Source: Ligilactobacillus faecis (GTDB lineage: Bacteria; Bacillota; Bacilli; Lactobacillales; Lactobacillaceae). Taken from it: a stretch of DNA of 64,000 bases. Below, piece after piece: positions 1 to 64,000 of this stretch (positions within the stretch are counted from its first letter, which is position 1; each line of letters starts with the position of its first letter). The position numbers were made by a program, and so were the translations under genes. A model generated the notes under the pieces. The model had not been told where the DNA came from. It did no database searches and worked only from the letters and a program-made list of their open reading frames with translations. The DNA is taken from positions 274,501 to 338,500 of the forward strand of contig NZ_CP123639.1 in NCBI RefSeq assembly GCF_029889745.1, given 5' to 3'.

Positions 1-1343
1 AACTCGCGCATCCCCGAAAAACTCATCTCACGCCCGTATCCCGAGTCTTTGATCCCACCAAAGGGGATCGCATATGAAGCCATCGTCGGCTGATTGATCG
101 AGATCGCTCCCGCTTCTAATTTTTCGCCTAAAGCAGCTGCTTTTTTAGGATCTGTTGTATACACTGACGCCCCTAGACCAAAAGGCGTTCCGTTTGCAAG
201 CGCAAGCATCTCAGCTTCATCTTTATACGAAAAGACCATAAAAACAGGGCCAAAGATCTCTTCTTTTGCGATCGGATTATCTTGTGTCACTTCAGTCAAG
301 AGCGTTGCTTGGACCCAAGCACTATCGGCCGGAACTTCTGGTCCGATCGGTGTTGCTTTAGCTCCATGGCTTACTGCTTTTTGGATCTGAGCTTTAACTT
401 TAGCAGCAGCTTTTTTAGAACAAAGCGGACCATAAGATGTGGTTTCTTCTAAAGGATCGCCAATGGTGAGTTCATTTGTTGCTTTTGTTAGTTCGTCTAA
501 AAATGTTTGGTATAACGATTCATGGATCAACATCCGTTTATCAGCTAAACAAACTTGACCTGAATTTGTCAAACGTCCAAGCAAGGCACCTTCGATCACA
601 GTTGCCATATCGGCATCAGGTAAAACGACCATCGCATCTGAGCCACCAAGTTCCATCACATTTTTCTTCAAAGCATGGGTTGCTTTAGCCGCGACTTCAC
701 GTCCGACTTCAGTACTACCAGTGATCGTGACCCCACTGATCCGTGGATCGCTCAATAAACGATCTGATTGTTCATAATCAACAAAGAGATTTTGGAAAAC
801 TCCTTCTGGTAAGCCAGCATCCAAAAGTAATTTTTCAAAAGCTAAAGCACATTGGGGCACATTTGATGAATGTTTCAACACGACAGTATTACCAGCCATC
901 AGCTGAGCGGCTGTAGGACGTGCCATTTGGAAAAAAGGCACATTCCAAGGTTCGATCTCATAGATCGTACCTAACGGTTGGTAGATCCCGATCGCATCCC
1001 CAGCTAATTGGTCCTCGGTCTTTAAATAATGTGGCGCTAAAAATTCAGCTGCATGTTCAGCATTATATTCGAAAATATCGGCACACATTTGGTTTTCCCA
1101 TAAAGAGATCGTGATCAATTTCCCCGTCTCTTTTGTATTTAAAGCCGCTAACTCTTGATTTCTTTCACGAAACAGTTTAGCTGCTTTTTTTAAGATCTGT
1201 GCTCGTGTAGCAAAACTTGTTTCCTTCCATGTCTTAAATGCTTCTTCTGCTTTGGCGATCTTTGCTTCAAATTCAACATCTGTCAAAGTTTCAAATTCAG
1301 CCATCACTTCGTTACTGTATGGATTTTTACTTACATATGCCAT
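1..1343 (-). CDS. NAD(P)-dependent aldehyde dehydrogenase, succinate-semialdehyde dehydrogenase type (C terminus off window)
   Basis: Oxidises an aldehyde to its carboxylic acid with NAD(P)+ in the cytosol; succinate semialdehyde is a plausible but unproven substrate. Read leftward from ATG 1341-1343, the 447 visible codons begin MAYVSKNPYSNEV. They contain the cofactor-site stretch EPWNVPFFQMARP, the catalytic-glutamate motif MELGGSDAMVV, the nucleophile motif SGQVCLADKR (catalytic Cys) and the late EIFGPVF motif. The family is usually about 455-460 residues, so only a short tail is missing. The start is 15 bp downstream of the SDR stop with a G-rich ribosome site (GGGGGA), so the two are co-transcribed. 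Family call is firm, substrate is not. Confidence 0.88.
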   Translation of the reverse strand, partial: MAYVSKNPYSNEVMAEFETLTDVEFEAKIAKAEEAFKTWKETSFATRAQILKKAAKLFRERNQELAALNTKETGKLITISLWENQMCADIFEYNAEHAAEFLAPHYLKTEDQLAGDAIGIYQPLGTIYEIEPWNVPFFQMARPTAAQLMAGNTVVLKHSSNVPQCALAFEKLLLDAGLPEGVFQNLFVDYEQSDRLLSDPRISGVTITGSTEVGREVAAKATHALKKNVMELGGSDAMVVLPDADMATVIEGALLGRLTNSGQVCLADKRMLIHESLYQTFLDELTKATNELTIGDPLEETTSYGPLCSKKAAAKVKAQIQKAVSHGAKATPIGPEVPADSAWVQATLLTEVTQDNPIAKEEIFGPVFMVFSYKDEAEMLALANGTPFGLGASVYTTDPKKAAALGEKLEAGAISINQPTMASYAIPFGGIKDSGYGREMSFSGMRE

Positions 1344-1358
1344 CTTTATTTTCCCCCA

Positions 1359-2153
1359 TTAATTATCAGCACTACCGCGTTCTTGTAATTTATAAACATT
1401 ATCTAACAACAACTTCTTTGGGATCATCGGTGATAAATTCATAAACGGCTTTTGTAAAGCTGTCAGCCCTGCAATCACTTCTAATTCACCTTGAAGCATC
1501 GCATCATAACCAGCTTGAGCGACTTCAAGTGGCGAGACTGCATTAGCAAAGAGTTTAGTATCACTCAAGCCCCCTGCCTGAGCAAAACCCGTTTGCATCG
1601 CACCAGGCATCAAACAGGTAACTGTGACGCCGGTATCTTTCACTTCACGCCATAAAGCTTCAGACCAACTTGTGAGATAGGCTTTAGTTGCATAGTAGAC
1701 TGCTTGGAGTGGGCCTGGCATAGCTGCTGCAGTCGAAGAAACATTCAAGACTTTACCATTACCACGCTTGACGAAATCAGGTAAAAATAGTTTCGCCAAT
1801 CTCGTTGGTGTTTCGATATTGACTGCGATCATCGCCATATCTTGTTCCATCGTTCGAGCAATAAACTCACCTTGACCGCCAAAACCAGCGTTATTGATCA
1901 AATAATCAACTGTCCAACCGTTTGCCTCACACGTATCATAGATCGACCAAGCTGCTTCTTTTTCTGCCAGATCAACGGCGATCGTATGTGCTGTGATCCC
2001 ATATTTTTCTGTTAATTTTTCGGCTTGGGCCACCAATTTTTTCGGATCACGACCAACTAAGATCAAGTTCCCACCTGTTTTAGCATGGATCTCAGCAAAA
2101 CATTGTCCTAGACCACCATATGCACCAGTTATCAACGCTGTTTTCTTTTCCAT
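1359..2153 (-). CDS. Short-chain dehydrogenase/reductase (SDR), classical type
   Basis: A 264-residue NAD(P)(H)-dependent oxidoreductase of the classical SDR family. The Rossmann glycine motif is TGAYGGLG near residues 9-16, the structural NNAG motif follows about residue 87, and the active site has a serine (VSSTAA) with YYATK downstream. It lies directly upstream of the aldehyde dehydrogenase, suggesting an aldehyde/alcohol conversion pair, but the substrate cannot be read from sequence. A promoter with TTCAAA and TATACT boxes lies about 40 bp upstream. Confidence 0.85.
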   Translation of the reverse strand: MEKKTALITGAYGGLGQCFAEIHAKTGGNLILVGRDPKKLVAQAEKLTEKYGITAHTIAVDLAEKEAAWSIYDTCEANGWTVDYLINNAGFGGQGEFIARTMEQDMAMIAVNIETPTRLAKLFLPDFVKRGNGKVLNVSSTAAAMPGPLQAVYYATKAYLTSWSEALWREVKDTGVTVTCLMPGAMQTGFAQAGGLSDTKLFANAVSPLEVAQAGYDAMLQGELEVIAGLTALQKPFMNLSPMIPKKLLLDNVYKLQERGSADN

Positions 2154-2190
2154 TTTGATTACCCCCTATTTCATCTCAACTGATGCTTTA

Positions 2191-2219
2191 AGTATATTTC
2201 TTCAACAAAAAAGTTTGAA
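2191..2219 (-). promoter_or_regulatory. Candidate sigma-A promoter of the SDR-ALDH operon
   Basis: On the minus strand a TTCAAA -35 box (2214-2219) is separated by 17 bp from a TATACT -10 box (2191-2196), placing the transcript start about 30-35 bp ahead of the SDR start codon. Confidence 0.55.
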
Positions 2220-2223
2220 CATC

Positions 2224-2274
2224 ATTTGATGCCGAACTCCGATCAAATCATGCCAAACAACGTAAACGCATTCA
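2224..2274. promoter_or_regulatory. Candidate operators upstream of SDR promoter: inverted repeat and cre-like site
   Basis: ATTTGAT (2224-2230) and ATCAAAT (2242-2248) form a 7-11-7 inverted repeat just upstream of the -35 box. At 2261-2274 the minus strand reads TGAATGCGTTTACG, which resembles a CcpA cre box with two departures from consensus. Both are inferred from pattern only. Confidence 0.3.
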
Positions 2275-2291
2275 ATTATGTAGCTAAAAAC

Positions 2292-2320
2292 AAAAAAGAG
2301 TGCCTTTTTTAGCACTCTTT
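2292..2320 (-). terminator. Rho-independent terminator, probably the original rplQ operon terminator
   Basis: A 9-bp stem, AAAGAGTGC paired with GCACTCTTT, encloses an 8-nt loop and is followed by a T tract on the minus strand. No minus-strand gene lies between it and attL, so in the unlysogenised chromosome it would end transcripts from rplQ, 5 bp beyond the attachment core. Confidence 0.8.
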
Positions 2321-2324
2321 TGTC

Positions 2325-2365
2325 TATACCCGATTTTAAAAATGAAGATAATAAAAAATCACTTT
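2325..2365. repeat. attL, left copy of 41-bp attachment core
   Basis: The 41 bp starting TATACCCGATTTTAAAAATG is identical to 49015-49055; sequences differ on both sides immediately beyond (c versus t at either edge). It is intergenic, not in a tRNA, and lies 5 bp from the host terminator. Confidence 0.93.
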
Positions 2366-2470
2366 CTATTTTTAAGATTTCTGTACAATTCTGTGTATTT
2401 CTAGTTACTATAATAACTGACTTGAAACGTTAATATCATTGCTGAAAAATCGCCTGCATTTTTACAACTC

Positions 2471-2490
2471 GTAGTCAAAACTTAGTCAAA
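2471..2490 (+). promoter_or_regulatory. Candidate integrase arm-type sites, left arm
   Basis: Two same-orientation copies of a (G/T)TAGTCAAA motif, GTAGTCAAA at 2471-2479 and TTAGTCAAA at 2482-2490, 11 bp apart. The same pair recurs at the right end beyond the integrase gene, which is what arm sites of a tyrosine integrase would look like once attP is re-formed. Confidence 0.5.
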
Positions 2491-2551
2491 AAGACATTAT
2501 TTGATTTGAAGTCAAGCTTAAAATCAATGACTCGTTAGATACAAAAAAAGA

Positions 2552-2579
2552 GCCACACCCGATATTTTTCGAGTGTGGC
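2552..2579. terminator. Bidirectional terminator downstream of the small toxin gene
   Basis: An 11-position stem (GCCACACCCGA against TCGAGTGTGGC, one mismatch) has a T5 run after it on the plus strand and a T7 run on the minus strand. It would end the toxin mRNA and could also end a converging plus-strand RNA, the layout known for Fst-type type I toxin-antitoxin loci. Confidence 0.7.
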
Positions 2580-2588
2580 ATTTTTCAT

Positions 2589-2678
2589 CTAGTGACGGTC
2601 TTTCAACCAATCATAAATGATGCTTGATACAAGATTGACTAAGATAGCCAAGATCAAGCTTAGTATTGTAGAAAACAT
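2589..2678 (-). CDS. 29-residue hydrophobic peptide, candidate Fst-like type I toxin
   Basis: Starts MFSTILSLILAILVNL and ends DWLKDRH: one hydrophobic transmembrane segment followed by a charged tail with a WLxxR-like motif, the shape of Fst/Lpt-family membrane toxins. A strong GGAGGTGA ribosome site lies 12 nt upstream and a bidirectional terminator 10 nt downstream. The plus-strand word TCAAGCTTA occurs both inside the gene (2654-2662) and beyond the terminator (2512-2520), and TTAGAT at both 2717 and 2535, in the same order. This recalls the direct repeats through which Fst mRNA pairs with its antitoxin RNA. Assignment to Fst is inference. Confidence 0.6.
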   Translation of the reverse strand: MFSTILSLILAILVNLVSSIIYDWLKDRH

Positions 2679-2754
2679 CGGAGAGTCTCACCTCCAATTT
2701 GTACTAACTGAGATTGATTAGATCTCACGTACAATACCCAGTATACAAAACATC

Positions 2755-2783
2755 TTGACAAAGATAAATATCTAACTTAATAT
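2755..2783 (+). promoter_or_regulatory. Consensus sigma-A promoter reading rightward
   Basis: TTGACA (2755-2760), a 17-bp spacer, then TAATAT (2778-2783). No open reading frame follows; a strong terminator lies about 90 bp on, so the product is probably a small RNA. Confidence 0.75.
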
Positions 2784-2789
2784 GAGAGT

Positions 2790-2879
2790 GTAGAGAACAC
2801 GGAGGGTCACTTCCATTTTAGCGAGCTGATTACTCGCAACCGTCTTACCTTCTGACATCTGTCAGAGGGTAATTTTTTT
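2790..2879 (+). ncRNA. Candidate structured small RNA, about 90 nt
   Basis: Defined by the near-consensus promoter at 2755-2783 and a terminator hairpin (TACCTTCTGACA against TGTCAGAGGGTA, 2846-2871) followed by seven Ts. Between them a compact hairpin GCGAG-CTGATTA-CTCGC (2821-2837) can form and no start codon with a usable reading frame is present. It diverges from the small toxin gene and points at the end of the lysis operon. Function unknown. Confidence 0.6.
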
Positions 2880-2883
2880 GCAC

Positions 2884-2921
2884 AAAAAAGCCCTCTGGCG
2901 CCCGTAGACGGTCCAGAGGGT
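2884..2921 (-). terminator. Second minus-strand terminator beyond the lysis operon
   Basis: GCCCTCTGG (2890-2898) pairs with CCAGAGGGT (2913-2921) and is followed by T6 on the minus strand. A TATACT box on the minus strand at 2942-2947 could start a transcript of about 50 nt ending here, so this may close a second tiny RNA or back up the lysin terminator. Confidence 0.65.
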
Positions 2922-2952
2922 GGCTAGCCTCTTTCAACGTTAGTATAACACG

Positions 2953-2991
2953 AAAAGCGCCACACCCGAAAATTAATCAGGCGTGGCGCTT
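2953..2991 (-). terminator. Rho-independent terminator of the lysis operon
   Basis: A long GC-rich stem, AAGCGCCACACC against GGCGTGGCGCTT, lies 15 bp past the endolysin stop with a T run on the minus strand. Confidence 0.8.
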
Positions 2992-3006
2992 AGTTTAGCT
3001 ATTCAA

Positions 3007-4185
3007 TTAGTATCGTAACGTTTGCCCGGGGTAGATCAAGTTGGCATTTCTGATCCCGTTGGCGCTTTGTAGGTGTGATACTGATGTACCTAATTTTCGC
3101 CCGATCGCTCCAAGTGTATCACCAGATCTGACCTGATAACTTCTCACTTGTTGTTTCGGTGCAACTTGACGTCGTGTACCGTATTCTTGACCACCCATCA
3201 CCCCCATTGCTACATAGTGATAACTACCGCTATAACTCATATACCGTGCCCAGACATATCCACCTTTGATGTAGACGTGATCATACGTCAGGCTTTCGCC
3301 CGGATCGTATTGGGCTACGATCTGTGCGCTAGTGTTTGGGGCTGTACGCACGTTAAGCTTAGTATTAGCTGTAAACACGCCAGTCTGCGTATAGTCTTCA
3401 TCTTTGGTTGAAGTTTGTACTGGTTGCTCTTGCTTAGCTTGACTTTGATTATCTACGTGGTGCGTATCGCTGTTACTGATCACAGCATTTTTATCTTGGC
3501 CACCAGTGTAATAATCATCATAAAGTTGCGAGACATCAAAGTGCCCGTAGGAGCCGTTGAATACTGCGTCACTTGCCCACTGCCAAGCATGGTGTTGCGT
3601 ATGACGATCAGCCGTCACATTATATGGATATTGTGCGATCCACCCAGTCCCGGCTGGTACACTGACAACGTTATTCTTCCAGCTTTGAGAAGTATAGATA
3701 TCATAACGATAACCTGCTTGTTCAACGATTCGCTTAAATTCCATCACTGCTAGATCATTAATATTCTTAGGTATCGATTGTTGTTGATCAGCCTCAACAT
3801 CAGCAACTAAAACGGCGTTGATCGGTAAGCCATCTGCTTTAGCCATCGCCACAGCATAATTAGCTTCGGCTTGCGCCCCGCCAACACTGGACCATCTTGC
3901 AAAATGATAGCCATTAATGTACAAGCCTGATTGCTGTGCTGTGCTGATGTTATTTTTTGCTGTCCAGTCGTGATAATATGTTCCTTCACTGATTTTAGTC
4001 ACAACAGATTTAACGCCGTATTGATCACGCATCGCAGTAAAGTTTCCAACTGTCATATAGTCGTTATGATTTGACACATCAACCATATCAGTACGCGCGG
4101 CTTCTACCTGTTTGGGTACTGCCACAGTAGCCAAAAAAAGAGTCGTTGCAACAGCGACTCCCAGAAGTAATTTTTTCTTATTCAA
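3007..4185 (-). CDS. Endolysin: exported GH25 muramidase with SH3b and LysM domains
   Basis: Hydrolyses peptidoglycan at the end of the lytic cycle. 392 residues: a Sec signal peptide (MNKKKLLLGVAV, hydrophobic core, ending near QVEAA at about 30), then a GH25 lysozyme domain starting DMVDVSNHND and containing the acidic DVEAD motif near 130, an SH3b-like wall-binding domain around 265-345 (LNVRTAPNTSAQIV), and a C-terminal LysM (VRSGDTLGAIGRKLG). The signal peptide means it may leave the cell without holin pores, as known for some Oenococcus and Lactobacillus phages. Stop-to-start spacing to the holin gene is 1 bp. Confidence 0.92.
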   Translation of the reverse strand: MNKKKLLLGVAVATTLFLATVAVPKQVEAARTDMVDVSNHNDYMTVGNFTAMRDQYGVKSVVTKISEGTYYHDWTAKNNISTAQQSGLYINGYHFARWSSVGGAQAEANYAVAMAKADGLPINAVLVADVEADQQQSIPKNINDLAVMEFKRIVEQAGYRYDIYTSQSWKNNVVSVPAGTGWIAQYPYNVTADRHTQHHAWQWASDAVFNGSYGHFDVSQLYDDYYTGGQDKNAVISNSDTHHVDNQSQAKQEQPVQTSTKDEDYTQTGVFTANTKLNVRTAPNTSAQIVAQYDPGESLTYDHVYIKGGYVWARYMSYSGSYHYVAMGVMGGQEYGTRRQVAPKQQVRSYQVRSGDTLGAIGRKLGTSVSHLQSANGIRNANLIYPGQTLRY

Positions 4186-4186
4186 C

Positions 4187-4534
4187 TTATTCTGCCCCCT
4201 TATCTTTTTGTGGGTACTGATCCAAAAGATCCCGCTGTTTAGCGTAGGCTTGTTCTACTGCATTTACGATGATCTGCTCATCTTTTACGGTGAACCCTGC
4301 GTCTAAGAGCGCCCGAACAACGGCTTGGACAGCGTGATTTTTCTTCATCGCACCACTCAAATATTCAGTTACTCCAAGTTTTTGCGATGCAACCACTGCA
4401 TCTTTAGCCAGTGGTTCTAATGCCCGAAGCATGCTTAAAGCTCGACTGTTTTTGACAAAATAGCTACCACAATATCCAATCACCGCTGTGATGATCGCTG
4501 TTAAAATCGTTACGATCATATCTATTAAAGTCAT
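4187..4534 (-). CDS. Holin, LL-H family
   Basis: 115 residues with one N-terminal membrane helix (MTLIDMIVTILTAIITAVIG) and a charged amphipathic remainder ending KDKGAE, the layout of phage LL-H-type holins. It lies immediately upstream of the endolysin. It should time lysis by depolarising or permeabilising the membrane. Confidence 0.78.
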   Translation of the reverse strand: MTLIDMIVTILTAIITAVIGYCGSYFVKNSRALSMLRALEPLAKDAVVASQKLGVTEYLSGAMKKNHAVQAVVRALLDAGFTVKDEQIIVNAVEQAYAKQRDLLDQYPQKDKGAE

Positions 4535-4546
4535 ATATATTTCCTC

Positions 4547-4894
4547 CTAATCATCTTTTACATCTAACGCTTTGACTTTGTTATATAAGACCTCGCCGGT
4601 ACCATTTCCACCGAGATCCTTATAACTACTAAAAATATATTCCAGATCATTAAGCTGACCTGGAGTAACATATCCATTACTGATATATTGGGTGCAGTTA
4701 TCGTATAACTCATGATGTAGCATTGCTATCACACCATTTTTCAAAAGTCTGTCGGTTTCGTGCAAACTTTCTGCCGATAATTCTCGCTCCTGTTTTTTAT
4801 GTTCTAAGTAGATTGCTAGCTCCTTAACCCCCCAGCCAATAAAACCAGTACCAAAAAGGCTACATAGTAGCTCTACAACTTCGTGTAATTGCAT
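4547..4894 (-). CDS. Small membrane-associated lysis-module protein, possible second holin
   Basis: 115 residues: hydrophobic segment near residues 10-30 (LLCSLFGTGFIGWGV), then a soluble, acidic and helical tail. It is 12 bp upstream of the holin gene in the lysis cassette. Many lactobacillus phages carry two small membrane proteins here, so a holin, antiholin or co-holin role is possible; nothing in the sequence decides it. Confidence 0.5.
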   Translation of the reverse strand: MQLHEVVELLCSLFGTGFIGWGVKELAIYLEHKKQERELSAESLHETDRLLKNGVIAMLHHELYDNCTQYISNGYVTPGQLNDLEYIFSSYKDLGGNGTGEVLYNKVKALDVKDD

Positions 4895-4950
4895 TACACC
4901 CCTTCTTTTCTCTTTAAATTCCGCCCACCCACCACAACTTTTAACACAAA

Positions 4951-5190
4951 TTATTCATTGTTCTCAGAAACTAATTTGATCAGCTTCTTGTGTGCAATAT
5001 CTTGAATTTTTTTGCGGTTTAAGTCATCTAGTGTAACCCCAGATTCTAAATCATCAGCAGTTACATTGACGGATCCGTTAATATAATTATCTCGATTGTC
5101 GTCATGACCTTCGAAACCTACATCGATCCGCACTGTATTCCCTTTTGCATCAAAACGATATTGCAAGCCATTCATTGTATTTTTAAACAT
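4951..5190 (-). CDS. Hypothetical phage protein, 79 aa
   Basis: Small acidic protein (MFKNTMNGLQYRFDAKGNTV) between the fibre gene cluster and the lysis cassette, separated by 1 bp from the upstream gene. Predicted beta-rich with a helical tail. I do not recognise a family; position suggests a structural accessory or tail-tip chaperone. Confidence 0.6.
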   Translation of the reverse strand: MFKNTMNGLQYRFDAKGNTVRIDVGFEGHDDNRDNYINGSVNVTADDLESGVTLDDLNRKKIQDIAHKKLIKLVSENNE

Positions 5191-5191
5191 A

Positions 5192-5623
5192 TTAATTACC
5201 TTCCTCCTCTGTTTTTTCTAACTGATCCATCAAAACATCATAAATAAGAGCTGCCTGACTATCTAATTCATATGGATAGTCAAGCAACTCTTGATACAAA
5301 GCTTTGAATTTCTCTAAATATTCAGTACAATCGATCACAGCTTTTTCTTCTGCCAAATCACTCATTTCTTTTTGTAACTGCGGGAGGTCGTCTTCATTCT
5401 TAAAAATGTAATGATCTCCATCTTTCTTCAACTCACCGCGATCATCGACTTCAAAATAATTCTTGCGAATTTCATCTAGATCCTCGGTGTATTCTTTGTT
5501 TTTTTCTGCAAAAACTTTAATGAGCTTTGTACGTCCACGACTGGCACGTCCCTTTAGTTTCAAACCATCTAGAAAGTTTCCTACTGCGACTAATTCAGCA
5601 TTTTTGAAATTTAATGCACTCAT
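5192..5623 (-). CDS. DUF1366-like phage protein, 143 aa
   Basis: Helical and highly charged, 143 residues, starting MSALNFKNAELVAVGNFLDG. Its start overlaps the end of the fibre gene by 4 bp (ATGA type), so translation is coupled. DUF1366-like proteins occupy this position downstream of receptor-binding genes in lactic phages; the family match is from memory of the pattern, function unknown. Confidence 0.55.
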   Translation of the reverse strand: MSALNFKNAELVAVGNFLDGLKLKGRASRGRTKLIKVFAEKNKEYTEDLDEIRKNYFEVDDRGELKKDGDHYIFKNEDDLPQLQKEMSDLAEEKAVIDCTEYLEKFKALYQELLDYPYELDSQAALIYDVLMDQLEKTEEEGN

Positions 5624-8322
5624 TTATTTTCTCCTTTCAGATCTACATCGACTTTATCTAGTCGAACATTTTCATATTGTTTACGTTTTGCCTTGATTTC
5701 ATATGATACAGGTAAATTTGGTACGTTAGATTCAATTACAAAGTAATCTCCCTTCATCTCAGAGACCCAAGCATAACCATCTCCATAGCTAGATACAAAC
5801 ACATGATAATCAATACTTGTGTTGATCGTTTCTAAAAATAATGGATCGATCAAAATCTTTATGCGTTTAAAAGTACCCGTGTTCGCTTTGGCAATGTCTC
5901 CAAAGTAGTATTCGGCTGTTTCATATGCATTAATTGCTGTTTTCCCTTGAGAAGTATCTACGATTGAATTTTTGCTTCCTTCAACTCCCAATCTTCCTTT
6001 AACGGTTAACCCGCCAGTGCCAATAAGAGTTTCTCCGTTTGCGTTAATACATACACCATTCGCAATCATATAAATATTATTTCCAGAACTATCTAAATTT
6101 CCATGATCGAGCCATCCATTCGTACCTATTTTAATCTGTGGTCTTGATCGCACTATACCATCACTTAACGTTCCAGACATAAGAGTCATTGGTCCGCTGG
6201 CTTCTAGTAACATCTTTCCAGATTTTCCTAAAGTAACACCGGCTCCATTGATCTTGTCGCTCAGTAGATAGCCCCAGCCATTATAATTATTAGATTTCAT
6301 TACAATTCCTTCATTTCCTATGATTTCCATACCATCACAGGCTTCGTTAAGGATTGTTGATGATCTATTTATGCGTCCGTATTGAGGATCTTTATTTTTA
6401 TCCCAAATAGATTTTCTACTAAAATCAATAGAACCATTGCGTGCAAACACGCCATTACCCCATATATCAACTATATTCAAGGTTCCATTATCAATATCTA
6501 TATCTAAAGTTCCGGTTGTTGATCTAATTCTACCTTTCTGAAATGAAACGTAACCACTATCAAGATTAATATTTAAATTGCTTCCTGAAATCGATCCAGA
6601 AGTAATATTGTTAGCGTTCAAGTTAATAACGTTGATATTTCGCCCATTAATTGTTCCACCATTGATTTTATCAGCAGATAAGCTAGCTATTGCAGCGCTT
6701 GGGATAAATGCCTTACCACTAAACACTACTGATTCAGAATCAAGATAGATTTTATTAGCTTGAATCAACGTATGCCCCGCTTGCATATTAATTTGAGATA
6801 ACAATTCACCCTTTTGCACTCGTAGATCAATCGCTGTATTCAACTCGTTTCTTACAGCCGTAATCGCAGCCATGTTATCTTCTGGAGCTGGTGACCAGTC
6901 TGTAGCTCTACTTCCCTCTTCAATTTTAATTTCTGCAACGTAAATAGATCCACCTTCAAAGCTACCGTTTATCCAGTTGATAATGCGCCAACCATCAAAA
7001 CTTCCAGTTCGATCACTAGTAAAGGTACAACTATACTTCTTCCACTGGTCTCTCAGAGTTTCAGTAAGTAAGAAACCTCCACCACCATGTTGATCTGTAT
7101 AACTGCTAAACATATGAAGAGATTGCCCACCAACTTCTCTGCCCGTTGGATTTGAGCTATAGTACTTGGCTTTACACGATATAGTATATTGTTGGCCCTT
7201 AACGAGATAGATAGAATTTTTAGCTCTAAACGCACTATCTTTGGCGTTTTGTTGACCAGCACCAAACCAATAATGAATTATTCTTGTTTTGGCTCCGTTG
7301 TCATCTTCAACACTACAGTTGTATAGATCCCATCCTTGATACTCTCTAGTGTTATACAGAAGATTAGTCCCGCCAACCTGCAGTTCCTCTAACTTAGCTT
7401 GCCATTGACCAGCTCTTTGATCTACATAGGAAATATCTGCCTTATTAGCCACAACCGAATTAATACCATTCACTTTGACATCAAGGGCTGCGTACTTCTC
7501 CGACAACACACCTAAAGACTTGTTATCTTGGGTGTACGGCAAATAAGAACTGCTAAACGTCACCATAGGTTGATTAAAGATGACATTTCCTACCTTATAT
7601 GTCCATAGCCTGAGAGTAGCAAATTTAGCATTGGAGGGCACTTCAACATCATTTACATAGAGCAATTTTGCAAAACCATTTGAAATATTATTTACTCTTG
7701 ATGTTGTCTGAGATACACGTTTAATTTCATTACCGCTAGTTTCATCGGGATAAAATATGATCTCGATCCCCGCATCACAACTATTAGTAATAGTATCAGT
7801 TACATGTAACTGCACACTAGCAGAAATTCGTTGCCAATTTAAAACCTTAAATCTCTTGCTTTGCGATAAAAGTGTGCTGGTTGGCGCAGATGAGTTTCTA
7901 AATGCTAGTCCGTTTGATCCTTGCCAGCTATCCCATTCATTATTTGAAAAAAAGATCGTTCCTGCAGAATTATTACCGATATTTGTCCAACCCTCAGCAT
8001 TATTAGAAAATTCAGAGTTATAGACAAGGTTTTGAATCCCTAATTTATCGATCCGATCATTGACTCTTGCAATTTCACTAGTTCGAAAAGTCATCCCATC
8101 TTTTAGCACATTCAACTCTGTCTGATATGTTTTTAATGTATTCCCTACATTCAGAAGTTGATTTGCCGTATCTTCAGGAGCTGGAGACCAGTCTGTAGCC
8201 TTGTCTCCTGATTCGAGTTTCACTTTTCTAACATAGACTTTCCCGTTAGGTTTTGAATCGGCCCATCTTCGACCAACGATCGCAGTTTTCCTCGTGTTAT
8301 CAGGATCAACTTCATAGAGCAC
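5620..8322 (-). pseudogene. Tail fibre/host-recognition protein, C-terminal part after a frameshift
   Basis: 900 codons continuing the protein encoded at 8346-11774 in the -1 frame. Reading back beyond the first GTG, the frame continues upstream as FVTLTTQWQRYWVLYEV, exactly where the other reading frame fails. It carries further copies of the repeat module (DWSPAPEDT, then NELNTAI or LKDGMTFR, then a jelly-roll-like stretch) and a C-terminal domain rich in short beta repeats (INLNANNITSGSISGSNLN), typical of a trimerising fibre shaft. Together with the upstream part it would form about 2,050 residues. Without the join this half has no proper start and may not be made. Confidence 0.8.
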
Positions 8323-8345
8323 CCAATAACGTTGCCACTGAGTCG

Positions 8346-11300
8346 TTAATGTAACAAATGATGCCCATCGCCAGCGGTAAAAGTTTCACCTTGCGAAGTT
8401 GTTGATTTCTTGCTTATGTTTCTACCACCTAGACCGCCGTGCCATAGAAATGTCCCAATACGTTGACCATTTACATCACCACGAGCCTCAAAAGATAACA
8501 TGTATCTACTCTCAGTTAAAGCATCTAGCGTATTGTAAGCTGCACCGTCTATCCAACCAGTTGTCGGAGCATCATTTGATCTAGCTTCTGAACTTGTTCT
8601 ATCAAGCAAGTTCGTTCCACCTATCATCAAATTATTAAAACGATCATTGACGTTATTTATTTCGTTTATTCGCAGCTGCATTCCATCTTTTAAAAACTTG
8701 AGATCCAAGCTTTGCGATTTCAAAGTATCGTCAACTTTAGAAAGTTGCTTGGTTGTATCCTCTGGGGCTTGAGTGTAATCAGTTGGCTTGTTACCTTTTT
8801 CAATTTTTACATGTCTAATATATGCATCATATCCAGCATTAAAATAGATGATATACGCTTTGTTAAGGCTGTTTATTTTGCCAGAAACACTATACCTTTT
8901 CCAATCTGAGGTTAAACTAGTCCCGGCTAACGGACCATCACTAGCCTCACTTTCGTTTTTTACAGTCTTAAACACGCCTGTTCCCTTGGCATCAAACGAT
9001 AACGTATAATCGTCGCCGACTTGCAGTTCTCCATTAGGAAAGGCGCCACCCCATCTAGTGTATATACCACCAAAGTATTGACTATTTAGATGTGCGACCT
9101 TAGTTTCGCCTTGCATTTCAAATGTAGGAGAAACGTTAAGCTGACCAATACCCGTCGGCCACGTAAAATCTAGTGATCCTTGTAGGTAGTTTCGACCACC
9201 CACTTTGAGCCCATTTATTCGATCATTGATCTTGCTGATCTCATTTATTCTTAGGGTCATACCGTCTTTAAGCAAGTTAAATTCAGTATTATACAACTGC
9301 AGTGTATTATTCACCGTTGTTAATTGTTCACTAAAGTCTTCAGGGGCAGGCGACCAGTCTGTTGGCTTATTGCCTTTTTCAAGCTTAACTTTGCTAAGTC
9401 TAAATGGAAGTTTCGCACCTTTTAGAGAACGCACCATGAAGATTATCGTATGAGTGTCAGGTTGCGTATGGATCACAATCTTTTTATCTCGTCGTCCCGG
9501 TGTATTTGGAAGTTGGGCCATATTAGTCCAATTATCTTTATAAACACTTGTTGTCTGTTTACATTCACGATCTTTAAACTCCCAAAAAATGAACCCTTGT
9601 TTATCAGGATGTTGTCCATCGGCGTAATTTAGATCAAAACTAAATACATAATCAGTATCTGGTTCAATATCGTATACGCGTTGCTCAATTTGTACGCAAT
9701 CTTTATCACCGACATTAAGCTCAACTGTGTCGCTGTTCCAGGTAATTCCGCCGAATGTTTCATACCACGCATCATGTAAATAACTAGAGCCCAACTGTGA
9801 TTGTTTTAATAAATTTCGACCACCAATATCCAAATTATTGATTTGATCACCGATCGTTGTAATATTAGCTTTCAGACTATCTGCCGTATGGGTAAATTCG
9901 CTAGTTCTGACGTATCCATTTAGATCAGTAGCTGTTAGTTTGCTACGCAATTCCTGTGCTGTACTTGCTCGAAAACTTTCAAAAACATCATTACCGACCT
10001 TACTCAGCATTTGCTGTTCGATCTCGTTAGCCTTAGTTTTTAAGCTAGCAATATCTCCTTTTGCACTGGAAAAATTTGCCGCTGCACTATCAGCTGTCAA
10101 TTTAACAGTTGCTAGCTGTCCTTTAGCATCTTTTAATTGAGCATTTACGCCCTCTAAGCCTGCACTAAATTCACTGATTCGACCGTCTAGTGTTGCATAT
10201 TGACCTTTGACCCCATTAACATCAGTCGTCAATTTTCCAACATTTGACGTTAAATTATCTGTGACTTTCGTTAGTGCGTTTAGATCACTATCAACTTGAT
10301 GCTTCATTTTTGTATAATTATCAGCCGTCTCTTGCGCCTTTTGGCTTGCATCAGCAATTTGTGCCGACATATCTGTTTGTACAGACATGAAGTCTTTGTA
10401 AATAGTATCAGCGGTCAAATGTGCATTCTCAGCTGAATGATATGCCTGATCAGCTTTTGAACGCGCTTCTTCTAAAGCTGTTTGTTGTTCTTCGATCTGT
10501 TTCTTGATCTCATCATTTGCTAAATCATTTCTTTTCCAAACGCCAGAGCCATCATCTTGTTTTTCATATACCCAAAGTTCTGTATCATTTCCGTTCTTTT
10601 TAAACCAGATATCATTTACTTTTGCATTTTCAGGTGGACTTGTGACCGTCGTCGGATAAATGACCGTCCCGTCAGGAGCATTTCGAACTTGTAGCTCTTT
10701 TATCGCCTGCATAACACTACCGCTCCAGCTGATCGCCTGTGCAGAGCTAGACGTCTGATCAGCTTTAGAAACAGCTGAAAGTCCGCCATTAAAATCAAGT
10801 GTATAGCTATTATTAGGGACAACAAACGAATTGCCTTGCTTATCCTTTAATCTAAGCCAGTCGCCCGCTTCGATAGCTGGATTTCCAAACCAGTTCAAAC
10901 TGAAAGGGTAGAAATTAAGATCTTTCAAACGTTCCCAAATATCATTAAGTCTTTCAACTGTCATGATGTTGTTTTCCAACTTGATCTGCGCACCGCTACT
11001 TGATCCTGCCTGATAGGTTTGCGTTGTTTCTGTTTTCTCTCCATCCCTAGTTTCAGTCGTGATCGTTGTTTGGCATTGAATACCCCCGATCTTATAAGTA
11101 GCCTCATTTTTAACTAGGCCTGCTTGTTCATATTGACTAGGATCTAGTGAATAATTTGGTTCTGCGATCGTTCTGATTGTAAATAAACCTTGCCGGTCAA
11201 AGAGTGCATAACCAACATATAATTGAGCGATCCATCCAAGCGCCTTGCGATAACTTTGGCCAGTGATAGGAGTAGGAAGGTCGGACTGCTTAGGTAATCT

Positions 11301-11774
11301 GGCTAAGTCACCAGTATTGACTTTAACACCGGCTTTAGCACATACCTCGGCGATCACATCCAACACTTTTGCGGGATAACTAAGAGATGATTCATATATC
11401 CCCTCAAGTCCACAAAATTGGTCACTTGCGCTAATAGTTGTCAGGTTATTATTTCGATCCATTTTGATCTCGTTTGAAATGACGAAAACACCCAAAGGTT
11501 CATAAACGTAGCCACTGGCTGTTTTGATCCCAATACTAGGTAAAACTTTCATTCCAAGTTTTAACCCTTCGACAAGATGCGAGAATTCAATCTGAACACT
11601 ATTTGAATATGTTGATCCAATAGCGAATGTCTCGCCAGTATATGCACCCGAATCATACTTTAAGCTATTGATATCTCGAGCGGTATACGTAGTTCCATTG
11701 ACAAGAACTTTAATATCTAATGTTCGTTGTGATGCACGCCAAGCATCTACTACCTCTTTTGCTTGTGTTAGCAC
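8346..11774 (-). pseudogene. Tail-associated hub/fibre protein, N-terminal part (Tal-like), frameshifted at its end
   Basis: 1,142 codons. The N-terminal 350 residues resemble a siphophage tail-hub (Tal/gp27-like) domain (MLTQAKEVVDAWRASQRTLD). A coiled-coil section follows (EEARSKADQAYHSAENAH), then repeated modules each made of a coiled-coil linker with LKDGMTLRINEI, a GG(R/T)N motif, a carbohydrate-binding-like beta domain, and KPTDWSPAPED. The frame breaks inside the last module at a T3 run (plus-strand 8356-8358). One extra T would restore the downstream frame. Confidence 0.82.
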
Positions 11775-11789
11775 CTATGATCACCTCCT

Positions 11790-12146
11790 CTATTGTTCAA
11801 TTAGATCAAAGGATAAACCTTTCCAAACTGGATAGGTATCAACAAAAGAATAGACTGGTGTAGTCCGATCACCAACATAAAATGTTCCTGATCGCATCTG
11901 CCCGTCTTGTGGATCTAAAAATTCAACACTAAAAAACTCATTCTTGACAGCATTTAAGATCTGTGCACATTCAGAAACTGTTAGAGCACCAAAAGTCAGA
12001 GTTATTTTTCTTTTAGTTGCAACTCGATCACGGTGCAACAACCCATGTGCGTCACGAGTTGCTTTAGCATCTATATCCTGAATTCCAACGCTCATAGTTT
12101 GTGGCGCCGGATCAACCACTGTCCCAGAAATTTTTAAATAATACAA
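11790..12146 (-). CDS. Tail protein, 118 aa (DUF6711-like, distal-tail position)
   Basis: 118 residues, beta-rich (MYYLKISGTVVDPAPQTMSV), placed between tape measure and the hub/fibre gene where the distal tail protein is encoded. The length is short for a classical Dit, so it may be the minimal baseplate adaptor. The DUF6711 assignment is from pattern memory. Confidence 0.6.
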   Translation of the reverse strand: MYYLKISGTVVDPAPQTMSVGIQDIDAKATRDAHGLLHRDRVATKRKITLTFGALTVSECAQILNAVKNEFFSVEFLDPQDGQMRSGTFYVGDRTTPVYSFVDTYPVWKGLSFDLIEQ

Positions 12147-12161
12147 TCACAAATTCACTCC

Positions 12162-15100
12162 TTATAAGATCAACATATTTTTGCCATTACGTTGATTGAT
12201 AGCATTTATACCTTTAATAGCGTGCGTTCCAAAAGATTCATCTCCAATTTGAACATGAACGTTTAAATCGGTAGATTGTGCATTGGTCTGGCCAGCTTGT
12301 TGCATTTGCAAGCCTTGCAAAATAGCATTGACTAAGTTTGTAGCTAACTCACTAAGGCCTCCGCTGACTTGCTTTTCATTAGTTGAAGAGTCTGATCCAT
12401 CAAAAATACTGCTACCAAGCGAACTTCCCGTAGTTATTGATGATGGCATCTGTAAACCACCACCAAAATTACGGTTCATGAACGTTATTGCCTCATTGAT
12501 CCGTTGCATTCCCAATTCACGATCACTCAAAGGCACGACCATCTCAGGTTTATTTCCTTCACCGATTTCATAGAAACCGTGTTTATTGATAAGTCCGCCA
12601 TTCTCATATCCATGACCATGTCCGATCACAGCTAACATATCAGAGCCATAGCGATGCTTAGCGTAATTAATAGCTGCTAACATATTATCGTAACCTTTCA
12701 TGATGTCGCCATGTCCCGGAAAAGCGTAGGCTCTAAATGTACCCGGTTTAGTCTGTAAGAGACCTGTTGCATTTCCTTCAGCTAAACCATCATCACCACC
12801 AATAGCCCGTTCATTACCACCAGATTCAGTATTGATCTGACGAACCCAAGCATCTACATAAGCCGAAGTCGTTGGTAAACCATTTTCTCGTAAAGCCTTT
12901 TTTACAGCTCCACGCCAACCTTCCGCTCCCGGGCCACTTTGATGAGTTGAACCTCCAAACTTTTGGATAACATCTTTAGCCCAGTTCATCATACCTTTCT
13001 TTTCCTCGTTGACTGCTCCTTTAGCGAATTTCAATGAAGCTTCGCCTAAGCCCCAGTCATAAGTAACAAATTTATTGACGATATAATCAACTAGTTTACC
13101 CGGATGAGCAATATCATCCATAACGTTTTCTAATTCATCGATCACACCGCCAACGAAGCTACTAACACCGCTAAAAATATTTCCTAGTCCACTGAAGTTA
13201 AGCCCACTAAGCGCTCTAGATATTCCGCTAAAATCAAAATTAAAGCTACCGATCCCACCAGCATACTTAGGAACCATACTAGATAGCTCATTAGCTGTGC
13301 TTGTGGCAGTTTTAACTTTGGTGCCAGCTGGCAAGTAAGTTAAAAAGTTGCGCTGTGCTGGAAATAGGCCTTGCTCACCATTTGGCAACTCGTAACTTTC
13401 GCGGTAGATATCACCAACTTGATCATTGACTAGAGCCAAACCACCGGGGTGATTTTCTGTCCCAGTTTCGTAAGAGTTCCAGTTAAAGAAGCCCCAATTA
13501 AGTGATCCACCTCCTAATTTGTTCAAGACCCAATCGATACCATCTTTGATCTTACCTGTAGCATTCTTTACCGGAGTTACAATAGCATCAACGACTTTTC
13601 CAACAGCACTTTTGATACTTTGCAACCCTTTAGTGATCCCACCGCCGATTGTATCGCCTAAGCCGCCAGCCCAATCGCTCAATGTTCTAGCAGTATTATG
13701 TCTAAAATCAGAGACCCAGCTACCTAATCGTTTACCTGCATTAATGGCTGAGCTATATGCATTACCCATGCCACGATCGACGTGACCACCTAGACCACCA
13801 GCCCAGCCTGAAATGCTACTATTAGCATCACTGAAGAAACTTCTTGTCCATTCTGATAATTTTCTACCAGCATTAGTGGAATTTGATCTTGAAGATTCAG
13901 AGCCGTTGTTGATATGATCGCCCAATCTTTCGGCCCAAGATCTTACAAGACCACTAGCAGAATCTCTAAAATCGGTCGTCCAGCTTTTGAGCTTGGAACC
14001 TGCATTTTGAGCTAGATGCTTACCTGTTTCAACACTGTTATTTACATTTCCACCGATCGAAGATGACCAATCATGAATTTTCTTTTTGGCATCAGTAATA
14101 AAACCTGTGGTCCAAGACTTGATCTTGTCACCAGCAGAAGTTGCAAATTTCTTGCCTTTATCTACATCTTTATTGATATTAGAACCAATATCAGAAGCCC
14201 ACTTAGACAAAGTTTTCTTAGTACCTGAAATAAAATCGGTAGACCACTTACCAAGGTTAGAACTAGCTTTCTGAACTTCCTTCTTTCCTTTGGTGATGTT
14301 GGTATTGATATCCTTACCAACTGATTTAGCCCAAGAGGTAAAGTTATCTAAGATCTCATGAGACTTAAAGCCAATAGCTTCAACCCAATCTTTAGGCTTT
14401 TTACCTTTACCGTACTTAGACCATCCATCACCAAACTTAGAAGCGCCAATACCGCCCCATTTACCGATAAAAGATCCAATTTGTTGACCAATGGCGGCTC
14501 CTAAAGGTCCACCGAAATAAAGTCCGATACCACCACCAATAGCACCACCGATACCTGAACCAAAGTTTTGAAATTTATCTTCTTTATTTTTAGCCTTGAT
14601 ACCTTTATAGATATCAATTCCGGAAGTTACAGCTATCATCGCTCCAGATAGTCCCGTCCCCAGCTTTTGCCCTAGCTTCATAGGCTCACCAGATTTAATG
14701 GACGAGCGTACGGACTTAAGGAAGTCAGTTTTGGCAAGATTACTATTTTGCCAACTCTTATTAACTTCTCCCCATAGGTTCTTAGCATTGGTGTAACCTG
14801 TTTTTATATTATCGAACGTTAGCTTAGTAAGTTCTTTGATTTTTGTAATCGGATGCTTACCGAAATCAATCACAACGCCTAAAAGATCATCAGCATATTT
14901 TGCCCCGGCTTTTAACTTATCAAACTTGAGCATTGTTAATATTTTAATAGTATCGATAAAGTTTTTGATACCAGAAATAACACTACCTGCTATCTTTATC
15001 CCGAATAAAGTAAGCAACGTTCCTGTCATCACCTTAACAGCCGTCTGATGTTTATCGACCCAATCAGATAGCCCTTCTAATGCTTTAGTCAATAATTTTA

Positions 15101-17981
15101 AAGACTCGATGATCACAAAACCTGCCACTTTGGCAAGTGGTTTTATGAAATCATCGAAGAGCCAACCTAAAACAGGCTTAGCGGCTTTAACGACACTATG
15201 AACTACCTTAAGAGCTGCCGCTAGTAAGTTAAAGAACTCGGGAATCAAGTCGGTGATCGCAAACTTGGCCAGTGGCAATAATACATTCTTATAGGCCCAC
15301 TCAATGCCGTCCCAGACATCTTTTGTGACTGGTCGGATAGATTTAAGCAAGTTATCGATCGATTGTAACAGTGGGGTAAAATCAAGTTTTTTGGTCCAGT
15401 TGGCTGTATAGTTAGCCATATCACTCAAAGCCCCAAGCATATCATCAACCATACCCAAAATAGTCTTAAAGATCGATGTACCAACATTACCGTGTTGCCA
15501 AGCTTTGTCGAACTGTCCCGCTAAATTACCAATAGTGTTTGAAATACCAGTAAATAATTCGATCAAATGTGCTGCGATCCGTTCGCCTGTACCATCATTC
15601 CACGCTTCTCTAAACGATGTAGCTATATGATGTATCAACTCAAGGACTCTATTCAATGAATCAAAAATAGATTGAATAAATCTTGTGCCACGATCACCTT
15701 GTTCCCATGCATTTGCAAATGCTCTAGCAATATCGCCAACGATGTTAAGCATGTCCGCCAATAACTGAAGCAAATTCTCAACGACTCTTTGCCCGGTCCC
15801 GTTATCCCAAACATGCATGAATGAGTTACCGACATCACCTAATAAACGCTTGATCTCAGCCCACGAATACTTAGCAGCATCGATCACAGCTTGACCTTTT
15901 TCATCCCAAGCTTTTTTCATCGGGTCAAAGATCTCGCCTAAAACTTTTTTAATCTTATCGACTGCATCGATCGCGCTTTGGTACCCTTCAAGTGGGACAT
16001 TCCAATCAATGCTAGGTTTATCACTGTCTAATGAAGTATCGTCTTGTGCTGGATCGTCAAAAATAGGTGTATCTTGCTTTTGCTGTGGGGTAAATTTTTC
16101 GAGCGGTTGAGCTTCAAATTTACTGTTATCTTTCGCTTTGTTATTATCAAGGACATTTAATTCATCAAACCCCATAAGTGAAGCTTGGAGTTCTTCGTTT
16201 GCTTTTTTAGTATCTTCGAAAGCCTTTTTCGCTTGTTCATTAGCGGCTTTGATCTTTTCATTTTCAGATGCAACTGCAGCTGCACCTTCACGGTTAGCTT
16301 GTGCGATCTGTTGGTTAGCTCTTCGCACAGCTTTGGCCTGCTCTGCTTGCTGTTTTTTCACTGCGTCACTAGCCTTATTTGCCGCCTTTGAAGTATCATT
16401 CATTGCTTGTACTTGTTCATACAGGCCTTTAGCACCACTTCGAGCATTTGATAAACTCATCCCTGTTAAAGCAGACGTAAATTGTGCGATCCACCCAGTA
16501 GCACGTTGTAAGGCGCTCATAAAAGCATTGACTGCAGGTAAAACATAACTATAGATCGGATAAAAAGCTGTCAATAGATTGACTTTGATCGCATTAAAAC
16601 TACTTGCAAATTGCTTATTTGTCATAAGCGCTGCACCCATTCCTTGGGCAAGCATCATGATCCCTTGATACAACAAAGTAAATACGATCAACTGACTGGC
16701 TAACATGCCCATTGCCATTTTGACGCCTTTTAGTCGTTCTCCTAGTAACGAAGCACTTGAACTGGCTTTGCGCATCGAAGAACCACCATCATTTCCGATA
16801 CGTTTAAACGATGATGAGAGCCCTGAAATAGTATTCTTCAGGCGATTAAATTTAGAGCTTGTCGTAGTTGCTGTGTTACCTTCTTTAGCCAGCTCTGTAT
16901 TGACTTTTGAAGTAACGGACTTGAGTTCTTCTCCTCTAGCGCTTACGTAACTATACGCTTTTGATAACTCATTATTTCGAGCGAGCAGTTGCGTATATTC
17001 TTTTTCTGCAGCTTTTAAATTAGTATTTTTACTTGAGGATCGTCCCATCATCTCATCAGTTTGGCGCAACTTTGCGATAGATCGTCTAACCTTTTCGATC
17101 TGTGCTTCATTTCGATCCATTTCATCTGCAATTTTTTCTAGAGATGTCGGAATTGTAGCAAACTCCTGCTTCATTTGTTGTGCAAGAGCTTTAGCTTGGT
17201 TTTGGAATCTTTCCATCTTAACTTGAGCATCAGCGATCTGATTATCTAATTTTAAAGCCTTAACTTGGCTTCCTTGTTTACTCATGTCAAGATCGTCTTT
17301 GCTAGCTGTTAAGGCTTGGATCTTTCGTTGCATCGAACGAGCCTGTTCCATTTTTTGTTCAATATGGGAGACTAATTCATCAACTTCCTTTTTAGCTCTA
17401 ATAGCTTCTTTTTGGATCTCATCATCGATTCCAAAATCAACTTCACGTTTAGGCATGTAAGGACGTAATTTTTCTTCTTCGGTCTGTACTTTAGGCGTTG
17501 TCTGGCTATTAGCCACTCTCTTGCTATCTGATTTAGGTTTAGGAATGTCACCAACACTTTCACGGGCTATTTTGGTTTGATTAGCGATGCGTTGTTGCAT
17601 ATTTGATGCTTCTTGCAATCTTGCTGTTAAACTATCCAGTCCTTTTTCCGAAGCATTAACAGCATCCCTTGAACTTTCAGCTTGCGTCCTATTACTTTCA
17701 AGGATCTTCTCTGTTGCTTTGTCCTGTACCTCGATCGTTTTTTGGATCGCTTTTTGTTTATCATTTTCAGCTTCACCACGTTTTTGGACTTCCTCTTTAG
17801 CTGCTTCTGATGATTTAGCCAAAGTTTCACCAAGCGCTTGCCGGATCCGATTCAAATTACCTTGGGTCTTCATTTGTAAATCGCCAGTTTTTTGTCCGAC
17901 CAACGCAACAAACTCGTCCATCTTTTGAATAACATCGCCATAGTTAGCTTTAAATCTTAACTCAAGTTCTTCAAGATTCAC
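12162..17981 (-). CDS. Tape measure protein with lytic transglycosylase (SLT) domain
   Basis: 1,939 residues; it sets tail length and probably aids DNA entry. The N-terminal third is coiled coil, and hydrophobic segments follow near residues 425-450 and 945-1040. A run of about six ~46-residue imperfect repeats (W(T/S)x2F, then W(A/S)x2(I/L)G; roughly 13,680-14,290) follows. A C-terminal SLT domain has the catalytic-glutamate motif NTESGGNERAI and GLLQTKPGTF, which would locally open peptidoglycan during infection. It overlaps the chaperone T gene by 11 bp. Confidence 0.93.
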   Translation of the reverse strand: MNLEELELRFKANYGDVIQKMDEFVALVGQKTGDLQMKTQGNLNRIRQALGETLAKSSEAAKEEVQKRGEAENDKQKAIQKTIEVQDKATEKILESNRTQAESSRDAVNASEKGLDSLTARLQEASNMQQRIANQTKIARESVGDIPKPKSDSKRVANSQTTPKVQTEEEKLRPYMPKREVDFGIDDEIQKEAIRAKKEVDELVSHIEQKMEQARSMQRKIQALTASKDDLDMSKQGSQVKALKLDNQIADAQVKMERFQNQAKALAQQMKQEFATIPTSLEKIADEMDRNEAQIEKVRRSIAKLRQTDEMMGRSSSKNTNLKAAEKEYTQLLARNNELSKAYSYVSARGEELKSVTSKVNTELAKEGNTATTTSSKFNRLKNTISGLSSSFKRIGNDGGSSMRKASSSASLLGERLKGVKMAMGMLASQLIVFTLLYQGIMMLAQGMGAALMTNKQFASSFNAIKVNLLTAFYPIYSYVLPAVNAFMSALQRATGWIAQFTSALTGMSLSNARSGAKGLYEQVQAMNDTSKAANKASDAVKKQQAEQAKAVRRANQQIAQANREGAAAVASENEKIKAANEQAKKAFEDTKKANEELQASLMGFDELNVLDNNKAKDNSKFEAQPLEKFTPQQKQDTPIFDDPAQDDTSLDSDKPSIDWNVPLEGYQSAIDAVDKIKKVLGEIFDPMKKAWDEKGQAVIDAAKYSWAEIKRLLGDVGNSFMHVWDNGTGQRVVENLLQLLADMLNIVGDIARAFANAWEQGDRGTRFIQSIFDSLNRVLELIHHIATSFREAWNDGTGERIAAHLIELFTGISNTIGNLAGQFDKAWQHGNVGTSIFKTILGMVDDMLGALSDMANYTANWTKKLDFTPLLQSIDNLLKSIRPVTKDVWDGIEWAYKNVLLPLAKFAITDLIPEFFNLLAAALKVVHSVVKAAKPVLGWLFDDFIKPLAKVAGFVIIESLKLLTKALEGLSDWVDKHQTAVKVMTGTLLTLFGIKIAGSVISGIKNFIDTIKILTMLKFDKLKAGAKYADDLLGVVIDFGKHPITKIKELTKLTFDNIKTGYTNAKNLWGEVNKSWQNSNLAKTDFLKSVRSSIKSGEPMKLGQKLGTGLSGAMIAVTSGIDIYKGIKAKNKEDKFQNFGSGIGGAIGGGIGLYFGGPLGAAIGQQIGSFIGKWGGIGASKFGDGWSKYGKGKKPKDWVEAIGFKSHEILDNFTSWAKSVGKDINTNITKGKKEVQKASSNLGKWSTDFISGTKKTLSKWASDIGSNINKDVDKGKKFATSAGDKIKSWTTGFITDAKKKIHDWSSSIGGNVNNSVETGKHLAQNAGSKLKSWTTDFRDSASGLVRSWAERLGDHINNGSESSRSNSTNAGRKLSEWTRSFFSDANSSISGWAGGLGGHVDRGMGNAYSSAINAGKRLGSWVSDFRHNTARTLSDWAGGLGDTIGGGITKGLQSIKSAVGKVVDAIVTPVKNATGKIKDGIDWVLNKLGGGSLNWGFFNWNSYETGTENHPGGLALVNDQVGDIYRESYELPNGEQGLFPAQRNFLTYLPAGTKVKTATSTANELSSMVPKYAGGIGSFNFDFSGISRALSGLNFSGLGNIFSGVSSFVGGVIDELENVMDDIAHPGKLVDYIVNKFVTYDWGLGEASLKFAKGAVNEEKKGMMNWAKDVIQKFGGSTHQSGPGAEGWRGAVKKALRENGLPTTSAYVDAWVRQINTESGGNERAIGGDDGLAEGNATGLLQTKPGTFRAYAFPGHGDIMKGYDNMLAAINYAKHRYGSDMLAVIGHGHGYENGGLINKHGFYEIGEGNKPEMVVPLSDRELGMQRINEAITFMNRNFGGGLQMPSSITTGSSLGSSIFDGSDSSTNEKQVSGGLSELATNLVNAILQGLQMQQAGQTNAQSTDLNVHVQIGDESFGTHAIKGINAINQRNGKNMLIL

Positions 17982-18468
17982 TCTTCACACCTCCTCCCGC
18001 TTTATCTGCATTAAATTGTTTGATCCGTTGTGCCTGTTGCATAAATAAAGCCTGATCTTTTTTCCACTCAGCTTCTTTGGTTGCTAATTTTTGATCAGCA
18101 TGTTCTTCTTTCACAAATGGATAAGCTTCTTCAACTTTTGGAAGTTTAGCTGGATCATTGACCGCAACAGCCATTAATTCACTTAATCTATGATCCATAT
18201 ACGCCTTAGCTCGCCATTCTTCTAAACGTCGCTTATTATTAGCTTCGATCTGAGTCATGATCTCTAATAGATCCATTTCCCAAAAGCGATCAGCATCGAT
18301 CCCAGCTTCAACTGCGACCGGGTATAATTCTTCAAAAAATTGAGAGACAGTAGTTAAGCCATTCTCTTCGTTTTTTATAGAAGTGCGTCTTCGGCTGGTT
18401 CTTCTGCTTCGAGCGACACCGATTCCGTATCTGTCTTCGAATTCTTGCCCGTCTTTTTCCCGAAAAAA
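17971..18468 (-). CDS. Tail assembly chaperone, gpT-like part expressed by -1 frameshift
   Basis: The frame is open from the slippery site at 18462-18468 to 17971. The stretch before the first internal Met (18276) encodes QFFEELYPVAVEAGIDADRF, a typical gpT-like segment, so the product is a fusion to the upstream gpG-like protein, not an independent gene. Fused length is about 270 residues. The chaperone pair keeps the tape measure soluble and recruits tail-tube subunits. Confidence 0.82.
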   Translation of the reverse strand, partial: FFREKDGQEFEDRYGIGVARSRRTSRRRTSIKNEENGLTTVSQFFEELYPVAVEAGIDADRFWEMDLLEIMTQIEANNKRRLEEWRAKAYMDHRLSELMAVAVNDPAKLPKVEEAYPFVKEEHADQKLATKEAEWKKDQALFMQQAQRIKQFNADKAGGGVKSES

Positions 18469-18782
18469 CCAGACGATTCTAGCAATTCCATCAACTCACT
18501 AAATAATTCCATCGTAGTATGCCCTTGATCTAAATATTTTTCAAAAGCTTCTACGATCTTTTTATCAGTAACGCCTGCAGTTTGGTTGGCACTTTGAAGT
18601 ACGATCAAAATCTCATTTACAGGCGGTAATTTGTTTCCGCCCTGACTATCCATGAATAAAGAGAGCATTGATTTACCTAAGCGCTTTTCAGCATTAAAGA
18701 CTTCACGTCCGCCTAGACGTAAGCTTAATTCAAGATCCCCAAATTGCATTTTTTTAGTTGCTTTTTTAATTGATGTTGCCAT
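18375..18782 (-). CDS. Tail assembly chaperone, gpG-like
   Basis: 135 residues (MATSIKKATKKMQFGDLELS) between the tail tube and tape measure genes, the position of lambda gpG. Codons 105-107 read GGT TTT TTC, giving the canonical slippery heptamer T TTT TTC. Most ribosomes end at 18375; some shift -1 and continue into the gpT-like frame. Confidence 0.85.
   Translation of the reverse strand: MATSIKKATKKMQFGDLELSLRLGGREVFNAEKRLGKSMLSLFMDSQGGNKLPPVNEILIVLQSANQTAGVTDKKIVEAFEKYLDQGHTTMELFSELMELLESSGFFGKKTGKNSKTDTESVSLEAEEPAEDALL
18462..18468 (-). promoter_or_regulatory. Programmed -1 ribosomal frameshift site (TTTTTTC)
   Basis: The heptamer sits in the X XXY YYZ register of the gpG frame (checked by codon count from the 18782 start). 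The -1 frame opens directly into the gpT coding sequence without a stop. Confidence 0.82.
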
Positions 18783-18818
18783 ATATAAAACTCCTTAATC
18801 TAATTTTTACTAAGAAAT

Positions 18819-18843
18819 AGATGCAGGACTCGAACCTACATCT
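18819..18843 (-). other. Intergenic hairpin mimicking a tRNA T-arm
   Basis: In the mRNA a 9-bp stem AGAUGUAGG/CCUGCAUCU closes the 7-nt loop UUCGAGU, identical in form to a T-arm (GG-UUCRANU-CC). It lies in the 70-bp gap between the tail tube and chaperone genes. No D-arm or anticodon arm is present, so it is not a tRNA. It could be an mRNA processing or stability element. Confidence 0.6.
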
Positions 18844-18852
18844 ACTTAAATG

Positions 18853-19347
18853 TTAGTGAGATGCACCTTGTGTTGCTGCCGTGAAGTGTGGACCATCGGA
18901 TACTGTGATCGTGATAGTGTAACCTAAAGCCCCGTTAACGGCGACAGATCCAAACTTAATGTTGTAAGAGCCTCGCATTGTGGCAGTCATTCCATCTGGA
19001 TAGGTAACTTTCCATTGGTATTGTTTACGATCGCCGGCTTCAGCTAAAGCCTTTTTAAAGCTTGGTCCTTTGTAAACAACTTGGAACTGTACGTTAGAAG
19101 CATTTTGAATCCCTTCAACTTGCTTGCGTCGATCGTCAGCTAAAGTTGTAACGTCAACTTTTTCAGTGTCACCGCCTAATTCAGGAATCGTCTTAATGTC
19201 TGCAAATTCTTCCCAAGTTGTACCGTCAGACGATCGTTCAAGCTTAGTACCTGTTCCGACAAGCCCTTCCGTATTATCGACTGCAAAGCGTTGTAGATCT
19301 AACGCCAAAACGTCACTATAAATTTTTACTTTTTTCACTGTTATCAT
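18853..19347 (-). CDS. Major tail (tube) protein
   Basis: 164 residues, upstream of the chaperones. The body fits siphophage tube proteins (TKLERSSDGTTWEEF, NVQFQVVYKG, ITITVSDGPHF). Near the N terminus it carries LDLQRFA at about residues 16-22, the same motif as in scaffold and capsid and a likely Prp cleavage site. If cut there, about 142 residues remain. Its start overlaps the previous gene by 4 bp. Confidence 0.8.
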   Translation of the reverse strand: MITVKKVKIYSDVLALDLQRFAVDNTEGLVGTGTKLERSSDGTTWEEFADIKTIPELGGDTEKVDVTTLADDRRKQVEGIQNASNVQFQVVYKGPSFKKALAEAGDRKQYQWKVTYPDGMTATMRGSYNIKFGSVAVNGALGYTITITVSDGPHFTAATQGASH

Positions 19348-19712
19348 CCTTTCTGATAAACTCGTCCGCTCGTATTATCAACAACACCGCTAAATACGAT
19401 CAGCACTCGAGTTACTCCATTCAAATCTTGATCACCAACACTATTAGAAAAGCCCATTGCTGAAAACTTAGCAATGAGCTCATCTTTTATCTTGGTCAAT
19501 GATCCTTTATCACTGTACAGATCGATAGTGATCTGCCATTCAGTGTCAGTCTCTTGTTGTTTATTATTCCGAATATACGATGATTGAGATGTTTTATAGA
19601 TCGCTGTCGGAAATTTTGTAAAGTTATCTGGATAATTTGGTGAGACCACTTTTAATTCTGACATAGCTTTCAAGGTCTTAAAAACCAGCGCTTTAACATT
19701 ATAAATTTCCAT
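19344..19712 (-). CDS. Head-tail joining/tail completion protein, 122 aa
   Basis: 122 residues (MEIYNVKALVFKTLKAMSEL) in the slot between HK97 gp10-like protein and tail tube. It resembles the DUF3168-like/tail terminator group by size and position. It would cap the tail before head joining; the family call is inference. Confidence 0.65.
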   Translation of the reverse strand: MEIYNVKALVFKTLKAMSELKVVSPNYPDNFTKFPTAIYKTSQSSYIRNNKQQETDTEWQITIDLYSDKGSLTKIKDELIAKFSAMGFSNSVGDQDLNGVTRVLIVFSGVVDNTSGRVYQKG

Positions 19713-20270
19713 CTAATCACCTAATTTGTCTCTAAATTCTTGTTCTACACGCATTTTTATGATGTCAGGCGCTTCTTTAGCAAGACGATCCATTGCCGGC
19801 GTCATAAATTGACGTGCAGGCTGTCCTGTTGTTCGATAGAAGTATTTCCCTTTGATCTTGATCTTTGGCATACCATAAATCTTGTTTAGATCGATATCAA
19901 CTTCTTCGACTGGGATATACCATGGCGTTTGTCGGTACGTAATCGCAATATTTGGTGGTAATTTTTTAGGCGAATTTTCACCAACTTTACCAGTCCCAAA
20001 TTCACGGAAAATAGCAACCATAGATGAATTCCACCAACGCGCAACTAGATCATCGCCATCTTGTCTAACTTCATGCTTAAAGCTTCTAGCAAGCTCCCCT
20101 TGGGAATATTTGATACTTGATTGCAATTCATCAACTGCATAAGCCTCTGCTTGTTCGATCGCGTCTTCTTGACCATTCATTGTAGCTTTGGCTAGAACAT
20201 CTGGTAACTTATTTAACTTTGTTTTGAGTTTATCTAAACCATGGATCTCAACTTCGAGCATGATCATCAT
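19713..20270 (-). CDS. HK97 gp10-like head-tail joining protein
   Basis: About 183-185 residues with the gp10-type opening EVEIHGLDKLKTKLNKL and a C-terminal RQFMTPAMDRL. The upstream Met choice is uncertain (MMIMLEVE); 20261 is also possible. It overlaps the upstream gene by about 20 bp. Confidence 0.8.
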   Translation of the reverse strand: MMIMLEVEIHGLDKLKTKLNKLPDVLAKATMNGQEDAIEQAEAYAVDELQSSIKYSQGELARSFKHEVRQDGDDLVARWWNSSMVAIFREFGTGKVGENSPKKLPPNIAITYRQTPWYIPVEEVDIDLNKIYGMPKIKIKGKYFYRTTGQPARQFMTPAMDRLAKEAPDIIKMRVEQEFRDKLGD

Positions 20271-20607
20271 CCCTTTTAATACGCTCTAATGTGATATTTT
20301 TGTGGGTTGAAAATTCTTGAATAGCTGTGATCTTATAGTCAGGATCTTCACTCTTGTCAACATATAGGCAAATACCAAAACCTTCGCCACGACTTTCGCT
20401 AAGTTCCGTACCTTGATATTTGCACGCCTTGATATACTTGATATCCTTGCCATAAAGTTGAGTGTTGACCGCTCCACCTGCAGATTGAACATTCATTCTA
20501 ATTTCTTTAGGATCACCCCAGCCTTTGACATTGTAACCTTCATCGTCCTGAGTGTTTAGAGGCTCTTTTAGATAAACTGTTGTTAAGTCGCTTTCTTTTA
20601 ATCTCAT
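20248..20607 (-). CDS. Head closure protein, 119 aa
   Basis: 119 residues in the head-tail connector region, after the gp6-like adaptor. Size, beta-rich composition and order fit a head completion/stopper protein of siphophages. It overlaps the upstream gene by 4 bp. Family inferred from gene order. Confidence 0.65.
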   Translation of the reverse strand: MRLKESDLTTVYLKEPLNTQDDEGYNVKGWGDPKEIRMNVQSAGGAVNTQLYGKDIKYIKACKYQGTELSESRGEGFGICLYVDKSEDPDYKITAIQEFSTHKNITLERIKRDDDHARS

Positions 20608-20930
20608 AGTTTAGTCACCTTAGCGATCCGATACTGATTCAATCCTTGTCGAATATCTTTAGGAATTCCCGTCTCAAGATAGTTAGTGACGCCACCTTCA
20701 GAGCGTTGTGTCTCGCCCTCTAAGCCTAGACGATTGTAGTTGACGATTGCCAAGCGTTTTACATAGACGGTAAGGTTACCAACTAATTTCTTTTGACCAG
20801 TATAATCAAGGACTAAAGCGACCGCCTCTTCGATCAGATCGATCATTAAAGCTTCATCACTATTATTCAGTCTTGTACCTAAGGCGGTAGCCATCGTAAG
20901 TATTTGTTGATCCACATTTAATCCCTCCAA
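20604..20930 (-). CDS. Head-tail connector (adaptor) protein, 108 aa
   Basis: 108 helical residues (MEGLNVDQQILTMATALGTR, later EEAVALVLDYTGQ) directly after the capsid gene, typical of gp6/gp15-like adaptor proteins that dock below the portal. Confidence 0.7.
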   Translation of the reverse strand: MEGLNVDQQILTMATALGTRLNNSDEALMIDLIEEAVALVLDYTGQKKLVGNLTVYVKRLAIVNYNRLGLEGETQRSEGGVTNYLETGIPKDIRQGLNQYRIAKVTKL

Positions 20931-20932
20931 AA

Positions 20933-21982
20933 TTAAAGAACCTTCGCCTGAAATACATCATCAGCGCTGGCAAACGATGGAAGCATAGTTGCAGCTGCTA
21001 ATACCCAAGTTCCGATCGGATCTTCACCCGTCTCGTAAACTTTAGCCATAACATTGCCAACTTTAGATACTTGTGCATTGCTTGAAACTAAGCGATTTTC
21101 TTCTGGTGTTGGGCCATAGATCTTTTGACCAGGTACTTCATCATTAAAGAGAACGATACGATCTTCTGGGAAATATCTTTGCGTCTTCACTTGGCCCTTA
21201 CTATCTTCTTCACGATACTTACCATCATAAGCACGAATGATCGGTAATCCTTGGGCTGTCATCCATTGATCTAGGTCCGATTGTCCCACAACACGCCCAG
21301 TATCTTTACCAAAGATCGCTTCTTTGATCTCGGTACTACGCATTAATGTCCGTAATACCTTCTTAGAGGTTAGAGCTCGTGTCGGTGTGATATCTAATTC
21401 ATCAGACCAATCTTGCAGGTTTTGGATGATAGAGGCGCTGTCACTGCCCCAAACAGCATTTCCTGTCAATGATACTTGATGTTCTTTTGGAACTTTGTAA
21501 TCAATAGAAATACCATTTTTCTTATCTGTGATCTTACCTGTGGCAAACATTTCCATTGTCATCTTTTCCCCACGAGCAAGCACAGCTTGGACCATCGCAT
21601 CAATATCATTGAAGACATATTGCTTTAAGTAATTTTCTTCGGCCGTGTTACGTGGCGATTGTAACTTGATAAGCGTTTCTTCCGTGAGTTGCACCTTACG
21701 TTTTACATAAGCAAGTTCTGCGGTCATTTTCTTTGCGTCACGACTGCCGATCTCTGCTTCAGTATCGAAGGCAGAAATATTAGCGATCGTCGGTACACGA
21801 CTACCTGCTTTTAAAATATCTACTTCTAAAGTAGGAACCTTGACGGCTGGAAATAAGGTATCACCCAGCATGTCACGGTATTGGCGGTTACGAGTATAAT
21901 CGAGTACCGTCTTTTGACTGAACATATCAAGGATCGGCGTTGCAAAGCGTTGTAGATCTAAATTAATTACTTGATGTTTCAT
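20933..21982 (-). CDS. Major capsid protein, phage capsid E type
   Basis: 349 residues. The N terminus is MKHQVINLDLQRFATPILD; after the LDLQRFA motif the body (QKTVLDYTRNRQYRDMLGDT, FPEDRIVLFN) matches the phage major capsid protein E family with an HK97-like fold. Cleavage after LDLQRFA by the phage Prp would trim about 14 residues. It is preceded by scaffold and a decoration-like protein. Confidence 0.85.
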   Translation of the reverse strand: MKHQVINLDLQRFATPILDMFSQKTVLDYTRNRQYRDMLGDTLFPAVKVPTLEVDILKAGSRVPTIANISAFDTEAEIGSRDAKKMTAELAYVKRKVQLTEETLIKLQSPRNTAEENYLKQYVFNDIDAMVQAVLARGEKMTMEMFATGKITDKKNGISIDYKVPKEHQVSLTGNAVWGSDSASIIQNLQDWSDELDITPTRALTSKKVLRTLMRSTEIKEAIFGKDTGRVVGQSDLDQWMTAQGLPIIRAYDGKYREEDSKGQVKTQRYFPEDRIVLFNDEVPGQKIYGPTPEENRLVSSNAQVSKVGNVMAKVYETGEDPIGTWVLAAATMLPSFASADDVFQAKVL

Positions 21983-22005
21983 CTACTATTTTCTCTCCTA
22001 ACTGT

Positions 22006-22362
22006 TTATTGATTAACTTTTGTTGTAGCTTCTGCTTCTAAATCTTTAAAGTGGATCGCTGTCATTGCTTTGATCGCTTCGGCAGATGGCACTGGATCTA
22101 AACGTTGACTCAAGACCCAACCCTCACGCATAACAGCAACCATTTGATTAGATCCATCACTTAGTACATATACGTCGTTAACTGTGATTCCGATCGCTTT
22201 AGCATCATTCGTTGGATAAACTGTGCCTGCTGGCACGTATTTACGCCCTAAATCATCAGTTTGAACGTTGTAGTTAGTACTATTGATCGTTTCAGTAAAA
22301 GCAGTAAACTTTTCAGAAGCTAAAAAATTAACTTGCTTCCCACTTTGAAATTGTGTATACAT
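22006..22362 (-). CDS. Head decoration/structural protein, about 118 aa
   Basis: Between scaffold and capsid. I place the start at MYTQFQSGKQVNF (22362) because the longer frame overlaps the scaffold stop and the later Met has a GGAGGAAAAAG-type ribosome site. Beta-rich, about 118 residues, fits a capsid decoration or auxiliary head protein; no motif proves it. Confidence 0.6.
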   Translation of the reverse strand: MYTQFQSGKQVNFLASEKFTAFTETINSTNYNVQTDDLGRKYVPAGTVYPTNDAKAIGITVNDVYVLSDGSNQMVAVMREGWVLSQRLDPVPSAEAIKAMTAIHFKDLEAEATTKVNQ

Positions 22363-22373
22363 TCTTTTTCCTC

Positions 22374-23003
22374 CTATTTCCAAAGATCATTTTTAGACTG
22401 ATTAGCGTTATTAGCCTTCTCAGCAAACATCTCACCTACAGATTTAGATGACATACTATTTTGTGTACTCTTAGGAGTACGTGCACCTTGAGCCAATCGT
22501 GCTTCAACTGCGTCATGTACAGCATTTCTAAAAACTTCACTTACCTTTTGATAACTAGCATTCATTGTATCTTCATCAGCAAGTACATCACCGAAAACAT
22601 CAACTAATCCGGCTGGTAATCCATCTTGGATCAACTGATTTGCTAGCTTGCTTTTGTTTTCGCGTTTTGTGATCTCAGCTTCACGATCGCTTAACGCTTG
22701 TTCGCGTTGCTTGAGATCATACTCACGCTTTTGTTCTTCGGTCATGTTTTTGCGCTCTTGGGCTGTTTTAGCTTGCTCTTCTTGTTCTTTTTGCCAGTTA
22801 GAACGAGCTGTTTCTAATGCTTTAGAGAGCTTTTTATCAAAGAACGAATCCATCTCTGACTCGGTTTCAAAAGTTTTAAACGGCTCTGATTGGGTCTCAG
22901 TACCTTTTTCACTTTCTTGCGTCTGTGTTTGTGTATCACCTTCTCCAACTGATTCACCCTCTGCAAAACGTTGCAGATCTAACAGCAATAATTCTTTTTT
23001 CAT
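22374..23003 (-). CDS. Scaffolding protein (DUF4355-like)
   Basis: 209 residues from MKKELLLLDLQRFAEGESVG. It is a strongly charged coiled coil (EQAKTAQERKNMTEEQKREY) typical of scaffold, and ends NQSKNDLWK. The upstream Met (23063) would add 20 residues without a good ribosome site. The N-terminal LDLQRFA motif is shared with capsid and tail tube. Scaffold is needed for procapsid assembly. Confidence 0.82.
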   Translation of the reverse strand: MKKELLLLDLQRFAEGESVGEGDTQTQTQESEKGTETQSEPFKTFETESEMDSFFDKKLSKALETARSNWQKEQEEQAKTAQERKNMTEEQKREYDLKQREQALSDREAEITKRENKSKLANQLIQDGLPAGLVDVFGDVLADEDTMNASYQKVSEVFRNAVHDAVEARLAQGARTPKSTQNSMSSKSVGEMFAEKANNANQSKNDLWK

Positions 23004-23052
23004 AATGTGATCCTTTCTACCCATGCACACTTGTAGATGACTGCACCAAAAA

Positions 23053-23080
23053 AGCCGCCCCATATTTCTACACAGCGACT
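23053..23080 (-). terminator. Hairpin terminator or attenuator just ahead of scaffold
   Basis: On the minus strand AGTCGC pairs with GCGGCT (one G-U) and is followed by T6. It lies only 50 bp upstream of the scaffold start. No separate promoter is evident after it, so it is more likely a partial terminator that grades expression of the capsid genes. Confidence 0.55.
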
Positions 23081-23161
23081 TTTAAAGTGTGCGTCAACAA
23101 GCCCACACACATATTTAATTTAAGCAGTTTTATGACTTACTCGGGTCGGGAAGATAAAATA

Positions 23162-23188
23162 AAACGCGCTCAATTAGCGAACGCGTTT
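23162..23188 (-). terminator. Terminator overlapping the end of the putative immunity gene
   Basis: AAACGCG (23162-23168) and CGCGTTT (23182-23188) form a perfect 7-bp stem. The loop contains the stop codon of the 68-residue gene and a T-rich tract follows on the minus strand. Confidence 0.6.
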
Positions 23189-23380
23189 AGGTCTACGAAT
23201 TACTTTTTCTATGTCATCAATTGAAATTGGTATCATCGCCATCGTTTTTTCTTCTTGCTCAGGTGTTTCAACGCCATAATCAGGAAGGAAATGAGTTTCG
23301 TCTAATTGATCCATTAAACAAACTTCTTCACCTGTTTTCAAAATAACTTCATCATATTCCTGTGGGATAAGTTTACTCAT
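23174..23380 (-). CDS. 68-aa acidic protein, candidate immunity protein for the MuF toxin
   Basis: Starts MSKLIPQEYDEVILKTGEEV; small, acidic in the middle (ETPEQEEKTM), with a basic end. It overlaps the MuF gene by 8 bp and is separated from scaffold by two terminator hairpins. The opening recalls DUF4926-type immunity-like proteins. Polymorphic MuF toxins are usually followed by a small cognate immunity gene, so this is the natural candidate; the role is inferred. Confidence 0.45.
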   Translation of the reverse strand: MSKLIPQEYDEVILKTGEEVCLMDQLDETHFLPDYGVETPEQEEKTMAMIPISIDDIEKVIRRPKRVR

Positions 23381-24950
23381 TTTTCTTAACCTCCTTAATA
23401 TAGCTACTCGTAAATCTTATTTGTTTAAGATTATCTTTCGGTATTATCCAACCTACAATAACATTCACTGGGATGCCATTTTTATTATATAACATTATTT
23501 TTTGTTCGTACACATCTCCAAAACCATTGTTGCCTTTAAATTTCGATGGATATAATTTAGTAGCTTTTTCTATGGCATTTATATAATCTGAAAAATTATC
23601 TATATCATAACCTAGCTTTTCTTTGATTATTTTTCCTTTATTCCATCCTTTTTTACTTTCTCGACTAAATAAATACCCTGTAAATTTTGCTTCAGGAAAT
23701 ACTATATTTTCTAAGTTAGGTAACGCCTTTTCGGGATGTTTTTTCAAATCTAGTCTTCTTTTGATGTCAACGTTTAAGTTGTTCCAGTAACTACCCCCAT
23801 CGCTTTTAAGCTTATCGTATACTTTTTTGCTAGGCATATCTTCGCCTAAAAGTTCTTTGATCATATCATAGTCATCTTTGATAATATCTTTAGAAAAACC
23901 TAAATAAATCACAGGTACAGTACGACAAAAGGGATGTAACGGTGGCATATTCTTGCCAAAAATTGCATCCTTAACATTGAAGATCTTCTTGTTGATACTA
24001 CGACAGATCTTACTTGTTCGACTGTCTAAGATAGCTATCAGCTGATACTGTTTGACGCCTCTACTTTTCCAATTGTCGAGCTTGGTTTTAGAGTAAAAGT
24101 AATTAACTTCTGTTCTGATCAAACGACTAGCATTGAACTTGCCGACATTAAATTCTTGATCGATACGCTTGATCATCTCACGTTCTGACATGTTGCTGAG
24201 CTCTTTGACTGTAAATAACTCTTTCAAGCGATCAGCAAGTTTGTCAGTGTTATCCCAGATACGAGATGAGAAATTACTACCATTCCATCGACTATTCAAG
24301 GCCCGCTCAACATATCTATTTGGCATTTTTGTGAGCTTTGTTTTGGGCTCATCAAACTTCATAGGTACACTAGCAAGTTCTTTACCTGTCTTAGGATCTT
24401 TGATGATAACTTCATTTTTTTGTTGCTCTAATTTCGGCTTAGTGTTGTCGTCTCCAAGCTTATAGTCTCTAGCTTTGTCATACACAACACCTTGCTTCTC
24501 TGCTTGTTTCCAAGCGCGTTCCATTACATTTGTATGCAGCTTAACATTTTGCTCTAGCTCAACTGCTCCAGCTGATCTAGCTACAATATAGGCTTTAACC
24601 TGTATCTCTTCTAACCTAGTGATCCGACTCTTAGCAGCTAATCTACTCAAGTAATCATCAACTGCCTTTTTACTGTCTTTGTCAGCAATATTGCTAGATA
24701 GTGCTTTTAATGTAACTAGCTCGGACGGAGAGATATGCGAAGACATGATGCTTTCAATTTCATCAGTCGAAATATCTGCATAAAAATAGCGACGATAGAT
24801 CTTTTTGACCTCGTCGCTTAAATATATTTGCGCTTTTTGATAAGCACTATTGATAATGTTTAATTTGTCAATTGCTTCATCTTGATTGTCCTGCTCACCT
24901 TGCAGATCACGCAACTGCCAATAATTAAATTGATCCTTATCACCTTTCAT
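23373..24950 (-). CDS. MuF-type minor head protein with C-terminal toxin-like domain (DUF6883-like)
   Basis: 525 residues. Residues ~1-330 are an SPP1 gp7/MuF-like minor head protein (LIRTEVNYFYSKTKLDNWKS; PPLHPFCRTVPVIYLGF). After a linker, the last ~110 residues (PEAKFTGYLFSRESKKGWNK ... VNVIVGWIIP) form a separate module resembling DUF6883, seen at the C termini of polymorphic toxins. Plain MuF proteins end soon after the HPFCRC-like motif. It may be packaged in the head and injected. The DUF match is from memory. Confidence 0.72.
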   Translation of the reverse strand: MKGDKDQFNYWQLRDLQGEQDNQDEAIDKLNIINSAYQKAQIYLSDEVKKIYRRYFYADISTDEIESIMSSHISPSELVTLKALSSNIADKDSKKAVDDYLSRLAAKSRITRLEEIQVKAYIVARSAGAVELEQNVKLHTNVMERAWKQAEKQGVVYDKARDYKLGDDNTKPKLEQQKNEVIIKDPKTGKELASVPMKFDEPKTKLTKMPNRYVERALNSRWNGSNFSSRIWDNTDKLADRLKELFTVKELSNMSEREMIKRIDQEFNVGKFNASRLIRTEVNYFYSKTKLDNWKSRGVKQYQLIAILDSRTSKICRSINKKIFNVKDAIFGKNMPPLHPFCRTVPVIYLGFSKDIIKDDYDMIKELLGEDMPSKKVYDKLKSDGGSYWNNLNVDIKRRLDLKKHPEKALPNLENIVFPEAKFTGYLFSRESKKGWNKGKIIKEKLGYDIDNFSDYINAIEKATKLYPSKFKGNNGFGDVYEQKIMLYNKNGIPVNVIVGWIIPKDNLKQIRFTSSYIKEVKKNE

Positions 24951-24958
24951 AGACTCAC

Positions 24959-25249
24959 CTAGAACGTGATTGCGATGTAATCACCGTATTGACTAACAAG
25001 TTGACCAACTGTATTTTCAAATGCTTTTAGTAGCGTTTTATTCTCAATGCTTTCACCATCTGAAAAGATAGCCGTTAAAACTCCATCATTATCGCTTACA
25101 GAAACGTTAGTGCAATTATTGATCGTATGTGTCAATAATGTGGAAAACGACGCACAGACGATGTCAGAGCCATATGAACTATATTCAGCGTGTCCGCTTG
25201 CTGTGATCGTCGTCTTGTTGTTTTTCTTTATCATCTTCACTTTGATCAT
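24959..25249 (-). CDS. Prp-like cysteine protease (phage-encoded)
   Basis: About 96 residues from MIKVKMIKKNNKTTITASGH. The motif ASGHAEYSSYGSDIVCASFS matches Prp, the Firmicutes protease that trims ribosomal protein L27 after LNLQFFA-type sites; His of GHA and Cys of DIVCA would be the catalytic pair. In staphylococcal phages the host enzyme also trims scaffold and capsid. Here the phage carries its own copy and three structural proteins have LDLQRFA. It overlaps the portal gene by about 65 bp; the extra upstream Met at 25261 is less likely. Confidence 0.8.
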   Translation of the reverse strand: MIKVKMIKKNNKTTITASGHAEYSSYGSDIVCASFSTLLTHTINNCTNVSVSDNDGVLTAIFSDGESIENKTLLKAFENTVGQLVSQYGDYIAITF

Positions 25250-26675
25250 TTTGACTATCACTCCATTCTATGCGATCGGGATCTTGTTGCAAGGCCTGTT
25301 GATTCTTCTTGATGTTTTTCGCATCTTGTTGATCCATTTCATCAATGATCTCTTGCGGATCGTCCACTTGTGGTAGCCAGCCGTAAGTGATCTTACGTGG
25401 GATGATGCCGTCAGCGTTCTTGATATTACTTACAACATCAGATAAATTGACTGGAATGTTTGGCGTGAGCTCGATACCACAGCCACTTACATCGTCATTA
25501 CCACCCTTAATATTTACGATCATTTGGATCAGATTGAGCCGACGACGTAACCCATCAAAGAAGTAACGCTTTTTGATCGATAAAAGATTTTCCAAGCCAA
25601 AAAGCTTGAACTTCATAGCTTCACCAGACACATTGCCCATGAATTTTTCATCGTTCATGTTCGGTACGTATGAGATCTTATGGATATCGTTCTCAATCGA
25701 TTGACTGAGCAAATTGACCTGAGTTTCATCAAACGACTTAGTTAGCCAGCTGATATCTGCGCCGTCTTCGCGGGATGGAGCATTCAAAACACCATTCTTT
25801 AGAGCTTTAAGATCATCATCGTCTTCGGCTAGACCAAAACCAAATGTAACTAAGATAGCATCAACAAACGCTTCTTTATCCGAAATGCGATCAGTTTGTA
25901 GCAAGTTATACGCATCGATCAATGAAATAAGTTGTTCAAAATCTCCTTGCCTTTCCTCGTTGTTGCGATATTCTATCAACGGTACAGCATTAAATAAATT
26001 TTCGCCATCATAAACGATCGTATCGGTATCGGATAACTCCATTGCCATTTTAGTCCTAAATTCAACTACACGCTTAGGCATGTACACTGTCACACTATAG
26101 CCATCCATGCGCCCATCAAGATCTTTCTTTGGTTGCACAAAGACAGCAAATAATGGATCATGTTCCACGGTGTCATCAGTAACGACGATCGCAGCACGAG
26201 GATCAATGACTTCGATTTTCAATTCAGTGTTCGGGGTCAATTTTTCATTGCCCGCTTCATCTATTGTCGCCTCTGGTTCTGTTTCTTTAAGATACAGCAA
26301 TTCATAGCCATAACCAAAAACAGATAGATCTTTTTCAAGTTCGATATCATGCTTGTGAATATCAGCATCCTTCAATACATCAAGTACATCATCAATGCTT
26401 TTATCCTTATCAGCAGTATACTTAACAGGGTTGCCTGTCATGAAACCGACATTCATATCAGTGATATATTTAGCATGGTTGATCATAATATTTGCTGACT
26501 TCACCTTAGAATTATCAAATTTATGATTATTGACATCTTGCTTACCATTGTAATAGTCGGCTAACTTATCCAGCCTTTTTTGACGTTTCTGAAGCTCTTT
26601 GATCGCATAGTTGATAGCTTTGATATTTGGCTCGTTTACATTTTCTAATAGGTTCTTATCGATCGAAACAGCCAC
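25185..26675 (-). CDS. Portal protein, SPP1 gp6-like
   Basis: 496 residues (MAVSIDKNLLENVNEPNIKA; NIMINHAKYITDMNVGFMTG; the long helical C terminus ends in an acidic tail). It forms the dodecameric DNA channel at the capsid vertex and docks TerL. Order TerS-TerL-portal-MuF is the SPP1 type. Confidence 0.9.
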   Translation of the reverse strand: MAVSIDKNLLENVNEPNIKAINYAIKELQKRQKRLDKLADYYNGKQDVNNHKFDNSKVKSANIMINHAKYITDMNVGFMTGNPVKYTADKDKSIDDVLDVLKDADIHKHDIELEKDLSVFGYGYELLYLKETEPEATIDEAGNEKLTPNTELKIEVIDPRAAIVVTDDTVEHDPLFAVFVQPKKDLDGRMDGYSVTVYMPKRVVEFRTKMAMELSDTDTIVYDGENLFNAVPLIEYRNNEERQGDFEQLISLIDAYNLLQTDRISDKEAFVDAILVTFGFGLAEDDDDLKALKNGVLNAPSREDGADISWLTKSFDETQVNLLSQSIENDIHKISYVPNMNDEKFMGNVSGEAMKFKLFGLENLLSIKKRYFFDGLRRRLNLIQMIVNIKGGNDDVSGCGIELTPNIPVNLSDVVSNIKNADGIIPRKITYGWLPQVDDPQEIIDEMDQQDAKNIKKNQQALQQDPDRIEWSDSQNDQSEDDKEKQQDDDHSKRTR

Positions 26676-26690
26676 ATAACCACCCTCTTT

Positions 26691-27983
26691 CTATAATCCT
26701 CGAACATTAGGCCGTCTTGTAATTTTTGCAGTAAAGTTTTTGTGGATCACCATATACACAAAATAGCGCATAGCATCACAAGCATGGTCATGTTCCTTGA
26801 CTGGTCTGTCTTCGCCATGTTGAGCTGCCTTTTCATCCCAGATATAACTTGCTAACTCTTTAAATAAATTAGAGCAAGTATCACTAAATAGGATCTTACC
26901 TTCATTCATTGCGCTTTGAGTAACTCGAATACCATCAACGACATCATTTTTAGCTTTCTTGACTTTAAAGCCGTTTTCTCGCAACACTGCAATAAAAGAG
27001 GCCGCCGATGGATCAATAATGATCTGAGCACGGATCTTCCCTAGAAACTTTTTAAGCTCTTCACAATACTGTTCATCAGTTTTTTGCTTAGCACTAGTAC
27101 GCCCAGAATAATAGTATTCTTTGATCAAATACCAAGTACCTCGATTACGTCCCCACAATAAAAAAACAGTTGGGTTCTGTGTACCGTAATCGCACGATAC
27201 ATAGTATTTTTCAAAATGCTCCGGCAGATCGTGAACTACCATGCTGTTCTTATCAAAGTTGTCATAGATAACACCTTCTGACATGACCCAAAGCCCAAGA
27301 ATGTAGCGTTGATAAAACACACCGCTAAACATACGTTCATAACGTTCAATGATCGCCTGCGATAGGGATGGATTGTCTTTCATCGTGAAATGAATACGGA
27401 TCGCATTCTTCTCACTTAACTGATCTATCCAATCTAACTTAAAGTAATGATACGGACCTGCAGGGTTACAATTAAACCACAGCTTAGATCCCTCAACTGA
27501 ACAACGAGCGATCGCTTGATTAACAAAACTTTGTGGCATAAGTGCAACTTCATCAAAGAAAGCGCCGCCAGCGGTCAACCCTTGCACTAGATCCTGTGAT
27601 CCTTCATCCTTACCACCAAATAAAAAGAAATAGTTCTCTTTGTTGCCTTTTTGGATCACGAGCATATTCTCTGAGCGACTATCTTTTACAGAGTAGCCAC
27701 GACCTTCGAGCATACGTTTTAATGGTCTGATAACATTGCGTCGGAGCGATCCGATCGTTTTACCGGATACAATGAATTGCTCACCATTGAAACTATTCAT
27801 AGCCCACAAAACATAGGACAATGACATCACCACGGTCTTACCTGCACGAACTGACCCATCACAAACAAGCACTTCTTTGTCTTGCAAGGATGGAACTTTC
27901 CACCACGTTAAAACCATCAGTTGCTTCCGTGAAAAGGTTGTGAACTTAAAAGATGATCTACTTAGTGCGTTTTTCTTGGCCAT
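26691..27983 (-). CDS. terL: Terminase large subunit, PBSX/SPP1 type
   Basis: 430 residues. ATPase motifs: Walker A-like [15 protein letters not shown] near residue 45 and Walker [13 protein letters not shown]. RNase H-like nuclease motifs: [21 protein letters not shown] and [10 protein letters not shown]. It translocates DNA into the procapsid and makes the packaging cut. Starts 26 bp inside the TerS gene. Confidence 0.93.
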
Positions 27984-28857
27984 TCTTTTTACTTTCCACT
28001 CCTTCTACATCTGCATTATTCCAAATTCCCGGGATAGCTTGTTCGATAGCCTTAATAAAGCCATCGTCATCAGCGAGCGAATTATCTGGTTCTGGCAAGC
28101 GATCCAACAGTTCACGCATTGCAGTCTGTTTATCATACATTTCGACCACTGGCTGTCCTTTATCAATGCGTACGCTCTTGATATTTGCTGTATCGATCTC
28201 ACTGCTATCCTTTAAAACAATGATTGTTTCGTAATAGTAACCTTGCTTACCTGTCTGTGGATCTATCCACGGATCTAAACGATAAGCGCCGGCATCATCT
28301 TCATAATCACCTTCTGGATCGTGAACTTTAGACCATTTAAGTTTTTTGACAGACTTGAATTCTAGCACGTCTGTAATGTCTGCCGTTGCCTGTTGCAGGT
28401 ACTTCAATAGAATATCATTTGCATCAGTGTACAAGTCCATAGACTGCTGTTTTTTTAACTCTGTGAGTTGCTTTTTTATCTCTACATTTCTCAACAATCT
28501 TGAACCTGCTCTCATCGCTGTCCCATAGTCAGCGCCATATGCTTTTTGATACGCCCAAGTAGCATTGTATCGTTGCAAGTAATACAAGCAAAAGGCTTTC
28601 TGACGGTCTTTTAGCTCATCATTTTCTACTAGCTCATCGATCACATCCGGGCTTCTTGCCTGTGCAACTTTGCTCTTTTTTGTGTGCACCCTTTTTGCTT
28701 TTTTGTGTGCACCCTTTTTCTTGGTTGCATCCCTTTGCCAACCATTGCGACTTTTCCAAGATTTGACAGTATTAAGTGATACTCCGTATTTTTCGGCAAT
28801 GTCCTTATACTTCATTCCAGCTAAATAGTCCTTTTCAGCATCTTCAATGCGACTCAC
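27958..28857 (-). CDS. terS: Terminase small subunit
   Basis: 299 residues, long for TerS. An N-terminal helix-turn-helix ([18 protein letters not shown]) is followed by a lysine-rich linker, then the conserved core ([39 protein letters not shown]). It recognises the packaging site, probably nearby, and recruits TerL. Confidence 0.9.
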
Positions 28858-28895
28858 TTCATATCACCCACCTCCTAATTTGTAGTTTACGTAAA

Positions 28896-28997
28896 TTACT
28901 TCTCGTCTTTCTTATTGCTAGTCTCACGACCAAGTTTGTTAATTAGATACTCTTCCAAGCCACAACTCACAAGACCAGCATCTTTTGTCTGCTTCAT
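28896..28997 (-). CDS. 33-aa small protein upstream of TerS
   Basis: Begins MKQTKDAGLVSCGLEEYLIN and ends NKKDEK. Start ATG 28995-28997 has GGGAG five bases upstream; the stop lies 38 bp before TerS. Composition is hydrophilic. It is unrecognised and could be a genuine small late protein or a leader. Confidence 0.4.
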   Translation of the reverse strand: MKQTKDAGLVSCGLEEYLINKLGRETSNKKDEK

Positions 28998-29023
28998 ATT
29001 GCTCCCTTTCTGCAAAATAAAAA

Positions 29024-29041
29024 GCCAGCCGGTAAGCTGAC
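29024..29041 (-). terminator. Terminator after the 78-aa gene
   Basis: GTCAGC-TTACCG-GCTGGC followed by TTTTTATTTT on the minus strand; its first base is the last of the stop codon. Confidence 0.65.
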
Positions 29042-29277
29042 TACTCAATATTTTTAAAAGCTACATTGTTATCTTTAGAATAAACATCCATGTACAATTC
29101 TTTTTTATCGCCGTTATAGGTAAGCTCATAATATGCGTTAGATCCTGAAATACCTAGTAATGCTTTGTTATTTTGTAACACTTTACAACTCCAAACAACT
29201 AAAACATTTTCTTTGGCTACTCCCATGTATTTAGAGATTTTCTCGATACATAGATTTAGAAATTTTTGTCCATCCAT
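29041..29277 (-). CDS. 78-aa protein in its own terminator-bounded unit
   Basis: Starts MDGQKFLNLCIEKISKYMGV; single-domain alpha/beta with YELTYNGDKKELYM. It is enclosed by two near-identical terminators (29024-29041 and 29304-29321), which sets it apart from the late operon as a moron-like unit. I do not recognise the family. Confidence 0.55.
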   Translation of the reverse strand: MDGQKFLNLCIEKISKYMGVAKENVLVVWSCKVLQNNKALLGISGSNAYYELTYNGDKKELYMDVYSKDNNVAFKNIE

Positions 29278-29303
29278 AATTGAATACCTCCTAAAATAAA
29301 AAA

Positions 29304-29321
29304 GCCAGCGGTTAAGCTGAC
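29304..29321 (-). terminator. Terminator in the late leader, upstream of the 78-aa gene
   Basis: GTCAGC-TTAACC-GCTGGC (one G-U) then TTTTTTATTTT on the minus strand. It is the same stem as at 29024-29041 and lies directly after a tRNA-like segment. Confidence 0.65.
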
Positions 29322-29337
29322 TTATGATATAAACAAA

Positions 29338-29405
29338 GGCTCAAACTGGAATTGCACCAGCACGGCATGGGGAAAGTACCGCTCACTAGATTAAGCCATT
29401 TTGCC
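29338..29405 (-). other. Degenerate tRNA-like element
   Basis: The minus strand, 68 nt, can be laid out as acceptor GGCAAAA/TTGAGCC (two mismatches), D-arm GCTT/GAGC, anticodon arm with loop TTTCCCC (anticodon TCC, Gly), and T-arm CTGG-TGCAATT-CCAG. Key T-loop residues T54, C56 and A58 are kept but 55 is G, and the variable loop is only 2 nt. It is probably a decayed or mimic tRNA; a functional tRNA is unlikely. Confidence 0.3.
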
Positions 29406-29547
29406 ACACTCTCGGAATTTACGTGGCAAGGACTTAACGCGCCCACACGCTAGATTTATTTAGTGACGTTCTAGCACGTCATGCTTTAAGCATTGTCAGA
29501 TTTATTAGAATGTAAATTAACTCATGTCCCATTTCTGGAACACTATC

Positions 29548-29648
29548 ATAATAGCATGATATTGCTCTGATTATGGTCTGATGTTTCTATGGTTTTAGTC
29601 TGATTTTTGTCTGTTATTTGTATACAAAAAGTCTGATAAAGGTCTGAT
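29548..29648 (-). promoter_or_regulatory. Candidate late promoter with phased activator sites
   Basis: Six copies of ATCAGA(C/G) or AACAGAC on the minus strand (plus-strand GTCTGAT and variants) start at 29565, 29576, 29598, 29609, 29631 and 29642. Steps are 11, 22, 11, 22 and 11 bp, so all lie on one face of the helix. The first occupies the -35 position of an extended -10 box TGCTATTAT (29548-29556) that reads towards terS. The ArpU-like gene lies 0.9 kb upstream and is a candidate activator. A packaging (pac) site is the alternative. Confidence 0.55.
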
Positions 29649-29683
29649 TTTATTTCATGCTTTAGTTTACGGCAACAAAAAAA

Positions 29684-29720
29684 GACGGTATACTAAAGGT
29701 GGTTAATCCTGTATACCGTC
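29684..29720 (-). terminator. Terminator of the toxin-antitoxin unit
   Basis: A perfect 10-bp stem GACGGTATAC/GTATACCGTC with T7 on the minus strand. A second perfect 11-bp hairpin (AAGCTATTAGC/GCTAATAGCTT, 29723-29754) has its T5 run on the plus strand and may stop a rightward RNA. Confidence 0.75.
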
Positions 29721-29755
29721 TCAAGCTATTAGCCTTATTACATGCTAATAGCTTT

Positions 29756-30085
29756 TTAATATGTCATTTTTATTATTGACAATACTTTATCCAGAAATTC
29801 TTTAGGAACTTCATCGATCAACTCAAACCCTCTCGATACTAAATCAAGTGTTCGCTCATGCTCCAATAAAACTTGCCCTTCAACATCTAGATTTTCTGGA
29901 AGATCCAGATGCATTGGAAAGTCCTTCAACTTAGTTGTGATTGGAACGACCTTCACTAACCCCGTTAAGCGATTATATTCGTTATTTGAAATAATCAACA
30001 CAGGACGCATACCTTTTTGTTCATGTCCTCGGGTAGGATTTAAATTCGTTTTTACAACTTGTCCCTGTCTAAACTTAAATCTCAT
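29756..30085 (-). CDS. MazF/PemK-family toxin
   Basis: 109 residues, MRFKFRQGQVVKTNLNPTRG, with the family core RPVLIISNNEYNRL and LVKVVPITT. It is a sequence-specific endoribonuclease that cleaves mRNA when its antitoxin is lost. The antitoxin gene lies 67 bp upstream in the same unit. Confidence 0.88.
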   Translation of the reverse strand: MRFKFRQGQVVKTNLNPTRGHEQKGMRPVLIISNNEYNRLTGLVKVVPITTKLKDFPMHLDLPENLDVEGQVLLEHERTLDLVSRGFELIDEVPKEFLDKVLSIIKMTY

Positions 30086-30152
30086 AAGCCTATGCTCCTT
30101 ACTATTTTAATAATTGCCCTTACAAAGAAACGGTCAAGTAAGGGCAATATAT

Positions 30153-30413
30153 TCAAAGGAATTCACGACCATAAGCTTCAGACAAATCATGCTCAAGATT
30201 ACCGTGATTTTCTTTTTGATAAGCTTCTGTGTCAAAGCCATCAAATAACTCACTTAGATTCTTAACATCTGTTTTTTCTACTGGTTTAAGCAACAAGTTT
30301 TTTCCGCTGGTCTCAACATTAAATGAAACAATATCATCTCCGATTTTTGACAATAACGATTTGGGGAGTCTGATAGCAGCGGAATTACCCCATCTTTTTA
30401 GTGTTATATTCAT
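30153..30413 (-). CDS. MazE/AbrB-like antitoxin
   Basis: 86 residues from MNITLKRWGNSAAIRLPKSL, the swapped-hairpin AbrB DNA-binding fold of MazE antitoxins, with an acidic C-terminal toxin-binding tail (ELFDGFDTEAY). Start chosen at 30413 for its GGAGG site; an upstream in-frame Met overlaps the promoter. It should neutralise the MazF-like toxin and repress the unit. Confidence 0.85.
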   Translation of the reverse strand: MNITLKRWGNSAAIRLPKSLLSKIGDDIVSFNVETSGKNLLLKPVEKTDVKNLSELFDGFDTEAYQKENHGNLEHDLSEAYGREFL

Positions 30414-30447
30414 TCTAAGTAACCTCCAATACTTTAGAACTAAATAA

Positions 30448-30476
30448 AGTATACACAAAAGTTTCTACATTGTAAA
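30448..30476 (-). promoter_or_regulatory. Promoter of the toxin-antitoxin unit
   Basis: TTTACA (30471-30476), 17 bp, TATACT (30448-30453) on the minus strand, 35 bp ahead of the antitoxin start. The pair is therefore transcribed in the lysogen independently of the phage operons. Confidence 0.72.
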
Positions 30477-30481
30477 TAAAA

Positions 30482-30501
30482 AAGCCTGATTTCTCAGACT
30501 T
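30482..30501 (-). terminator. Terminator of the early/middle operon after the ArpU-like gene
   Basis: AAGTCTGA-GAAA-TCAGGCTT followed by TTTTATTT on the minus strand, 2 bp beyond the ArpU-like stop. Confidence 0.78.
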
Positions 30502-30503
30502 TT

Positions 30504-30968
30504 TCACTTATATTCGTGTAGATCTTTCCACCATGGACAACATGTCTCGAAAGCATCTGCAAATTCGTTTTCAGCTTTGCGTTTCTTGAGTTGATACTGA
30601 GCTTTCTCACATCCCAACAATTCGCATATTTCCCATGAATTGAGATCATCAACATATACACTAACTAATATTTTCTTACTCTCATCTCTGAGTGTATTTA
30701 AGGCTTCACCGACTCGCTCTAGCGTTTCTTTCGCATAAACTCGCTTTACGATCCGCTCTTCTAGATTATTACCAAAAGAGGGCGCTTTAGGTTCATCTGT
30801 GATCACTGGTGATTTGATGAAGCTATTTCCAACACCAGCTACACGCATTAATCTCTGATAGTCTTGCTTAAAAAATTTACGTACATTAGCTGATGTTGCA
30901 ATCGTATCTACATCGATTCCTTCAAACCAATTGACAAATTCTTCAGCTTTTGTCATGTCAATTTCCAT
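30504..30968 (-). CDS. ArpU-like phage late transcription regulator
   Basis: 154 residues from MEIDMTKAEEFVNWFEGID. The C-terminal helical DNA-binding region (DDLNSWEICELLGCEKAQYQ LKKRKAENEF) is sigma-factor-like. ArpU/RinA-type proteins close the early operon and switch on late genes in Gram-positive phages. Start set at 30968, after GGAGGG. Last gene before a terminator. Confidence 0.75.
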   Translation of the reverse strand: MEIDMTKAEEFVNWFEGIDVDTIATSANVRKFFKQDYQRLMRVAGVGNSFIKSPVITDEPKAPSFGNNLEERIVKRVYAKETLERVGEALNTLRDESKKILVSVYVDDLNSWEICELLGCEKAQYQLKKRKAENEFADAFETCCPWWKDLHEYK

Positions 30969-30982
30969 CGTGTGGCCCTCCA

Positions 30983-31041
30983 TGTTATAATTAAGCATCG
31001 GATATTTGTGGAGGGCTGTCGCTTGTTGCGATGGCTTTTTT
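30983..31041 (+). ncRNA. Candidate mini-RNA gene on the strand opposite the operon (copy B)
   Basis: Extended -10 TGTTATAAT (30983-30991), then 23 nt, an 8-bp stem GCTGTCGC/GCGATGGC with loop TTGTT (31015-31035), and T6. The predicted transcript is about 43 nt with no open frame. The architecture and the block ATATTTGTNNAGGG match copy A at 42571-42630. The start region overlaps the 5' end of the ArpU-like gene in antisense. Confidence 0.5.
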
Positions 31042-31436
31042 CATTCGATCGTATCGATCGTGTAACGTCTAGCTACCGTAAGTTGTTGCGTTTTTGCCTT
31101 CCGCACATGACTTAAGCTACAACCAATAAAATTAGCTACTTCAGCATTCGTTTTGAATTTATACTTTTTTTGAGTTCTGTGGTCCGTTACGACCCACCAG
31201 CTAAATTTGCTTATACCTTTATCAGATCGTGATTGTCGCCCATATTTTCGGTGATGCGCATAATTTTTACGATATTTCAAGATCTCTTTGTAATGTGGAT
31301 TAGACTTAGGTATGAGTTGCTCATGCTCATACCATTTAGCACTCGGATCACCTAGTTTATCCTGAATATACCAATCTAAAGCATCTAGATGTCTCGGATC
31401 AAAAGGCCCTAAGTACCTTAGTCGTTGTCGTCCCAT
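31041..31436 (-). CDS. Hypothetical phage protein with NUMOD-like C-terminal motif
   Basis: 131 residues if started at MGRQRLRYLGPFDPRHLDAL (31436), which overlaps the upstream gene; a start at 31469 is possible. The N-terminal part carries FDPRHLDALDWYIQDKLGDP. The C-terminal part (KYKFKTNAEVANFIGCSLSH) resembles the small DNA-binding NUMOD/helix-turn-helix repeats of homing endonucleases. No nuclease motif is visible. Function unknown. Confidence 0.55.
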   Translation of the reverse strand: MGRQRLRYLGPFDPRHLDALDWYIQDKLGDPSAKWYEHEQLIPKSNPHYKEILKYRKNYAHHRKYGRQSRSDKGISKFSWWVVTDHRTQKKYKFKTNAEVANFIGCSLSHVRKAKTQQLTVARRYTIDTIE

Positions 31437-31624
31437 TTGCGATCCCTCATAAGGTCTGCAATCTCGCACAACTTAATCATGCACACGCTAAGCAGATAAG
31501 CTACTAGCAGACCAACCAAAATCAATGTTGTTAACATATACCCCTGAGACATTCTCACGAAGATAGCAATCATCAAACTTGCCACTCCAATGATATTTAA
31601 CGCATTCCAAATTCCTTTAAACAT
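31418..31624 (-). CDS. Small membrane protein, 68 aa
   Basis: From MFKGIWNALNIIGVASLMIA: two hydrophobic segments and a hydrophilic end (MRDRKWDDND). Its ATG overlaps the stop of the 27-residue gene upstream (TAATG), so translation is coupled. Unknown function. Confidence 0.6.
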   Translation of the reverse strand: MFKGIWNALNIIGVASLMIAIFVRMSQGYMLTTLILVGLLVAYLLSVCMIKLCEIADLMRDRKWDDND

Positions 31625-31707
31625 TAGTCGTCCCTCCTTAATGCCCAACCGATAAACATTCCAATTCCGAGTGTCGCACCTGCGATCACGATCGTTAAAG
31701 CTGTCAT
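31624..31707 (-). CDS. 27-aa single-span membrane peptide
   Basis: Starts MTALTIVIAGATLGIGMFIG and ends WALRRDD: one transmembrane helix with a positive, cytoplasm-facing end. Ribosome site GGAGG lies 9 nt upstream; stop and next start share a base. Unrecognised. Confidence 0.6.
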   Translation of the reverse strand: MTALTIVIAGATLGIGMFIGWALRRDD

Positions 31708-32105
31708 TCTGTTTCCTCCAAATCGTCTAATCGAGCCCACAAAATATCACTGTACCGTTCCATTGTCTCCAGCTGGAGGCGCAACAACTTCACTTGCTCT
31801 TCTCCGATACTTGATAATTTTTCGTCATCATTCAAAAAGGCTTTTAACTTTCTGATTTTTTTGTCCAGATCAGCTTTTTCTTCTTTAAGCTTTTCAACGA
31901 CTGGCTTATCTGCTGTTTCTTTTTTATCTTCATACATGATTATCACTTGATGAAATGCTTCAAAAAAGCCACCGGCTGAGCTTATTTGATATTTAATATC
32001 AATTAATTCTTTATCTTTGATAAAGTCATTGATTGAATCTTCTAAGGATACGTATGGTCCACTTCCTTCTTGAAGATACCCCTCTGTTATAATCTTTACT
32101 TTCAT
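31704..32105 (-). CDS. Hypothetical early protein, 133 aa
   Basis: The N-terminal 70 residues are alpha/beta (MKVKIITEGYLQEGSGPYVS, ISSAGGFFEAFHQVIIMYED), the rest a charged coiled coil (EKLKEEKADLDKKIRKLKAF). It overlaps the 27-residue gene by 4 bp. Not recognised. Confidence 0.6.
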   Translation of the reverse strand: MKVKIITEGYLQEGSGPYVSLEDSINDFIKDKELIDIKYQISSAGGFFEAFHQVIIMYEDKKETADKPVVEKLKEEKADLDKKIRKLKAFLNDDEKLSSIGEEQVKLLRLQLETMERYSDILWARLDDLEETE

Positions 32106-32108
32106 TTC

Positions 32109-32663
32109 CTAGTCCTCCAATTCATCTTCTGATACTTCGACTTTGAGTACATTGAGATCTAGCCCTTTTGCGCGCGGATCTTTTTGCATCTCATCGATCT
32201 CATCCTGCGTAAATTGCGGACGTCCCAAAGGTGTTGGTGTTTTAGATTCCCAATACCACGAGCCATCATAACGATTTACCCTTAAATACTTATAATCAAA
32301 GTTCGGTTTGATGTAATACTTCTTCTCTTTTTCGGTCGTATAACCTGTGAAGTAGGCTTGTGACATTCTGTTGATAAAATCTTGTTCAACAATATCAGAG
32401 TATTTTTCAGCCTGCTCAACTAACATATAACTGAAATTCAAATTAATATTGCTGTTATAGAATGGCAGATCTTTGTGTTTCTCAAACCATTCAGCTTCTT
32501 CGGGAGTTAGTACCACCCGTTTGACAATCTGCTCATTGCTGTTTAGTTTGTGCCAGCCTTTTCTGTTCATTTTCTTTTGAGTCACTTTATACAACGTTCC
32601 TTCAGCATTACTTAAGGCACTTACTTCATCTTTGTTGATCCAAAAATCTTTTTCTTCTGTCAT
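32109..32663 (-). CDS. DUF1642-like early protein, about 184 aa
   Basis: Start placed at MTEEKDFWINKDEVSALSNA (32663) behind GGGGGAG. Contains QFTQDEIDEMQKDPRAKGLD near the C terminus, a pattern common in DUF1642 proteins of lactic phages; DUF assignment from memory. Function unknown. Confidence 0.5.
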   Translation of the reverse strand: MTEEKDFWINKDEVSALSNAEGTLYKVTQKKMNRKGWHKLNSNEQIVKRVVLTPEEAEWFEKHKDLPFYNSNINLNFSYMLVEQAEKYSDIVEQDFINRMSQAYFTGYTTEKEKKYYIKPNFDYKYLRVNRYDGSWYWESKTPTPLGRPQFTQDEIDEMQKDPRAKGLDLNVLKVEVSEDELED

Positions 32664-32676
32664 TTTGTTACTCCCC

Positions 32677-32922
32677 CTAAAACTTATCTTTTCCACCTTT
32701 AGCCACCGTTTCGATCGTGACCTTGCAAATCTCATGTGGGATTTTACGTGGTCCCTTGTTATTCATGTATTCTTTCGCTTTTTCCTTGCTCTTGAACTTA
32801 GCAGCTTCACAGCAGTTGTACGTGTAACCATATCCTGTAATATGTCCATATTTTAAATAGCCATAAGCTTGAGTTTTAGGATAACCGGGATAATACAGCT
32901 TGATCACGTAATACTTACTCAT
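32677..32922 (-). CDS. Hypothetical early protein, 81 aa
   Basis: From MSKYYVIKLYYPGYPKTQAY; a tyrosine-rich alpha/beta domain with an adjacent cysteine pair (YNCCEAAKFKSKEKAKEYM). Overlaps the upstream gene. Unrecognised. Confidence 0.55.
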   Translation of the reverse strand: MSKYYVIKLYYPGYPKTQAYGYLKYGHITGYGYTYNCCEAAKFKSKEKAKEYMNNKGPRKIPHEICKVTIETVAKGGKDKF

Positions 32923-32927
32923 GATGA

Positions 32928-33407
32928 TCACCTCACTTTAAAAAATTCTGCTGGATCGTAATCAAGATTTTGCATGATGTCGTAAAACTGTACCTTACCT
33001 TTTGTCGTAACTCTACGAGTATTGACGTTCTTGCTTAGTCCAAAGATCCGCATCTTAAAATCATTCTTGCGTGGCACAACTACTTCAACAGCTTTTTTAA
33101 ACCGTCGTTGAAATAAGTTAAATCTCAACTTAGCAGCTGGATCAGCACCGTATCGTCCATCTAAGCTAGATTTAACGTCGTAAACATGCAAGATACGTCC
33201 ATTACGATCATAGATCACAAAATCTGGTTTATATGTGATCGCCGTCATAGCTCCAGCTTCTTCAAGCACAAATCGGGGATGCACGTCAAACTCGTAGCCA
33301 CTATGTTTGACAAAACGCTGATAGAAGTCAGCCTCTTTTTGTGAATCAAACACGATCCCATCGAGTTCGACCTTACGACCAAAATGCGTGCCTGGTTTAT
33401 TCTTCAT
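32928..33407 (-). CDS. DUF1064 phage protein (nuclease-fold)
   Basis: 159 residues from MKNKPGTHFGRKVELDGIVF. The core FDSQKEADFYQRF, YKPDFVIYD and VYDVKSS has the E-D-xK pattern of PD-(D/E)XK-like nucleases, matching DUF1064. Probably involved in DNA processing. Its start codon overlaps the last codons of the upstream gene. Confidence 0.7.
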   Translation of the reverse strand: MKNKPGTHFGRKVELDGIVFDSQKEADFYQRFVKHSGYEFDVHPRFVLEEAGAMTAITYKPDFVIYDRNGRILHVYDVKSSLDGRYGADPAAKLRFNLFQRRFKKAVEVVVPRKNDFKMRIFGLSKNVNTRRVTTKGKVQFYDIMQNLDYDPAEFFKVR

Positions 33408-33936
33408 TAGCTTTGCTCCATGCCTTAGCCATCGCAGCATACTCAACCCGTGCTTCGTTTAGCTTATTGATCAATTCTGTTGTGCTTTCAAACTTCAAAG
33501 CCGTTGCGATCTCATCAAAACTATATCCCTCAGATAACATTGCTAGCGTTTTACGTGGTTCGAAATCACCTTTGATTTCGTAATTCTCGATCAGCAGGAA
33601 TTTATCAACAATATCTGCTGTGATCTCTTCATCTTGTTCGATTGTTTGTTCTCCACCTACTTCAAGCGATAATTGTTCATTTTTTACTGACGTCCACACG
33701 CCATTACCGTCTTTTTCGAAAAATTCAACTGGCTCAAGTGTTTCAGCATCTACGGTACGTTTGTAATGCGTGATCGCTGATTCGATTGTGATCTTTGCTC
33801 GACCATCTTCTTTTAGCTTGGATAAGTTATCTAGCTGATTGTTTAGCCCCCAACCCTCTAACTTGACTGTAATTGATACATTGCCCTTGGAATCTACCTT
33901 GAAATTGTCGATGTCTGCATAAAAGTTTAAACTCAT
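33397..33936 (-). CDS. Hypothetical phage protein, 179 aa
   Basis: N-terminal beta-rich half (MSLNFYADIDNFKVDSKGNV SITVKLEGWG), acidic middle, helical end (YSFDEIATALKFESTTELIN), the latter a plausible helix-turn-helix. Often seen beside DUF1064 genes in lactobacillus phages. Function unknown. Confidence 0.55.
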   Translation of the reverse strand: MSLNFYADIDNFKVDSKGNVSITVKLEGWGLNNQLDNLSKLKEDGRAKITIESAITHYKRTVDAETLEPVEFFEKDGNGVWTSVKNEQLSLEVGGEQTIEQDEEITADIVDKFLLIENYEIKGDFEPRKTLAMLSEGYSFDEIATALKFESTTELINKLNEARVEYAAMAKAWSKANEE

Positions 33937-34029
33937 GTTCTTTTCCTCCTATTGTTAAAAATGTCGTTTTTTTTGACAATACAGCTTAAAATTCAAATTC
34001 TATCGTTAAAAAAATTGCTTTTTTTGATT

Positions 34030-34125
34030 TTATCTATTGTCAAACCCTGCCCAAATCAGCAAGATCAATATCACTAATAATCCGATAAGGCTCAACCCAC
34101 CGAATATCACTTTAAAAATAAACAC
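34030..34125 (-). CDS. 31-aa hydrophobic peptide, GTG start
   Basis: Begins (M)FIFKVIFGGLSLIGLLVI and ends WAGFDNR: one membrane helix. AGGGGG lies 11 nt upstream of GTG. It is in the otherwise gene-poor stretch 33937-34234, which also holds A/T homopolymer runs and two ATTGTCAAA-type words; no other gene there is convincing. Confidence 0.4.
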   Translation of the reverse strand: MFIFKVIFGGLSLIGLLVILILLIWAGFDNR

Positions 34126-34234
34126 ATTGCTTTTAACCCCCTTAGAATGCTCATACACGTTCGTTTATTCCCACCCTTACAAATTCTTGTCCTACCCACT
34201 AAACTTTGTGTATGGTGTTCTAGCATTACTTTAA

Positions 34235-34387
34235 TCAGCTTTTAGGCTGCTTCCATTCGTCTGGTTTATCAGATCCTGTACTTTTGACCCACTCTTTATA
34301 GGTTTGACCATGCGTATATGGTTGTCCTAAGACAGTTCCATTCTTCTTGGCATCCCATTGAATGACTCGACGTTGTCCTTTATTCAT
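34235..34387 (-). CDS. 50-aa small protein
   Basis: Begins MNKGQRRVIQWDAKKNGTVL and ends EWKQPKS. Its ATG overlaps the end of the upstream gene (CATGAATAA), giving translational coupling. Sequence is hydrophilic, tryptophan-rich near the end. Unrecognised but clearly in the operon. Confidence 0.6.
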   Translation of the reverse strand: MNKGQRRVIQWDAKKNGTVLGQPYTHGQTYKEWVKSTGSDKPDEWKQPKS

Positions 34388-34625
34388 GTTTTTTTACCTT
34401 TCCAGCTTCTAAAGCTAATTCATACATTCGTTGTGTTGTCTCTTCCTCTAAATTATCAAGCGCTCGTTTATGCTCTAAAGTGATCAACTTCTGAACATGA
34501 GCCATCTCACTAAATGCTCGTTCGTACGTCCATTTTTTTGTGTGATACATCTCCAAAGCCTGCAGTTGGCGTTCTTCTAGTTGTCTAATACGACTATCAC
34601 GCTCATCTTGTGTCATCATTTCCAT
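34380..34625 (-). CDS. Hypothetical helical protein, 81 aa
   Basis: From MEMMTQDERDSRIRQLEERQ; almost entirely alpha-helical coiled coil (HKRALDNLEEETTQRMYELA). The start overlaps the end of the upstream HTH gene. Longer in-frame starts lie inside that gene and are less likely. Confidence 0.5.
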   Translation of the reverse strand: MEMMTQDERDSRIRQLEERQLQALEMYHTKKWTYERAFSEMAHVQKLITLEHKRALDNLEEETTQRMYELALEAGKVKKHE

Positions 34626-35004
34626 CGCCTTGCACTCTCCTCTCTTCAAGTTCATGTGCATCCCACTCACGCTTAAATCGTTGATAGATGCTTTCCCACG
34701 ACTCATCATTCATATATCCCTCACGTAAGGCCTTTGTGATCTTCTCTTTTCTCTTATTCCACCGCTGTTGTCTCCCTGCATCTGTTTGGCTTTTTTCTTC
34801 TATGCCTTGTAGATAGCCGACCGATACGCCAAAGTAATCTGCTAGCTTTTGCCAAGCCTCTATTTTGGGCTTTCTATCTCCCTTTTCATATTGACTGATA
34901 GTACTAACTGCTAAACCAGTATTGTTAGCTAGATTTGCTAAGGTAAGACCTCTTTCTGCCCGCAGTTCTCTAATTCTGTTTTCCAACTTGCGCACGCTCC
35001 TCAT
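34603..35004 (-). CDS. HTH (XRE-type) regulator within the early operon
   Basis: About 133 residues. N-terminal Cro/CI-type HTH (LRAERGLTLANLANNTGLAV STISQYEKGDRKPK) is followed by SVGYLQG and a basic helical C-terminal part. A second XRE protein embedded in the replication region could modulate early gene timing. It overlaps the Cse60-like gene by ~35 bp. Confidence 0.72.
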   Translation of the reverse strand: MRSVRKLENRIRELRAERGLTLANLANNTGLAVSTISQYEKGDRKPKIEAWQKLADYFGVSVGYLQGIEEKSQTDAGRQQRWNKRKEKITKALREGYMNDESWESIYQRFKREWDAHELEERRVQGDGNDDTR

Positions 35005-35197
35005 CAACTGAATAAATCAACATAGCATTAACCCCAACACCATCAGCCACTTGTGGTTGATAATCTGAAAATTCAATCCAATTTCCAAACTTAATGTCTT
35101 TGATTTCAACCTGATTATCTCGAAGCCAACTGTTAATACTTGTTTCAAGATCTAACTCAGAATATTCTGAAAACAGCTTCACTTGTGTTAATTTCAT
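34970..35197 (-). CDS. Cse60-like small protein
   Basis: 75 residues, MKLTQVKLFSEYSELDLETS, alternating strand-helix pattern of the Cse60 family (small proteins first named from sporulation) with DIKFGNWIEFSDYQPQVADG. Its ATG overlaps the stop of the basic 31-residue gene (ATGA). Function unknown. Confidence 0.55.
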   Translation of the reverse strand: MKLTQVKLFSEYSELDLETSINSWLRDNQVEIKDIKFGNWIEFSDYQPQVADGVGVNAMLIYSVDEERAQVGKQN

Positions 35198-35289
35198 GCT
35201 TTCTTCTCTCCCTTCAACATTGCTTTTTCCTGTTTCTTCTTGCGACGGCGTCGCTTATCTCTCTTACGACTTCTTTTCTTCCCTGTCAT
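35194..35289 (-). CDS. 31-aa strongly basic peptide
   Basis: Starts MTGKKRSRKRDKRRRRKKKQ; more than half of its residues are Lys or Arg. Start 35289 lies 10 bp after the previous gene and its stop overlaps the next start. The composition suggests nucleic-acid binding; no family is recognised. Confidence 0.55.
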   Translation of the reverse strand: MTGKKRSRKRDKRRRRKKKQEKAMLKGEKKA

Positions 35290-35299
35290 AGTTTCACCC

Positions 35300-35806
35300 T
35301 CACTTTCCTGTGATCATCTTCGTCTCAGCGACAAACATGTCATACTTGGCTAATTCGTCATCAATCATTCTGAGCACCGATCTTAATTCAATCAGATTAT
35401 CTTCGCTAGAATTGATTCGAAAATCGTTTGCAGCTTGCTCAATGTCAGATACTTTTGAATGCACATTTTCCGCTACTTCCTGTCGCTTATTTTCCAAAAA
35501 TTTAGCGATCATCTCGTTAACACTTGTCTGTAACTCTGGATTCAAAGGCTTTTTGTCTAACTTGATCGCATCTTGTGGATCAGGAAACATTGTGATCACT
35601 TGTTTCTTCTTAGCATCCAAGATGATCGCAATATCTTGATACCGATACCGATCTCGACCGTTTTCTTCATGCTTGACAAATTCAGATAGCTTTAACAATC
35701 GCTCAGCCCATTCACGCATTGTGTCTAAAGTCTGTCCAAAGCGTTTTTTGATTTGTTCACTTGCATGTGGTGTGATCGTATAATCACTTGCACTAGTTAC
35801 TCCCAT
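35300..35806 (-). CDS. Hypothetical protein, 168 aa, RelE/DUF4258-like N terminus
   Basis: The first 80 residues (ITPHASEQIKKRFGQTLDTM, DRYRYQDIAIILDAKKKQVI) look like a compact DUF4258/RelE-type fold; the remainder is helical. No antitoxin partner is adjacent, so a toxin role is not supported. Confidence 0.5.
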   Translation of the reverse strand: MGVTSASDYTITPHASEQIKKRFGQTLDTMREWAERLLKLSEFVKHEENGRDRYRYQDIAIILDAKKKQVITMFPDPQDAIKLDKKPLNPELQTSVNEMIAKFLENKRQEVAENVHSKVSDIEQAANDFRINSSEDNLIELRSVLRMIDDELAKYDMFVAETKMITGK

Positions 35807-35818
35807 TTAGTCCACCTC

Positions 35819-36604
35819 CTAAACTAACGACATCTCAATAACTGATAACATTTTTTCATTCGCTTTGTTGTAAATATCACGTTCGACCTCAAAACCATAA
35901 GCACTTCGATTAAGTTCAGCTGCAGCCCTCAATGTGCTCCCGCTGCCTGCCGTAGGATCTATCACAACATCGCCCGGATCAGTAAAGATCTCTATCAACC
36001 GTTTCAACACTGGAATTGGTTTTTGTGTTGGATGGATCTTAGGGTAGCCATTATCGACTTCCCAATTAAACCAATTCATGATCATCCGCCCATCATTGTT
36101 AAACTTAGGCAACTTATCACGATATAAAACGATCGCATATTCGGTCGCACCCACAATTTTCATGTTAGCTTTGAGTGCCTGCGAACTTGATTTTTTGATG
36201 AAAATCAAAGGGTATGCATGGTTAAAGCCCTCTTTCTTTCCTGTTTCGACTAACATTGGGATCTGTTCCCACGCACAAAACACGATCATAGCTGGCGCTT
36301 TTCCACGCTCTTTAGGCTCTTTAATAAGCATTTTTCTAGCAAACTTCATAAAGTTAACCACGTTAAACCGCTCATCACGATTGAAAAAGTTGGCGTTTGC
36401 TTTCTCACTCTCACCATTTTTATTGTTTCCGCCTTTATACCAAGCGGGATTGCTTGCATAAGCGTTGTTCCCAATGTTATAAGGAATATCTGCGATCATC
36501 AGTTGTGCTTTTGGTATCTGATAACGTTTGAAGTTTTCAAAGTTATCGTTATATAGCTCTACTTTTGTTTTCTTAGTTACTTCACTTGGTAATTTTTTAC
36601 TCAA
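35819..36604 (-). CDS. Orphan DNA N6/N4 methyltransferase
   Basis: 261 residues. Motif IV appears first as ADIPYNIGN (variant of DPPY), and the SAM-binding motif I near the C terminus is DPTAGSGSTLRAAAE, so the order is beta-class. No restriction gene adjoins it, suggesting a self-protective or regulatory orphan enzyme. Target sequence cannot be told. Confidence 0.82.
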   Translation of the reverse strand: MSKKLPSEVTKKTKVELYNDNFENFKRYQIPKAQLMIADIPYNIGNNAYASNPAWYKGGNNKNGESEKANANFFNRDERFNVVNFMKFARKMLIKEPKERGKAPAMIVFCAWEQIPMLVETGKKEGFNHAYPLIFIKKSSSQALKANMKIVGATEYAIVLYRDKLPKFNNDGRMIMNWFNWEVDNGYPKIHPTQKPIPVLKRLIEIFTDPGDVVIDPTAGSGSTLRAAAELNRSAYGFEVERDIYNKANEKMLSVIEMSLV

Positions 36605-36611
36605 TACCCTC

Positions 36612-37043
36612 TCACCTCGTATCTTTTTGTCGTCTGATCTTAGAATCGATCTTGGTTACTAGCTCCATCTGAAGCTTTTCATCTTCTCTCATAAGCGATA
36701 GATCGTCATGGCATTTGGCCTTGAGGTAGTCAAGGAATGCATCAGCATCTTCAACCAATCTCCACCGCTGTTCTTTTTCTAACTCTGCGATACTAATTGC
36801 AGACCAAGCAGCTTCTATGCGTTTTTGAGTTGGCTCTGCAAGCAGTTTGGCATACGTTTCAGCCTGATCTGGATGTGCATCTCGATGCTTTATCAACTCT
36901 TTGCATACGTTATTCCAGTAAGCCACTTCTTTTTCATACGCTCTTACTGCTTGTGATCTCAAGTACCCATTTTCTTTCATGATTGCTAGATACTCATCAC
37001 CTTGCATGTAACTCAATGGGTCAAATACATAATTCACGATCAT
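36612..37043 (-). CDS. Hypothetical early protein, 143 aa
   Basis: Helical, rich in Trp and charged residues (AWSAISIAELEKEQRWRLVE). Its start overlaps the DnaB stop by 4 bp. No family recognised; position next to helicase suggests a replication accessory. Confidence 0.55.
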   Translation of the reverse strand: MIVNYVFDPLSYMQGDEYLAIMKENGYLRSQAVRAYEKEVAYWNNVCKELIKHRDAHPDQAETYAKLLAEPTQKRIEAAWSAISIAELEKEQRWRLVEDADAFLDYLKAKCHDDLSLMREDEKLQMELVTKIDSKIRRQKDTR

Positions 37044-38275
37044 CCACCACCTTCATCAATTTCTCTGAATTCCATATACGCCCCGTTAAACAGATAGTCG
37101 ATACTGCCTAACGCACCTTCACGATTTTTTTGTACTGTCAGTCTTACCAGATCACGATCATCTTCATTTGGTCGGTGTAGGAAAGCCACAACGTTGCTGT
37201 CCTGTTCGATCGATCCTGACTCTCTTAAGTTAGATAACTGAGGCGTCATGTTTTTTTGCGTATCACGATTTAACTGAGACAAGATCACGATCGGTACATT
37301 GTACTCATTAGCCATGATTTTTAACTCCCTTGAAATTTGGCCAACTTGTTGCCATCGATCTTGTTTATTTTCAACTTTGACCAAGCCAATATAATCAATG
37401 ATCGCTATATACTTGTTTGGCTTTGATTTAGCTGCATTTTCTCTGATGATCGATAATATCCCACTTAACGTGATGATCTTGTCATATACTCTAAGCTTGC
37501 GATCCCTATACCACTGCATTGCTTCGTTGACGATCATCGCCTCGTAACTTTGCAGATACTTGGCGGGACGTTTCAATTTTTGACTAGCAATTCTGGTGTG
37601 CCTTGCAATAAAGCGGTTGAGCATTTCTCGCTTGTTCATTTCCAGCGTAAAATAATCAACTTGTACTTCTGTATCGTTTGCAATGATCTGATAAGCTAGA
37701 TTGACGCTGTATGCTGTCTTACCAACTGACGGACGAGCCCCGATCGTCAGCAACATTGATCCATACAAGCCACCCGCTAAGATCTCATCCAGTTGCTCAA
37801 AACTCTTGATACCTACTGGTGCATCATGATCCATGCGATATGCTAAATCTGCCATGGCCCCATCAAGATAGCCCTTGTCATCTTCTTCATCTACCTTTTT
37901 CAAGTTCTCGATTGATGCAGATAAATTGGCTATGCTTTCTTTTCCCGGTGACATCTGATATAACGCGACTGCCTCATCAAGTGACTTTTGCACTGCGATC
38001 TTACGTAGTGCTTTAACTTCATTCGCAAAGTTAGCAGTCGAAAATACCGTATCTTGCAAAGCCATCAGATCACGATAGCTAAACATCCCTTCGTAATGTC
38101 CTAACTCGTTGTAGATATTTAAAGCCGTCCGTTCTGTTTGATCCATGTTCTGCATGACCGACAAGATCTCTCTATAACGCTGATCCGTAAACCAACTAGC
38201 ATTTATATCAACCGTGTCTAACAACTTAGGATCTTTAAGCAGTGTTGCGATCACTCTTTCTTCGAGTTCGTGCAA
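37040..38275 (-). CDS. Replicative DNA helicase, DnaB type
   Basis: 411 residues: N-terminal helical domain (MHELEERVIATLLKDPKLLD), then RecA-like core with Walker A IGARPSVGKTAYSVNLAYQI, Walker B YIAIIDYIGLV, and VPIVILSQLNRDTQK. It unwinds phage DNA and is loaded by the upstream initiator, whose gene it overlaps by about 40 bp. Confidence 0.92.
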   Translation of the reverse strand: MHELEERVIATLLKDPKLLDTVDINASWFTDQRYREILSVMQNMDQTERTALNIYNELGHYEGMFSYRDLMALQDTVFSTANFANEVKALRKIAVQKSLDEAVALYQMSPGKESIANLSASIENLKKVDEEDDKGYLDGAMADLAYRMDHDAPVGIKSFEQLDEILAGGLYGSMLLTIGARPSVGKTAYSVNLAYQIIANDTEVQVDYFTLEMNKREMLNRFIARHTRIASQKLKRPAKYLQSYEAMIVNEAMQWYRDRKLRVYDKIITLSGILSIIRENAAKSKPNKYIAIIDYIGLVKVENKQDRWQQVGQISRELKIMANEYNVPIVILSQLNRDTQKNMTPQLSNLRESGSIEQDSNVVAFLHRPNEDDRDLVRLTVQKNREGALGSIDYLFNGAYMEFREIDEGGG

Positions 38276-39167
38276 TCTCTAACACCTCCTCTTTTAACTC
38301 TGGATTTTTAGTTACGAAATCATTGATCGCAGCTTTCATGTGTTCGATCTCGAAATATTCTGGATGCTCACGCAAGTTGTACAAGAACGCTTCTGCCGAT
38401 TGCTTACGTGCTTCTAGTTCCTCTTCCTCACGGCTTCGTGGGCGGGGGGCGTCTCCAGTTTTTTCTTTATGGCTAACAGGAGATTTACTTTCACCTAAGT
38501 TGTACTCATCATCCCAACACTCACCGTTAAACCACGTTGAGCCTTGTTTGATGTACTTCTTGTCTGTGCCCTGAACCTTGATCTGTGTCAGGTAATTCAC
38601 GATACCTGTTTGGATATCTTTGTTAGTTGTCCCCTTTTTGATAGCTCTCTTGTAAGCTTCAAAAGCCTTCTTTTTGCCTTCTTTTCTTGGGTACAACTTC
38701 CAAAGCTTGTTAAAATCTTCTTCTAGCTGTTTTTCACTAACTTTACGATCAGATTGATCATTAGTATTAGATGTTCTATTACTATGTTTTCTTTGGGTAA
38801 AACCTGTTTCACTACCCTGGTGAATTCCATTGGACCACCCTAGTGAATTCTGTTGGACTACCCTACCTAAAGTGATCATTCTTCCTGTAATTGCCTTAGT
38901 TTCATCATCAATCACATTTTCAGTTTCTATATAGCCTTGTTTTTTCAACAAATTAATGTAATTAATAATCGACTTTCTTGAACAATCTAGACGCTTAGCA
39001 AGAGCGTTATTACTCATGTAAAATTTACCTGTTACATTCAACATCGAATAAATTTCACCAAATAATAGAATCGCTTTTGGAGCTTTTTTTAATAAAACTT
39101 TGTCGTGAGCTACTAATGCTGGAATATTCAGAAATAATCTTGATCCTACAAATTCTTGTTCAGTCAT
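38235..39167 (-). CDS. Replication initiator/replisome organiser with internal iterons
   Basis: 310 residues from MTEQEFVGSRLFLNIPALVA. N-terminal winged-helix domain (FYMSNNALAKRLDCSRKSII NYINLLKKQGYIE), then a linker coded by repeated DNA (38814-38864), and a C-terminal DnaD/DnaC-contact-like helical region (NKLWKLYPRKEGKKKAFEAY). Lactic phage initiators commonly bind iterons in their own gene. Start moved to 39167 for MTEQEF. Confidence 0.8.
   Translation of the reverse strand: MTEQEFVGSRLFLNIPALVAHDKVLLKKAPKAILLFGEIYSMLNVTGKFYMSNNALAKRLDCSRKSIINYINLLKKQGYIETENVIDDETKAITGRMITLGRVVQQNSLGWSNGIHQGSETGFTQRKHSNRTSNTNDQSDRKVSEKQLEEDFNKLWKLYPRKEGKKKAFEAYKRAIKKGTTNKDIQTGIVNYLTQIKVQGTDKKYIKQGSTWFNGECWDDEYNLGESKSPVSHKEKTGDAPRPRSREEEELEARKQSAEAFLYNLREHPEYFEIEHMKAAINDFVTKNPELKEEVLEIARTRRKSDRNTA
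38814..38864. repeat. Three iterons with 23-bp period, candidate phage replication origin
   Basis: ACCCT(G/A)GTGAATTC(C/T)(A/G)TTGGAC starts at 38814 and 38837, with a third partial copy (ACCCTACC) at 38860. They lie within the initiator gene, between its DNA-binding and helicase-contact regions. Confidence 0.6.
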
Positions 39168-39227
39168 TGTTACACCCCACTTTCTATCGGGCATCCCACC
39201 CGTTCGGCGATTGTACGTTCGCTAACC

Positions 39228-39914
39228 CTAGTATTTGCCTCTAACGTTTATCTTTTTCAGTGCTTCAACATCTAGTTTGATACCCTCAGCTGGAACGTGA
39301 TACAACTCTGAAAACTTTTCTGGCCCAAGCTGATGATAGTTTTGATGATGCGTCCGACACAGTGGCAGCACTCTATGTTGTGTGTGGTCCACCTTGTTAC
39401 GATCAACGCCCATACCAACCGTATCTGTATGGTGTATATCAGCTGGCAGACCACAAATCAGACACACCCTATGTCGGCAACATTGATAGATAAAGTACTG
39501 CTCTTCTTTAGGCAGTAGCTCGTAGCCTTTCTTGAAAGGTACATACCACTCGAACATGAAATCTATCACTAGTTCGATCAATACATTGGCGTCTGTAACA
39601 CTTGATCTTGTGTAATCTGCTAAACTAATCTCTTTGCCCGTGTAATACTGGTATTGCAGATAGAACATGTCCTTTAGGAAATCTTGCGGTACAACGAAAT
39701 GATCCACAATGTCATTCAATAGGGCGAAGAATAAGCGTCGTTGCTTCTTCCTGACCCGTCTTGTATCTGCAAGTTCCCAGTCCACATAGAACTGTTCTTT
39801 ACTACCTGCCACCGTTTCGATGTGATCCAAGTTAGGCATGTGATCTAACTTGACCATCAACCATGCCCCACCATCATCAGCCTTTTGCAAGATGGCTCGT
39901 GATCTTCGCTCCAT
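39228..39914 (-). CDS. Putative HNH nuclease (HNHc, recombination module)
   Basis: 228 residues. The C-terminal part has CLICGLPADIHHTDT and HRVLPLCRTHHQNYH, a zinc-knuckle HNH pattern. The N-terminal part is the 'putative HNHc nuclease' leader found with Sak4/DUF669 modules. Probably processes recombination intermediates. Confidence 0.78.
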   Translation of the reverse strand: MERRSRAILQKADDGGAWLMVKLDHMPNLDHIETVAGSKEQFYVDWELADTRRVRKKQRRLFFALLNDIVDHFVVPQDFLKDMFYLQYQYYTGKEISLADYTRSSVTDANVLIELVIDFMFEWYVPFKKGYELLPKEEQYFIYQCCRHRVCLICGLPADIHHTDTVGMGVDRNKVDHTQHRVLPLCRTHHQNYHQLGPEKFSELYHVPAEGIKLDVEALKKINVRGKY

Positions 39915-39928
39915 CTTTTATCACCTAC

Positions 39929-40534
39929 CTAGAATGGCAAGTCTGCATCTGATACTGTCGTACCTGCACCAGCAAATGGATCAACGCTTGGTCCAAAGTT
40001 ATCAGGCAGATTATTAGCAGCTTGATCAATCGCTGGTTGTCGATTACCAAAGTTAGAGGCCCCCGGTTGTTGTCTTGCTGGCGCAAATACTCCATTTGGT
40101 TTGCTACCTTCTGGGTCAGTAGGATTATGTGAAGTAACATTCAAGTTATAGTAACCTTTGTCGTTTGGTTCAGAGTTCCATTCTACTGTTACGTTCATTT
40201 TGTTGTATTTCTTTAATCCTTGTAACAAGATAGCCAGTGTATTAATCTGAGTACCAGCTGGAACGCCTGCTACAACTAACAATGTGTTAAATCGCTTTAA
40301 TGATTGTTCTTCTTTTTCTGGTGTTGTATCGTCATACACGACGTTGTCAAATTTGATCGTTCCTCCAGCATACTTACCATCTAAAACTTCGTAGTTCAGA
40401 ACTAGCATTTCTTTGCCAGTACTTGATGTTTTCAATTCTGATGTTGGTAACAAACGCACGTTATATGTTCCCGCCTCTTCCACTCGACGTCCTAACACGT
40501 TATTTTCATCTACTGTTAATCCTTTAAATGCCAT
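39929..40534 (-). CDS. DUF669 single-strand DNA-binding-like protein
   Basis: 201 residues (MAFKGLTVDENNVLGRRVEE). Beta-rich domain followed by a flexible Gly/Pro/Asn tail ending DADLPF, like the acidic SSB tip that contacts partner proteins. DUF669 proteins accompany Sak4-type ATPases and bind ssDNA. 18 bp downstream of the ATPase gene. Confidence 0.78.
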   Translation of the reverse strand: MAFKGLTVDENNVLGRRVEEAGTYNVRLLPTSELKTSSTGKEMLVLNYEVLDGKYAGGTIKFDNVVYDDTTPEKEEQSLKRFNTLLVVAGVPAGTQINTLAILLQGLKKYNKMNVTVEWNSEPNDKGYYNLNVTSHNPTDPEGSKPNGVFAPARQQPGASNFGNRQPAIDQAANNLPDNFGPSVDPFAGAGTTVSDADLPF

Positions 40535-40552
40535 AATTTATTCATCCCTTCT

Positions 40553-41257
40553 TTAACTAGCTTTTTTAGCTTTCTTTTTTGGTTCTTCTACTGCAATTTG
40601 TTCAGTTGGTTTAGGCTCAATAAGTTCATCTGCCTTGATCAGCTTACGATCGTCAATACGGTTTTTAGCATGGTTGCCTTGCTCTGGATCAAGATCGATC
40701 CAACGTTCACCGTCTTTAAGATAGATCCGACCGACCAAATCAAACATACTTGTAAAAGCGTTGAACGTTTTTAAGTTCATATCAGCTTCGTATCGGCCTT
40801 TACCGTCGATCCCTCCATTGTCTTTATCGATCGCATGAGCCGTAGCGTAAATTGTCTTGTTTGAACGTCTCAATAACGTTCCAATTTCTCTGAACCATTT
40901 CTGCATTGCGTTGTAATTTTGGCGATTGTCTCTTGCAGCATTTTCGATATTATCCAGCACATAATTTTGCAATGCTGTTACATTATCCAAACAAATCACA
41001 TCAATGTTTGGGCTGTTGATTGCTGCAATTAAGTTGTCCCATACAACACGTTGAATAATTGGAACGTCTGTACCTTCAAGGACAGCCAACGTGATGTCTC
41101 CAGTATCTTTAACAGCGTTGTATGATAAGTCAAAACTGAATAATGCTTTATTACCTTTAAATTGCTTTAGTAAGCTTGTTTTGCCTGTTCCACCGTCACC
41201 ATAGATAAAATACATGTTATGGTGCTCTGGGAAATTCCCTGGCGTAAAAAATTGCAT
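40553..41257 (-). CDS. AAA/RecA-like ATPase (Sak4-type recombinase)
   Basis: 234 residues. Walker A GDGGTGKTSLLKQF near residue 24; Walker B VICLDNVTAL; basic end (EEPKKKAKKAS). It fits phage nucleotide-binding/Sak4 proteins that anneal or pair DNA with the neighbouring SSB-like protein. Confidence 0.82.
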   Translation of the reverse strand: MQFFTPGNFPEHHNMYFIYGDGGTGKTSLLKQFKGNKALFSFDLSYNAVKDTGDITLAVLEGTDVPIIQRVVWDNLIAAINSPNIDVICLDNVTALQNYVLDNIENAARDNRQNYNAMQKWFREIGTLLRRSNKTIYATAHAIDKDNGGIDGKGRYEADMNLKTFNAFTSMFDLVGRIYLKDGERWIDLDPEQGNHAKNRIDDRKLIKADELIEPKPTEQIAVEEPKKKAKKAS

Positions 41258-41259
41258 CC

Positions 41260-41568
41260 TTATCCCTCCAGATCCTCTGTCTTGATAAATGTGCCATTAA
41301 CTGTTTTGCCTGTGCGATCTTTGATAACGTTGTAAGCATTGTTCAAGCATTCGATAGGATCAAGCCCACGTTGATAACATAAGATCATCAGCACTACTTG
41401 AATATTACCAACAGCATCAATTTCTTGTTCTACCATTTTTTTATTGATTGCCTCTGAAAGTTCTCCGATTTCTTCAAATAGCTTCATGATTTGCTTATCT
41501 GAATACTCTCCAATATTACGATCATCAGCCCAGTTTTTTAGTCTTTCGTTGATTTCTTCAAACGTCAT
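41260..41568 (-). CDS. MazG-like nucleotide pyrophosphohydrolase
   Basis: 102 residues with the metal-binding EEIGELSEAINKKM and EIDAVGNIQVVL motifs of the MazG/all-alpha NTP pyrophosphatase family. It would hydrolyse (d)NTPs to monophosphates, perhaps sanitising the pool during replication. 2 bp upstream of the ATPase gene start. Confidence 0.78.
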   Translation of the reverse strand: MTFEEINERLKNWADDRNIGEYSDKQIMKLFEEIGELSEAINKKMVEQEIDAVGNIQVVLMILCYQRGLDPIECLNNAYNVIKDRTGKTVNGTFIKTEDLEG

Positions 41569-41579
41569 TTAGTTACCTC

Positions 41580-42059
41580 CTACTTGATTACGGTCCCACG
41601 ATTATCTTTCAAGTGAGCACCCTTGATGTCTTTACCATCCATGAGTGCCCTGTATAATGCCATGGAATCAGCTTTGACTACCGTTTCTGTCTTCTTGTAC
41701 TCATCTGGAATGTCTTCTAATCGATCAATGATCACTGACTTTTTATAATTTCTTGTCTTTAAGATGTGGTTGCTTGTCTGCAGTTCTTTGATACCCGCTT
41801 CATCAAGCGCTGTTGTCATGTAATCTTTTAGGCTCTTTTGTTTGTTTTCGAGAACTTTCTTTGCTTCTTGTAGCTCTTTGATCTTGTTCTTCAAGAAATC
41901 AGCTTGCATCTTGCTTTTCTCAATCAGAAAAGCGATATTATCAAGTTTCACATCCCGAGCATCTGCGATCGCATCTAACGTATCTTGTAAAGTCTTTGGA
42001 TCTAGATCCATTTCTTCGACTGCCCGATACTGTTCGTTAATTTCAAATAAATTCATCAT
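41580..42059 (-). CDS. Siphovirus Gp157-like protein
   Basis: 159 residues, coiled coil (QADFLKNKIKELQEAKKVLE) followed by KDYMTTALDEAGIKELQT and a small beta part, as in Gp157 proteins of streptococcal and lactobacillus phages. Gp157 has been linked to phage resistance or recombination; the role here is unknown. Overlaps the upstream gene by 4 bp. Confidence 0.78.
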   Translation of the reverse strand: MMNLFEINEQYRAVEEMDLDPKTLQDTLDAIADARDVKLDNIAFLIEKSKMQADFLKNKIKELQEAKKVLENKQKSLKDYMTTALDEAGIKELQTSNHILKTRNYKKSVIIDRLEDIPDEYKKTETVVKADSMALYRALMDGKDIKGAHLKDNRGTVIK

Positions 42060-42328
42060 TCTTCCTCCTCAATTGCTGAAAACTTTTCAAGATAGTTCTT
42101 AGCTACTTCAAATGCAGCCTCTTCACCTTCTTCGCTATAAGCTGTGTTAATTCTGAATAGGAATGTCGTGAGCTCTTTTACTGTATAGTCGATAACCTCG
42201 TCTTTTGTTTGGTGCACTAGCTCTGTATTATCCCATTCTGTTATCGTGTACAGCGGTTCATCATCTAGACGGTAACAGCTATTCGGATCGTTGAATGTTT
42301 CGATCTCGTCATTTTGATCTGGTGTCAT
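42056..42328 (-). CDS. Hypothetical early protein, 90 aa
   Basis: Acidic, 90 residues (MTPDQNDEIETFNDPNSCYR), no motif recognised. It overlaps neighbours on both sides by 4 bp (ATGA type), so it is part of a coupled early operon. Confidence 0.6.
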   Translation of the reverse strand: MTPDQNDEIETFNDPNSCYRLDDEPLYTITEWDNTELVHQTKDEVIDYTVKELTTFLFRINTAYSEEGEEAAFEVAKNYLEKFSAIEEEE

Positions 42329-42549
42329 GATAGATTTCCTCCTTCATCAAAATGTTTTCCGACAATTTCTCTTACCTCTTTTGGTGTTCTGTCTAAAAGA
42401 GCCAAAATCAAAACTGCAGTTGTTTCGTTGTCTGCAGGTACAGAGGCTGTCGCGCCTTTTTCGTCTGCCGCTATGATAAGTGAGGTCTCCACCCCCAACG
42501 ATTCTAAAAATTTTTCTGCCGCTTTCACCGCTGCTGTAAATTGATGCAT
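42325..42549 (-). CDS. Hypothetical early protein, 74 aa
   Basis: MHQFTAAVKAAEKFLESLGV, alpha/beta, with EGGNLS at the end. Ribosome site GGAG lies upstream. It sits just downstream of the opposed mini-RNA (42586-42630). Unrecognised. Confidence 0.6.
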   Translation of the reverse strand: MHQFTAAVKAAEKFLESLGVETSLIIAADEKGATASVPADNETTAVLILALLDRTPKEVREIVGKHFDEGGNLS

Positions 42550-42570
42550 TTCGTATCTCCTTTAAATTCT

Positions 42571-42630
42571 TGTTATAATTTACCTAAAGTTATATTTGTT
42601 CAGGGTCGCACTGCCATGCGATCCTTTTTT
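42571..42630 (+). ncRNA. Candidate mini-RNA gene on the strand opposite the operon (copy A)
   Basis: Extended -10 TGTTATAAT (42571-42579), 23 nt, then an 8-bp stem GGGTCGCA/TGCGATCC (42603-42624) with loop CTGCCA, and T6. The predicted transcript from about 42586 is 45 nt. It matches copy B at 30983-31041 in promoter, distance to stem, stem length and the block ATATTTGTNNAGGG. No reading frame. Confidence 0.5.
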
Positions 42631-42820
42631 ATAGGTCGCCAAGGTCGCCGAAAAAGAAATCTTTGACCTTTTTTTGTAGCTCTTCGTTTGGGCGGATAAT
42701 GTCTGATACAACACCCACCACCCATGCTAAGATAAAAGCCCAGCACATGAGCCAAGTTGTCTGGAAGCTACCGATCCCAAATCCGATCAGTAATGCAACA
42801 AGATAACCACTCCATTTCAT
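42629..42820 (-). CDS. Small membrane protein, 63 aa
   Basis: Two hydrophobic helices (MKWSGYLVALLIGFGIGSFQ, MCWAFILAWVVGVVSDI) and a soluble end. Found among early genes of many lactobacillus phages; function unknown. Confidence 0.6.
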   Translation of the reverse strand: MKWSGYLVALLIGFGIGSFQTTWLMCWAFILAWVVGVVSDIIRPNEELQKKVKDFFFGDLGDL

Positions 42821-42832
42821 TTCATCACCCCC

Positions 42833-43123
42833 TTAAACTTCAAAGTTGTCACGTAAAAATTCTTGGAGTCTTGACTTCTCGATTCTGATTGATCTGTCAG
42901 ACCAAATTTGTTTCTTTAATCCCATTGCATACCAGAGATTTAGTCGATCCATCCCAATATCAAGTTCTTTAAGGACTTCCGATTGTTTGGAGTATTCCTT
43001 TAAACCTCTTGTTTTTGTTGCTAATTGCATGCGTTTTTCAAATTCTTTCGCAGCAATTACTCCCATTTGCTTAGCAATATCATCAGCTGATACTGTTATC
43101 GGCATCATCACTGTTTGTTTCAT
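42833..43123 (-). CDS. DUF771-like DNA-binding protein
   Basis: 96 residues from MKQTVMMPITVSADDIAKQM; ends with a helix-turn-helix-like stretch (MGLKKQIWSDRSIRIEKSRL). DUF771 proteins lie in early phage operons next to antirepressors; possible excisionase or regulator. Confidence 0.65.
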   Translation of the reverse strand: MKQTVMMPITVSADDIAKQMGVIAAKEFEKRMQLATKTRGLKEYSKQSEVLKELDIGMDRLNLWYAMGLKKQIWSDRSIRIEKSRLQEFLRDNFEV

Positions 43124-43140
43124 AATTTGATCACCTCCTT

Positions 43141-43926
43141 TCAGATATAACCTTCACTAGCTAACAGGCCAATAATCGTATCTTTTCCTTTTTCCTTATA
43201 TAATGTGTACTTTGTACCGTCTCTAATTATGATCTTGCAGTATTCATTTTCCGTGCCGTATAAAGGTTTTAGCCTATGCTGATTTGCAATCTTTCCGATC
43301 GTAAACGCCCCGTTCGTAAAGTGAACCATATCAGCGATCGTTGTTGCCATGTAGAAATTTCCATAATACGGAAGTTCAGGTAGCTCGATACTACTTAGAT
43401 TTTCTTTTTCTTCATTACCAACTAGCTCGTTACTTGCCTTGATTAACAGTTTTTCTCTTTCTCTTTGATCATTTGTTTCCATTGCGATCTTGTACATTAA
43501 CTGAGCTCGTTTAGTCACTGCATTACGCTCCATGATTTTCAAACGCTTATCAGCCAATAGTGCTTTATCGTCTGTCTCAATTGCTTTTCGTGTTGCGAAA
43601 TATGTTTCTTCCAGTTCGTCATACACGTCCCATGCCCGATCTGTCCCAAGCATTTTTGCATGGCGACTCGCTCCTCGCTTTGTCCAGAGATATAACTGAT
43701 TTGCATTCTTTCCAACAAGGTAAAGATTTTTTACCTTGTTCTTAAACTCCTTGAGCTGAGCGCCTTTCAGCAAATAATAATGTTTTCCTTCTTCAAACTT
43801 GCTCTTATTGTTGTTGAAATTAACCTTGATCGTATTGACTGTTGTTTCGTAAAATTCTGCAAGTTGTTCAGTCGTTAAGATTAATTGATCATCGTAACTG
43901 ACTTGCTCTATCCGTAAATTTGTCAC
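43141..43926 (-). CDS. ORF6N-domain antirepressor-like protein
   Basis: 261 residues. The N-terminal ORF6N domain (RIEQVSYDDQLILTTEQLAE FYETTVNTIK) binds DNA or partner repressors. The middle is helical, and the C-terminal part resembles phage antirepressor ends (YKEKGKDTIIGLLASEGYI). It probably helps switch to lysis. Confidence 0.8.
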   Translation of the reverse strand: MTNLRIEQVSYDDQLILTTEQLAEFYETTVNTIKVNFNNNKSKFEEGKHYYLLKGAQLKEFKNKVKNLYLVGKNANQLYLWTKRGASRHAKMLGTDRAWDVYDELEETYFATRKAIETDDKALLADKRLKIMERNAVTKRAQLMYKIAMETNDQREREKLLIKASNELVGNEEKENLSSIELPELPYYGNFYMATTIADMVHFTNGAFTIGKIANQHRLKPLYGTENEYCKIIIRDGTKYTLYKEKGKDTIIGLLASEGYI

Positions 43927-43940
43927 TGCTATTTCTCCTT

Positions 43941-44168
43941 TCAGATAATTCCTCTGACCTCAAATGTATACTTGAAGCCATTGATTTCGACTTCTGCCTT
44001 ATGCCTCCCTAGGTTTTCCACAAACCTGTATCGTTTCCTCATTCGCTTAGCAGCATTTACATGCTGATGTGCAAATTCCGATACTGCTCTAAATGCAATC
44101 TTTTTACTTGGATAGATCCCAAGTTTTACTTCTTTTTTGTTGCATGTTTCGATCACTTCATAACTCAT
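43941..44168 (-). CDS. Hypothetical early protein, 75 aa
   Basis: Basic, 75 residues (MSYEVIETCNKKEVKLGIYP), with a strand-rich end (AEVEINGFKYTFEV). Diverges from the plus-strand gene at 44226. Unrecognised. Confidence 0.6.
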   Translation of the reverse strand: MSYEVIETCNKKEVKLGIYPSKKIAFRAVSEFAHQHVNAAKRMRKRYRFVENLGRHKAEVEINGFKYTFEVRGII

Positions 44169-44185
44169 TCGACCACTTCACTTTC

Positions 44186-44217
44186 TGCTATAATTTGGTT
44201 ATCTCCTAATAAAGGAG
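44186..44217 (+). promoter_or_regulatory. Extended -10 promoter and RBS-sequestering hairpin of the plus-strand early gene
   Basis: TGCTATAAT (44186-44194) is an extended -10 box. CTCCT (44203-44207) pairs with AGGAG (44213-44217) of the ribosome site, so a near-leaderless mRNA would have its start region folded. Confidence 0.5.
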
Positions 44218-44225
44218 GTGAAAAT

Positions 44226-44453
44226 ATGCGTCATACTGATGAACAATATCTTGAATGGATTAGACAAGGTGATTTCCTATTGCTCAAAAATTCATATGAA
44301 AAAGCCCTTCAACATGGTTCAAAAGATTTTAAGATCCACCGCTCTGGTTTTGAAGATAGTCCAAACTTCAGAGCCCATATTTCTCAGTTTGCTTTGGAGA
44401 ATGGATTATCCTTTATTGAAAAATCGGATTTCTTTATATTCCATATTCCATGA
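44226..44453 (+). CDS. 75-aa plus-strand gene inside the leftward early operon
   Basis: From ATG 44226 behind a perfect AAAGGAGGTG; product starts MRHTDEQYLEWIRQGDFLLL and ends IEKSDFFIFHIP. An upstream open stretch without a ribosome site is ignored. It has its own promoter and converges on the 99-residue gene, overlapping it by 20 bp. Being opposite to its neighbours it may be expressed in the lysogen. Not recognised. Confidence 0.65.
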   Translation: MRHTDEQYLEWIRQGDFLLLKNSYEKALQHGSKDFKIHRSGFEDSPNFRAHISQFALENGLSFIEKSDFFIFHIP

Positions 44454-44733
44454 GCAATGCATAAGCTCTACTCGATGATAGTAAAAACTCCATTTTGTCT
44501 ACGATTAATCCTAGTTTTAAAGCCTGATGACCTTTTGGAAACATTTTGTCTTGAACAATCGTTTGATAAACAATTCCGTTATAGTTGTGACTATCAATAG
44601 TTGTTGTTCCTAGTGAATTTCTTAACGTAGTAGTAATGTTTAAGCTATCGTCTGTTATCAAGAGTGCCCTGAATTCTCTGTCGGGGTACTTTTTTTTTAA
44701 AATTTCAAGCTTTGCTAATAAATCATTCTTCAA
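44434..44733 (-). CDS. Hypothetical early protein, 99 aa
   Basis: MKNDLLAKLEILKKKYPDRE then beta-rich middle; no motif recognised. Its 3' end overlaps that of the plus-strand gene tail-to-tail. 4 bp downstream of the coiled-coil gene. Confidence 0.6.
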   Translation of the reverse strand: MKNDLLAKLEILKKKYPDREFRALLITDDSLNITTTLRNSLGTTTIDSHNYNGIVYQTIVQDKMFPKGHQALKLGLIVDKMEFLLSSSRAYALLMEYGI

Positions 44734-44737
44734 TTTG

Positions 44738-45406
44738 CTACATCTCCTCTTGCATCTTCAAGAGATCCTTAACGTACTTTTTAGCTTCTTCTGTCGTTGC
44801 TCGATATCGGATACATTCTTCAAACTTGCCTTCACTATTTAGCTCTAAAGCTAATTTTCTAAAGTTGCGATCCGTCACAAAGTAGATTGTTGGCTTCTTC
44901 TTCCACTGTCTAAGTAATCCATCATCTACTAGCTTCTGTGCGCCTACCGCAAGTTCTTGTTCAGCTTTTTTAGCCATTTCCTTTAACTTGACTAATTCTC
45001 GCTCATATCGCTTGATAGTAGCTTTTGTATATAGTGACTCACCACGTTTAAATTTCTCGATTTCTTCTTCAATTCGTGGAATATTCGCAACGCTCATTTC
45101 TAAGCCGTTGCCTTGTCTATTCAAGCCAAGAGCTTTATTTTCTTCTTTATCCTTAAGTTTTTCTATCCGCTCCTCTTGTTGCTTAATTTCATCAAGCAAT
45201 CGAAACCCTCTTTCTTCGATCGCATCTTTTTTCTTAAACCAACTAGCTCCGTTACGTTTATCGTTCATAGGCTGTCCATTTGTGATTCTGTAATGCTCGT
45301 TCAACTGTTCGTCTACCTGAGCAAATTCTCTTTTTAAGCGTGCTAGCTTTCCTTTTGCACGTTTAATTTGATAGGACTCTTCTTTAACTTGTGTCATTTT
45401 CCTCAC
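44738..45406 (-). CDS. Coiled-coil early protein, 222 aa
   Basis: Very charged helical protein (RAKGKLARLKREFAQVDEQL; KRYERELVKLKEMAKKAEQE) with a small C-terminal domain (PTIYFVTDRNFRKLALELNS). First gene after the Cro-like repressor, which it overlaps by 4 bp. Function unknown. Confidence 0.6.
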   Translation of the reverse strand: MRKMTQVKEESYQIKRAKGKLARLKREFAQVDEQLNEHYRITNGQPMNDKRNGASWFKKKDAIEERGFRLLDEIKQQEERIEKLKDKEENKALGLNRQGNGLEMSVANIPRIEEEIEKFKRGESLYTKATIKRYERELVKLKEMAKKAEQELAVGAQKLVDDGLLRQWKKKPTIYFVTDRNFRKLALELNSEGKFEECIRYRATTEEAKKYVKDLLKMQEEM

Positions 45407-45642
45407 CCCTTCTTACTTGAAGATCTTTCTTTAAATTCATTTGGCGACGTTTTGTAGTCAAAAGCTGCAAAAAAAATTTTTTCTTTTGGAACTCCAAAAA
45501 AATCTTCTATTTTTTGCATTGTCGCTGGTCTAGGCGTTCTAAAACCACTTTCATACGATTGCCAAGCTTTTTGAGTAATATCAAGCTTTTCAGCAATTTC
45601 TTTCTGCGTCAAGCCTTTTTCCTTTCTCAAAGTTGCCAACAT
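45403..45642 (-). CDS. Cro-like repressor (XRE HTH)
   Basis: 79 residues, MLATLRKEKGLTQKEIAEKL with HTH ITQKAWQSYESGFRTPRPAT. It opens the leftward early operon and should repress the CI promoter. A TTG one codon upstream (45645) is an alternative start. Its promoter overlaps one of four operator copies. Confidence 0.85.
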   Translation of the reverse strand: MLATLRKEKGLTQKEIAEKLDITQKAWQSYESGFRTPRPATMQKIEDFFGVPKEKIFFAAFDYKTSPNEFKERSSSKKG

Positions 45643-45668
45643 CAATCTGCATCTCCTTCCTCTCTATA

Positions 45669-45788
45669 CTACATTACGTAGCTTTATCACACTTATTACT
45701 ATATACTACTTTTCGTAGCTTGTAAATAGTTTTTAGCTACTTTTTGTAACTTTTTTATTTTATAATTCTAAAATGCTACTTAAAGTAG
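45669..45788. promoter_or_regulatory. Lysis-lysogeny switch: four operators and divergent promoters
   Basis: Four 13-bp dyads CTAC-N5-GTAG lie at 45669-45681, 45706-45718, 45737-45749 (one change) and 45776-45788. The leftward promoter TTTACA (45721-45726), 17 bp, TATAGT (45698-45703) contains the second operator in its spacer. A TATAAT box at 45761-45766 likely serves the rightward repressor gene. Confidence 0.8.
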
Positions 45789-45827
45789 TATTATATAATT
45801 GTAAACAACATAAAGGAGGGACTAGCC

Positions 45828-46241
45828 TTGTTTAATATTCGACTAAGGGATTTACGTCTTAAAAAAGGATTAACGCAAGATGAGTTAGGCAAGATACTAA
45901 ACGTTTCTGGTAAAACCATAGGCACATGGGAAAGAGATTCTAGACAACCTAACATAGAAACCATTAATGAATTAGCTAACTACTTTGGCGTAACGACTGA
46001 TTATTTACTTGGCAGAACTCCGACTCCTTCATTTACTGCCAAAGATGAAAGAGATATTCAAAAGGTCGTTGGCGATCTTATTGATGGTCTTAGCAATGAA
46101 AATAGTCTTGCTTACCTTAGAAATGGTGGCGAGGAAATAGACGAGGACGATGCAGAATTAATCAAAGCTGCCTTAGAAAAAGTTGCTCGTAGATCTAAGA
46201 TCTTAGCAAAAGAAAAATTTACACCGGATAAATACAAATAA
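45828..46241 (+). CDS. CI-like phage repressor (XRE HTH)
   Basis: 137 residues beginning at TTG 45828, chosen because AAGGAGGG lies 8 nt upstream. HTH MFNIRLRDLRLKKGLTQDEL and LNVSGKTIGTWERDSRQPN; C-terminal half is short and lacks a LexA-type peptidase, so release probably depends on the adjacent ImmA-like protease or antirepressor. Confidence 0.85.
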   Translation: MFNIRLRDLRLKKGLTQDELGKILNVSGKTIGTWERDSRQPNIETINELANYFGVTTDYLLGRTPTPSFTAKDERDIQKVVGDLIDGLSNENSLAYLRNGGEEIDEDDAELIKAALEKVARRSKILAKEKFTPDKYK

Positions 46242-46254
46242 GGCGGTGTAGTCT

Positions 46255-46734
46255 ATGTCAAGGAAAGTTATTAGGGATAAGGTGACACATCTTGTAGAAA
46301 AATATGATACTACTGATCCTATTGAGATCTGTAATTGTTTAGGCATAAATCGCTATACATTCGATCTAGGTAAAGATACTATGGGATTCAGAACTGAGAT
46401 ATACCGTATTAGTTCGATAGCTCTAAATGCTAGGAATAGTGATGCAGAAAACTTTGTCACTACCTGTCATGAACTCGGCCATCACATTTGTGGTCACGAC
46501 ACCAACACGGAATTTCTGAAACATTCAAACTTGAACTATATCAACTATGGGGTTGAGTATGAAGCAAATGTCTTCATGGTTGAACTATTAACTTACGGCG
46601 TTAATGCTGCTTGCTTCTCAAATGAAGAACAGCTATTACAGAGTTGCAATGTACCTAAATGGGCTGAAAGATATGTCGATTGGGACTATATCCGATCTAA
46701 AGCCGATTTCTCATCGTTCGACTCTATTTATTAA
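46255..46734 (+). CDS. ImmA/IrrE-family metallopeptidase
   Basis: 159 residues with the zinc motif TCHELGHHICGHD (HExxH) near residue 72. ImmA-type enzymes cleave the neighbouring repressor after SOS or other signals and start induction. 13 bp downstream of the repressor gene. Confidence 0.85.
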   Translation: MSRKVIRDKVTHLVEKYDTTDPIEICNCLGINRYTFDLGKDTMGFRTEIYRISSIALNARNSDAENFVTTCHELGHHICGHDTNTEFLKHSNLNYINYGVEYEANVFMVELLTYGVNAACFSNEEQLLQSCNVPKWAERYVDWDYIRSKADFSSFDSIY

Positions 46735-46822
46735 GGCTGAAATGTAAACCTTATCATTGTATAAATTTTTTGACCAAATACTGATGTCGTTAAAAGCTGG
46801 AATAAAAAGGAGTGTTTGATAT

Positions 46823-47167
46823 ATGAAATCAAACAAGTTAGCGCTAGCTAATGGTATTGTAGGGTTAGCTGGGGGAATTATTTTATTGTTAGGTGGATGG
46901 TTTGTCATTGGAGGAGCAGCCAGTGGCGAAGATGCTTTAAACGTTATCGTTACTTTTCTTAATTTATTGAAGATTGCAATTTTAGTTCTCGGTATTTATG
47001 GAGCTATTTACTATAAAGAAGCTGAGGAAGTTGGTGCTGCTCCAAATGTACTCATGATCGTTGGTGGCGCTATTGCACTCGTCCCATTTCTTGGTTGGAT
47101 TGGTGGTATCATCTCTATCGTTGGGGGATCTTTATATTTAGCAACTTTAAAAAAATTCAAAAAATAG
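46823..47167 (+). CDS. DUF4064-like membrane protein, 114 aa
   Basis: Hydrophobic, three to four helices (LALANGIVGLAGGIILLLGG; ALVPFLGWIGGIISIVGGSL). Lies in the lysogenic operon, so it may act on the host surface, for example superinfection immunity; no direct evidence. Confidence 0.6.
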   Translation: MKSNKLALANGIVGLAGGIILLLGGWFVIGGAASGEDALNVIVTFLNLLKIAILVLGIYGAIYYKEAEEVGAAPNVLMIVGGAIALVPFLGWIGGIISIVGGSLYLATLKKFKK

Positions 47168-47188
47168 AGCATATAGGAGTTAGATCTT

Positions 47189-47692
47189 ATGAACAAAAAA
47201 TTCCCATTAATATTTGCATTAATGATCACCACTATTCTATTTGCAGGTTGCAGTAGTAGCAATAGTAGCACATCAAGTTCGAACAACCAGAAAACTTCGT
47301 CAAGCAAGACTAGTTCTTCTAATAAATATTATCAAGTTGGCGATTCTGTTAAAGTCGGTGATGTCGTATACACACTGAAATCTGTTGAAAAAACCGACGA
47401 ACGTAACCAATTTGAAGAAGAACAGCCTTCCAATGTTATCAAAGTTGTATATCACGTAAAAAATGAATCAGATGATAACTTGCCAATTGGAACAGATTTG
47501 AATGTTTACGGCCCAGATAATCAAAAGCTAAGTTCATATGCAATAGAGAATACTTTCGACTCCATTGCTCCAGGTAAAGAAGCTGATGTTACAGCAGGTT
47601 TTGGTACCAATAAACTTGGTAATTTTGAACTACAATTTGCGCCACTAATATCACTAGAAAAAGCAGCTAAATTTAAAGTAGATGTTCAATAA
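47189..47692 (+). CDS. Lipoprotein with DUF4352-like domain
   Basis: 167 residues. A signal peptide ends in a lipobox (LFAGC, Cys about 20), followed by a Ser-rich linker and an Ig-like DUF4352 domain (GDSVKVGDVVYTLKSVEK; NVIKVVYHVKNESDD). Lipoproteins in lysogeny modules of lactic phages can block superinfection at DNA entry; inferred here. Confidence 0.72.
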   Translation: MNKKFPLIFALMITTILFAGCSSSNSSTSSSNNQKTSSSKTSSSNKYYQVGDSVKVGDVVYTLKSVEKTDERNQFEEEQPSNVIKVVYHVKNESDDNLPIGTDLNVYGPDNQKLSSYAIENTFDSIAPGKEADVTAGFGTNKLGNFELQFAPLISLEKAAKFKVDVQ

Positions 47693-47707
47693 TTAGCAAT
47701 CATTTAA

Positions 47708-47730
47708 GCCCGTCAAAATGGCGGGTTTTA
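47708..47730 (+). terminator. Terminator of the lysogeny operon
   Basis: GCCCGTC-AAAAT-GGCGGGT followed by TTTT on the plus strand, between the lipoprotein and integrase genes. Confidence 0.7.
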
Positions 47731-47745
47731 AAAACAGCAAAAAAA

Positions 47746-47757
47746 GAACATATATTC
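47746..47757 (+). promoter_or_regulatory. LexA (SOS) box-like sequence ahead of the integrase
   Basis: GAACATATATTC differs at one position from the Firmicutes-type GAACATATGTTC and lies 25 bp upstream of the integrase start. A single near-match in AT-rich DNA can be chance. Confidence 0.3.
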
Positions 47758-47781
47758 TATTTATATTAAGAGGTGTATGAC

Positions 47782-48936
47782 ATGGCATATATTAAAAAAT
47801 ATACAAAAAAAGATGGGTCAAAAGCTTATATGTTTAAAGCATATCTTGGAATTGATCCACTAACAGGAAAAGAGCGTCACACTACTAGACGAGGTTTTAG
47901 AACGATTTCAGAAGCAAAGACAGCTATATCACGCTTAGAATTGGAAGTAAAGGAAGATGGATTACCTACTAGTCAAAGAAAGATAATGACATTTCAAGAA
48001 CTATATGTACTATGGTTTGAGCAATACAAAACAACAATAAAAGAAAGCTCTGCATTCTCTCAGCGATCAAATATTCAACTCCACATTTTACCTAAATTTG
48101 GTAAGCTTAAACTGGACAAGATAAGCACAGCATATTGCCAAAAACAAGTAAATAACTGGTTCAAAACAGTTAAGAACTATCATAACTTAATCGGACTTAC
48201 TAGACGCATATTGAACTATGGGAAAGCTTTAAAACAAATATCAAGTAATCCAATGGATAATGTAATAATTCCAAAACGAAAGGATAAAACTACTAACAAA
48301 ATTAATCCTAATAACTTCTACGATAAACAACAACTGCAAACGTTTATGAAGACATTGGAGGAACATGCTTCTTTTCAAATGTACGTGGTATTCAGGGTTT
48401 TAGCTTTTACAGGAATCAGAAAAGGTGAACTTTCCGCACTTAAATGGTCTGATATTGATTTTAAAACTCATACCTTATCGATCAAAAGAACAGTAGCCTT
48501 TGATCAGAATGGAAAATTGTACTGTCAAACTCCCAAAACTAAAAATAGCAATCGTTTGTTATCTTTAGACAAAGAAACAGTAGAGATATTAAAAAAATGG
48601 CAAAATAAACAACGGAAGGAAATGTTTAAAAAAGGCATTAATATAGACAAGGAAGATAATTTAGTTTTTCATAATAATAATGGTGGCTTCATTCAAAACA
48701 GTATATTTGGTTTTCTGAATCGATTTACGACTAAATATAATTTACCTCCAATAACTCCCCATGGATTTAGACATACACATGCTAGTCTACTTTTTGAATC
48801 TGGTGCAACAGTTAAAGAAGTGCAAGAACGATTAGGACATGAGAATGTTAAAACAACACTTGATGTTTACACGCATGTAACTAAATCAGCACGTGAAAAA
48901 ACTGCCAATAAATTTGCCGAGTATGTTAGTTTTTAA
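47782..48936 (+). CDS. int: Tyrosine integrase
   Basis: 384 residues from MAYIKKYTKKDGSKAYMFKA (ATG 47782 behind AGAGGTG; an upstream GTG is ignored). Arm-binding and core-binding domains come first, then the catalytic set R (FTGIRKGELSALKW), HxxR (HGFRHTHASLL), H (LGHENVKTTL) and Tyr (DVYTHV). It recombines attP with the 41-bp attB beyond rplQ. The stop lies 79 bp from attR. Confidence 0.93.
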   Translation: MAYIKKYTKKDGSKAYMFKAYLGIDPLTGKERHTTRRGFRTISEAKTAISRLELEVKEDGLPTSQRKIMTFQELYVLWFEQYKTTIKESSAFSQRSNIQLHILPKFGKLKLDKISTAYCQKQVNNWFKTVKNYHNLIGLTRRILNYGKALKQISSNPMDNVIIPKRKDKTTNKINPNNFYDKQQLQTFMKTLEEHASFQMYVVFRVLAFTGIRKGELSALKWSDIDFKTHTLSIKRTVAFDQNGKLYCQTPKTKNSNRLLSLDKETVEILKKWQNKQRKEMFKKGINIDKEDNLVFHNNNGGFIQNSIFGFLNRFTTKYNLPPITPHGFRHTHASLLFESGATVKEVQERLGHENVKTTLDVYTHVTKSAREKTANKFAEYVSF

Positions 48937-48942
48937 AAAACC

Positions 48943-48963
48943 TTAGTCAATCACGTAGTCAAA
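48943..48963 (+). promoter_or_regulatory. Candidate integrase arm-type sites, right arm
   Basis: TTAGTCAA (48943-48950) and GTAGTCAAA (48955-48963), 12 bp apart and in the same orientation as the left-arm pair at 2471-2490. Confidence 0.5.
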
Positions 48964-48992
48964 CAAAAAAAAGAGTGCTGAAATAGCACTCT
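48964..48992 (-). terminator. Phage-borne terminator just inside attR, replacing that of rplQ
   Basis: AGAGTGCT-ATTTC-AGCACTCT followed by T8 on the minus strand. Its stem shares AGAGTGC/GCACTCT with the host terminator at 2295-2320. In the lysogen it is the first terminator met by transcripts leaving rplQ. A perfect 14-bp palindrome, GTTGATATATCAAC, lies between it and the core. Confidence 0.75.
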
Positions 48993-49014
48993 GAAATGTT
49001 GATATATCAACGTT

Positions 49015-49055
49015 TATACCCGATTTTAAAAATGAAGATAATAAAAAATCACTTT
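49015..49055. repeat. attR, right copy of 41-bp attachment core
   Basis: Identical over 41 bp to 2325-2365; lies 126 bp past the rplQ stop. Confidence 0.93.
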
Positions 49056-49180
49056 TTATAACGAAGGTTTCACAGATCCGATACCTGCTACTTAGGACTA
49101 GACTCGGTTTTACCCAACATCGTAACGCCCAGTTATCGCTATAAAAGTGACACTAGTTATCTATCGGTTGCTAATCAAAA

Positions 49181-49567
49181 TTAGTCAACTAATTCAAGAA
49201 CAGCCATCTTAGCTGCATCGCCGCGGCGTTCGTTCATCTTGATGATACGTGTGTAACCGCCGTTACGGCCTTCAAATTTAGGCGCAACTTCTTCAAACAA
49301 CTTTTGTAAAGCAGTTTGAACAACAGCCTTGTCATCATCGCTCACTTTAACGTCAGCAACTACGTCCATCATGAATGCAGCTGCGCGACGACGTGAAGCA
49401 AGATCACCTTTTTTACCTAAAGTGATCATCTTTTCAGCAGTTTTACGTACTTCTTTAGCACGTGTTTCTGTTGTAACGATGCGACCATTAACGATCAAGT
49501 CAGTTGTTAAGTTACGTAACATTGATTTACGGTGTGCGCTTGTACGACCTAATTTACGGTAAGCCAT
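49181..49567 (-). CDS. rplQ: 50S ribosomal protein L17
   Basis: 128 residues, [20 protein letters not shown], with [20 protein letters not shown] and [15 protein letters not shown]. It is the last gene of the alpha operon. The original transcription end now lies beyond the prophage. Confidence 0.97.
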
Positions 49568-49595
49568 TAACAGTTCCCTCCCTTAATTGAATTTA

Positions 49596-50540
49596 TTAGT
49601 CATCATGACGTAATGATAGACCGAGATCGGCTAACTTAGCCTTAACTTCTTCCAGAGACTTGCGTCCAAGGTTTCTAACTTTCATCATATCTGCTTCAGA
49701 CTTATTCGTCAAAGCTTGGACCGTATTGATACCGGCACGCTTCAAGCAGTTATATGAACGAACAGAAAGATCAAGTTCTTCGATCGTCATTTCTAACATT
49801 TTTTCTTTATGTGTTTCTTCTTTTTCGACCATGATCTCAGCATTCTTAGCTTCATCAGTCAAATCAACAAATAAAGTCAAATGTTCTGTTAGGATCTTAG
49901 CAGACAAGCTGATCGCTTCACTTGGTGTGATCGAACCGTTTGTCCACACGTCTAACGTTAATTTATCATAATCATTTTTTTGACCAACACGTGTTTTTTC
50001 TACTTGGTAGTTGACACGTTCGATCGGGGTATAAATTGAGTCGATTGGTAAAACGCCAATAGGCATATCTTCAGCCTTAGCTTTATGTTCCGCAGCGGAA
50101 ACATAGCCTCGACCCTTGTCAGCAGTCATACGTGCGTGGAAAACAGCTCCATCTGCAACCGTACAGATATATTGATCTGGGTTTAAGACCTCAACATCAC
50201 TGCTACCTTGAATGTCACCGGCTGTAACTTCTTTTGGACCAACAACATCAAATTCTAAAGTTTGAGGATCTTCAGAATCAAGCTTTAGGGCAACTTTCTT
50301 TAAGTTCAAAATGATCGCTGTCACGTCTTCTAATACACCTTTGACAGTGGAGAATTCGTGTAACACACCATCGATCTGAACATCTGTGATAGCTGCACCT
50401 GGTAAAGAAGAAAGCAAGATCCGACGTAAGGAGTTACCTAAAGTTGTCCCATAGCCACGTTCGAGCGGTTCAACAACAAACTTACCGTAATCTTCGCCTT
50501 CTTCAATTTTATGAATTTTTGGTTTTTCAAATTCGATCAT
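49596..50540 (-). CDS. rpoA: RNA polymerase alpha subunit
   Basis: 314 residues from [20 protein letters not shown] (start 50540). N-terminal dimerisation domain has [20 protein letters not shown]; the C-terminal domain ([20 protein letters not shown]) binds UP elements and activators. 28 bp upstream of rplQ. Confidence 0.97.
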
Positions 50541-50625
50541 TCTTATCTTTACCCCTTTCAAAACGTAACGTGCAATCTGGTGAAAACATTATGAAGTTTA
50601 CCCTCAAAATGAATACTGACCCACA

Positions 50626-51012
50626 TTAAACACGACGGCGTTTTGGAGGACGGCATCCGTTATGAGGAACTGGTGTAACATCCTTGATAGATGTAACTTC
50701 AAGACCTGTTGTTTGAAGCGCACGAATAGCAGCTTCACGACCAGAACCAGGACCCTTGACTGCAACTTCAACAGTCTTCATACCATGATCCATTGCACCT
50801 TTAGCTGCTGCTTCAGCGGCCATTTGGGCAGCAAATGGAGTAGACTTACGGGAACCTTTGAAGCCTAAAGAACCTGCAGATGACCATGCAACGGCGTTAC
50901 CATGAACGTCTGTGATCATAACAAGTGTGTTATTGAATGTTGAATGAATATGTGCCACACCGCTTTCGATATTCTTCTTGACACGGCGCTTGCGAGACTT
51001 TTTAACTGCCAT
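50626..51012 (-). CDS. rpsK: 30S ribosomal protein S11
   Basis: 128 residues, core [20 protein letters not shown] and the C-terminal [17 protein letters not shown] typical of S11, part of the platform of the small subunit. Confidence 0.97.
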
Positions 51013-51044
51013 GAAATAGCTAACCTCCTTCTTAGTTTATTTGA

Positions 51045-51410
51045 TTATTTTTTCTTACCTGCAATTGAAACTGCTGGGCCTTTACGTGTACGTGCGTTGT
51101 TCTTCGTGTTTTGACCACGAACTGGTAAATGACGACGATGACGTAGACCACGGTAAGAGCCGATTTCGGAAAGACGTTTGATGTTTAAGGAAACTTCACG
51201 ACGAAGGTCACCTTCCACCTTGTAGTTGTCTACAACGGCACGGATCTTGTCTTCTTGATCTGAAGTAAGATCGCGTACACGTACATCTTCTGAAACACCT
51301 GCTTCAGCTAAGATCTTCTTAGCTGTTGTATTACCGATTCCGTAAATATAAGTTAAGCCGATAACGATACGCTTGTCGCGTGGTAGATCGACACCTGCAA
51401 TACGAGCCAT
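51045..51410 (-). CDS. rpsM: 30S ribosomal protein S13
   Basis: 121 residues, [40 protein letters not shown]. Head protein contacting the large subunit and P-site tRNA. Confidence 0.97.
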
Positions 51411-51435
51411 TACAATTACACCTCCTGATTAATTA

Positions 51436-51549
51436 TTATCCTTGACGTTGTTTGTGCTTTGGATTATCGCAAATAACCATAACGCGACCTTTACGTTTGA
51501 TAACTTTGCAATGTTCGCACATTGGTTTAACTGATGGTCTTACTTTCAT
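51436..51549 (-). CDS. rpmJ: 50S ribosomal protein L36
   Basis: 37 residues starting [20 protein letters not shown] and ending NPKHKQRQG. The CxxC...C...H zinc ligands are complete (C-type L36). Typical position between infA and rpsM. Confidence 0.95.
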
Positions 51550-51583
51550 GAATTATACCTCCTAAATATTTTTGAAGTACAAT

Positions 51584-51802
51584 CTATTTAAAGCGATAGG
51601 TAATGCGACCCTTAGTCAAATCATAAGGGGACATTTCAACTGTAACCTTATCACCTGGTAAAATACGAATATAGTGCATGCGGATCTTACCAGAAACGTG
51701 AGCTAAAATCTCATGTCCATTTTCAAGTTCAACTTTGAACATCGCATTTGGCAACGTTTCTTTGATCGTACCCTCAATTTCAATCACATCATCTTTCGCC
51801 AC
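51584..51802 (-). CDS. infA: Translation initiation factor IF-1
   Basis: 72 residues, [20 protein letters not shown], single OB fold ending GRITYRFK. The start codon is GTG at 51802, preceded by AAGGAGG nine nt upstream. A promoter and a 130-nt leader precede it. Confidence 0.96.
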
Positions 51803-51942
51803 GCAAAAGTACCTCCTTAAAATTGGTTTTAAAACTTTACACGTAAAAATGTGAGAAGCTTTGCTTGGAGTCCCACCTTTTTCCGTAAGTTCTGTCTGTC
51901 CAAAAAGACAAACTGAGCCTCTTGAAAAGATAAACCTGAATT

Positions 51943-51971
51943 ATCATACCATAGCAAACAAGCGGATGCAA
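51943..51971 (-). promoter_or_regulatory. Internal promoter for infA-rpmJ-rpsM-rpsK-rpoA-rplQ
   Basis: TTGCAT (51966-51971), 17 bp, TATGAT (51943-51948) on the minus strand between adk and infA. The leader (51803-51935) contains a hairpin GTTTGTC-TTTTTG-GACAGAC. Confidence 0.6.
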
Positions 51972-52013
51972 GCACTTATTTCTAAAAATGACAATCCAGG
52001 CGTATCTTTTTTA

Positions 52014-52850
<837 letters not shown>

Positions 52851-52904
52851 AAGCTCTGTGACTTTAGCATAAAAATAGAGCTTTAAGGGCTTGGCCTACC
52901 ATGT

Positions 52905-54257
52905 TTAGTTATGCTCTTTTTTCGAGTCACTCGTTTTCGCTAGATCGATCAACGGATCACTCAAGTATGTGAAATACGGATAAAAGAAAGTCCGCGAATA
53001 CTTCAAGTCATCGATCGTCATTTTATTTTGGATCGCTAGTGCAAGGCGGAGGATCATTTCTGTTAGATCGGAATGCGCACAGATCTGGCCGCCAAGGATC
53101 CGACGATCTTTTTTGTGATAGATGATCCGGAGCTTGATCTCATCTTTTTTCCCAAGCGTAGATAACAAAGTAACTTTTGAACTTTCGACATATTCAGCTT
53201 CAATATTATATAAGTGCGCACTTTTAATAGTGATCCCCGTTGAAAATAGATTGAGATCAAAAATTTTGATCGCACTGATCGTAACTGAACCTGTAGCTGG
53301 GAGTGGTTTTTCTAAAATACTTTGCGCTGCAATGTAGCCACTCCGTAACGCATTTGCAACCGAAAAATCACTTCTTTGGTCTTCAGTCGCACAAGAATAA
53401 AACGTTGCACAATCACCTACAGCATAAACATCTGGATCAGAGGTACGCTGTTGCTTATCAACAAGGTAAGCCCCATTTGTATAGTGATCTAGATGAAAGC
53501 GTCCTAGATCTGTATTAGGAATAAAGCCCGTTGCTAAAACAACGATGTCAGCCCGATAGTACCCTTGCGTCGTCACGACCGCTGTAACTTTTCCGCCACT
53601 TCCTTCAAAACGAGTCACTTCTTCATCCAAATGTAACTCGATCCCATGTTCAGCAAGGTGTTGCTGTGCAATTTCACTAAAGCTCTTATCATAGTGACTA
53701 TTCAAGATCTCCGGTTGGATCTCAAATAAGCGGACATTTTTATTCCGAAGGCTCAAAGCTTCTGCTACTTCGACCCCCAAATATCCCCCACCGATGATCG
53801 CAATATTTTTAACGCTCAAATTATCAAGTTTTTGATTCAAAAAGAGAGCATCATCTAGATCTTTGAGTAGTTGGATCCCTGCCAGCTCGCTATTTTCGAT
53901 CCCTAGTCTTTGCTGGCGTGATCCTGTCGCTAAAACTAACTTATCATATTTGAGTGTGCTTTTTTTATGCAATTGGTCTTTGAGTAAGATCTTTTTTTCT
54001 TTAAAATCGATCCCAATAACTTCTGAACTCTCATAAAAGTGAGCCACATTCTCTTTTATCTCATCAAGATCACTATAAAAAAATTCTTTGTAAGTCCTGA
54101 TCTTATTTCCAAGTAATAACGGTGTGCCTCCACTGATATAACCGACTTGTTTTCTCCGATCGATCAAAGTGATCTCAACATCTTTTTTACTTTGCAGTAG
54201 TTGGCGTGTTGTTGCTAACCCCGCATGATTTGCTCCTATAATAGCCACCTTCATCAT
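52905..54257 (-). CDS. NADH oxidase / CoA-disulfide reductase-like flavoprotein lacking the redox cysteine
   Basis: About 450 residues. FAD motif MKVAIIGANHAGLATTRQLL, NAD motif IAIIGGGYLGVEVAEAL, second FAD motif DPDVYAVGDCATFY, and a Nox-type dimerisation domain. In this family the conserved Cys follows a beta strand as S(C)G near residue 42-45; here the segment is GYISGGTPLLLG, with Gly where Cys is expected. Without it, water-forming peroxidatic chemistry is unlikely; H2O2 formation or another substrate is more plausible. Confidence 0.8.
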   Translation of the reverse strand: MMKVAIIGANHAGLATTRQLLQSKKDVEITLIDRRKQVGYISGGTPLLLGNKIRTYKEFFYSDLDEIKENVAHFYESSEVIGIDFKEKKILLKDQLHKKSTLKYDKLVLATGSRQQRLGIENSELAGIQLLKDLDDALFLNQKLDNLSVKNIAIIGGGYLGVEVAEALSLRNKNVRLFEIQPEILNSHYDKSFSEIAQQHLAEHGIELHLDEEVTRFEGSGGKVTAVVTTQGYYRADIVVLATGFIPNTDLGRFHLDHYTNGAYLVDKQQRTSDPDVYAVGDCATFYSCATEDQRSDFSVANALRSGYIAAQSILEKPLPATGSVTISAIKIFDLNLFSTGITIKSAHLYNIEAEYVESSKVTLLSTLGKKDEIKLRIIYHKKDRRILGGQICAHSDLTEMILRLALAIQNKMTIDDLKYSRTFFYPYFTYLSDPLIDLAKTSDSKKEHN

Positions 54258-54441
54258 TCATTCCCCTTTGATAGCTAATTGTCATAGACGGGAGTGCTTA
54301 CTAGCTCACTAGCTTTAAAAATACTGATCGTCTCAGCGTTCGTTCAAGTCAACCACTATTTTTCCCTCCTGCCAATCTTCTTGCTAGATCTGCTCTTGAT
54401 TTAAGAAAATATATCTTGCACTACTTATTATACATCGACTC

Positions 54442-54470
54442 ACTATAATTATTTACTACATTTACATCAA
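54442..54470 (-). promoter_or_regulatory. Promoter of the Nox-like gene
   Basis: TTGATG (54465-54470), 17 bp, TATAGT (54442-54447), leaving a leader of about 175 nt. The leader holds a possible 7-codon frame (MVDLNER) behind AGGAGG and a small CTGA/TCAG hairpin with T5. Nothing else is seen in 54258-54525. Confidence 0.5.
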
Positions 54471-54525
54471 ATTTTTTTTATATAATAAAAAAGATCAGCT
54501 AGTTCATAATAACTCCCCCTTAAAC

Positions 54526-54557
54526 AAAAAGAGCCGTCCTGCATAGGTACGACTCTA
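54526..54557 (-). terminator. tRNA-Pro terminator
   Basis: AGAGTCGT and ACGGCTCT (one G-U) around an 11-nt loop, followed by T5 on the minus strand, just past the tRNA. Confidence 0.75.
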
Positions 54558-54569
54558 ACTAGTAATTGA

Positions 54570-54643
54570 TCGGGATGGCAGGATTTGAACCTGTGACCCC
54601 CACGTCCCGAACGTGGTGCTCTACCAAACTGAGCTACATCCCG
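54570..54643 (-). tRNA. tRNA-Pro (anticodon CGG)
   Basis: A complete cloverleaf: acceptor CGGGATG/CATCCCG, anticodon arm CCACG-TTCGGGA-CGTGG with anticodon CGG, T-loop TTCAAAT. The CCA end is not encoded. It reads CCG proline codons. Confidence 0.93.
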
Positions 54644-54655
54644 AAAACAATTACT

Positions 54656-54683
54656 ATTATAATACTAGTTTGTTAAATGTAAA
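54656..54683 (-). promoter_or_regulatory. tRNA-Pro promoter
   Basis: TTTACA (54678-54683), 16 bp, TATAAT (54656-54661), 12 nt ahead of the tRNA 5' end. Confidence 0.75.
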
Positions 54684-54779
54684 AGGAAAATCTTATTTTT
54701 CTTAACATTTATCTGTGCAAGGAACGTGCTTTAGTAAATAAAACAGACTATCATAAAAGATGAAAGGAAGGTGGATAAC

Positions 54780-55493
54780 ATGACAAATACTTGGCTTTAT
54801 AAGCAATTATTTACCAATTGGAAGAAATTTGAAGTTATCTATGTCAGCATTTTGATCTTGATCCAACTGGCTGTCTTTTTGGTCGTTCCCGATAGCTTGA
54901 TCGGTATGATCTCAGGTGTCACGGGCACATTATCCCTTGTTTACGGGATGAAAGGGCGCAAGATCGCCTTTATCTTTGGAACGATCCAATGTCTAGCCAT
55001 GACTTACATCGCTTGGATCAGCCACGCCTATGGTTCATTTGCGATGGATATCTTCTATGTCATCTCGCAACCCATCGGCTGGTTCATGTGGGGCCACGAC
55101 CAAGCAACACATCGCTTTTCTTCTGCCAATCGCAAAAAACTCTTTGTTAGTGCCTTTGTCGCTTGGCTCATCGGCTGGTGGATCTTAGCTTTACTACACG
55201 GACAACTGCCGTATTTTGATTCGATCAATTTTGTCGTCAGTTTCATTGCGCAACTGCTCTACATCTTGAAATACCAAGAAAACTGGTCACTTTGGATCGT
55301 GGTCAACATTGCCAATATCCTCTACTGGTCGATCCTAAGCCTTCAAGTCATAACTGGGGCTACTGACATCGGTTCTTTAGGGGCTTACCTCTCCCAAGTT
55401 GCCTTGCAAGCAGCTCTACTCTTCAACTCGATCTATGCAACTAAAGTCTGGGCCAGTGGTGAAGCCGACAATGAGGGTGGAACTAAGTCGTAA
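54780..55493 (+). CDS. pnuC: PnuC-like nicotinamide riboside/mononucleoside transporter
   Basis: 237 residues with about seven membrane helices. The family signatures are present (WLIGWWILALLHGQLPYFDS; SIYATKVWASGE at the end). It imports nicotinamide riboside by facilitated diffusion for NAD synthesis. Start 54780 is taken because AGGAAGGTGG precedes it; GTG 54771 is too close to that site. Confidence 0.85.
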   Translation: MTNTWLYKQLFTNWKKFEVIYVSILILIQLAVFLVVPDSLIGMISGVTGTLSLVYGMKGRKIAFIFGTIQCLAMTYIAWISHAYGSFAMDIFYVISQPIGWFMWGHDQATHRFSSANRKKLFVSAFVAWLIGWWILALLHGQLPYFDSINFVVSFIAQLLYILKYQENWSLWIVVNIANILYWSILSLQVITGATDIGSLGAYLSQVALQAALLFNSIYATKVWASGEADNEGGTKS

Positions 55494-55590
55494 ATTATAT
55501 AAATAAATCAATATTTACTCTTTAATACTCACTCTAAGTAAGTTAATATAGATGGTGCTTACTAAAAATAAGAAATAATGGTAACTAACT

Positions 55591-55971
55591 ATGGAATTCA
55601 AAGATGCACCTACACCTTGAATTCTCTCAGCGTGGTCGATCTATGACTTAGGAGCTTTTGGACAAACCTTAATGCTGGGAGCTGCTGCTCGAAAAATCGA
55701 TTCAATACCAGCGTGGAAGAGCGTCAAGTATCCAAGTGTCGTTAAAAATATCATGCAGATCCCAGATGATAAACAACTCATAATGGGGATCGCACTAGGT
55801 TATCGCAACCAAGCAACAAAGATCAACGTTTTTTATACTGAGCGCAGTGAAGTTGATAAGTTTTTAAGTTATCCAAATACTGTTCGCCCCAATCGCATAA
55901 TGCTACTACGATCGAAACTATACTATTCCCCAATTCAGTCAACGAATACTCTGTTTTACGCATTTGAGTAA
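55591..55971 (+). pseudogene. Nitroreductase remnant (C-terminal fragment)
   Basis: The frame from 55621 reads SAWSIYDLGAFGQTLMLGAA, IDSIPAWKSVKYPSVVKNI and IMGIALGYRNQATKINVF, the C-terminal FMN-binding half of NfsA/NfsB-like nitroreductases. The N-terminal half is missing. An ATG at 55591 in the same frame meets a stop nine codons later. The normal end after YPNT is lost as well. Confidence 0.75.
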
Positions 55972-56058
55972 TAAGCCGATCACCAATCTTAGCATACAAA
56001 TAAAGTCACGAAAATAGATCAAACTTGACGCAATAAATTTTTCTGACACCACTTTACC

Positions 56059-57342
56059 TCATCCTTCAGCACACATTTCCTGTTTACGCTTATTTAAAAC
56101 TGGTAGTACCACAAAGGCTGTAAATTCTCCATTTACGGCTTTAAAATCATAATACCCGTTATATTTAGCAACTCTTCTTTTGATACTCCTCAGCCCAATT
56201 CCTTGGCGCCCATATCTTTTAGATGATCCAACCCTAAGTTTATTATGATTTTGCTGGCGTATTCCCGAGTAAGGATTTTTCACTTTAAATATAAGTTTAC
56301 CTTCCTTAAATGCCAACATAATTTTTATAGACTTCTCACTTGGTGTGGCCTCAATTGCGTTATCCAATATATTTCCTAAAATTGCGCAGATATCTATCTC
56401 CTGTTTGCTAAGATCCAAATCCCTGGGAACTTGCAACTTTAATTTATAATCTATATTTTTTAATGTCATTACTTTTATCTTCTGACTTATAATTGCATCT
56501 AAAGCTAAAATTCCTGTATGTTTATTCTTGAGTACAGTACTTTTAGAAATATCAGCTACCAACTCTTGAATTTTTCTATGATCTTTTCGTTCTGCATAAT
56601 ATGCAATACTTGCTAAAATATTTTTCAAATCATGTCTCAACGTTCTGATCTCTTCTTCTTGTTGCAAAAAATCTCTAAAAAACTCTAACTGCAACTTTTC
56701 AAGTTGCAACATTTGTACTTGATAATTTTTGGCTGTTAAATAGTTGTATAGATATAAAATAGAAACATTGAACCACAACAACAATAAACAAATAACTAGC
56801 AATATTCCACTGTTATGGATCAAATTCAACACTAAAAAAATTGACGACAATATTGGTGCTTGCATTAAAAGCAAATATTCCTTGATCGAAACATCTACTT
56901 TATTTTCAAATTTAAAATTTCTCAGGCATTGAATCAGCATAATAAAAAAAATAAGAATAATTGCATACATTCCCAAGAAAAACAAACTAGCATTTCCACT
57001 TACTACCATGTAAAGTGCCTGCCCAATATTTTCTTGGATCAATAGGAATGAACTTAAAAAACTATAGTGAAATATTTTTTTATAGACTGATCCTCGTAGG
57101 CACCACCACATTATTAAAAATAATATTGTAAACGCGATCCCTCTGCCACCATATATTTTTGTTCCTATATTCAACGAAACTTTACTTATAAGTATTGCTC
57201 CAAACAATATACTGCCTAGTTTTACACTTGTTATTTTGAATTTAAAGAAGTAACCTAAATAAATATAAACCGTAAGTGCTTGAATAATGATCACTACTGT
57301 CGACAAAACCATATTAATGCTATTACTCATATCCCGGTACAC
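56059..57342 (-). CDS. AgrC-type sensor histidine kinase
   Basis: 427 residues: about six to seven N-terminal membrane helices, then a cytoplasmic kinase with the H box TLRHDLKNILASIAYYA and the N box LGNILDNAIEA, and GIGLRSIKRRVAKYNG. These are HPK10 features, kinases that sense peptide pheromones. It overlaps the response regulator gene by 16 bp. The ligand may be the mature product of this locus, because no AgrB or AgrD is present in the window. Confidence 0.85.
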   Translation of the reverse strand: MYRDMSNSINMVLSTVVIIIQALTVYIYLGYFFKFKITSVKLGSILFGAILISKVSLNIGTKIYGGRGIAFTILFLIMWWCLRGSVYKKIFHYSFLSSFLLIQENIGQALYMVVSGNASLFFLGMYAIILIFFIMLIQCLRNFKFENKVDVSIKEYLLLMQAPILSSIFLVLNLIHNSGILLVICLLLLWFNVSILYLYNYLTAKNYQVQMLQLEKLQLEFFRDFLQQEEEIRTLRHDLKNILASIAYYAERKDHRKIQELVADISKSTVLKNKHTGILALDAIISQKIKVMTLKNIDYKLKLQVPRDLDLSKQEIDICAILGNILDNAIEATPSEKSIKIMLAFKEGKLIFKVKNPYSGIRQQNHNKLRVGSSKRYGRQGIGLRSIKRRVAKYNGYYDFKAVNGEFTAFVVLPVLNKRKQEMCAEG

Positions 57343-58055
57343 CTTTCAATAAATTTGGTATACGCTTTCTTAAAATCTTGTCTATTTCGGCGGCTAATAT
57401 ACACGACCTTCTCATTTATTAATGTTATTTGATCACCAATTATCCCTGTTATATAATTCAGATTGATTATCACACCACGATTGACTTGAAAAAAATAACT
57501 GCTTGGTAAAATTTTCAGTAGTTCTTTTAACTTGAAATAAAATTCAATTTCAGACTCATCCACTGATCCAATTTTTACTTTTCGCCCTAATTCTGATGAA
57601 ATCACAACAATATCTCTAATTCTCAACTGATAATGTCGCTTACCAATTTTATAAAAAAGGTATTGATTATGGTGATCCAATTCAAATACAAGTTGTTGTA
57701 AAATTGGCTCCATTTTCTCACTGTCGATCGGTTTTAGCACATATCTAAACGGTAAAACCTCAAAGCTTTCCAACATATAATTATCATATCCAGTTATAAA
57801 AACGAGCAAAAATTCTTTCTCCAACGCTCGTAATCTTTTTGCTACTTCGATCCCATTTATCCCTTGCATTTCTATATCCAAAAAAATGAGTTGATAATTA
57901 TTTTTTGGTTCACTCATAACATTTAACAATGTTTCTGGTTTAAAAAAAACATCTATCTCTATCTTTCTATCTATAGTCGCAAAAAAGTCTAAGATTATTT
58001 TTTCTGTAATCCCCGTTTGCTCAACATTATCATCACAAATAGCTATTTTATACAT
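57327..58055 (-). CDS. AgrA/PlnC-type LytTR response regulator
   Basis: 242 residues. Receiver domain with phospho-acceptor in LIFLDIEMQGINGIEVAKRL and a C-terminal LytTR DNA-binding domain (YFFQVNRGVIINLNYI). Pairs with the downstream AgrC-like kinase and probably activates the RiPP promoter. Confidence 0.88.
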   Translation of the reverse strand: MYKIAICDDNVEQTGITEKIILDFFATIDRKIEIDVFFKPETLLNVMSEPKNNYQLIFLDIEMQGINGIEVAKRLRALEKEFLLVFITGYDNYMLESFEVLPFRYVLKPIDSEKMEPILQQLVFELDHHNQYLFYKIGKRHYQLRIRDIVVISSELGRKVKIGSVDESEIEFYFKLKELLKILPSSYFFQVNRGVIINLNYITGIIGDQITLINEKVVYISRRNRQDFKKAYTKFIERCTGI

Positions 58056-58097
58056 TGAATCACCTCTAATCTTAATTTAATTATAACATTTCACACT

Positions 58098-58862
58098 CTA
58101 GTATTCCTTTTTCTCAAATTGCTTAACTGTTAAAAATATAAGGCCACTGCACAAAAGACCCAATTCAACATACTGAAAGATCACTCTTGATGATGTAAAT
58201 TTATAATTAGCTACAACTGTAAAATATCCTGGAATAAACTCACTTACACCAGGGATATATGCCAATAGCATACACAATAAATAGACTCCCATTCCTGAAA
58301 GAGTTGCGACAATTACACCTGAATTAATTGAAAGATAAAACGTTGTCATTAGCAAAAAAAATATAAATAATAAGCTTGCAATTGATACCAAAATTGATTC
58401 TAAATTATAATTGTGGGTTACAAAAATAGAGCTGTAGCCTTTATTTGTTCTAGAAAGAAAAACTATATACGTACAAATTGAACAAATAATATTGGTTATA
58501 TAGAATAGCATACACATAAGCAAAATTGCTAAAGCTTTCCCTACTATTAAGGTCTTCTTATGCTTTATTCTTGTTACTTCTAACAACATTTGCCCTTCAT
58601 TTATTTCGCCTCCTAAAGTTGTAGCAGCTATAAATAATAATAGAATCAATGGTATTGTTAACATAACAGTAAAGCTCCACATACTTGTGGCAAATGTTAT
58701 CAGATCTAGCTTAGCTCCTATTAAAACTATTTTCCATTTAAAATATGCTCCCATCCCATATAACAAAGGTAAAAGATTTAAGCATAGTAAAGAAACTAAA
58801 TATTTTTTCTTGTAAAACTTATAAAATTCAACTTTTATAATTTCTTTTAGCAACTTCCTCAC
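58098..58862 (-). CDS. ABC-2 type permease, likely immunity transporter subunit
   Basis: 254 residues with six membrane helices (LVSLLCLNLLPLLYGMGAYF; IPLILLLFIAATTLGGEINE). Gene order and a 4-bp overlap with the ATPase gene show a two-part ABC transporter, like immunity pairs in RiPP and lantibiotic loci (SkfEF, EpeAB, LanFE). Confidence 0.75.
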   Translation of the reverse strand: MRKLLKEIIKVEFYKFYKKKYLVSLLCLNLLPLLYGMGAYFKWKIVLIGAKLDLITFATSMWSFTVMLTIPLILLLFIAATTLGGEINEGQMLLEVTRIKHKKTLIVGKALAILLMCMLFYITNIICSICTYIVFLSRTNKGYSSIFVTHNYNLESILVSIASLLFIFFLLMTTFYLSINSGVIVATLSGMGVYLLCMLLAYIPGVSEFIPGYFTVVANYKFTSSRVIFQYVELGLLCSGLIFLTVKQFEKKEY

Positions 58863-59683
58863 CTCACAAAAACATTCTCTAAATTTTTTTCAACAGTAAC
58901 TTTCAAAATTGTTAATCTTGCTTTGGAAATTATTCTAAATAATTCAGATAACATCCTATCATCATTAGCAATCAAAACTACATTTTTTTCTACTATTGCA
59001 AAATTTGATAAAACCGTTCTTACTTTATCCGGGATATATGATAGCCAAATACACAGTTTGCTCTGACTTATCTCTAAGTAACGCCGTAACTTCCTATCTT
59101 TGATAACAAGAAAATAATCACAGATCCCTTCTATTTCACTAAGTTGGTGCGATGATATCAAAACGGTTACCCCTAACTGACTTCGGATCTTCTGAATATA
59201 TTCAATAAACGATTGAACACCCACTGGATCTAGTCCAACAAATGGTTCATCTAAAATTAAAAAATCAGGCTCCTCAAGCATTGCCAAGGCTAAACTTAAT
59301 CTCTGTTTCATCCCAAAAGAATAATCTTTTACCTTCCTTTTATCATTAGGTAAGCCGACAAATTCTAGTAATTTCTCAACACGTGTTACCGAAGGCCTGT
59401 TAGAACCATAACTGCCTATCAATTTTAAATTCTCTGCACCTGATAAAAATTCAAACACTTTACAATCCAGTAAAAATCCAAACTTCACTCCTTCTTTCTT
59501 CTCGATGTTGCCACGTGTTGGCGATGCTAAGCCTAAAATCAATTTCATTAAGGTAGTTTTCCCACAACCATTTCGTCCTACTAGCCCAACAATCTCCCCA
59601 CTTCTAATTTCAAAATTTACATCCTCTATAACAACCTGAGATCCATACTGCTTAAAGAGCTTCTCCACTTTTAGAAGAGTCAT
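58859..59683 (-). CDS. ABC transporter ATPase, likely immunity subunit
   Basis: 274 residues. Walker A LVGRNGCGKTTLMK, signature YSFGMKQRLSLALAML, Walker B FLILDEPFVGLDP, and SSHQLSEIE. The 32-bp overlap with the exporter gene shows co-transcription. It probably expels or keeps out the mature peptide. Confidence 0.85.
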   Translation of the reverse strand: MTLLKVEKLFKQYGSQVVIEDVNFEIRSGEIVGLVGRNGCGKTTLMKLILGLASPTRGNIEKKEGVKFGFLLDCKVFEFLSGAENLKLIGSYGSNRPSVTRVEKLLEFVGLPNDKRKVKDYSFGMKQRLSLALAMLEEPDFLILDEPFVGLDPVGVQSFIEYIQKIRSQLGVTVLISSHQLSEIEGICDYFLVIKDRKLRRYLEISQSKLCIWLSYIPDKVRTVLSNFAIVEKNVVLIANDDRMLSELFRIISKARLTILKVTVEKNLENVFVR

Positions 59684-61316
59684 TATTTTTCACCCCCACA
59701 GACATTCTAGTTTCATATTCATTCTTGCTTACAACTTTCCCATCTTTTAAGTAAATTATTTCATCCATTTTATTTAAAAATTCTTCATCTGAATTATGTG
59801 TTATACAAATAATTAATTTACCTTGCTCTAATATATAATCTTGAATCATTATTTTTGTTTCGTTATCAAGAGTATTTTCAAACTCATCCATCAATACAAG
59901 TGAACTATTACTAATAAGTGTCCTAGCTATATTTATTTTCCTCTTCTCACCACCTGACATACTCCCACATGCTATCTCAGACATCCCTTTATTGTTAAAA
60001 AAATATTCAGATATATTAACTCTTCTCAATATCTCATCCAGTTTTTCACGTAAATTTTCCCTACCTAAAAGAATATTTTCTGATAAATTTTTTCCAAAAA
60101 TTACTGACTCTTGTGGTAAAAAAGATATATCAGTTATTATCCTCTCCTTTAGACATTCCCCATTCACAAATATATTTCCTGAATAATTTTTCCTTATTCC
60201 TAAAATAACTTGAAATAAAGTACTCTTTCCACTACCATTCTCACCTATGATTGCGTATTTTTTTCTATCATTGAATTCCAGAGTAACATTATCCAATATC
60301 TTGCGCCCATCATCACCATTTAAAGATACGTTCTTTAACTCTAAAGTTTCTATTTTTTTATTATAATTTTCTAAATGCTTAAACTTCCTTCCATATTCCA
60401 ACAAATTATCCAATTTTTCTCTTATACTTTTACTTCCTTTAATCTCTAAAACTGCTATTCCAATCTGTTGCATGGGTATGATCAACATATTTGAAACCTG
60501 TGTTACAGCAACTAACTGTCCCAAATTTACTTTACCAACTATAACTCCAGCCCCGGCTATAATTAAGCATAAAATTATGATTGTATATTGAAATAGTGCA
60601 CTAAGCTGATTTAGTTTTCCATTTGTTATACCTAATGCCTGTGTATGCTCTTCTAAAGTTACTAGTTTTTGGGTAAATTCATCAGAAAATTTCTTTTCTA
60701 GCCTATATCCTCTAATTACCTCCATACCCGTCAATATCTCTTTTATTTTTGATAAAAATTCAGAATTTAGTTTAGAATTTTTATCAACCATATCATTGAC
60801 GATTTTTCCTAAAATTATCGGTAATATTAGAGAAAGCATTCCTAATCCAAGGACCAGAATTGTTATGAGTGTACTAACACTCAATAAATAACCCATTCCA
60901 ATTATCAAAATAAATATATTAGCAATAAATTCCCATACATTGTTTAAATAATATTGTTCATAGACATCCATATAATATTCAAAATAATTTATCTTTTCAC
61001 CTATAGATACTTTTTGAATATTCTCAAAATCAGTATATAAACAAAAATCCATCAACCGTCTTTTCATCTCTATATGGATTTTCTTTTGAATTATCGATTG
61101 TATCTTAATCAACCAGTAAGTCATAAAATAGTTAGACAGTATAAAAAATACAAATAATACTACTGACAACTGAAAAATAAAAAAATCATTATTTTCTATA
61201 GAGCTAATAAACAATTGGATGATCAACGCGAAAGAAATATCTATTACCCCTACAATTAAAGAGAGCAGTACAAACAAAATGATTTTATATTTTTGTTTTA
61301 GAAGTATTTTTCTCAT
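59652..61316 (-). CDS. Peptide ABC exporter (membrane and ATPase domains, no C39 protease)
   Basis: 554 residues. Six membrane helices in the first 300 residues, then an ATPase domain: Walker A IIGENGSGKSTLFQ, CGSMSGGEKRKINIARTL, Walker B LVLMDEFENTLD, and CITHNSDE. LanT-type exporters often start with a C39 leader peptidase; this one starts directly with membrane spans, so cleavage is left to the CPBP protein. Confidence 0.85.
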   Translation of the reverse strand: MRKILLKQKYKIILFVLLSLIVGVIDISFALIIQLFISSIENNDFFIFQLSVVLFVFFILSNYFMTYWLIKIQSIIQKKIHIEMKRRLMDFCLYTDFENIQKVSIGEKINYFEYYMDVYEQYYLNNVWEFIANIFILIIGMGYLLSVSTLITILVLGLGMLSLILPIILGKIVNDMVDKNSKLNSEFLSKIKEILTGMEVIRGYRLEKKFSDEFTQKLVTLEEHTQALGITNGKLNQLSALFQYTIIILCLIIAGAGVIVGKVNLGQLVAVTQVSNMLIIPMQQIGIAVLEIKGSKSIREKLDNLLEYGRKFKHLENYNKKIETLELKNVSLNGDDGRKILDNVTLEFNDRKKYAIIGENGSGKSTLFQVILGIRKNYSGNIFVNGECLKERIITDISFLPQESVIFGKNLSENILLGRENLREKLDEILRRVNISEYFFNNKGMSEIACGSMSGGEKRKINIARTLISNSSLVLMDEFENTLDNETKIMIQDYILEQGKLIICITHNSDEEFLNKMDEIIYLKDGKVVSKNEYETRMSVGVKNNDSSKSGEAL

Positions 61317-61325
61317 ATACGTTAC

Positions 61326-62555
61326 CTACTGCTCAAAGATTTCCTTAGTTGTATCACTATAATAATCCCTAAATAATTCACAATACGGATCCTGAGCAAT
61401 AACGTTACCATACTTCATGTATGATCTTGCTCTACATCCTCCACCGCAAAAATATCTAAATTGACATTCTGTACAATTTCCACTTAATTTATCAACACTT
61501 AAGTTTCTAAATGTTTTTAATTTATGCGAATGTTCTAGAATATACTTTAAGGAATTCTTTTTAACATTTCCTAAACAAAACTCTTCATACATCAGCATAT
61601 GACATGGATAAACATTGCCATCGGTCCCTACTGAAATCATTGTTTTACCTGCCCCACAATAATTCTCTGCATGAAATTTTTCAAAAATATTGCTATCTTC
61701 AATAGCCATATCAGTATTTTTCATAAATTGACTAATTGTTCGCAAATCTTTATTATTTGGCAAATAATTAAGCAATTCACCTTCAAAACATGCTGATAAT
61801 ATACTAAAGCTAATTGTTACACCTAACTTATCAGCTAACTTGACATATTCTTCTAAATATTTTGAGTTTAAATGATGTATGGTTGGTAAAATATTCACAT
61901 TGTTTCCAGTTTCTTTTAGCCATCCAATAGATCTCATTATCTTATCAAAAATATTGGAATCTCTTAAAAAAGGTTTTCCATCTGAACAATAAGTATCCAA
62001 AGAAACTGAAACAGTATCTATATACTTTGACAACTCAGATAAAATCTTCTTGTTAAATATTGTTCCATTTGTAATAAGGATAAGATTAGGGAATTTACAA
62101 TCTATTTTTGCATACCTTACTATCTCAATGATATTCCTAGTAAGTAATGGTTCACCGCCCGAGAACACCAAATTCTCTACTCCTACATCCCTAAGTTGAA
62201 AGATTGCCTGTTTTATTTCTTCTGTGGTCATATCTTTATACTTATTTCTTTTTTCGTCTAACGAGTAACATCCAACACAATGTAAATTACATTTGTTAGT
62301 TAAATGAATATAAGCTGATATTGGAGTATTCCTAACCACAAACTGCTTTTCAGAAATAAACTCGTTATCTTTTAAAAACTCAAAAAACTCTTTTTCTTCA
62401 CCATTTAACTCATCTTTAGAGATATTCCCTTTCTTTAAATTATCTAATAATTCTACAGCTTCTCTAGTGACACCAGCTACCACTCCATTATCGAAATTAA
62501 ATAATAATTCTGTATTTTTTGAATGTAAGACTGCAATATTATCATTTATAAACAC
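61326..62555 (-). CDS. Radical SAM enzyme with SPASM domain (RiPP maturase)
   Basis: 409 residues. The first ~85 resemble a PqqD-like precursor-binding (RRE) fold (NFDNGVVAGVTREAVELLDN). The radical SAM motif CNLHCVGC (CxxxCxxC) binds the [4Fe-4S] cluster. The C-terminal SPASM cysteines appear as CGAGKTMISVGTDGNVYPC and CTECQFRYFCGGGC, then PYC. Sactisynthase-like enzymes form Cys-to-alpha-carbon thioethers; the two precursor cysteines fit, but other cross-links are possible. Confidence 0.88.
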   Translation of the reverse strand: MFINDNIAVLHSKNTELLFNFDNGVVAGVTREAVELLDNLKKGNISKDELNGEEKEFFEFLKDNEFISEKQFVVRNTPISAYIHLTNKCNLHCVGCYSLDEKRNKYKDMTTEEIKQAIFQLRDVGVENLVFSGGEPLLTRNIIEIVRYAKIDCKFPNLILITNGTIFNKKILSELSKYIDTVSVSLDTYCSDGKPFLRDSNIFDKIMRSIGWLKETGNNVNILPTIHHLNSKYLEEYVKLADKLGVTISFSILSACFEGELLNYLPNNKDLRTISQFMKNTDMAIEDSNIFEKFHAENYCGAGKTMISVGTDGNVYPCHMLMYEEFCLGNVKKNSLKYILEHSHKLKTFRNLSVDKLSGNCTECQFRYFCGGGCRARSYMKYGNVIAQDPYCELFRDYYSDTTKEIFEQ

Positions 62556-62961
62556 TATTTCCGCCCACCTTACTAAATAATTTTATCAACACAAATTCTA
62601 GTAAAAACAACATAATAAACGAAGATATACCAAAATCTAAACTAATATTTGTTACCACAAGTCCATCAATATTTTGAGTCAACATTGCTGTATTTTTTTC
62701 TATAGAGGCTAATGTGCTATTATCAACTCTAAAATAGCTAAACAGTAAAATAATAATTACAAAAGTAACTGCAGCTATAAACGCAGACATACTTTCTCCA
62801 ATAGGCCTAATTATGCATACAGAAAAAACTGCGAATAAAATTGCAGGAAAAATAACAACAAACAGAAAGAAAGTCAATAAATTCAGTTTATCTACCAGTA
62901 AAAAGACTATAATCATATTCAACATAAATAATGCGCTTGATATTTTCTTTACCATCCTCAT
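62542..62961 (-). CDS. Small membrane protein of the RiPP locus, 139 aa
   Basis: Four hydrophobic helices (LFMLNMIIVFLLVDKL; FFLFVVIFPAILFAVFSVCI). It overlaps the radical SAM gene by 14 bp. By analogy to AlbB-type small membrane proteins it could be accessory immunity; unrecognised. Confidence 0.6.
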   Translation of the reverse strand: MRMVKKISSALFMLNMIIVFLLVDKLNLLTFFLFVVIFPAILFAVFSVCIIRPIGESMSAFIAAVTFVIIILLFSYFRVDNSTLASIEKNTAMLTQNIDGLVVTNISLDFGISSFIMLFLLEFVLIKLFSKVGGNSVYK

Positions 62962-62973
62962 CCCCCATATACT

Positions 62974-63540
62974 TTACATAATTGAAATACAGATATTATA
63001 CATAGCATGAATTATTGTTGGATATATTAATTTTTTAAATTTTATCTTTATACAACAAAACACTACTCCTAATGGAAATCTATACAATAAGTTATTTATT
63101 ATTTCCTCCCCCATATGACCAATAATGGCAAATAAAAAGCTACTAATTATCAGAGCAACAATAATACTATAATTTTCCCTTATATCATCAAATATTATTT
63201 TTCTGTACAAATATTCTTCTGAAAATGCTGCTACTAAAAAATGAATTGACATAAAAAATAACGTTTGAGTTTTCATAGTAAAATACATAATAGCTATAAA
63301 GGAAGCTACTATAATTAAATCAACTTTATTTGGAGTTTCGTATACAAATTTACTTTTTCGATATTGTTCAATTAAATATGGAAATACTGTTAATGCTAAC
63401 AACACAGGGAGAGTTAATCTCACTAGTATATTTTCAAAGGGAAATATACTTACGACTAACATGATGAGCACTAATATACTTCCCGATAAGACTGATAGCA
63501 TAACAGGATAGAAAAGTTTATCACTGTGTCTTCTTATCAC
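62974..63540 (-). CDS. CPBP-family intramembrane protease, likely leader peptidase
   Basis: 188 residues, GTG start at 63540 behind AGGAG. Polytopic with the CPBP/Abi motifs: AFSEEYLYRK (EExxxR), FLFAIIGHMGE (FxxxH) and HAMYN. Similar proteases occur in Skf and epipeptide loci. It probably trims the modified precursor. Confidence 0.85.
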   Translation of the reverse strand: MIRRHSDKLFYPVMLSVLSGSILVLIMLVVSIFPFENILVRLTLPVLLALTVFPYLIEQYRKSKFVYETPNKVDLIIVASFIAIMYFTMKTQTLFFMSIHFLVAAFSEEYLYRKIIFDDIRENYSIIVALIISSFLFAIIGHMGEEIINNLLYRFPLGVVFCCIKIKFKKLIYPTIIHAMYNICISIM

Positions 63541-63554
63541 TTCTCAGCTCCTAC

Positions 63555-63594
63555 TAATTAACACCAAGCAAACAATTTTACTTGGTGTTAATTA
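63555..63594 (-). other. 14-bp perfect hairpin between precursor and processing genes
   Basis: TAATTAACACCAAG and CTTGGTGTTAATTA pair perfectly around a 12-nt loop, 8 bp past the precursor stop and just ahead of the protease ribosome site. No T tract follows on the minus strand, so it is a partial terminator or an mRNA-stabilising element rather than a full stop. Confidence 0.75.
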
Positions 63595-63601
63595 CAATCT
63601 C

Positions 63602-63715
63602 TTATACATCACTCTTAACTTCTTTGATATAATGGCCAACGGATCCACAAACGATATAACCAACAGAGATACATCCAGTTTTTTTCACTTTCTTCTTAGT
63701 AAAAAATTTAATCAT
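63602..63715 (-). CDS. 37-aa RiPP precursor peptide
   Basis: Starts MIKFFTKKKVKKTG and continues CISVGYIVCGSVGHYI before a hydrophilic end KEVKSDV. A basic leader-like N terminus (six Lys within residues 3-12) is followed by a glycine-rich hydrophobic core with two Cys eight residues apart. GGAGGTG lies 6 nt upstream. It is first in the operon, as usual for precursors of radical SAM RiPPs. I know no named family with this pattern. Confidence 0.78.
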   Translation of the reverse strand: MIKFFTKKKVKKTGCISVGYIVCGSVGHYIKEVKSDV

Positions 63716-63762
63716 TGTAAACACCTCCAAATATAAAATCCAACATCTATAGTGTTGCTATG

Positions 63763-63789
63763 CTCAGTATATTCAATAATTAAACTGAG
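63763..63789 (-). promoter_or_regulatory. Candidate RiPP promoter with overlapping dyad
   Basis: A TATACT -10 (63766-63771) lacks a matching -35, as in activator-dependent promoters. It overlaps a CTCAGT-N15-ACTGAG dyad. A LytTR direct-repeat pair could not be defined with confidence in 63720-63910. Confidence 0.4.
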
Positions 63790-63910
63790 ATTTCTATATT
63801 GCTGTATTTTGTACCTCATTATGTAGTAAGCGGTTAAATTTACTGAATTAAACAATTTTAACAAATTATTTATTCCATAAGTTCTTGTATAAAACTCCTG
63901 AATTGTCAAA

Positions 63911-64000
63911 TCAAGTTAGAAAAAACTACATGCTCATTTGTAATGTACTTCATGAATACTTCTAGTGGGGTTCTATAGTTTAAACTTTTACGTGGAATAT
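63911..64000 (-). mobile_element. IS30-family transposase, C-terminal end (runs off window)
   Basis: The last 29 codons read IPRKSLNYRTPLEVFMKYIT and stop at 63911-63913. The motif RKSLNYRTPLEVF is the conserved C terminus of IS30-family transposases. The terminal inverted repeat was not clearly identified. Confidence 0.82.

What the first reader, a model, noticed from the sequence alone, without database searches (positions are those of the whole stretch)
56059..63715. Quorum-type radical-SAM RiPP locus, possibly undescribed class
Seen: nine tightly packed or overlapping minus-strand genes from a 37-aa two-Cys peptide to an AgrC-like kinase, with radical SAM/SPASM, CPBP protease, exporter lacking C39, and an ABC immunity-like pair. 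Known: Skf, subtilosin (alb) and epipeptide loci combine the same functions. Inference: a sactipeptide- or ranthipeptide-like antimicrobial or signal, whose core peptide matches none of those precursors that I know.
Basis: partly seen in the sequence, partly recalled or inferred. Interest (0 to 1): 0.88.

Follow-up and report, generated by a model that had tools for sequence, protein, structure and literature searches.

The report
Undescribed radical-SAM peptide operon family
A mobile nine-gene operon found in several lactic-acid-type bacteria very probably makes, exports, senses and resists a small modified peptide of a kind that the databases searched here do not name, so its chemistry and its use as antibiotic or signal can now be tested.

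Summary
In detail: nine co-directional genes (56059-63715, minus strand) encode a 37-aa peptide, a CPBP protease, an orphan membrane protein, a radical-SAM/SPASM enzyme, an ABC exporter without C39, an ABC pair and an AgrA/AgrC-type pair. It is not a one-off. All nine parts recur in seven further loci (one on a Streptococcus salivarius plasmid, its maturase gene split by an insertion); an eighth is split over contigs; looser relatives lie further off in the phylum. The precursors define a family: short basic leader, conserved first Cys, and two C-x-[ST]-[VI]-G units eight residues apart. The second Cys is Ser or Gln in three of the eight loci, so 'two-Cys' is not the rule. Eight precursors tested match no NCBIfam model; the maturase is far under the cut-offs of the 25 best NCBIfam families shown. 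A TTACTACA box precedes the precursor genes. Two decayed loci without a maturase have exactly one unit deleted; one keeps the ABC pair intact, which supports immunity. Most likely: an auto-induced antimicrobial RiPP with one small modification per unit. Thioether rings (streptosactin-like, unnested) are my first choice, valine-centred chemistry the main rival. Neither chemistry nor activity is shown.

The parts
63822..63829 (-). TTACTACA box, candidate site of the LytTR regulator
   Evidence: Exact in 7 of 8 loci, 7 of 8 bases in the eighth, 90-138 nt before the precursor ATG. Binding not tested.
63602..63715 (-). Precursor peptide, 37 aa: MIKFFTKKKVKKTGCISVGYIVCGSVGHYIKEVKSDV
   Evidence: relatives
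63659..63673 (-). Codons of unit 1, C-I-S-V-G (residues 15-19)
63635..63649 (-). Codons of unit 2, C-G-S-V-G (residues 23-27)
   Evidence: exactly this 8-codon step is missing in two decayed loci
63555..63594 (-). Perfect 14-bp inverted repeat between precursor and CPBP genes; candidate transcript attenuator or processing hairpin
   Evidence: 0 of 300 shuffles reach it; sequence-different long stems at the same place in 6 of 7 other loci
62974..63540 (-). CPBP (Rce1-like) intramembrane protease; candidate leader peptidase
   Evidence: counterparts in all 12 loci scanned
62542..62961 (-). 139-aa membrane protein without family; role unknown
61326..62555 (-). Radical SAM/SPASM maturase with predicted N-terminal RRE-like domain
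59652..61316 (-). ABC exporter, fused membrane and ATPase domains, no C39
58859..59683 (-). ABC ATPase, lantibiotic-protection type; candidate immunity
   Evidence: best NCBIfam TIGR03740, 165.4 bits, cut-off 309.75; retained in the decayed locus of G455
58098..58862 (-). ABC permease partner; candidate immunity
   Evidence: No family; conserved partner; retained in G455
57327..58055 (-). LytTR response regulator
56059..57342 (-). GHKL (AgrC-type) sensor kinase; an ATG start some 12 nt further in is also possible

Best explanation
It is the complete operon of an auto-induced, probably antimicrobial RiPP. The precursor is a basic leader of about 13 residues, a core with two C-x-[ST]-[VI]-G units, and a conserved tail HYIKEIKSxV. 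The radical SAM/SPASM enzyme grips the precursor through its N-terminal domain and makes one small modification per unit; my first choice is a thioether from the unit's Cys to the residue three or four places on, giving small unnested rings as in streptosactin. The CPBP protease trims it, the ABC exporter lets it out, and the ATPase/permease pair protects the producer. The kinase senses the exported peptide, and the LytTR regulator then acts at the TTACTACA box before the precursor gene. Shown by sequence: gene set, synteny, precursor family, units, box, hairpin. Inferred: chemistry, order of events, activity, ligand of the kinase.
For: Seven further loci hold all nine parts and an eighth is split over contigs. 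In the three-to-eight-genus spread of these loci the precursor keeps M, F, K, K, C, S, V, G, S, G (10 rows). Second [ST][VIFY]G unit in 15 of 17 precursors against a mean of 1.3 and a maximum of 5 in 2000 shuffles. All three radical-SAM Cys and seven Cys in the canonical SPASM spacing are invariant in 13 enzymes (spacing recalled). Nearest solved structures by sequence and by fold are CteB, PqqE, SuiB, SkfB and TigE besides sulfatase maturases; the model starts with three strands and two helices. Box exact in 7 of 8. No other peptide gene or AgrB-sized gene in the window's operon or in 4 of the 7 others whose gene lists I read. Two independent single-unit precursors lie in loci without maturase; one keeps ATPase and permease open at 290 and 250 aa.
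Against: The second unit has no Cys in 3 of 8 loci, so a thioether in every unit is impossible there. L028a and L067 peptides lack the unit pattern. The kinase/regulator pair is absent from the four looser relatives examined, so it is not part of the core. The second half of a LytTR direct repeat was not established, and 11 of 18 exact TTACTACA sites lie elsewhere. The model's SPASM part is poor (pLDDT under 50 in places, TM about 0.57). An Rgg gene lies near the G637 locus, so another quorum input is possible there. No activity data exist.
Confidence: 0.5

Rival explanations
1. Same operon logic, but the enzyme modifies the Val/Ile of each [ST]-[VI]-G unit (for example cyclopropylglycine, as TvgB does in TVGG repeats, or epimerisation as in epipeptides); the Cys serves otherwise.
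For: The second unit keeps [ST]-[VI]-G where its Cys is lost (3 of 8 loci). TvgA carries repeated TVGG whose Val becomes cyclopropylglycine (PMC9062424: abstract, passages and section 4 seen). TigE (whose chemistry I only recall) and EpeE are among the fold matches, at ranks 7 and 50.
Against: The first Cys is kept in all 17 precursors (partly by selection, see full report). Unit 2 has Tyr or Phe in the two L055 precursors, which cannot give cyclopropylglycine. TvgB is from Halomonas; no sequence comparison with it was made.
Confidence: 0.27
2. A classical nested-hairpin sactipeptide of the thuricin CD or subtilosin type.
For: Cys in the first half of the core; sactisynthase-type enzyme; the two Cys lie 8 apart, as Cys5 and Cys13 of thuricin CD do (positions from PMC8172795 passages).
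Against: The L055 precursors have only 7 residues after the second Cys, too few for nested partners; three loci have one Cys only.
Confidence: 0.1
3. The peptide is purely a signal, not an antimicrobial; the ABC pair imports or clears it.
For: Own kinase and regulator in 8 of 8 loci of the close clade; ranthipeptides are reported to take part in quorum sensing in clostridia (cited in PMC8326336, passage seen).
Against: Looser relatives keep precursor, maturase, CPBP and exporter but have no such pair; a decayed locus keeps the ABC pair although its kinase is frameshifted, which fits resistance better than signalling.
Confidence: 0.13

Closest known systems
Streptosactin (GGG RaS-RiPP) and StsB-family maturases
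   Same: Radical SAM/SPASM enzyme; best sactipeptide models by score (StsB 123.4 bits for the window, 128.2 for L025; exporter GggC 141.2); small Cys-based units that could form unnested rings (Cys25-Ser28, Cys31-Gly34 in streptosactin, PMC8172795 section 10)
   Different: All far under cut-off (625, 750); different precursor; CPBP, 139-aa protein and ABC pair; LytTR/GHKL pair instead of Rgg/SHP; acceptor spacing would be +3 or +4 in C-x-S-V-G
TVG peptides (TvgA/TvgB, poly-cyclopropylglycine)
   Same: Repeated [ST]-V-G units in the precursor and one radical SAM enzyme
   Different: No Cys motif is described for TvgA in what I read; dioxygenase TvgC; Halomonas
Subtilosin (alb), SKF and epipeptide (Yyd/Epe) loci
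   Same: Maturase + membrane protease + exporter/immunity ABC genes (gene functions recalled)
   Different: AlbA 70.9 bits against 850; no match of precursors; none is known to me to carry an AgrC-type kinase
Agr-linked radical SAM cluster on a Paraclostridium sordellii plasmid (L073)
   Same: LytTR + kinase genes next to radical SAM genes
   Different: Has AgrB and a cyclic lactone peptide, S8 peptidase and three radical SAM genes; maturase identity 27%

Membership tests
Radical-SAM RiPP (general) | Maturase and short precursor co-conserved in one operon | tested here: met
Radical-SAM RiPP (general) | Radical SAM CxxxCxxC and full SPASM Cys set | tested here: met
   C89, C93, C96 and C300, C318, C361, C364, C370, C374, C392 invariant in 13 enzymes
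Radical-SAM RiPP (general) | RRE-type peptide-binding domain | tested here: inconclusive
   Three strands and two helices before residue 64 in the model; no RRE profile was run and the fold match was to whole chains
Sactipeptide | S to C-alpha thioether | not testable with these tools
   Needs MS/MS and NMR
Sactipeptide | Cys donor for every modified unit | tested here: not met
   Second unit lacks Cys in 3 of 8 loci, unless that unit is unmodified there
Streptosactin/GGG | Exporter and maturase over curated cut-offs | tested here: not met
   GggC 141.2 of 750; StsB 123.4 of 625
Streptococcal RaS-RiPP, 16 subfamilies | Rgg/SHP control and a named precursor motif | tested here: inconclusive
   No Rgg in the window's operon, but one near the G637 locus; I saw only the 16 subfamily names, not all their precursors
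Agr quorum sensing | AgrB and AgrD with AgrC/AgrA over cut-off | tested here: not met
   AgrC 20.8 of 500, AgrA 41.2 of 400; best AgrB match in the genome 19 bits, cut-off 23 (none of its 14 control genomes exceeded the cut-off, so sensitivity is unproven)
TVG cyclopropylglycine peptides | Maturase homologous to TvgB | not tested
   No TvgB sequence was compared

The most novel reading that the evidence does not exclude
The radical-SAM product is itself the ligand of the AgrC-type kinase: an agr-like circuit in which the thiolactone made by AgrB from AgrD is replaced by a ring (or other change) made by a radical SAM enzyme, so that one modular two-unit peptide is both antibiotic and pheromone, spreads between families on mobile elements, and leaves behind resistant non-producers that keep only the ABC pair.
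Probability: 0.33. Interest if true: 0.78.

Novelty: new variant of a known kind. Interest (0 to 1): 0.6.

Why it matters
It names a testable RiPP family with a modular core, natural variants that lose one Cys or one whole unit, and an attached sensor. Those variants can separate Cys-based from valine-based chemistry in one experiment, and the kinase offers a ready reporter for the mature product. If the peptide is the kinase's ligand, radical-SAM chemistry would supply autoinducers to agr-type sensors without AgrB. It also shows how such a locus moves: a plasmid, integrase-bearing elements, and an IS-flanked island within a ribosomal-protein gene cluster.

Tried and rejected
Rejected or set aside: (1) Loci L029-L035 (maturase 26-29% identical; G329, G085, G184, G325, G130, G277, G010): no shared precursor at E up to 1; with wider queries L029 gave only chance hits (E 0.29 and 0.55) and L030, L031, L034 none; L032, L033 and L035 were not run with the wider queries. 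Treated as other families. (2) Five weaker genomes (E 1e-57 to 1e-61): two loci read (L069, L070), no precursor found; three (L060-L062) not examined. (3) C. difficile, P. sordellii and A. prevotii plasmid loci: different gene sets. (4) Viral contigs: no relative; one search gave 4 contigs with a 34% match over residues 83-177 only, not followed. (5) Precursor searches in plasmids gave only S. salivarius plus one chance match (E 3); phages gave 4 chance matches (E 1 to 10). (6) A LytTR direct repeat: the scripted scan found a 22-nt repeat only in L053 and A/T-rich ones in L024 and L028; not claimed. (7) The 139-aa protein: no family in 11 members beyond scattered single weak hits; no structure made. 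(8) G204 and G410 precursor hits (E 0.007) not followed. (9) The de novo promoter test is only just significant (51 of 54 against a null maximum of 50, 0 of 100 shuffles), its best word was ACTACATAA, and shared ancestry is not removed.

Papers: PMC13361665 abstract and sections 12, 13; PMC8172795 passages and section 10; PMC9062424 abstract, passages and section 4; PMC8326336 and PMC10885120 passages; PMC8188230 abstract and outline; all others listings only. Literature searches; the library holds open-licence papers only, no figures, and supplements were not read, so absence from print is not shown.
Full report
Observation. The exporter matches ABC_membrane and ABC_tran and no C39 domain. 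The kinase and regulator have AgrC/AgrA architecture but score far under the curated cut-offs for those proteins. The 139-aa protein and the permease match no Pfam or NCBIfam family.

Not a one-off. The maturase was sought in 60 relatives (13 with some match at E 0.001, none close but the window's own), in 395 genomes of the order (13 at 1e-20, of which seven, the window's own included, are strong, E 1.5e-82 or better), in the 105 genomes of the family of G101 (12 at 1e-30, five of them at 1e-182 or better), in 247 genomes of the genus of G086 (2 at 1e-40), in 398 of the class (3 at 1e-55) and 398 of the phylum (8 at 1e-55, of which the window's own, G1176 and G1314 are clearly stronger than the other five). 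The sets overlap. In the window's own genus 1 of 26 genomes has it, the window's own. In named collections it was found in an uncultured Bacilli contig (80% identity) and in the plasmid of Streptococcus salivarius ICDC2.

Synteny. Seven further loci hold all nine parts: L010, L023, L054, L024, L025, L053, L027. L010 is the S. salivarius plasmid, where the maturase gene is interrupted by an ISSag10-type transposase and a predicted lnu(C) gene; I describe this only. The G348 locus is split over two contigs, with precursor halves on each and kinase and regulator on the second. In window, L010, L023, L054 and L027 the kinase/regulator genes follow the operon; in L024, L025 and L053 they precede it. 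L009 is a 3.2-kb fragment with CPBP end, 139-aa protein, maturase and exporter start.

Looser relatives. G406 (L028), G758 (L055), G1314 (L068) and G1176 (L067) carry a maturase 33-36% identical, with CPBP and exporter-type genes and one to three candidate precursors, but no kinase/regulator pair of this type. L028 and L055 also have the ATPase/permease pair. Proteins of about 145 aa stand where the 139-aa protein would be expected in L028 and L055; they are only 15-17% identical and were placed by position.

Precursor family. Ten precursors were found by similarity in the window and eight other loci; in L068 two of three gave weak similarity (E 0.024, 0.004) and one was picked by eye, as were those of L028 and L067. 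The lists used showed only ORFs with Cys, so 'first Cys in 17 of 17' is partly by selection; among the ten found by similarity it is 10 of 10. C-x-x-[VI]-G at the first Cys: 13 of 17. A second [ST][VIFY]G unit: 15 of 17, against a mean of 1.3 and a maximum of 5 in 2000 shuffles of the tails. Step from first Cys to second unit: 8 residues in the ten found by similarity and in L028b, 9 to 11 in the other four. Second Cys in 5 of the 8 close-clade loci; Ser in L010 and L023, Gln in L054. Eight of the precursors matched no NCBIfam model at E up to 10.

A natural experiment. A profile of ten precursors searched in 103 genomes of the family of G101 hit 7 genomes at E 0.01. G451, whose precursor is known, is not among them, so it was either not drawn or missed. 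Two hits, G455 and G070, have a single unit joined straight to the tail, a loss of exactly eight codons. Neither locus has a maturase (tblastn at 0.01). G455 keeps the regulator, a kinase in two overlapping frames, a scrap of CPBP, and open ATPase and permease genes (53-54% identical to L025). G070 keeps a 33-residue CPBP scrap; an ABC gene 6 kb away is only 34-37% identical and may be unrelated. I infer that two units are needed in working loci and that the ABC pair gives immunity worth keeping without production.

Maturase. Ten Cys are invariant in 13 enzymes: CxxxCxxC, and seven in the spacing I recall for SPASM domains with two auxiliary clusters. NCBIfam: 89 families match at 0.1; all 25 shown are far under cut-off (AhbD 138.8 of 500, WgkB 133.5 of 650, StsB 123.4 of 625). 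Nearest solved sequence is CteB (E 1.4e-28), then sulfatase maturases, viperin and SkfB. The AlphaFold model is middling (pLDDT 73.4, pTM 0.75, SPASM part poor); fold matches are CteB, PqqE, SuiB, TigE, sulfatase maturase, SkfB, with TM about 0.5-0.6. This places it among peptide maturases but does not choose the chemistry.

Regulation. TTACTACA stands 90-138 nt before the precursor ATG, exact in 7 of 8 loci and with one mismatch in L024. Three of the eight upstream regions are near-identical, so this is five exact of six independent ones. Eleven further exact copies lie elsewhere in the same 8 sequences, which include the 64-kb window. Between precursor and CPBP a long perfect stem occurs in 7 of 8 loci (10 or fewer of 300 shuffles reach it); L010 does not exceed chance (226 of 300), though its short stem is followed by T's. 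This fits attenuation, giving more precursor than enzyme; inferred.

Mobility and setting. The locus has 29.5% G+C against 39.1% in the rest of the window, and no other stretch of its length (500-nt steps) falls under 36.0%. It lies between secY and adk, with infA, rpsM, rpsK and rpoA beyond (most names from recalled sequence, rpoA by Pfam). Three transposase genes or pairs lie between it and secY (ISL3 by Pfam, the others named from recall). Integrase and replication-protein genes lie near the G348 and G406 loci.

Mechanism and rank of explanations. The most likely reading is an auto-induced antimicrobial RiPP with immunity; steps shown and inferred are separated in the Best explanation section. 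For the chemistry, small unnested thioether rings resemble streptosactin (PMC8172795 section 10), while the loss of the second Cys with retention of [ST]-[VI]-G speaks for valine-centred chemistry such as TvgB's (PMC9062424). I put the thioether reading ahead because the first Cys is so well kept and unit 2 can hold Tyr or Phe.

Novelty. The kind (radical-SAM RiPP with exporter, protease, immunity and sensor) is known; this precursor family, its two-unit core and its pairing with an AgrC-type kinase were not found under any name in NCBIfam or in the searched papers. The review of 16 streptococcal subfamilies (PMC13361665, section 12) lists names that do not fit the motif, but I did not see the precursors of the uncharacterised ones.

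Noticed in passing
window 52014-63715 and L036 2407-7959: The island sits between secY and adk, inside the ribosomal-protein gene cluster, beside IS30/ISL3/IS3-type transposase genes, a PnuC-like gene and a NADH-oxidase-like gene.
   Followed up: partly
window 5620-28857 and 47773-48936: Phage genes (terminase, Mu F-like, gp58-like, tyrosine integrase) suggest a prophage next to the rplQ/rpoA end of the same gene cluster.
   Followed up: partly
window 55672-55999: HxlR regulator remnant (Pfam) and a nitroreductase-like fragment (named from recall) on the downstream edge of the operon.
   Followed up: no
L010 8683-11644: In the S. salivarius plasmid the maturase gene is interrupted by an ISSag10-type element with predicted lnu(C), while the other genes look whole.
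   Followed up: partly
L073: Paraclostridium sordellii plasmid: agrB, cyclic lactone peptide gene and LytTR/kinase genes beside three radical SAM genes and an S8 peptidase.
   Followed up: no
L072: C. difficile plasmid p_TW11 with two adjacent radical SAM genes, an S8 peptidase and an ABC exporter; resembles the L073 set.
   Followed up: no
L068 7173-7721: Three different candidate precursors in a row before one maturase gene, each with C-I-x-I-G and a second C-x-[ST]-[VI]-G.
   Followed up: partly
L029-L033: A second maturase family (26-29% identical) in genus g50 of the same family, with no precursor of the present type found.
   Followed up: no
L063-L066: Four viral contigs encode a radical SAM core 34% identical over about 95 residues.
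   Followed up: no
L054 13269-14144: An Rgg-type regulator gene lies about 1 kb beyond the kinase gene, after one other gene.
   Followed up: no
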